Shown: in pieces, positions 1 to 24,360 of the stretch
Position numbering within the stretch: the stretch's first letter is position 1
How the letters are laid out: each line of letters starts with the position of its first letter
Source: a virus
IMG/VR virus record: IMGVR_UViG_3300042691_021112
Coordinates: 1 to 24,360 of that record
Direction: 5' to 3' (one strand)
DNA length: 24,360 bases
The notes under the pieces: generated by a model
Told to the model about the DNA's origin: nothing
The model's input: only the letters and a program-made list of their open reading frames with translations
The model's database searches: none
Made by a program: the position numbers and the translations under genes

Positions 1-2
1 CA

Positions 3-305
3 TTCCTGCCTTATCTACATCCTACGATTGGTCAAGAAATATATGAATGTTGTATATTAGGAACAATACCATTAGTTCCAGATATTGACGGTATTGATCA
101 TTTAGTGCCCGATGAGTTTAGATATCCTCCGCATTGGACTTCAAATATATTAAACTATTGTATGTACGCTCCGCAATTAATAGATAAAATGAATAATTTA
201 ATTACAGACTACGACAGACATAGTTATACATTAGAATTACATACTCAACATTTAACAAATGAATATTTTGATTCAGAAGAAATTCTTAACGAAATATTTG
301 GATAA
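3..305 (+). CDS. Glycosyltransferase C-terminal fragment (5' end outside window)
   Basis: The reading frame is open from the first bases of the window, so the gene begins upstream; the ATG-less codons before position 105 belong to it. About 100 residues are visible. The stretch G-Q-E-I-Y-E-C-C-I-L-G-T-I-P-L-V-P resembles the C-terminal nucleotide-sugar binding helix of GT-B glycosyltransferases, where an acidic residue precedes a small-residue turn and 'G-T-P-x-V'. A similar arrangement (R-H-Y-E-I-L-M-N-G-C-I-P) occurs in the gene at 13829. The protein ends in an acidic helix. This suggests that glycosylation genes also lie to the left of this window. The family is inferred from a short fragment, so the identification is moderate. 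Confidence 0.55.
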   Translation, partial: FLPYLHPTIGQEIYECCILGTIPLVPDIDGIDHLVPDEFRYPPHWTSNILNYCMYAPQLIDKMNNLITDYDRHSYTLELHTQHLTNEYFDSEEILNEIFG

Positions 306-311
306 TCAATA

Positions 312-330
312 AGAATTTACTATATTAAAG
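312..330 (+). promoter_or_regulatory. Putative phage promoter, dpdA-groEL unit
   Basis: AGAATTTAC followed by TATATTAAAG. It aligns without gaps to four other intergenic elements (3223, 6249, 8027, 14721). The element ends only three bases before the dpdA ATG at 334, so if transcription starts about 6-8 bases downstream of a -10-like box the mRNA would be leaderless or nearly so. Function is inferred from recurrence at operon heads. Confidence 0.5.
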
Positions 331-333
331 AAT

Positions 334-1590
334 ATGACAGAAAAGAAATTAGTTTACTTCCCTTCATTATCTTCAGGTGCTTATGCATCGCCACTAACAA
401 AAGATATGGAGGTTGCACCGGGCGTGCCGTATCGCTTTTGGGACGATAGAGTTCCTGAGAAATGGCGTTACAAATACTTCTTGATGACCGCAGGTCATTT
501 ATACAAGAAAGATAATATTAGGCAAACGTGGGGGTTGCAAGACACTTTAGTATTTGGAGACTCCGGTGGGTTCCAAATTGCAACTGGTGCTTTGAAATGG
601 GACATGGCATTGCGTGATAGAATTTTTGAATGGTTAGAACACAATTCAGATATCGCTGCTAATATTGATATTCCTCCTCGCGTGACTTATGAAGGTCGCT
701 TTCAAGAGTCATTAGACATTAGTTTAGATAACTTTAAGTATTTTGAAAAGAAACAAACTGGTAAAACTAATTTCTTAAATGTAGTTCAAGGTTCAAATCC
801 TGTTGAGTTTACTACATGGTACAATACAGTTAAAGGTTTAGACTTTGGAGGTTGGTGTATTGGGTCTTCTAGACGATTAGTAGACTTCATGTATATTTTG
901 GCTTTGATGTTAAAAGAGAAAGAGTTTGAAAAGACAAATAATACTTGGGTTCACTTATTAGGAATTTCTAAAGTATCTGACTTTTTCATTTTAGCGCAAA
1001 TGCAAAAGTTGATGAACCAATTGACGAATAATAGAATTACAGTATCCACTGATAGTTCATCTCCAGGTCAATATCCAATCTTCGGTCAGATGGTATGGAG
1101 TCCTAATTGGAAAGATCAAGTATTTAATATGTTGTATTTCCCTAAGGATGGAAGTCAATTAGGATATCCTAAAACAGGCCACGTTCCTTCTTTGATTGAT
1201 CATCCAGGCGTACCTCATTTAACTTGGGATATTGTTGAAAATTATTCGACGGAAGCTGTTACTCGATTGACATATCATAATTTGTATATGTATGTATACA
1301 CTGCAGACAATGTTGAGAATTTAGTTAATAGCTGTCCTCTAGAAGTATTAGCAGAATTGATTCCTAACGATCTAATTCAAATATTGAGATCAATGGAAGA
1401 GATGTTTAATTCTCCTGACCCAATTCAAGTATATGAAAGATATAGACCATTCTATGTAAAGTTTGGAGGAGAAAATGTAATGAATGTAGCTCGTGAAGTA
1501 CGAAATGAATATTTTGACTTTGACGCTATTCAACCAGTAGACGAGAAAAAATCAAAAAAATCAAAAACCAAAGAAAATAAAGAATCATAA
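334..1590 (+). CDS. dpdA: DpdA-type tRNA-guanine transglycosylase-like enzyme (7-deazaguanine DNA modification)
   Basis: The 418-residue protein belongs to the tRNA-guanine transglycosylase superfamily. Visible family landmarks are D76-S-G-G-F-Q81 (substrate-pocket motif), I-D-I-P at 111-114, V-V-Q-G at 150-153, G172-G-W-C-I-G (counterpart of the TGT glycine motif), H-L-L-G-I at 207-211 and D240-S-S-S (position of the catalytic aspartate). The CxCxxC...H zinc site of bacterial TGT is absent; only two cysteines are seen. Phage members called DpdA swap guanine in DNA for preQ0-derived bases, which protects against host restriction. No preQ0 synthesis genes (folE, queD, queE, queC) are in the window, so the base could come from genes elsewhere or from the host. 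The last 25 residues are a lysine-rich disordered tail. The ATG at 334 precedes the conserved N-terminal F-P-S-L-S-S-G-A-Y stretch. It is followed after 3 bases by groEL. DpdA is favoured over true tRNA TGT because of divergence and phage context. Confidence 0.8.
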   Translation: MTEKKLVYFPSLSSGAYASPLTKDMEVAPGVPYRFWDDRVPEKWRYKYFLMTAGHLYKKDNIRQTWGLQDTLVFGDSGGFQIATGALKWDMALRDRIFEWLEHNSDIAANIDIPPRVTYEGRFQESLDISLDNFKYFEKKQTGKTNFLNVVQGSNPVEFTTWYNTVKGLDFGGWCIGSSRRLVDFMYILALMLKEKEFEKTNNTWVHLLGISKVSDFFILAQMQKLMNQLTNNRITVSTDSSSPGQYPIFGQMVWSPNWKDQVFNMLYFPKDGSQLGYPKTGHVPSLIDHPGVPHLTWDIVENYSTEAVTRLTYHNLYMYVYTADNVENLVNSCPLEVLAELIPNDLIQILRSMEEMFNSPDPIQVYERYRPFYVKFGGENVMNVAREVRNEYFDFDAIQPVDEKKSKKSKTKENKES

Positions 1591-1593
1591 ATT

Positions 1594-3207
1594 ATGGCAA
1601 AACAAGTTTATTTTAATTCAGAAAGCAGAGAAGGACTTAAGAAAGGAGTCGATGCTTTAGCAAATGCAGTAAAGGTTACATTAGGACCTAAGGGCCGAAA
1701 CGTAGTAATTTCCAAGAAGTTTGGAAGCCCTGTTATTACTAAAGATGGAGTGTCTGTTGCAAAAGAAATTGAATTGCAAGACCCATTGATGAACATGGGA
1801 GCTCAGTTAGTTAAAGAAGTAGCTAGTAAAACTGCTACAGAAGCAGGTGATGGTACTACTACAGCTACTGTATTAGCTCAAGCTATTTTAACAGACGCTA
1901 TTAAGTCCGTAGAAACTGGTGTCAATCCTATTGAAATGAAGCGTGGTATTGATAAAGCAGTGGCAGTAATAGTTGATGAGTTAGTTGCTCAATCTAAAGT
2001 AGTTAGTGATGACATTAATAAAATTGAGCAGGTAGCTACGGTATCAGCTAATAACGACACAGTAGTAGGTAAGTTGATTGCAGAAGCTATTTCAGTAGTG
2101 GGTAAAGATGGTGTAATTACTGTAGAAGAAGCTAAAGGTACTGACACTGAAATTAAAACAGTAGAAGGTATGCAATTTGATCGTGGGTATCTATCTCCTT
2201 ATTTTGTTACTAACTCAGAGAAAATGGAAGTAGAAATGGAGAAGCCATTAATTCTAATCTATGATAAAAAGATTAGTGTAATGAAAGACTTCCTATCTAT
2301 TTTAGAAGGTGCTGTACAGACTGGTCGTCCTCTTTTAATTATTGCAGAAGATGTTGAAGCAGAAGCTTTGGCTACTTTGGTAGTAAATAGAGTGAGAGCT
2401 GGTTTGAAGATATGTGCAGTAAAGGCTCCAGGCTTTGGAGAGAAGAGAAAAGAAATGTTGCAAGACATCGCTGTGCTAACTGGCGGTACTGCTTTATTTG
2501 AAGAGTTAGGTGTTAAGTTAGAAGACGCTACTTTAGATCATTTAGGTCAAGCTGAAAAAGTAATTGTGTCTAAAGACAATTGTATTATTGTAAATGGCGC
2601 TGGTGAGAAAGAAGCTATTGAAGAGCGTATTGTAGCTATTCGTGGGCAAATTGAATCTTCAAAGTCAGATTACGAAATTGAAAAGCTTCAAGAGCGTTTG
2701 GCTAAATTAGCAGGCGGAGTAGCTGTAATTTACATTGGAGCTTCTTCAGAAGTAGAAATGAAAGAAATTAAAGATCGTGTAGATGATGCACTTCACGCTA
2801 CTCGTGCTGCAATTGCAGAAGGTATTGTTCCAGGTGGTGGCACTGCTTTATTGAAAGCAGCGAAAGCTTTGGATACATTAACTGTTGATAATGAAGATCA
2901 AAAGATTGGCGTGCAAATTATTCGCAAATCAATTGAAGCTCCTATCCGTCAAATTTGCGCCAATGCAGGTGTAGAAGGATCTGTTATTATCAGAGATATT
3001 TTGTCAAATGATAATGACTATGGTTACAATGCAAAGACAGAGCAATTTGAAAATTTAATTGACGCTGGTATTATTGATCCTACTAAGGTGACTCGTATTG
3101 CTTTGCAAAATGCGGCTTCAGTAGCTTCAATGATTATGACAGCTGAATGTGCTATTGTAGAACTTCCAGAAGAAAAAGATGCTCAACAGCCTGTTCCTCA
3201 ATATTAA
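1594..3207 (+). CDS. groEL: Chaperonin GroEL (60 kDa), phage-encoded
   Basis: A complete 537-residue group I chaperonin, close to the usual 540-550. Seen: N-terminal [15 protein letters not shown]-binding G-D-G-T-T-T-A-T near residues 86-93, the apical-domain [13 protein letters not shown] stretch, and the equatorial D-A-L-H-A-T-R-A-A and P-G-G-G-T-A motifs. All key ATPase residues appear intact. The C-terminus ends in -Q-P-V-P-Q-Y without the Gly-Gly-Met tail of most bacterial GroELs. Sequence style ([26 protein letters not shown]) matches Bacteroidota GroEL. No groES is in the window, so it may use host GroES, a distant phage co-chaperonin (T4 gp31 type) or none. Likely role: folding the phage's own large proteins, such as the capsid. 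It is cotranscribed with dpdA. Confidence 0.97.
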
Positions 3208-3222
3208 TTTTGATTTGTTAAA

Positions 3223-3241
3223 AGGATTACATATATTAAAG
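3223..3241 (+). promoter_or_regulatory. Putative phage promoter, replication unit
   Basis: AGGATTACA followed by TATATTAAAG lies in the 46-base gap after groEL. The ten-base right half is identical to the element at 321. Thirteen bases separate it from bound TATATTAAA to the ATG at 3254, the same spacing as at 14730-14752. It heads the small-ORF/clamp/clamp-loader series. Confidence 0.55.
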
Positions 3242-3253
3242 AAAAAATAAGTT

Positions 3254-3388
3254 ATGAAAGATTTCATTTATCACGCATTAGGCGTTTGTGGAGAGCATTG
3301 GCATCCAAATCTATTAAATTTAAGTTTAATAGCATTAACTATGTATGTTGCTTTTAAAGCAGTTAGAAAACAATATAAAACAAAATAA
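3254..3388 (+). CDS. Small predicted single-pass membrane protein (44 aa)
   Basis: A 44-codon frame with an ATG placed 13 bases after the promoter-like element and a TAA three bases before the clamp start. The N-terminal half contains C12, C/H-rich residues G-V-C-G-E-H-W-H-P; the second half, L-S-L-I-A-L-T-M-Y-V-A-F, is a plausible short transmembrane helix followed by a basic tail (R-K-Q-Y-K-T-K), which would place the C-terminus in the cytoplasm. Its exact fit between promoter and clamp gene and its membrane-like composition argue for a real gene. Function is not recognisable. Confidence 0.6.
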   Translation: MKDFIYHALGVCGEHWHPNLLNLSLIALTMYVAFKAVRKQYKTK

Positions 3389-3391
3389 GAA

Positions 3392-4105
3392 ATGGAAAAA
3401 AGTAAATTTATCGGTTTTGTCAATCGTTATTATTTGGCAGGTAATACTGATAGTGCTAAATTAGTTGTAGAAGATAAAACTCTTAATACTAAGTTTATTA
3501 GCGCAGACCAAAATGTAATAGGCGAAGTTACACTAAATCAATTTGATTCTGCTAATGCTGAATTAGGTGTGTATGCAACGTCTCAGTTGTTGAAGATGCT
3601 AACTGCAGTAGATGAAAAGATTGACATTAGTTATGGAGAAGTAGATAAAAAGATTTACTCTGTAAACTTCAAAGACTCTTCCGCAAATGTAACTTACATG
3701 TTAGCTGACTTATCAGTTATTCGTCAAGTGCCTAATTTGAAGTCACTTCCAGAGTTCGAGGTTCAGATTGAGCTTAATAAAGATTTTTCAAATACTTTTA
3801 TTAAAGCTAAAAATGCTTTGCCTGAGTCTGATAACTTTGGTGTTGAAAGTAAAGATGGCGAAACTAAAATTATCATCAATCACTCAAGTGTAAATACAAA
3901 TCGTATTGTGTTTAATACAGCTACAAAACAAACAGCTGATATGGAAACTGTATGTTTCTCTGCTAAGTTGTTTAAAGAAATTCTTGTAGCTAATGCAGAC
4001 GCAACTGGATTGTTAGAAGTAAGTTCTAAAGGGTTGGCTCGTGTTACTTTTAGTAATGCAGACTACTCTTCGACATATTATTTGGTTAAATTAACAATTG
4101 CTTAA
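3392..4105 (+). CDS. 45: DNA polymerase sliding clamp (T4 gp45-like)
   Basis: A 237-residue protein close to T4 gp45 in length (about 228). Primary identity is weak, as is usual for gp45 relatives, but the stretch E-L-G-V-Y-A-T-S-Q-L-L-K-M-L corresponds to the gp45 segment where a strand leads into the helix lining the ring, and the protein ends in a beta-rich V-T-F-S-N-A-D-Y-S-S-T-Y-Y-L-V. The strongest support is position: an RFC-like clamp loader and a gp62-like protein follow, the order 45-44-62 of T4. In T4 the trimeric ring tethers the polymerase and also activates late transcription through gp55 and gp33. The ATG at 3392 is the only sensible start. Only two bases separate it from the next gene. 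Confidence 0.8.
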   Translation: MEKSKFIGFVNRYYLAGNTDSAKLVVEDKTLNTKFISADQNVIGEVTLNQFDSANAELGVYATSQLLKMLTAVDEKIDISYGEVDKKIYSVNFKDSSANVTYMLADLSVIRQVPNLKSLPEFEVQIELNKDFSNTFIKAKNALPESDNFGVESKDGETKIIINHSSVNTNRIVFNTATKQTADMETVCFSAKLFKEILVANADATGLLEVSSKGLARVTFSNADYSSTYYLVKLTIA

Positions 4106-4107
4106 TA

Positions 4108-4350
4108 ATGGCCAGAAAGAAACCTGTGGAGATTGTTAAAGAAGAAACTCCGGTAATTAAGGTTAAACAAAGCAAGAAGGAAACAGTTCAAGTAGTTGAA
4201 AATAGTCCAGAAATTAAATTGACGGAGCTAGAATTAGCAACTGAACTGTTTTCTAGATTGCAAAATAAATATAATGAGAAAGCTTCCAATGAGTTGTCTA
4301 CTATGATGAGCTCATTGGAACTTATCATTCGCACATTAAATAAAAAATAA
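4108..4350 (+). CDS. Unknown 80-residue protein between clamp and clamp loader
   Basis: No family is recognised. The first 35 residues are rich in Lys, Glu and Val and look disordered (K-K-P-V-E-I-V-K-E-E-T-P); residues 37-80 are predicted to form one or two helices (L-T-E-L-E-L-A-T-E-L-F-S-R-L and M-M-S-S-L-E-L-I-I-R-T-L). It lies 2 bases after the clamp and 3 bases before the clamp loader, so it should be made along with them. T4 encodes small clamp-associated transcription factors (gp33, RpbA), RpbA in this genome area, and a similar role is possible here but cannot be shown. The C-terminal hydrophobic-acidic helix would be the part to test for clamp binding. Confidence 0.65.
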   Translation: MARKKPVEIVKEETPVIKVKQSKKETVQVVENSPEIKLTELELATELFSRLQNKYNEKASNELSTMMSSLELIIRTLNKK

Positions 4351-4353
4351 CAA

Positions 4354-5283
4354 ATGTTTGGAAATTCAGAACACACTCTTTGGGTAGAGAAGTATAGACC
4401 TGACACTCTAGAAGGGTATGTAGGCAATCAATCGATTGTAGAAAAAGTTAAGATATATCTTGACAATGGCGATGTACCTCATTTATTGTTTTATGGATCA
4501 GCTGGCACGGGTAAGACTACTATGGCAAAGTTGATTGCAAAAAACATTGACTGTGATTTAATGTATATTAACGCTTCAGATGAGAATAATGTCGACACTG
4601 TAAGAGAGAAGATTAAAAGCTTTGCGTCTACAATTGGGTTTCGTCAATGGAAGTTGATTATATTAGATGAGGCTGATTATTTGACTCCTAATGCTCAAGC
4701 AGCATTACGTAACTTAATGGAAACGTTTAGTAAGACTACTCGTTTTATTTTAACATGTAATTACGTAGAGAAGATTATCGATCCTATTCAAAGTCGTTGT
4801 CAAGTATTTGCTATCACTCCTCCTAGTAAGAAAGACGTTGCTATCAGAGTTAATATGATTTTGCAACAAGAAAACGTTTCAGTGAAACCTGAAGATTTAG
4901 TTAGTATTGTAAATGCTGGATATCCAGACATTAGAAGAATATTAAACTCTTGTCAGCGTCAGGTAGTAAATGGGGAATTGACTATTGATAAGCAATCGTT
5001 GATAGAGTCTAACTATATGGATAAGATAGTTGAAATGCTTCAGACTATTAAAGATAAAAAGCAGCTATTTACTTCTATTCGTCAGCTATTAGCAGATAGT
5101 CATGTAAAAGATTATACTGCGTTGTATAGACACTTATACGACAATTTAGATGCATTTGCTGTTGGTCATATAGCTTCTGTTATATTGATTATTGCAGATC
5201 ATCAGTATCAAGATTCTATGGTAGTTGATAAAGAGATAAATGTATGTGCCATGTTTGTAAAAATAATAAACGAATTATACTAA
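4354..5283 (+). CDS. 44: Clamp loader AAA+ ATPase subunit (T4 gp44 / RFC-small-like)
   Basis: A 309-residue AAA+ protein that would open the sliding clamp and load it on primer-template DNA. Visible: N-terminal W-V-E-K-Y-R-P-D-T-L (RFC box II), Walker A G48-S-A-G-T-G-K-T-T, Walker B L-I-I-L-D-E-A-D at 101-108, sensor 1 T-C-N-Y with N136, the RFC-defining S-R-C at 147-149, and sensor 2 P-D-I-R-R-I-L around R194. These are all the catalytic elements, so the ATPase should be active. The C-terminal 100 residues form the helical collar. T4 gp44 is 319 residues. The ATG at 4354 begins three bases after the preceding stop. It would assemble as four copies with one gp62-like protein, encoded at 5517. 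Confidence 0.95.
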   Translation: MFGNSEHTLWVEKYRPDTLEGYVGNQSIVEKVKIYLDNGDVPHLLFYGSAGTGKTTMAKLIAKNIDCDLMYINASDENNVDTVREKIKSFASTIGFRQWKLIILDEADYLTPNAQAALRNLMETFSKTTRFILTCNYVEKIIDPIQSRCQVFAITPPSKKDVAIRVNMILQQENVSVKPEDLVSIVNAGYPDIRRILNSCQRQVVNGELTIDKQSLIESNYMDKIVEMLQTIKDKKQLFTSIRQLLADSHVKDYTALYRHLYDNLDAFAVGHIASVILIIADHQYQDSMVVDKEINVCAMFVKIINELY

Positions 5284-5284
5284 A

Positions 5285-5524
5285 ATGCAAAAGCAACAAT
5301 TTCAAGGTAATAAACAGCAGGTTAATATTAATCTAGCAAAAGCAGCGTCAATCGTATGTGATGCTGAAGGGTGTGATAATGATATCTTTATGCCGGCTAT
5401 GAAGTTTAAAAGAATTAGTAAACTTTTAACTGGTGCTAAAGAAGATCAAATTGCTCCTATTCAAGTTTTCATGTGTACTGCGTGTGGAAATATAAACGCT
5501 GAATTTGACATTCCAAATGAGTAA
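5285..5524 (+). CDS. Zinc-ribbon protein inserted between clamp-loader genes
   Basis: A 79-residue protein with two cysteine pairs: C25-x4-C30 in a V-C-D-A-E-G-C-D stretch, and C64-T-A-C67-G in a strand-turn typical of zinc ribbons. Between them lies a basic, hydrophobic segment F-K-R-I-S-K-L-L-T-G. Small zinc-ribbon proteins of this shape are common in T4-like phages of aquatic bacteria, as far as I recall, but have no assigned function. One base separates it from the gp44-like gene and its last eight bases overlap the start of the gp62-like gene, so translation is coupled to the clamp loader. A role as a replisome or transcription accessory is an inference from position. Confidence 0.75.
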   Translation: MQKQQFQGNKQQVNINLAKAASIVCDAEGCDNDIFMPAMKFKRISKLLTGAKEDQIAPIQVFMCTACGNINAEFDIPNE

Positions 5525-5963
5525 ACCAGCAACTTTATTCGATCATTTATCTAATATTACAGATAAGAAAACTGCTTGGAGTAAACTGAGTGACGAAGAC
5601 AAAAAAGCTTTCACTCCGTATATGATAAACAGATGGTTGTCTATGAATATGGATTGGGTTGAACTGGTTAACGAACTTCAAAAGTATACTATAGGATTAC
5701 TGTCCCCAGAAGAAGTTTATAAATTGTATTTAGATGTTCTTCCTAAACAAAAGACATTTAATAAGTATATTAAAGGAAGTAAAGAGTCTAAATACAATTC
5801 TGAGTTGGTGGAATTACTGTCAAAGCACTTCTTAATTTCAGAGAAGGAAGCTGTGGAATACTTAGAATTGTATACAGGAGATCGACTGTTATCGTTAAAG
5901 GAAATAGTGAAATTATACGGTAAAACGGATAAAGAGGTAGATAAACTATTAAAAAATAAATAA
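5517..5963 (+). CDS. 62: Clamp-loader accessory subunit, T4 gp62-like
   Basis: A 148-residue, largely helical protein. The start chosen is the ATG at 5517 (M-S-K-P-A-T-L-F-D-H), not the in-frame TTG at 5505, because the ATG lies in the overlap ATGAGTAA with the preceding stop. The N-terminal pattern L-F-D-H-L, then K-A-F-T-P-Y-M-I-N-R-W-L-S-M, matches what I remember of gp62 relatives in marine T4-like phages, where 'P-x-M-[IV]-N-R-x-L-S' is the most conserved piece. T4 gp62 is 187 residues, so this is a short version. It is the non-ATPase partner that holds gp44 subunits. Position after the gp44-like gene agrees. Confidence 0.75.
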   Translation: MSKPATLFDHLSNITDKKTAWSKLSDEDKKAFTPYMINRWLSMNMDWVELVNELQKYTIGLLSPEEVYKLYLDVLPKQKTFNKYIKGSKESKYNSELVELLSKHFLISEKEAVEYLELYTGDRLLSLKEIVKLYGKTDKEVDKLLKNK

Positions 5964-5968
5964 ACCAT

Positions 5969-6235
5969 ATGGAACAAGAATTAATTTATCATATTCAGCC
6001 AGGTCGAGGTAATAAGACTACAGAGGCAGTTAACCATCCAAAACACTATGGAGGAGAATCTAATCCTTATGAAGCTATTAAAGTAATTGAAGCGTGGGAT
6101 CTAGATTTCTGTTTAGGCAATGCTGTTAAGTATATCTCTCGAGCGGGTAAGAAAGACGCTTCAAAAGAATTAGAAGATCTTAACAAAGCCATTTGGTATC
6201 TCAAAAGAAGAGCTGAACAAATCCAAAAGAAATAA
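5969..6235 (+). CDS. DUF3310 domain protein
   Basis: An 88-residue protein. N-H-P-K-H-Y-G-G at 22-29 followed by N-P-Y-E-A-I-K-V-I-E-A-W and then L-G-N-A-V-K-Y-I-S-R-A-G-K-K with E-L-E-D-L-N-K-A-I-W-Y-L is the full DUF3310 signature, found in many phages, including the C-terminal part of T7 gp1.7 (a nucleotide kinase). The domain alone has no settled biochemical role; nucleotide metabolism is the usual suspicion. It closes the replication unit, five bases after the gp62-like stop, and is followed by the next promoter-like element. Confidence 0.9.
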   Translation: MEQELIYHIQPGRGNKTTEAVNHPKHYGGESNPYEAIKVIEAWDLDFCLGNAVKYISRAGKKDASKELEDLNKAIWYLKRRAEQIQKK

Positions 6236-6240
6236 CTGAA

Positions 6241-6285
6241 CATACAATAGGTTTTCTTATATTATAGAAAATTAATTATTGTATG
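6241..6285 (+). promoter_or_regulatory. Nested inverted repeat that covers a start codon
   Basis: Outer arms CATACAATA (6241-6249) and TATTGTATG (6277-6285) are perfect complements over 9 bases; inner arms TTTTCT (6252-6257) and AGAAAA (6266-6271) pair over 6 bases around an 8-base loop. The 3' outer arm contains the ATG (6283-6285) of the nuclease gene. An RNA made by read-through from the replication unit could fold and hide this start; RNA begun at the internal promoter-like element would lack the 5' arm. There is no U-run, so it is not a classic terminator. Confidence 0.45.
6249..6267 (+). promoter_or_regulatory. Putative phage promoter, nuclease unit
   Basis: AGGTTTTCT followed by TATATTATAG fits the element shared with 312, 3223, 8027 and 14721 with two changes in the right half. 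It sits within the nested inverted repeat at 6241-6285 and 15 bases before the ATG at 6283. Confidence 0.45.
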
Positions 6286-7233
6286 GCAATTAGCGCATTA
6301 GGTCAGTTATTTAGAGCAGTTGCTCCTGAAAAGAATCCAGATCATAAGACTATATCGTATAGTCAGTTTGCAATGTGGAGTTCATGTCCACATAAATGGA
6401 AATTGAATTATATTGATCGTACTCGATTTGGCGGTCCTTCTATTCATACCGTATTTGGTACTTCATTTCACGAAGTATTGCAGTGGTATTTGAATACAAT
6501 GTTTCGAGAGTCAATTAAGACTGCTGATCAACTTAACCTAGCAGAGTGTTTGCAAGAGCAAATGACTCAGAATTATATGATGTCAGTTATTGACAACAAT
6601 CATGAACATTTTTCTAATGCAACTCAACTTCAAGAATTTTATGAAGATGGAGTTGCAATCTTAGATTGGTTCAAAAAGCATCGAGGTGATTATTTCACTA
6701 ACAAAGGTTATGAGTTAGTTGGTATTGAAATGCCATTGTATGTGCAAGCATCTGAAAAAAATCCAAATGTAATAATGAATGGATTTATAGATTTAGTACT
6801 GCGTGATATAGAAGAAGACAGGATAATTATTATTGACATTAAAACGAGTACAAAAGGTTGGAATCAATATGCTAAGGCAGATAAGATTAAAACGTCTCAG
6901 TTAGTATTGTATAAATCGTATTTTGCGAAACAATATGGATATGATGAAGATAAGATTGACGTTAAGTATTTTATTGTAAAGCGTAAATTGATTGACGGTT
7001 TTATGTATCCACAAAAGCGTGTGCAAGAATTTGCTCCAGCTTCAGGACGTATAACTAGAAAAAAATTAAGTGCTGAAATTGAAACTTTTGTGTCGACTTG
7101 TTTTAATGACGATGGTAGCTATAACACAACGGCTAGCTATCCTGCAATAGGAGATAAAGGATTGAAGAATTGCAAATATTGTGAATTTGCAGATAAAGAA
7201 GATTTATGTCCAAAAGCAAATAGAATAAAATGA
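6283..7233 (+). CDS. Fe-S PD-(D/E)XK nuclease (Cas4/AddB-like)
   Basis: A 316-residue RecB-family nuclease. Order of motifs: S-Y-S-Q-F-A-M-W-S-S-C35-P-H-K-W (first cluster cysteine), F-G-T-S-F-H63-E (conserved histidine), G-F-I-D170 and I-I-D185-I-K187-T-S (the PD-D/E-x-K metal site), then S-Q206-L-V-L-Y210 (motif QxxxY), and C297-x2-C300-x8-C309 at the C-terminus. One N-terminal plus three C-terminal cysteines is the 4Fe-4S arrangement of Cas4 and AddB nucleases. It probably degrades or processes single-stranded ends in phage recombination or replication. There is no cas1 or CRISPR array nearby, so a CRISPR role is not supported. Overlaps the next gene by four bases (ATGA). Confidence 0.88.
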   Translation: MAISALGQLFRAVAPEKNPDHKTISYSQFAMWSSCPHKWKLNYIDRTRFGGPSIHTVFGTSFHEVLQWYLNTMFRESIKTADQLNLAECLQEQMTQNYMMSVIDNNHEHFSNATQLQEFYEDGVAILDWFKKHRGDYFTNKGYELVGIEMPLYVQASEKNPNVIMNGFIDLVLRDIEEDRIIIIDIKTSTKGWNQYAKADKIKTSQLVLYKSYFAKQYGYDEDKIDVKYFIVKRKLIDGFMYPQKRVQEFAPASGRITRKKLSAEIETFVSTCFNDDGSYNTTASYPAIGDKGLKNCKYCEFADKEDLCPKANRIK

Positions 7234-7688
7234 ACAAATTTCAAATAATGTCTAGATTAAAGTCCGATCCTGAATTGATGAAAATTGCTATAGTAGGGAG
7301 CAGGATATACGAAAACAAACGAAAAATACGAGACATGATCTTCAAACTTAAACAAACGTTTGGTGATAAGTTAGAGATTGTATCTGGAGGCGCTGGTGCA
7401 GGCGCAGATAAGTATGCAAAAAAATATGCATTGGAGTTAGGAGTTAAGTATAAAGAATTTAATCCTGCTCATACAGTTAAAAATTTATATTCAGCGATGA
7501 ATGAAAACTATTATAGTAAGCCGTATCATACTTCACAGTTTTTTCATCGCAATGAGTTAATTGCAAAGTATTGTGATAAGATGATTGCTTTTATTGACAG
7601 CACATCAACATCTAAAGGCTCACAGCATGCAGTTAATATGGCACTTAAACATAACAAATCAGTAGTAATTGTAAATGAAAAATCTTAA
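7230..7688 (+). CDS. SLOG-family protein (DUF2493 / YspA-like)
   Basis: A 152-residue Rossmann-like protein. M-K-I-A-I-V-G-S-R around residues 17-25, then I-V-S-G-G-A-G-A-G-A-D near 50-60 and a later H-R-N-E-L-I-A with F-I-D-S-T-S-T-S-K-G-S are the SLOG nucleotide-ligand pocket seen in DUF2493 proteins, DprA and LOG enzymes. SLOG proteins bind nucleotide-derived ligands, sometimes in signalling or anti-phage defence; substrate here is unknown. The ATG at 7230 overlaps the nuclease stop, which supports it over the internal ATG at 7278, although the conserved domain begins only at the latter. The pairing with a nuclease is noted but not explained. Confidence 0.85.
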   Translation: MNKFQIMSRLKSDPELMKIAIVGSRIYENKRKIRDMIFKLKQTFGDKLEIVSGGAGAGADKYAKKYALELGVKYKEFNPAHTVKNLYSAMNENYYSKPYHTSQFFHRNELIAKYCDKMIAFIDSTSTSKGSQHAVNMALKHNKSVVIVNEKS

Positions 7689-7863
7689 ACAGTATTTATT
7701 GTATCACGCTAAATGGCAACTAGGTATAGTTGTATCTTGGCCATGTATGTGGCTAATGCGTGATGTATGGGGCTGGAATAACTTCTGGACCATAATAGGA
7801 TTTCAGTTTGTAGGTGCCTTAATATTTTGGAATATAGATAAATTAATCTTTAAAAGTAAATGA
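7675..7863 (+). CDS. Small two-helix membrane protein (62 aa)
   Basis: Residues about 15-30 (L-G-I-V-V-S-W-P-C-M-W-L-M) and 36-55 (F-W-T-I-I-G-F-Q-F-V-G-A-L-I-F-W) are hydrophobic and tryptophan rich, consistent with two transmembrane helices joined by a short R-D-V-W-G-W-N turn. The N- and C-termini are lysine rich, suggesting both face the cytoplasm. It starts 14 bases inside the end of the SLOG gene and its stop overlaps the next ATG. Function unknown; an inner-membrane partner of the SLOG protein or a superinfection factor are only possibilities. Confidence 0.7.
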   Translation: MKNLKQYLLYHAKWQLGIVVSWPCMWLMRDVWGWNNFWTIIGFQFVGALIFWNIDKLIFKSK

Positions 7864-8009
7864 AAAACGAAACAACTGTATTAGAGCGACCAATCACAGA
7901 AACTAAACCAACGTTTGTATGTGTTGACTGTGGTACTAAGTACTCAATTAAAAATGCATCAACAAAACAAAATGTAAGCAACCCAAAATATTGCAAATAC
8001 TGCTACTAA
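7860..8009 (+). CDS. Tiny zinc-ribbon protein (49 aa)
   Basis: A 49-codon frame whose ATG overlaps the stop of the membrane-protein gene (ATGA). It has C21-V-D-C24-G and C45-K-Y-C48, two CxxC knuckles 20 residues apart, the minimal zinc-ribbon layout, after a disordered N-terminal 18 residues. It ends one residue after the last cysteine. The tight overlap and the intact metal site argue for a real gene. No specific function can be given; such proteins often bind nucleic acid or RNA polymerase. Confidence 0.7.
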   Translation: MKNETTVLERPITETKPTFVCVDCGTKYSIKNASTKQNVSNPKYCKYCY

Positions 8010-8026
8010 AACCGCCGTTTTTCAAT

Positions 8027-8045
8027 AGAATTTCATATTTATTAT
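8027..8045 (+). promoter_or_regulatory. Putative phage promoter, first glycan unit
   Basis: AGAATTTCA followed by TATTTATTAT. The left half matches the element at 312 in seven of nine bases; the right half is the most divergent of the five. It stands in the 55-base gap before the first glycosyltransferase of the island. A 7-base direct repeat TTCAATA flanks it at 8021 and 8052. Confidence 0.4.
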
Positions 8046-8064
8046 AAATTATTCAATAAAGGTT

Positions 8065-9489
8065 ATGACGCAAATACAATTGCCAAAGCTTCGTAAGGTT
8101 GATCCGAACAAGCCAAAGAAAAAGAAAATCCTGTTACTTTCTGATGATTTACGTATGCACTCTGGTATTGCAACAATGTCGCGTGAAATTGTATTACAAA
8201 CTTGTAAAGAGTTTGACTGGGTACAATTAGCAGCGGCTGTACAGCATCCGGATCAAGGTAAAATTTTAGACGTATCTCAAGACATCGTAAATCAAACAGG
8301 AGTAGAAGACGCTTATTTAAAGTTGTATCCATTTAGTGGATACGGTACTCCAGAAGTACTTCGAGAAATTATTAATATGGAAAAACCAGATGCTGTATTG
8401 CACTTCACTGATCCTAGATTTTGGGGTTGGTTGTATGGAATGGAGCATGAATTGAGACAGTTAATGCCTCTTTTCTATTACACTATCTGGGATGACGTTC
8501 CATATCCTCGATGGAATAAACCATTTTACGAGTCTTGTGACTTGTTAATGTGTATTTCCAAACAAACGTATAATATTGTTAAGCAGGTACTTAAAAATAC
8601 TAAACATGAAGATTGGCAAACAACATATGTACCTCATGGTATAAATGAAAATTCATTTTATCCAATTGACGAGTCTCATCCTGAATGGAATGATCTTCAA
8701 GCTTTCCGTAAAGATTTAGTTGGAGATAGTATTGATTTTATTACATTCTATAACGCTCGTAATATTCGTAGAAAACACACTTCAGATTTAATTTTAGGAT
8801 ATAAAGAGTTTTGCGATAAATTGCCTAAAGAAAAAGCAGATAAGTGTTTGTTGTTAATGCATACGGAGCAAGTAGATGACAATGGAACTGACTTACCAGC
8901 TGTTATTAAAGAGCTGTGCCCTTATAACGTTAAATTTACTAGCAATCGTATTATAACAACTAAAGAATTAAATTACCTGTATAATATATCAGACGTAACT
9001 GCTAATATAGCTTCTAATGAAGGATTTGGATTAGGTACTGCAGAGTCTGTTATGGCAGGTACTCCTATAGTAGTTAATGTTACCGGTGGTATGCAAGATC
9101 AGTGTGGGTTTAAAAACGATGAAGGCAATTATTTAACTGAATATGATTATAATGACGAATTTCAAACTAATTCAGTTAGACGTTATACTCGCCATGGCGA
9201 ATGGGTCGAACCTGTATTCCCGGCAGTAAGAACACTTCAAGGGTCTCCTCCCACTCCGTATATATTTGACGACATTGCAGATTACAGAGATTGTGCAGAG
9301 GCACTTAAAACTTGGTATGACAGAGATCGAAATGAAAGAAAGCGTAGGGGTAAAGTTGGAAGAGAATGGATGCTTTCAAAAGAAACAGGATTGAGTGCAG
9401 AGTCAATGGGCGAGCGTTTTATTAAAGATATGAACACAGCCTTTGCTAATTGGACTCCAAGAGTTAAAGTTGAATTGATTAAAATATAA
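8065..9489 (+). CDS. GT-B glycosyltransferase (GT4-like) with N-terminal LPxLRK motif
   Basis: A 474-residue retaining GT-B enzyme. The N-terminal 20 residues carry L6-P-K-L-R-K-V12 and a lysine run ahead of the first Rossmann strand (K-I-L-L-L-S-D-D), so this part is an add-on. The C-terminal domain has E319-G-F-G-L-G-T-A-E327, the E-x7-E nucleotide-sugar motif of GT4 enzymes, then M-A-G-T-P-I-V-V-N. It would transfer a sugar from a nucleotide donor in the cytoplasm; donor and acceptor are not readable. It is the first gene of the glycan island, with three bases to the next glycosyltransferase, which has the same short motif at its C-terminus. A weak AAAGG before the ATG is one of very few Shine-Dalgarno-like sequences in the window. 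Confidence 0.9.
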   Translation: MTQIQLPKLRKVDPNKPKKKKILLLSDDLRMHSGIATMSREIVLQTCKEFDWVQLAAAVQHPDQGKILDVSQDIVNQTGVEDAYLKLYPFSGYGTPEVLREIINMEKPDAVLHFTDPRFWGWLYGMEHELRQLMPLFYYTIWDDVPYPRWNKPFYESCDLLMCISKQTYNIVKQVLKNTKHEDWQTTYVPHGINENSFYPIDESHPEWNDLQAFRKDLVGDSIDFITFYNARNIRRKHTSDLILGYKEFCDKLPKEKADKCLLLMHTEQVDDNGTDLPAVIKELCPYNVKFTSNRIITTKELNYLYNISDVTANIASNEGFGLGTAESVMAGTPIVVNVTGGMQDQCGFKNDEGNYLTEYDYNDEFQTNSVRRYTRHGEWVEPVFPAVRTLQGSPPTPYIFDDIADYRDCAEALKTWYDRDRNERKRRGKVGREWMLSKETGLSAESMGERFIKDMNTAFANWTPRVKVELIKI

Positions 9490-9492
9490 GTT

Positions 9493-10848
9493 ATGAGTAA
9501 ACCAGTATTGGTATTTCAAGCTCCTATCGCTACTCGTAGTGGATATGGAGAGCGTAGTAGAGATTTAGTAAGAGCATTAATAGCTACTGATAAATATGAT
9601 ATTAAAATTGTGTCAACTCGATGGGGTGATACTCCTATGAATGCATTGACTAATGAAGATCAAGACATCATTAGTAGAATGTTAATGGGCCCTATGAATC
9701 AACAGCCTGATGTGTATATGCAAGTTACAGTTCCTAATGAGTTTCAAAAAATAGGAAAACTCAATATAGGAGTTACTGCTGGTATTGAAACTACATTATG
9801 CAGTCCAGAATGGATTGAAGGCATGAATAGAATGGATTTAGTTTTAGTTTCATCAGTGCACGCTAAGTCAGTATTTGAAGCTACATCGTATGAAAAACGA
9901 GACTCAAACACTAACCAAATAGTTGGCCATTTAAAATGTGAAAAACCTATAGAAGTTCTTTTTGAAGGATTGAATTTAGACATATTTGACAAAAATATTC
10001 CAGCTAGTTCAGATACTATATCAGATTTAATGTCTCAAGTTAAAGAAGACTTTGCATTTTTGTTTGTAGGTCATTGGTTGCCTGGTCAGTTTGGCGAAGA
10101 TAGAAAAAATGTAGCGTTAACGATTAAATTGTTTTTAGAGTCGTTTAAAAATAAAACCAACGCGCCTGCATTAATACTTAAAACTTCAGGAGGTAAACCT
10201 AGCATCGTTGATAGAGACGCACTTCAAAATAAGATTGATATCATTAAAAATACGGTAGACACAAAAGTATTGCCTAATATATACATAGTGCATGGAGATT
10301 TGACTGACGCTGAAATGAATGATTTATATAATCATCCTAAAGTAAAGGTGCATGTGTCACTAACTAAAGGAGAAGGATTTGGAAGACCTTTATTAGAAGC
10401 AGCTGTTACAGGTAAACCTATTTTAGTGTCTAATTGGTCAGGGCATCTAGACTTTTTAGATAAAGACACTAGTTGGTTATTGCCAGGTACGCTAACTAAT
10501 GTGCATCCTTCAGCAGCTTGGGATAAAGTTATTTTAACTGAATCACAATGGTGGTCTGTAGAGCAAGGTTATGCCATCGGAATAATGCGTGATATATTTA
10601 AGAATTATAAGAACTACTTAGAAAAATCACGTAAGACTACTAAGCACATTAAAGATAATTTTTCTCTAGCTAAAATGCAAGAAAAAGTTGAAGAATTAAT
10701 TACTCCATGGATTAATAAAATTCCAAAACAAGTGCAATTGCAGTTGCCTAAATTAAAGAAAGTTGGCAGTGAAGAACCTAAAAAAATTGAGCTTCCTAAT
10801 TTAAAGAAAATTGAATTACCTCAACTTAAAAAAGTAGAAGATGCCTAA
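9493..10848 (+). CDS. GT-B glycosyltransferase (GT4-like) with triple C-terminal LPxLKK repeat
   Basis: A 451-residue GT-B protein. The N-terminal A-P-I-A-T-R-S-G-Y-G-E-R-S-R-D-L-V resembles the acceptor-side glycine loop of GT4 enzymes; the donor domain has G-E294-G-F-G-R-P-L-L-E302 (E-x7-E) and T-G-K-P-I-L-V-S. After residue 410 the fold ends and a tail follows with L418-P-K-L-K-K-V, L434-P-N-L-K-K-I and L442-P-Q-L-K-K-V. The same motif opens the preceding protein, which suggests that the two enzymes dock to a common partner or to each other. The last eight bases overlap the next gene. Confidence 0.9.
   Translation: MSKPVLVFQAPIATRSGYGERSRDLVRALIATDKYDIKIVSTRWGDTPMNALTNEDQDIISRMLMGPMNQQPDVYMQVTVPNEFQKIGKLNIGVTAGIETTLCSPEWIEGMNRMDLVLVSSVHAKSVFEATSYEKRDSNTNQIVGHLKCEKPIEVLFEGLNLDIFDKNIPASSDTISDLMSQVKEDFAFLFVGHWLPGQFGEDRKNVALTIKLFLESFKNKTNAPALILKTSGGKPSIVDRDALQNKIDIIKNTVDTKVLPNIYIVHGDLTDAEMNDLYNHPKVKVHVSLTKGEGFGRPLLEAAVTGKPILVSNWSGHLDFLDKDTSWLLPGTLTNVHPSAAWDKVILTESQWWSVEQGYAIGIMRDIFKNYKNYLEKSRKTTKHIKDNFSLAKMQEKVEELITPWINKIPKQVQLQLPKLKKVGSEEPKKIELPNLKKIELPQLKKVEDA
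10744..10836 (+). repeat. Three in-frame repeats encoding L-P-x-L-K-K-[VI]
   Basis: Copies at 10744-10764, 10792-10812 and 10816-10836, with a fourth, related copy at 8080-8100 in the preceding gene (L-P-K-L-R-K-V). Codon choice differs among copies (TTGCCTAAATTAAAG, CTTCCTAATTTAAAG, TTACCTCAACTTAAA), so the peptide rather than the DNA is being conserved. Confidence 0.75.
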
Positions 10849-11467
10849 TATTAGCTACGCTATAATGACTCATAATGAAGGGGAGTGTATTGAAAAATTA
10901 CTTTCCTTCATTATAGAGAATAAACAAGACAATGATGAAATTGTAGTAATAGACGACTACTCTACAGATCCAGTTACTAAAGCTATTCTAGAAGAGCATG
11001 AGTCTATGAATCATATAAAATTGTTTAAGCGAGAGCTTAACAAAGACTTTGCTGCGCAGAAAAACTTTATGACTGAAAAATGTACCAATGAATGGATATT
11101 TAACATTGATGCAGATGAGATGCCAGATGCTGCTTTGATTGATATACTGCCAGAGATAATTTCAATTAACAAAAGCGTTGATTGTATTGCAGTTCCTAGA
11201 GCAAACATTGTTAATGGAATTACTAATGAGCATATACAAAAATGGGGCTGGAGTAAAGATAGTAAAAATCGTATTAATTGGCCTGATTATCAGCTTCGTA
11301 TATATAAACGAAATCCTAAAATTAAATGGATAGGAGCTGTACATGAAAGACCTTCTGGATGGGATATTATATCTAGTATACCTGCCGATGAAGAGGACTT
11401 ATGCTTACATCATGTAAAAGACATTTCAAAACAAGAATTGCAAAATGAATTTTATGGAACAATCTAA
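10841..11467 (+). CDS. GT2-family glycosyltransferase (WaaE-like)
   Basis: A 208-residue GT-A enzyme. Landmarks: I-S-Y-A-I-M-T-H-N-E-G-E at the N-terminus, V-V-I-D-D-Y-S-T-D near 35-43 and the metal-binding D-A-D-E in I-D90-A-D-E-M. A later basic Y-Q-L-R-I-Y-K-R, then W-I-G-A-V-H-E-R-P, is the pattern of WaaE/KdtX-type GT2 enzymes, which add sugar to lipopolysaccharide core; this gives a family resemblance, not a proven acceptor. It is shorter than usual (about 250). The ATG is eight bases inside the previous gene and the end overlaps the next gene by 23 or 14 bases. Confidence 0.88.
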   Translation: MPNISYAIMTHNEGECIEKLLSFIIENKQDNDEIVVIDDYSTDPVTKAILEEHESMNHIKLFKRELNKDFAAQKNFMTEKCTNEWIFNIDADEMPDAALIDILPEIISINKSVDCIAVPRANIVNGITNEHIQKWGWSKDSKNRINWPDYQLRIYKRNPKIKWIGAVHERPSGWDIISSIPADEEDLCLHHVKDISKQELQNEFYGTI

Positions 11468-12323
11468 TCCAATAACTTTTTGCATTTCTACTTATAACAA
11501 TCTTCCATATCTTCAATTAGCTATTGAATCTGTTAGGAGGAACAGTCATTTTAAAAATGCTCCATTTATTATTCATGCAGAAAATTGTAATGATGGAACT
11601 AATGAGTGGCTATTTGAAAATAAAGATAAGTATAATTTAACTTTACTTATTGAGCCTAAAACTATTGAAGTGAGAGGAATTGGAGGGGGAATGAACGTGT
11701 GCGCTGATCATGTTGAAACGGAATATATAATGTTTCTACATTCAGACTTTTATGTAACTAAAAATTGGGACATTGAATTATTAAAGGTTCATGAAAGGTA
11801 TCCTAATGAAAAATTATGGGCTAACTCGTATCGAATCGAACCAAATATGTTTAATTCTCCGCCTCGTCATGGCACAACATTGGTTCCTTTAGAAATATTC
11901 GGGGCGTTTCATTATGATTTTAAAGCTAATGAATTTGAAGAATGGGTCGAAGAATTTAAAGTAATGAATCAATCTTACGAAGTACCTAAAGGAGAAGGAG
12001 TTTCAGGTTTAGTTAAAAAATCAGTCTGGGATGAAGTAGGAGGTAATGATCCTAGATTTGCTCCAACTAGTTGGGATGATATGGATTTATTTTTGCGTAT
12101 GCTATATCATGATGTACGATTTGTACTGCCAGCTAGTTCAGTTGTATGGCACTTCGGCGCTAGAGGGAGTCATCGATTAGAAGAGAACGGTGGCCAAACA
12201 TCAGCTCGGCAAAAAGAAGCTGAACAAAGAAATAAAAGAAAATGGTTAGATAAATGGAAAGAGATGCCTATATTCGATGAATATGATATGATACAAAAAT
12301 TTAAAATACCCCAAGGAATATGA
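11445..12323 (+). CDS. GT2-family glycosyltransferase
   Basis: A protein of 292 residues from the ATG at 11445, or 289 from the ATG at 11454 (M-E-Q-S-N-P); the second gives a smaller overlap with the preceding stop and is equally likely. GT-A landmarks: I-S-T-Y-N-N-L-P-Y-L, N-C-N-D-G-T, and H-S-D at 99-101 as the metal site. The stretch G-N-D-P-R-F-A-P-T-S-W-D-D-M-D-L-F followed by V-W-H-F-G-A-R-G-S-H-R closely matches the protein at 22709 (G-H-D-P-L-F-A-P ... V-Y-H-L-T-C-R-G-H-R), so these two are paralogues. Sugar and acceptor unknown. Confidence 0.88.
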   Translation: MNFMEQSNPITFCISTYNNLPYLQLAIESVRRNSHFKNAPFIIHAENCNDGTNEWLFENKDKYNLTLLIEPKTIEVRGIGGGMNVCADHVETEYIMFLHSDFYVTKNWDIELLKVHERYPNEKLWANSYRIEPNMFNSPPRHGTTLVPLEIFGAFHYDFKANEFEEWVEEFKVMNQSYEVPKGEGVSGLVKKSVWDEVGGNDPRFAPTSWDDMDLFLRMLYHDVRFVLPASSVVWHFGARGSHRLEENGGQTSARQKEAEQRNKRKWLDKWKEMPIFDEYDMIQKFKIPQGI

Positions 12324-13264
12324 AAGTAGTTGGATTTCACAGCAATCAATTAGGAGTACGTGGTACAGAAGTCGCTTTATATGATTATGCATTATATAAT
12401 GAATTAGTATTAGGCAATAAGTCGTATATTGTTTCATCAAAAAACAACAATTTATTTGCGTTAGATAAATTTCAAAAAAGATTTGAAGTATTTTTATACG
12501 ATTCGTTTGACGAATTAGAATTATTCGTTCAGCAAAAAAATATAGAGTATATGTATTATATTAAATCTGGAGAATATGACGGTAAAGTACTTAAATCATG
12601 TAAAAATTTAAACCACGTAGTGTTTCAAAATAATCAGCCACATGGCGATAAATACGTTTTTATAGCTCAATGGCTATCACAAAAAATGACACATGATAAT
12701 GAAAATTATGTACCGCATATTTTACATTTGCCTGAGGTTAAAGAAAATTACAGAGACTTTTTAAATATTCCAGAAAACGCTATTGTTTTTGGTCGTCATG
12801 GCGGTTATGACGAGTTTGATTATGAATGGATATATCCTGTTATAGAACGAATAGCTCAAGAAAATAGTAATATATATTTTGTGTTTTTAAATACAAAACC
12901 GTTTTGTAAACAATTACCTAATATTATTCATTTAGAAGCTACATATGATTTAGAAATAAAAACTGCATTCATAAATACATGCGATGCATTATTACATGCT
13001 CGAAGACGCGGAGAAATATTTAGCTTAACTATAGGAGAATTTTTACATCAAGACAAAGCCGTAATATCATGCCCTCAGGGGTATGACGAAGGCCATGTTG
13101 TAATGCTAAAAGATAAAGGTATTTGGTACAATAACGATACTGAACTATATAACGTTTTAAAGTCATTTAATCCGAAATATCCTATAGGTTATTGGAAGTC
13201 ATTAGTCGAAGAATATTCCCCGGAAAATGTAATGCACAGATTTGATCAACTTTTTTTAAAATAA
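12320..13264 (+). CDS. GT-B glycosyltransferase (GT4-like)
   Basis: A 314-residue protein. The N-terminus reads L-G-V-R-G-T-E-V-A-L-Y-D-Y-A, the glycine loop and helix common to GT4 proteins that begin 'GGTE'. Residue E232 in R-R-G-E-I-F-S-L-T-I-G-E240-F gives the E-x7-E donor motif. It is shorter than typical GT4 proteins (350-400), with a compact N-domain. It overlaps the previous stop as ATGA, so it is translationally coupled. The gene is conspicuously AT-rich. Donor and acceptor cannot be read. Confidence 0.8.
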   Translation: MKVVGFHSNQLGVRGTEVALYDYALYNELVLGNKSYIVSSKNNNLFALDKFQKRFEVFLYDSFDELELFVQQKNIEYMYYIKSGEYDGKVLKSCKNLNHVVFQNNQPHGDKYVFIAQWLSQKMTHDNENYVPHILHLPEVKENYRDFLNIPENAIVFGRHGGYDEFDYEWIYPVIERIAQENSNIYFVFLNTKPFCKQLPNIIHLEATYDLEIKTAFINTCDALLHARRRGEIFSLTIGEFLHQDKAVISCPQGYDEGHVVMLKDKGIWYNNDTELYNVLKSFNPKYPIGYWKSLVEEYSPENVMHRFDQLFLK

Positions 13265-13281
13265 ACTAAATAAACTAACCT

Positions 13282-13827
13282 ATGGAATTTAATAAAGAAT
13301 TAATTAATAAAATTGACTTAACTGAATTAGGCGCTTACGTAAACAATGTCGAACATCGTGGATACTTTTTAGATCACGCGGGACGAGAGCATTATAAACT
13401 ATTAGCCTATATCAGTACAACTTATAACGGTAAAAAACTAATTGATATTGGAACTAATAGAGGATGCTCGTCATTGGCACTTTCATACAATACTAAGAAT
13501 ACTGTAGAGTCATTTGATTTGTATGAATTGAAAGAATTATCTTATTTGCCTGGCAACATTAACTATACAATTGATAATATTTTATCTGGAAAATATGAAA
13601 ATATAATTAACGAGTCTCCATTTATTATGTTAGATACGTATCATGATGGCATATTTGAACGTGAATTTTATTCATATCTACAATTAATAAACTGGAAAGG
13701 CATGTTACTACTAGATGATATTTTATTAAACGATCCTATGAAAGAATTTTGGAATGATATTACAGAGGAGAAGTATGATATAACTAACGTAGGACATGCA
13801 ACAGGAACCGGGATTGTATTATTCTAA
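13282..13827 (+). CDS. Class I SAM-dependent methyltransferase (Methyltransf_24-like)
   Basis: A 181-residue protein with motif I L-I-D55-I-G-T-N-R-G61, an acidic residue ending strand 2 (F-D79-L-Y), and a later D-T-Y-H-D-G with Y-L-Q-L-I-N-W-K-G-M-L-L-L-D-D-I, the pattern of the family that includes small-molecule and sugar methyltransferases and cephalosporin hydroxylase-like proteins. Position between glycosyltransferases suggests O-methylation of a sugar in the product. The methyltransferase at 18109 shares fold but not close sequence. One base separates it from the next ATG at 13829. Confidence 0.75.
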   Translation: MEFNKELINKIDLTELGAYVNNVEHRGYFLDHAGREHYKLLAYISTTYNGKKLIDIGTNRGCSSLALSYNTKNTVESFDLYELKELSYLPGNINYTIDNILSGKYENIINESPFIMLDTYHDGIFEREFYSYLQLINWKGMLLLDDILLNDPMKEFWNDITEEKYDITNVGHATGTGIVLF

Positions 13828-13828
13828 A

Positions 13829-14704
13829 ATGAAAGTACTATTTATATCTAGTAATGAGCTGCCAGATTTTCAAAATGATATGATATTTCATGGTCTGCGC
13901 TCTTTACTCGGTGCCGATTGTGTTGATGTTAATCATATGTGGTATATGTATTCCGATACGATGAAACAGTATTGGAATACTAAAGTACCAAACAACGGAA
14001 AAAGTTATGGAAATGGATTTACGTTATACGGTCTTCTCGATAATATAGATATTGACAGGACTAATATTAGTGAAAAGATTAAAAATAAATATTATGATAA
14101 GATAGTCTATGGTTCTATTAATAGATGTCAAGACTATTTTAATGAAGTATTAGATAGTTACGAACGAAATAATATTATTATAATTGATGGAGAAGATAAT
14201 ACTAATATCAATCTAAATTATTTTGGTAAAGGAATTTACTTTAAACGAGAGCTGATACATGACTGTATACCTGGCAAACTTCAGCCTATAAATTTTTGTA
14301 TACCAGCTGAATTAATTTTAAACACAGTTCCAGATAAAATTAAAGACTATGCAAGTATAATACCAGGAGACCTGTCTACGTATATTTATGATAACCAAAT
14401 CGATTATTATACAGACTATCAAAATTCGTACTATGGAGTAACAATAAAAAAAGGAGGGTGGGATTGTCTAAGACATTACGAAATTTTAATGAATGGATGT
14501 ATACCATATTTTCCGGGGTTAGAAAATTGTCCAAAGAATACAATGACATTATTTCCAAAAGATTTAATACAGCAGAGCAATCAAACAGTTATAGATACAG
14601 GATTGCCTGACAATTATACACATCAAGTTATTCAGTTGTTAGAATATACTAAAAAATATTTAACTACTACATATACAGCAAAGATTATTTTAAGTGAAAA
14701 ATAA
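13829..14704 (+). CDS. GT-B-like / exostosin-like glycosyltransferase
   Basis: Read from the ATG at 13829 (M-K-V-L-F-I-S-S-N-E-L-P-D-F-Q), one base after the preceding stop; the upstream in-frame ATG at 13796 lies inside the methyltransferase gene and adds 11 residues that break the start of the first strand. The protein is 291 residues. N-D-M-I-F-H-G-L-R-S-L-L-G near the N-terminus and G-G-W-D-C-L-R-H-Y-E-I-L-M-N-G-C-I-P-Y-F-P near 209-229 resemble proteins annotated as exostosin-like or family 1 glycosyltransferases in large viruses and bacteria. The second segment is the donor-binding helix. Acceptor unknown. Confidence 0.7.
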   Translation: MKVLFISSNELPDFQNDMIFHGLRSLLGADCVDVNHMWYMYSDTMKQYWNTKVPNNGKSYGNGFTLYGLLDNIDIDRTNISEKIKNKYYDKIVYGSINRCQDYFNEVLDSYERNNIIIIDGEDNTNINLNYFGKGIYFKRELIHDCIPGKLQPINFCIPAELILNTVPDKIKDYASIIPGDLSTYIYDNQIDYYTDYQNSYYGVTIKKGGWDCLRHYEILMNGCIPYFPGLENCPKNTMTLFPKDLIQQSNQTVIDTGLPDNYTHQVIQLLEYTKKYLTTTYTAKIILSEK

Positions 14705-14720
14705 ATTAGTATATATCAAA

Positions 14721-14739
14721 AGAATACATTATATTAAAT
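14721..14739 (+). promoter_or_regulatory. Putative phage promoter, second glycan unit
   Basis: AGAATACAT followed by TATATTAAAT, in the 47-base gap after 14704. TATATTAAA ends 13 bases before the ATG at 14752, the same spacing as at 3254. It would start a transcript that runs to about 23890. Confidence 0.55.
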
Positions 14740-14751
14740 TAAAATGAAAGT

Positions 14752-15555
14752 ATGAAAAATAAAATAGTACTATACACAAAAAGTTATTCTGGAGATTTAG
14801 AACGATTAAAAGTTTCAATAGATTCGATTAAAAAGCATAATAAAGATAACATACCGTATTATGTATCAGTGCCTAAAATTGAATTAGAATTATTTAAAAA
14901 TAACATTGACTGCTCATATGTTAATTTAATTACTGATGAAGAAATATATTCAATTCCTGCTCAAAATTGGAATACTCAACAAATCGTTAAAAGTAATTTT
15001 TGGAAATTAGAAGTTTGTGAAAATTACGTAATGTTAGATTCAGATTCATACTTTATTAAAGATTTTTATGTATCAGATTTTATGTATGACGAGTCAACTC
15101 CGTATACAGTAATGCATGAACAAAAAGATTTATTTGAGTGGACTTCTAGACATAATGTTAATTTAGGATTTGATCCATTTTTAACATTTAATGAAACAAG
15201 AACTCCTATTATGGAATTATTTAGTCGTACGGGAAGAATTTATGATTTCGGGCCTGGCCCGATTATATGGGCCTCAAAAGTATGGAAATCATTAGAAGAA
15301 AATTATCTTAAACCAAATAAAATAACATTTGCAAATTTAATTGAAACAGTGCCTAGCGAGTTTACTTGGTATGGAGAATATTTGTTAGTATCAAAAGAAA
15401 TTCCTATATTTGCTATTGAACCGATGTTTAAGTTCTTTCACTTCAGTCAACAATATATTGACTTTAAGAATCAAGGGTATACAGAAGAACATTTTAAACA
15501 AAATTATTTAGGAATTGTAATGCAATCAAATTGGAATGCACCATTAAAGTATTAA
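14752..15555 (+). CDS. DUF6492-like glycosyltransferase
   Basis: A 267-residue GT-A-fold protein. K-I-V-L-Y-T-K-S-Y-S-G-D-L opens the nucleotide-binding strand; Y-V-M-L-D96-S-D98-S is the DxD metal site; F-T-W-Y-G-E-Y-L-L-V and F-F-H-F-S-Q-Q fall where DUF6492 proteins keep acceptor-side residues. A preceding Q-N-W-N-T-Q-Q-I-V-K-S-N-F-W-K-L is also typical of that family as I know it. It is preceded by the second glycan promoter-like element; a three-codon ATG frame at 14744 in the leader is ignored. Followed after 3 bases by an epimerase. Confidence 0.75.
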   Translation: MKNKIVLYTKSYSGDLERLKVSIDSIKKHNKDNIPYYVSVPKIELELFKNNIDCSYVNLITDEEIYSIPAQNWNTQQIVKSNFWKLEVCENYVMLDSDSYFIKDFYVSDFMYDESTPYTVMHEQKDLFEWTSRHNVNLGFDPFLTFNETRTPIMELFSRTGRIYDFGPGPIIWASKVWKSLEENYLKPNKITFANLIETVPSEFTWYGEYLLVSKEIPIFAIEPMFKFFHFSQQYIDFKNQGYTEEHFKQNYLGIVMQSNWNAPLKY

Positions 15556-15558
15556 AAG

Positions 15559-16422
15559 ATGAATATACTAGTAACAGGAGGAGCTGGATTTGTCGGCTCT
15601 AATTTAGTTAAACAGCTAAAACAAAAAGGAAATAGTATTGTTGTAATTGACAATTACAGTTCTGGTAAGCACGAAAATGAAATTGAAGGTGTAATATACA
15701 TTGAAGATCATACTAAAAATATTAATAAGATTGAATTGCCATTTATTCCTGACGTAATATTTCATTTAGGAGAATATTCTAGGATACATCCTTCATTTAA
15801 TGAATATGAAAAGGTATGGGATTACAATACAGTTGGTACATTTGAAGTAATTACTTTTTGTATCAAACATAATATTAAAATTGTTTATGCCGGATCTAGT
15901 ACTAAATTTGCATGGGAAGGTGTGACACATTCTCCATATTCATTAACTAAATCAATGAGTATTGATTTAGTTAAAGCATTTAGTGAGTGGTATGGGCTAA
16001 AATATTCAATTTGTTATTTTTATAATGTATTTGGACCTGGGCATAATAGTAGCCCTGTAAAAGGATATGAAGGTGTTATTAGCATTTTCGAAGACCAGTA
16101 TAGAAATAATGAGCCACTTACAGTAGTAGGAACGGGAGAACAAAAAAGAATGTTTACTTATGTCGACGATATTGTTGATGGATTGATTCGTTCCTGGCAC
16201 TATACTGAAAATGAAGAATTTGAATTAGGCAATCCTAGATTATACAAAATTATTGATATTGCAAAGATGTTCACTGATAATATTGTTTATGTCGAGTCTA
16301 GAAAAGGAGACCGTGATAATAGCGTTATAACTGAACCAAATCGTACTCTTAAATTATTAGGATGGCAGCCGACAATGAATATTGAAGAATGGATTGAAAG
16401 ATTTAAAAATAATACAATATAA
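15559..16422 (+). CDS. NAD-dependent epimerase/dehydratase (extended SDR)
   Basis: A 287-residue extended short-chain dehydrogenase. T-G-G-A-G-F-V-G at 6-13 is the NAD-binding glycine motif, V-I-D-N-Y-S-S-G-K the adenosine-side loop, G-S-S-T around 112-115 and Y127-S-L-T-K131 the catalytic serine/threonine and Y-x3-K. N-V-F-G-P-G-H and G-T-G-E-Q-K-R-M-F-T-Y-V-D-D follow as in UDP-sugar 4-epimerases and dehydratases. It is shorter than GalE (about 338), but all catalytic residues remain. It should interconvert or dehydrate a nucleotide sugar for the neighbouring transferases. The exact substrate is not determinable. Confidence 0.9.
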   Translation: MNILVTGGAGFVGSNLVKQLKQKGNSIVVIDNYSSGKHENEIEGVIYIEDHTKNINKIELPFIPDVIFHLGEYSRIHPSFNEYEKVWDYNTVGTFEVITFCIKHNIKIVYAGSSTKFAWEGVTHSPYSLTKSMSIDLVKAFSEWYGLKYSICYFYNVFGPGHNSSPVKGYEGVISIFEDQYRNNEPLTVVGTGEQKRMFTYVDDIVDGLIRSWHYTENEEFELGNPRLYKIIDIAKMFTDNIVYVESRKGDRDNSVITEPNRTLKLLGWQPTMNIEEWIERFKNNTI

Positions 16423-16426
16423 AAAT

Positions 16427-17134
16427 ATGAAAAATATTCCAATTGTTATTCTAAATAAAGATAGGTTAGTACCTCTACAAGAATTAGTAAAATCACTTCA
16501 AGTAAGAGGATACAATAACATAATCATTATTGATAATCAAACTACATACCAACCTACATTAGACTGGTATAAAAGTAGTGGTGTAAATGTATTTTATAAT
16601 AACATAGATGCGACATTATATGATACTGGCACATTTTATCGATTGGCATTTGAATTAAATCATCCAGTGTTTAGTGAAATTGTTAAAGACTATTACGTAT
16701 TCACCGACTCAGATGTAGTACCGCAAGAATCAGCACCTGACAATTTTATCGAATGTATGATAGATGTATGTAAAGAAACTCAGCTGCATAAAGTAGGGTT
16801 AGCATTACGAATCGATGATTTGCCTGATACTTCATTTTCTCAGCATGTTAAAACAATAGAAGCGGATTCTTGGCGTAATAAATTTTATCACGAATTATAT
16901 GATATATGGCACGCAGGTGTAGATACTACATTCGCGGTATACGCTCCTAATAGTAAACCATTATTAAATTGTCACGTATTGAGAATGGCCGGAGATTTTA
17001 CAGCTAAACATGCCCCATGGTATTATAGTATAGATAATATGCCAGCTGATGAGCATTACTATTTAACAAATCTACAAGAAAATAAAGGGCCGACATATTC
17101 GCCAGAAGTTAAACGATTAATCAATCTCAAATAG
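16427..17134 (+). CDS. GT-A glycosyltransferase
   Basis: Read from the ATG at 16427, four bases after the epimerase stop; an in-frame TTG at 16382 lies within the epimerase and would add 15 unlikely residues. The protein is 235 residues. M-K-N-I-P-I-V-I-L-N-K-D-R-L-V-P-L is a typical GT2 first strand, I-I-I-I-D-N-Q-T-T the second, and Y-V-F-T-D94-S-D96-V the metal-binding site. The C-terminal half is rich in aromatic and histidine residues (K-H-A-P-W-Y-Y-S, A-D-E-H-Y-Y), likely acceptor contacts. Family assignment to GT2-like is moderate; specificity unknown. Confidence 0.75.
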   Translation: MKNIPIVILNKDRLVPLQELVKSLQVRGYNNIIIIDNQTTYQPTLDWYKSSGVNVFYNNIDATLYDTGTFYRLAFELNHPVFSEIVKDYYVFTDSDVVPQESAPDNFIECMIDVCKETQLHKVGLALRIDDLPDTSFSQHVKTIEADSWRNKFYHELYDIWHAGVDTTFAVYAPNSKPLLNCHVLRMAGDFTAKHAPWYYSIDNMPADEHYYLTNLQENKGPTYSPEVKRLINLK

Positions 17135-17140
17135 AATAAA

Positions 17141-18103
17141 ATGAAAAACAAAAAAATACTATTAATAGGAGGCACAGGAGCTTTAGGAAAGCAACTTACG
17201 AAATTATATCAAGACTCTAACAATATTAGAATTTTAAGCCGTGACGAGCATAAACAGGTAGCATTAATGTCAGCTGAATGGATAAATAAAGAAACAGTAT
17301 CATTTATGATCGGCGACGTTAAAGATAAGGACTCAATTTATAATGCAATATCAGAATATCAGCCAGATATAGTTATTAACGCTGCAGCTATGAAACACGT
17401 GCCAATTGCAGAATATAATCCATATGAATCTGTTAATGTTAATATCATCGGTCATCAAAATTTATTAGAATGTATTTCTAGGTCAACGCATAAGATTGAA
17501 ACGGTAATTTATGTTTCTTCAGATAAAGCATGTAAACCAGTTAACGTATACGGGATGTGTAAAGCAATTTCAGAACGTTTATATATTGAATTTGCAAAAA
17601 AACAGAAGGATATTAAAGTTTGTCTGGTTAGATACGGCAATGTTTTAGAGTCTACAGGGTCTGTCATTCCATATTTTAAACAATTAATTAATTCTGGTAG
17701 CAATACATTACCAATCACAGATATTAGAATGACTCGTTTTTTATTAACATTAGAAGAAGCTGTTAGTTTAATCGATTGGGCGTACCAAACCCCGGAGGCA
17801 CATGGATGTATTGCAATTCCAAAAGTGCAATCGTTTAAAATTGAACATATCGCAAAAGCATTAATCAAACGTTATAAAGGAGATTATGATGCAATGAAAT
17901 TAAATTTGATAGGTATTCGTAAAGGAGAAAAGTTACACGAAGAAATGATATCTTCAGAAGAATGGATGCGGACTATTGAGATGAAAAATTTTCTTATAAC
18001 TGATAGTATAGTGACTGACGAGTGTAGATCATATAATTCATATGATTCATTAATGCCTGAAAATGACGTATATAACTTTTTAATTAAATCAAACATAATA
18101 TAA
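17141..18103 (+). CDS. PseB/CapD-type nucleotide-sugar 4,6-dehydratase
   Basis: A 320-residue SDR of the polysaccharide-biosynthesis CapD/PseB/FlaA1 group. G10-G-T-G-A-L-G16 binds the cofactor; A-A-M-K-H-V-P-I-A-E-Y-N-P-Y-E at 82-96, V-S-S-D-K-A-C-K-P-V-N-V-Y137-G-M-C-K141 and later M-T-R-F and G-I-R-K-G-E-K-L-H-E-E are the family hallmarks. Retention of Tyr in Y-x3-K resembles PseB more than FlaA1. Such enzymes act on UDP-GlcNAc to give a 4-keto-6-deoxy sugar. The RmlD-like gene at 18657 could reduce or epimerise the product, as in CapD/CapF routes to UDP-N-acetyl-fucosamine; this coupling is inference. Confidence 0.9.
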   Translation: MKNKKILLIGGTGALGKQLTKLYQDSNNIRILSRDEHKQVALMSAEWINKETVSFMIGDVKDKDSIYNAISEYQPDIVINAAAMKHVPIAEYNPYESVNVNIIGHQNLLECISRSTHKIETVIYVSSDKACKPVNVYGMCKAISERLYIEFAKKQKDIKVCLVRYGNVLESTGSVIPYFKQLINSGSNTLPITDIRMTRFLLTLEEAVSLIDWAYQTPEAHGCIAIPKVQSFKIEHIAKALIKRYKGDYDAMKLNLIGIRKGEKLHEEMISSEEWMRTIEMKNFLITDSIVTDECRSYNSYDSLMPENDVYNFLIKSNII

Positions 18104-18108
18104 AATAT

Positions 18109-18666
18109 ATGAAACCAATACATTTAAGAAATGTTCCGCCGCCGATAGAAACATTTGACCATGTTAATTTACTAGAATGGTTTGCAGCATGGATACGGCC
18201 GGAAAGATATTTAGAATTAGGCGTGAGAGATGGAAAGTGTTTTGTACCAGTATCTAAATACTGTACAGAAGCAATTGCTGTTGATTCAGCTCCTAGACCA
18301 TTTAATTTAGATAATAATATGCAATATCATCAAATGTATACTGATGATTATTTTAATTCTATTAAAGATACTAATATAAAATTTGATATGGTTTTTATTG
18401 ATGCAGATCATAGCCATGCACAATCCTACTTAGATTTTTTCAATGTGAAAGATCTAGTAGTTCCTGATGGATTTATATTTTTTCATGACACGTATCCATT
18501 TAGTGAAGAACTTACTCAAGAACATTTTTGTAATGATTGCTACAAAACTCCGATTAAGATTAAAGAATTGCATAGCAACGAATTTGAGTTAGTTACTCTT
18601 CCATTTAATCCTGGAGTAACTATATGTAAAAAAATGCACTTAAATAATAAATTAGCATGGATGTGA
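18109..18666 (+). CDS. Class I SAM-dependent methyltransferase (Methyltransf_24)
   Basis: A 185-residue methyltransferase: Y-L-E36-L-G-V-R-D-G as motif I, A-I-A-V-D59-S as motif II, and F-D-M-V-F-I-D98-A-D-H-S-H-A near 92-104, the strongest signature of Methyltransf_24 proteins, followed by F-F-H-D-T-Y-P. The D-x-D-H could bind metal as in catechol-type O-methyltransferases. It probably methylates a sugar hydroxyl. Its last ten bases overlap the RmlD-like gene, so both are translated together. Confidence 0.85.
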   Translation: MKPIHLRNVPPPIETFDHVNLLEWFAAWIRPERYLELGVRDGKCFVPVSKYCTEAIAVDSAPRPFNLDNNMQYHQMYTDDYFNSIKDTNIKFDMVFIDADHSHAQSYLDFFNVKDLVVPDGFIFFHDTYPFSEELTQEHFCNDCYKTPIKIKELHSNEFELVTLPFNPGVTICKKMHLNNKLAWM

Positions 18667-19379
18667 TGGTTTTAGGACATCGAGGTATGTTAGGTCATAT
18701 GGTAGTAAAATACTTATTAGACCAAAGATGTAATATTTCTACGTGTGAATATCGTTATCCGTCTATTGAGTTTAAAAATTTTGTTAGTCAATTTAAAGGA
18801 GATTATATTATTAATTGTATTGGAGCTATTCCGCAGCGAACAAAAAACTTTACAATAAATCATGAATTGCCAATATGGCTTGACATAAATACTTCATGTA
18901 ATATAATACATCCAGGAACTGACTGTGAAATGGATTCTGATGATTATGGCATATCTAAAAAAATGTCTAGCGATTATATAATTAAATCGGGTATACGTAC
19001 TAAAATTTTGAAAACGTCAATTATTGGACCTGAATTAAACACACGTGCTAGTTTATTAGAATGGTTTTTATCACAAAACGAGTATGTATATGGATATATA
19101 AATGCTTTATGGAATGGAAATACTACATTAGAATGGGCAGAACAGTGTTATGTACTAATGAACTCATGGCAATTGTACAATGTAGAAACGATATTGCAAG
19201 GTCAATGTCTTTCGAAATATGAACTGTTGCAAAAAATTAGTAAAGTTTTTAACAAAGAAATACATATTTTAAAGAAAGATACTAATGCATTCGATAAGTG
19301 CCTCTCTGGAGATATTCAAACTGATGATATACAAACTCAATTATATAAATTAAAACAATACTACTATGATAGTAAATAA
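18657..19379 (+). CDS. RmlD-like nucleotide-sugar reductase (short)
   Basis: A 240-residue SDR. M-V-L-G7-H-R-G-M-L-G13-H is the RmlD-type glycine motif, Y-I-I-N-C-I-G-A-I follows as in RmlD/CapF, and Y97-G-I-S-K101 keeps the catalytic Y-x3-K. Lacking about 50 residues compared with RmlD (about 290), mainly in the substrate domain. Expected reaction is reduction of a 4-keto sugar nucleotide such as that made by the enzyme at 17141. The ATG at 18657 aligns with the usual M-K-I-L-V-L-G start; an ATG at 18666 is the alternative. Confidence 0.8.
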   Translation: MDVMVLGHRGMLGHMVVKYLLDQRCNISTCEYRYPSIEFKNFVSQFKGDYIINCIGAIPQRTKNFTINHELPIWLDINTSCNIIHPGTDCEMDSDDYGISKKMSSDYIIKSGIRTKILKTSIIGPELNTRASLLEWFLSQNEYVYGYINALWNGNTTLEWAEQCYVLMNSWQLYNVETILQGQCLSKYELLQKISKVFNKEIHILKKDTNAFDKCLSGDIQTDDIQTQLYKLKQYYYDSK

Positions 19380-20076
19380 TGAATCTTATTGTATAGGAAT
19401 AATGACATATTCAAAGAGGCGTGAATATGTAGTCAATTTAATTAACGATATACGATTACAAAGTAATATACCTATATATTTAGCCGTTAACTGTGACTAT
19501 AATCAATCATTTGATAATGAATATCGTACATTTATATTAAATTTATGCCTTCAATACGATAATATTTATCCTAGTTTCTATCTCAAGTTTCGCGGATGTG
19601 CAAAAATTTGGAATGATATTGTTATTAATTCTTGTTATGACAACTGCCTTATTCTAAATGACGATTGCAGAATTTTAAACAATTTCATAGATGATATCAT
19701 ACAATTTAAAATATCAAGAAATATAAATTCAATTGTTAAAACTAATAGTTGTTGGTCATCATTTTTAGTTAATAAAAATTATTTGACCAACGCCGGATAT
19801 TTTAATGAATATTACATTGGAATCGGATTTGAAGATACAGAATTCGTACATCGGATAGGCGAATTTATAAGTTATGACACTAACGACTGGATTAGTTTAA
19901 CTGAAGAGTCTAAGCGAACGTTTCCAGGTAATGAATCAGCTGAAATAAATTCTTCAAAACATTATTCGTCATTTAATCATCGATTATTTGATGAAACTCG
20001 GTTAATAAGCGTCGGAGAAAATTTTAGACCGTATGAAAAATTTTATATCGATAATTTTAATCAAATATTTTTATGA
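19366..20076 (+). CDS. GT2-like glycosyltransferase
   Basis: A 236-residue GT-A protein. C-I-G-I-M-T-Y-S-K-R-R-E-Y-V at the N-terminus, C-L-I-L-N-D99-D100-C-R-I as the metal site and A-G-Y-F-N-E-Y-Y-I-G-I-G-F-E-D-T-E-F later, which matches the 'G-x-F-D-E-x-F...E-D-x-D' acceptor motif of GT2 enzymes. Begins 14 bases inside the preceding gene and overlaps the next as ATGA. It is among the most AT-rich genes in the window. Specificity unknown. Confidence 0.75.
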   Translation: MIVNNESYCIGIMTYSKRREYVVNLINDIRLQSNIPIYLAVNCDYNQSFDNEYRTFILNLCLQYDNIYPSFYLKFRGCAKIWNDIVINSCYDNCLILNDDCRILNNFIDDIIQFKISRNINSIVKTNSCWSSFLVNKNYLTNAGYFNEYYIGIGFEDTEFVHRIGEFISYDTNDWISLTEESKRTFPGNESAEINSSKHYSSFNHRLFDETRLISVGENFRPYEKFYIDNFNQIFL

Positions 20077-21071
20077 AAACAGTTTTAATAACAGGCGTAG
20101 CTGGATTGTTAGGTAGTCGTTTAGCAGATTGGATTATTGCAAATAAACCTGAATATAAAGTAGTAGGCATAGACGATTTAAGTGGAGGATACAGAGAAAA
20201 TATCAATCCACAAGTAGATTTTTGGGAAGTGAATTTAATTGATGCTAAACATAGAATTGATTTATGTTTTGAAGAAAATAAGTTTGATTATGTATTTCAT
20301 TTCGCAGCTTACGCTGCTGAAGGATTATCTCCTTTTATTCGACAATTTAACTATGATAACAATCTCAAAGCTACTGCTAGAATAGTTAATGAGTGTATTA
20401 AACACAATGTTAAACGTTTAATTTTTACTTCAACTTTAGCAGTGTATGGGCATGGATATGGCAGAATCTTTGATGAGACTCAAATACCTAAACCAATCGA
20501 TCCATATGGAGTAGCTAAATATGCATGTGAAATGGATATTCAAATAGCAGGTGAACAGCATGGATTAGATTGGTGTATTATTCGTCCGCACAACGTTTAT
20601 GGTATCAAACAAAATATTTGGGACATGTACAGGAATGTATTAGGAATTTGGATGTATCAACATCTAAATGGAGAACCAATGACCATCTTTGGCGACGGAG
20701 AACAAACTCGAGCTTTTAGTTATATTGATGACAGCTTAGAACCTTTATGGAATGCTGCAATACTTCCCCAGGCATCTAAAGAGATTATTAACTTAGGAGG
20801 TATTGAAGAGCATTCTATCAAGAAAGCAAATGAAATATTAAGAGATGTTATTGGCACAGGAACTATTATTTACAAAGAAGCGAGGCATGAAGTAAAACAT
20901 TCTGTACCATCCTATCAAAAATCTGTAGATATCTTAGGATTTAAACATAAAACATCTTTAAAAAACGGATTAACTGAAATGTGGAACTGGGCTCAAATTC
21001 AGACTAAACGAGAAAGATTTGTATGGCCCGAATATGAATTGAATAAAGGCATTTATTCATTTTGGAAATAA
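20073..21071 (+). CDS. UDP-sugar 4-epimerase-like enzyme (GalE-like SDR)
   Basis: A 332-residue extended SDR of the length of GalE. T-G-V-A-G-L-L-G at 7-14, V-V-G-I-D-D-L-S-G-G-Y, H-F-A-A-Y-A-A-E-G, S-T-L-A-V-Y-G with S120/T121, and Y145-G-V-A-K149, then R-P-H-N-V-Y-G and F-G-D-G-E-Q-T-R-A-F-S-Y-I-D-D. All catalytic residues are intact. Substrate (UDP-Glc, UDP-GlcNAc or a relative) cannot be told. It is a second, distinct epimerase-like protein beside that at 15559, which suggests at least two nucleotide sugars are prepared. Confidence 0.92.
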   Translation: MKTVLITGVAGLLGSRLADWIIANKPEYKVVGIDDLSGGYRENINPQVDFWEVNLIDAKHRIDLCFEENKFDYVFHFAAYAAEGLSPFIRQFNYDNNLKATARIVNECIKHNVKRLIFTSTLAVYGHGYGRIFDETQIPKPIDPYGVAKYACEMDIQIAGEQHGLDWCIIRPHNVYGIKQNIWDMYRNVLGIWMYQHLNGEPMTIFGDGEQTRAFSYIDDSLEPLWNAAILPQASKEIINLGGIEEHSIKKANEILRDVIGTGTIIYKEARHEVKHSVPSYQKSVDILGFKHKTSLKNGLTEMWNWAQIQTKRERFVWPEYELNKGIYSFWK

Positions 21072-21096
21072 ATTAGTAACTTAATTAAAAATAACA

Positions 21097-21996
21097 ATGA
21101 TATTTTTAAATGAATATTTACGGCCTCATTCACACGTAAGTCAATTAGGATTTGATATTAATTCTAATACACTAATTCCGTATGAGTATTTAGATAGTAA
21201 ACAGTTTATTTTGTTTAGAACTTGTCACTCATATGGAGATTGGGTTATTTTATCTGCAATGCCTAGACTATTAAAGCAAAAATATCCAGATTGCACGGTA
21301 ATAATACCTTCGCCTGAATGCATTGCTCGTTATTTTAGTCCTAATCAATGGTTAAATAAACATGAAAATCCATTTAATAACGTAATTGAAATATTCATGA
21401 ATAATCCATATGTAGATGGTATGATTGATTTTATACCCGAAGATATGCCTGTTTATCACGATCATTTTAGAATATATGATAAAGATACTCCTGATATCCC
21501 TTTAGTAAAACAAATGCTTAAGTTTTGGAGGTTTGAAGAAGATGAAATGAATGATTGTGAGCCAGAACTATATTGGACTGAACAAGAAAAATCAGAAGGC
21601 AATTTGATAATTAATAAACTATTCGGCACTAATAATTTCGGATTTTTGTATATAGACGATTCATTTTTCTATTCAATCAATATGAAAGAAGATGATATAC
21701 AAAGACGCAGAGATTTAATTCAAAAAGAAATGTATAATCATAACTTACCATGGATATATTTTTCAGGAGGTGTAGACTTTAATTATCAAACTGAAAATAA
21801 AATTGTTGATGCTAAAAAAATTAAAATGACATTGCGCGTGCAAAATTATGTTAAGAGTAAAGCAACAGTAATAATAGGACATCAGGGAGGATATGGTACA
21901 GATTGTATGTCACGATATAGTAATTGTTACGTAGTACCATTACATTCTAACGCTTTAAATGAACATATTCAATTAAAAACAACATACCTATGTTAA
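21097..21996 (+). CDS. Glycosyltransferase family 9-like (heptosyltransferase-like)
   Basis: A 299-residue protein, start at the ATG at 21097 after a 25-base AT-rich gap with no promoter element seen. H-S-Y-G-D-W-V-I-L-S-A-M-P-R-L-L-K-Q-K-Y-P at 44-64 resembles the 'G-D-x-I-x-A-x-P-x-L-x-x-L-x-x-x-x-P' opening of GT9 heptosyltransferases. A-T-V-I-I-G-H-Q-G-G-Y-G-T-D near the C-terminus would be the donor-side glycine loop. The match is partial, so other GT-B functions are possible. Seven bases overlap the next gene. Confidence 0.6.
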   Translation: MIFLNEYLRPHSHVSQLGFDINSNTLIPYEYLDSKQFILFRTCHSYGDWVILSAMPRLLKQKYPDCTVIIPSPECIARYFSPNQWLNKHENPFNNVIEIFMNNPYVDGMIDFIPEDMPVYHDHFRIYDKDTPDIPLVKQMLKFWRFEEDEMNDCEPELYWTEQEKSEGNLIINKLFGTNNFGFLYIDDSFFYSINMKEDDIQRRRDLIQKEMYNHNLPWIYFSGGVDFNYQTENKIVDAKKIKMTLRVQNYVKSKATVIIGHQGGYGTDCMSRYSNCYVVPLHSNALNEHIQLKTTYLC

Positions 21997-22712
21997 TAGC
22001 AACGCTTAATCACAATTTACCAGACTTAACTGACAACTTAGTTAATCAACTTAAACGCGATCCTTTATTTGAATCGTGCGAACTTATGGTAGTAGATAAC
22101 GGTTCAAAAGAATCTCCTGCTAAATCAACTACGCATCGATTAGATGAGAATGTATTTTTCGGAGGAGGACTTAATGTAGTAATTGACTATTTTTTATCTA
22201 CCGATCATGATTATTTATACTTTCTAAATAACGATTTAATATTTCATGGGCCATCTTTTCTAACCACATCTCTTAAAGAAGCTAAAGAATCTGACGCAGC
22301 AGTTTATTCTCCTTCAGTTATTAACGCTTCAATTGATCAATGTTATTGGAGACAAATGTGGAACTGGGGTCGAGGTCTACGTAGCGTAAAATGGGTAGAT
22401 TTTCAATGTCCATTATTACGCAGAGACGTTTTAGAAATTATAAAGCAGTATCCTGAAGAATTAATATACGGTTGGGGTAATGACTTATATACCGGTTGTA
22501 TTACAGAAAAGTATAAATTAAATACTATTGTGTCTGATACAAATACTATTTGTCACTTAAACTCACAAACGTTTAAGCAAAATAAAATTAATATTGGCGT
22601 AAGTGAATTTTGTAAAAATGCTGAAGAAAAAATGTTTAGTTATTTTAGTAATTCTGAAATGAATTCGCTATATTGGGACTTACGTAAATACGGAGAAAAT
22701 TATAGTATATGA
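21990..22712 (+). CDS. GT2-family glycosyltransferase (rhamnosyltransferase-like)
   Basis: A 240-residue GT-A enzyme: M-L-I-A-T-L-N-H-N-L-P-D-L, M-V-V-D36-N-G-S, F-F-G-G-G-L-N-V-V-I-D-Y (the 'N-x-G-G-x-N' donor loop of dTDP-Rha-like GT2 enzymes) and F-L-N-N81-D82-L as metal site. W-V-D-F-Q-C-P-L-L-R-R-D-V-L and Y-G-W-G-N-D-L-Y are acceptor-side motifs of the same group. Sugar specificity is a resemblance only. It overlaps the next gene as ATGA. Confidence 0.85.
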   Translation: MLIATLNHNLPDLTDNLVNQLKRDPLFESCELMVVDNGSKESPAKSTTHRLDENVFFGGGLNVVIDYFLSTDHDYLYFLNNDLIFHGPSFLTTSLKEAKESDAAVYSPSVINASIDQCYWRQMWNWGRGLRSVKWVDFQCPLLRRDVLEIIKQYPEELIYGWGNDLYTGCITEKYKLNTIVSDTNTICHLNSQTFKQNKINIGVSEFCKNAEEKMFSYFSNSEMNSLYWDLRKYGENYSI

Positions 22713-23890
22713 TATCATTTATAATACCTAGTTATAATAACTTGCAACATTTAAAAAATGTATTCGCGAGTATTCTAAAACACGCTCCTGAAGCTGAAAT
22801 TGTCTTGTTAGACGATGGGTCAACTGACGGAACTTGGGAATGGATTTGGAATTTAGCCGAAGAGCGTCAGCATAGAGAAGTGAAAGCTTATAAATCTGAC
22901 ACACGTGTAGGTCATACAATATTGTATGATAAAGGCATTGAATTAGCTACTAATGAAATTGTAGGCATACTTCATGCTGATATGATTATTGGTCCTAATT
23001 ATGTTGAAAATTTAGTAAAGCATCTTAAACCAGGCACTGTAGTATGCGCTACACGAATTGAACCTCCATTACATCCTGCCGGAAAAGAAAAGATTATAAT
23101 GGATTTTGGTCAAGACTTTGACACACTTAATGTAACATCATTTGAACAATATTGTATACAAAATCAAAATATATTTGCTAATGAGACTACTAAAGGAATG
23201 TTCGCTCCTTGGATATTGTATAAAAAAGATTTCCAAGCAATTGGAGGGCACGATCCATTATTTGCTCCGTTTCCTTACGAAGACTCGGATATCTTCCAGA
23301 GATGGATTTTAGCAGGTTATGAATTAATACAGTCTCGAGATGCTTTTGTATATCATTTAACTTGTAGAGGGCACAGATGGAATGATCAAGTTGGTAAAGA
23401 TGATGACTATTATAAGATAGTGTCAAAAAAAGCTGCTAGAAATTATTTACGTAAATGGGGAAGTTGGATTAAAAATGACGAGTATCAATATCCAATAATA
23501 CCTAAAAAACGTAATATTGCGTTTGTAATGAAAAATGGTAATTTGCCATTACTAGAAGCGTTAGAGCCTTGGTGTGATAGAATATACGTTGATGAAAGTT
23601 TTAATATTGGACGAGCACAAGACTATATTGAAATGGAGCAGGAAAATACATCATATGACTTACGTAAACGAGTGTTAATGATAAATGAAAATTATCCTGA
23701 GGGAGAGAATGACGTTGTAGTAATATTCGACGCTAACCGAGTCACTCAACAAACATTCGAGCTAATCCAAAATATGTCAGATATTATAACAGGTACAGAT
23801 GATACTGGAGAATTTAATATTGATTGTTTGACAATTATAATTAATAGTCTCGAAACGTATGAACATGAATTGATTACTGTCAAACATTAA
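22709..23890 (+). CDS. GT2-family glycosyltransferase with extra C-terminal domain
   Basis: A 393-residue protein. Residues 1-250 form a GT-A domain: F-I-I-P-S-Y-N-N, L-L-D35-D36-G-S-T-D-G-T, I-L-H-A-D91-M-I as the metal site, G-G-H-D-P-L-F-A-P-F-P-Y-E-D-S-D-I-F and V-Y-H-L-T-C-R-G-H-R. From about residue 265 a second, 125-residue segment begins (R-N-I-A-F-V-M-K-N-G-N-L-P-L-L-E-A-L-E-P-W-C-D-R-I-Y), rich in acidic residues, which I do not recognise. The GT-A part is related to the protein at 11445, which lacks the extension. Last gene of the island. Confidence 0.88.
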   Translation: MISFIIPSYNNLQHLKNVFASILKHAPEAEIVLLDDGSTDGTWEWIWNLAEERQHREVKAYKSDTRVGHTILYDKGIELATNEIVGILHADMIIGPNYVENLVKHLKPGTVVCATRIEPPLHPAGKEKIIMDFGQDFDTLNVTSFEQYCIQNQNIFANETTKGMFAPWILYKKDFQAIGGHDPLFAPFPYEDSDIFQRWILAGYELIQSRDAFVYHLTCRGHRWNDQVGKDDDYYKIVSKKAARNYLRKWGSWIKNDEYQYPIIPKKRNIAFVMKNGNLPLLEALEPWCDRIYVDESFNIGRAQDYIEMEQENTSYDLRKRVLMINENYPEGENDVVVIFDANRVTQQTFELIQNMSDIITGTDDTGEFNIDCLTIIINSLETYEHELITVKH

Positions 23891-23955
23891 CGTATACAAA
23901 CGATCTGTAATTGAATGTATATTGAATTATAAACTAAACCAAGACTGTTAAAACA
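23891..23955. other. 65-base non-coding gap
   Basis: An AT-rich stretch between the glycan island and the 82-residue gene. It contains TTGAATGTATATTGAATTAT, which shares TGTATATTGAA with the promoter element loosely, but the left half does not align at the correct spacing. No hairpin with a T-run, no tRNA. Confidence 0.4.
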
Positions 23956-24204
23956 ATGCAATACTTTATTTTACTGCCAGGAGATACTGAAGCAGATTGT
24001 ATAAAAGACACAAATATATTAGGCGAATCTAGCTTCAAAACGTTTTACGGAGGCAGAGGTTTAACTGCCTTGATGAAAATGATAGAGCAGTATCCCGAGG
24101 TATTAGAAGATGTAGTTATTAAAACGGATACAGGTAAAACATTAACTATAGAAGAGTTTTTAACAGTAATACAACCACTAACAATAATAACATGGACCAA
24201 GTAA
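23956..24204 (+). CDS. Conserved phage protein of unknown function (82 aa)
   Basis: The protein begins Y-F-I-L-L-P-G-D-T-E and continues with N-I-L-G-E-S-S-F-K-T-F-Y-G-G-R-G-L, then an ordered helix (L-T-A-L-M-K-M-I-E-Q-Y-P-E-V-L-E-D-V) and a closing I-E-E-F-L-T-V-I. Proteins with the L-P-G-D-T-E opening occur in T4-like phages of cyanobacteria and other aquatic hosts, from memory, with no role assigned. No membrane segment or cysteine motif. The stop lies inside the next gene, so translation is coupled with it. It marks the end of the glycan island and return to phage core genes. Confidence 0.7.
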   Translation: MQYFILLPGDTEADCIKDTNILGESSFKTFYGGRGLTALMKMIEQYPEVLEDVVIKTDTGKTLTIEEFLTVIQPLTIITWTK

Positions 24205-24360
24205 AAGACGCAAATGTGCACATGCACAAATCAATTATTGATTCCAACTATGAAGTTTGGATCATGTATGAAGGAGCCGAAGGGTATCCAACAGTAAAAG
24301 AGTCACTTAACGGTGCTATCGCTGCTAAGGCAGATAATTCAAATATAATATTTGTTGATG
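24192..24360 (+). CDS. Unknown protein, 3' end outside window
   Basis: Starts at the ATG at 24192, overlapping the preceding stop by 13 bases, and stays open to the window end (56 codons). It reads M-D-Q-V-K-D-A-N-V-H-M-H-K-S-I then Y-E-V-W-I-M-Y-E-G-A-E-G-Y-P-T-V-K and S-L-N-G-A-I-A-A-K-A-D-N. No family is recognised in the visible part. Confidence 0.6.
   Translation, partial: MDQVKDANVHMHKSIIDSNYEVWIMYEGAEGYPTVKESLNGAIAAKADNSNIIFVD

Follow-up and report, generated by a model that had tools for sequence, protein, structure and literature searches.

The locus considered here raises the question of why two adjacent phage glycosyltransferases should share a short peptide at their outer ends. 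Large phages often bear long islands of sugar genes whose target is obscure, and a plug peptide offers a direct handle on such an island, as the protein that binds it would reveal what the enzymes act on or assemble with. The window, which is the whole stretch of DNA that was analyzed, is a 24,360-base virus record from a large aquatic phage. It encodes GroEL, a gp45-like sliding clamp, gp44 and gp62 clamp-loader genes and a PD-(D/E)XK nuclease, followed by a long glycosylation island, with GroEL and the nuclease having been identified via homology to annotated genes of the isolated Flavobacterium phage immuto. The first genes of the island encode the two glycosyltransferases, referred to as GT1 and GT2. 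The relevant features are as follows.

3392-4105: gp45-like clamp, by profile match to RB69/T4 gp45 (E 2.4e-4, 1b77, and 2.2e-3)
8065-9489, plus strand: GT1, a GT4-type glycosyltransferase with the GT-B fold, 474 aa, with a basic N-terminal extension containing one motif copy
8080-8100, plus strand: motif copy 1, LPKLRKV, GT1 residues 6-12
9493-10848, plus strand: GT2, a GT4-type glycosyltransferase with the GT-B fold, 451 aa, with a C-terminal tail containing three motif copies
10732-10845, plus strand: C-terminal tail of GT2, about residues 414-451, basic and predicted to be disordered (pLDDT 33-38)
10744-10764, plus strand: motif copy 2, LPKLKKV, GT2 C-terminus
10792-10812, plus strand: motif copy 3, LPNLKKI, GT2 C-terminus
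10816-10836, plus strand: motif copy 4, LPQLKKV, GT2 C-terminus
10841-11467, plus strand: GT-A, a family-2-type transferase, 208 aa, overlapping the end of GT2 and a candidate docking partner

A first-pass annotation of this DNA had reported four copies of the peptide, one at the N-terminus of GT1 and three at the C-terminus of GT2, each with different codons, as well as a sliding clamp encoded upstream. Both observations hold, the clamp being recognizable by profile as gp45-like. Copies 3 and 4 are arranged in tandem at a spacing of 8 residues, and the last 48 residues of GT2 have a net charge of +5. The strict pattern LPxL[KR]K[VI] occurs nowhere else in the six frames of the window.

The conservation of the peptide was examined among relatives of both enzymes. 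Relatives of GT2 were fetched with six body patterns, all of which lie outside the motif-bearing tail, and relatives of GT1 with six patterns; copies of LPx[LMIF][KR][KR] were then counted within the last 60 residues of GT2 and the first 40 residues of GT1. Absence of the motif from related phage transferases, the outcome that had been named as speaking against the original reading, was not observed. At least one copy is present in 80 of 99 distinct GT2 relatives (27 once, 50 twice, 3 three times), with 53 of the 99 possessing two or three copies, and the 19 tails without a strict copy mostly contain weakened forms such as LPTLEKI and LPKLKML. Microcystis phage Mel-JY01 has a decayed form of the motif (MPSLSN...FPALKK). 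The N-terminal motif is found in 15 of 110 distinct GT1 relatives. The strict motif is absent from the protein bodies of a larger set of 197 GT2 (74,080 aa) and 192 GT1 (83,587 aa) sequences; because this set also holds loci retrieved by the tandem pattern, its tail counts were not used as frequencies.

The consensus of 335 copies is [ILV]-x-L-P-x-L-K-K-[VI]. The earlier description of the copies as preceded by Q, E or similar requires correction, as the preceding residues in the window are QIQ, QLQ, KIE and KIE. The upstream feature that is conserved in relatives is a hydrophobic residue at position -2 (I, L or V in 326/335 copies), while position -1 is variable (K, E, Q or N). Synonymous codons are used freely within the motif, with the fixed Leu encoded by TTA, CTT, CTA or TTG and the fixed Pro by CCT, CCA, CCC or CCG, and the motif is retained in relatives down to about 45% identity. 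This retention despite synonymous codon variation supports the proposal that selection acts on the peptide. Furthermore, on a GT1 tree from which the N-terminal extension was left out, the distribution of the N-terminal motif needs 8 changes, of which at least 5 are forced by well-supported branches and among which gains are not distinguishable from losses; the peptide is therefore gained or lost independently of the enzyme body.

A copy number that varies from 0 to 3, frequent 8-residue tandems, and the ability of Rhodothermus phage RM378 to manage without the motif (see below) would fit a tail that arose as a side effect of repeat expansion, does little, and persists because divergence has been short. 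This explanation is highly improbable, however, as the residues are kept with differing codons across enzymes that are only 45-55% identical, and as separate single copies occur on GT1 and on a Zn-ribbon protein.

The structural context of the peptide was probed by prediction. GT1 and GT2 were modelled with AlphaFold2 as a joined chain; the genes are in the same frame, and the only stop codon that separates them, a TAA, was read as Gln, solely as a device. Both cores are confident GT-B folds (mean pLDDT 89.7), while values drop below 50 in residues 1-9 of GT1 and to an average of 33-38 in the GT2 tail, these two ends together spanning pLDDT 33-47. Consequently, the motif resides on floppy ends outside the fold, and the suggestion that it lies outside the catalytic fold is borne out by the predicted structure. 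Self-docking of the tails onto GT1 or GT2 was also considered, and none was seen in the joined model. The peptide is thus conserved, located in a predicted disordered region, and outside the fold, as is typical of a short linear motif, and LPxLKK[VI] is likely a genuine conserved motif of the docking type, with binding suggested by these properties.

Both enzymes are GT4-type members of the GT-B fold. A Pfam scan (E 0.001) of GT1 and GT2 returned only Glycos_transf_1, Glyco_trans_1_4 and Glyco_trans_1_2, with no match to a T4-type DNA glucosyltransferase family. In the Glycos_transf_1 domain test, GT2 scores 30.7 bits, above the cut-off of 26.4, and GT1 scores 24.6 bits, just below it. The top Foldseek matches are 3oy2 (chlorovirus B736L), PimB' and MshA. 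B736L from chlorovirus NY2A, a GT4 enzyme that is likewise virus-encoded, is the nearest solved structure by both sequence and fold. In contrast to B736L, for which no mention of such ends was found, the phage enzymes have disordered, motif-bearing ends.

In polysaccharide synthesis, peripheral enzymes with the GT-B fold commonly require an anchor to the membrane or to a lipid carrier. The basic and hydrophobic composition of the peptide, the charge of +5 over the last 48 residues of GT2, and the weak similarity of GT1 to the lipid glucosyltransferase model NF049988 (E 1.5e-8) are consistent with the motif being such an anchor. This role appears improbable, however, since the invariant proline and fixed spacing favor specific recognition, the tail is predicted to be disordered rather than an amphipathic helix, and an anchor would be expected to be under looser sequence constraint.

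The first-pass annotation had proposed a search of phage proteins for the motif. Seven sequences, each a genome or large contig, were scanned with a position-specific profile of the motif: immuto (NC_055915) and six IMG/VR records of 125-182 kb. All matches scoring above 16 bits lie in GT1 or GT2, whereas all profile scores from three rounds of shuffled proteomes fall below 16 bits. Only GT1 and GT2 carry the motif in these seven. A match in the major capsid protein (VALPLVRRVF) was dismissed as chance, given its internal position and low score against the profile. In the full set of loci read, the motif is present in 274 ORFs, 272 of which are GT1 or GT2; the two exceptions are a Zn-ribbon protein directly after GT2 in one locus (L156) and one bacterial ORF. 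A 64-aa ORF at 5159 on the minus strand of L361, a bacterial MAG, contains repeated KLPKVKLPKLKKISLPKFKK and adjoins a membrane protein ORF. Scanning IMG/VR with the tandem pattern gave GT2 C-termini for 75 of 78 among the matches listed, with the other 3 being short fragments. A scan of 84,980 genomes of bacteria and archaea with the tandem pattern gave only 4 stretches, of which one is a GT2 relative, probably from a phage. Mimicry of a host peptide was rejected on this basis, as the stretches other than the GT2 relative are unrelated repeats or unclear.

This restriction bears directly on the sliding clamp, which had been put forward as the shared partner in a scheme coupling DNA glycosylation to replication. 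A gp45-like clamp is encoded at 3392-4105, and in T4 gp45 copurifies with alpha-GT, although not with beta-GT (PMC13216743), providing a precedent for a phage glycosyltransferase with a phage protein partner. However, in the seven genomes no polymerase or other potential clamp client scores above 16 bits, and the clamp was dropped as the leading idea because no other protein in these genomes has the peptide. Unlike T4 alpha-GT, GT1 and GT2 match GT4 Pfam families rather than those of the T4 DNA glucosyltransferases, and give no sign of a DNA substrate. In addition, the DNA-modification genes annotated in immuto are of the 7-deazaguanine type, and the neighboring GT-A resembles protein glycosyltransferases. 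Binding to the clamp is therefore very unlikely. The more general proposal of docking to a shared partner fares better, as the peptide is terminal, repeated, extra-catalytic and selected; it is the clamp as that partner that is disfavored.

Together, conservation, restriction to GT1 and GT2, and predicted disorder support binding of the peptide to a partner in trans, and the peptide is probably a plug that fastens GT1 and GT2 to a partner protein. Neighboring genes were considered as sources of that partner. Flanking sequence was sufficient in 54 distinct loci: all 54 contain GT-A as well as the PD-(D/E)XK gene, 48 contain gp62, and 43 contain a Zn-ribbon gene, while further island genes are variable.

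The conserved Zn-ribbon family consists of proteins of about 150 aa with a CPxCG...CFxCGY pattern, encoded between GT2 and GT-A in 43/54 loci, and has no Pfam match over the cut-off. The gene is missing in the clade to which the window belongs. In L156 the Zn-ribbon protein (8801-9289), directly after GT2, itself carries the motif, and its C-terminal end is KINLPKLKKLDG. The family was rejected as the receptor, since it is missing in 11/54 loci including the window's clade and carries the motif itself in L156.

GT-A, which in immuto is gp178, belongs to a superfamily that also includes polysaccharide enzymes. Its top profile match is the transferase domain of GmaR (E 5.6e-16), and Foldseek ranks 1-6 are occupied by SunS and ThuS. 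The SunS family score is not reached, with GT-A scoring 51.2 bits against TIGR04195 (cut-off 350). While the peptide glycosyltransferases SunS and ThuS and the GmaR domain are its best sequence and fold matches, GT-A differs from these proteins in being only about 208 aa long and lacking their extra domains. GmaR is a flagellin O-GlcNAc transferase (PMC9638930). GT-A has a net charge of -13 in the window and of -5 to -21 in aligned relatives, compared with +5 for the GT2 tail.

In one locus (L087) GT-A follows the GT2 tail in the same reading frame, and the two were modelled as one chain with the stop read as Gln. The tail segments DFPKQVQLKL and PQLKKIELPK have mean pLDDT values of 72 and 83, respectively, and the next ten residues 79, in this tethered model with two covering rows and without a scrambled-tail control. 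Both motif copies of the tail thus reach 72-83 when joined to GT-A, as opposed to 33-38 for the tail on GT2. Tethering in a single chain can inflate confidence through proximity alone, and the model is a lead rather than proof.

Comparison with other phages indicates that the presence of GT-A is not a clean predictor of the motif. RM378 has adjacent GT1- and GT2-like genes (Rm378p013 and p014) with GT-A-like genes downstream; unlike the pair in the window, its pair lacks the LPxLKK motif at both termini. RM378 encodes two weak homologues of GT-A side by side, Rm378p016 and p017 (phrog_37334; L238:9651-10277 and 10281-10910). A trio of homologues without the motif implies that the trio as such does not depend on docking by the motif, and, given the two weak GT-A homologues in RM378, the trio of GT1, GT2 and GT-A probably predates the motif. 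When RM378 GT2 was used by itself as a query, RM378 was the sole hit. Conversely, no GT-A is recognizable in the 6-33 kb available for the lineage of L372, L305 and L287, though its GT2 carries the tandem motif.

The likeliest function of the peptide is either to keep GT1 and GT2 together with GT-A in a glycosylation complex or to tether them to the protein that they modify. The second of these possibilities, in which the partner of the motif would be a substrate protein of the phage, for instance a virion or scaffold protein, and GT1 and GT2 would thereby be brought to what they glycosylate, agrees with a motif that is terminal, repeated, disordered and confined to transferases, and with the hint of protein glycosylation given by the GmaR and SunS/ThuS matches of GT-A. 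The nearest structure to GT1 and GT2, B736L, also comes from the chloroviruses, which synthesize the glycans of their virions themselves (PMC5408694), with the function of B736L itself being unproven. Virion glycosylation in the phages considered here is only putative, however, and direct docking onto a substrate protein seems rather unlikely, though less so than anchoring to a membrane.

We tentatively favor GT-A as the partner, with the motif docking the GT2 tail, and in some phages also the GT1 arm, within a glycosylation complex. In such a complex, the GT2 tail and, where present, the N-terminal arm of GT1 would plug in an extended form into the acidic GT-A encoded beside GT2. The two or three copies could raise avidity or bridge several GT-A subunits. 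A phage protein may receive its first sugar from GT-A, after which GT1, GT2 and variable downstream transferases, held in one place, would extend the glycan. More speculatively, LPxLKK[VI] could be a hitherto undescribed peptide code, shared by a broad range of aquatic phages that possess a gp45-like clamp and a clamp loader of the T4 type. The code would bring the phage-encoded GT1, GT2 and GT-A, in some cases along with the Zn-ribbon protein, together as a cascade in a single complex for the glycosylation of phage proteins. Searches of open-access papers found no report of phage glycosyltransferases being assembled through a peptide code.

Several other genes in and around the island were observed. 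A protein encoded at 334-1590 of the window appears by eye to be TGT/DpdA-like, based on a FGDSGGFQI stretch, with only weak PHROG matches, and the record of phage immuto annotates a full 7-deazaguanine DNA-modification pathway. Within the island, positions 17141-18103 encode a PseB-like UDP-GlcNAc 4,6-dehydratase (E 2.2e-78), and two more sugar-nucleotide epimerase/dehydratase genes are located at 15559 and 20073.
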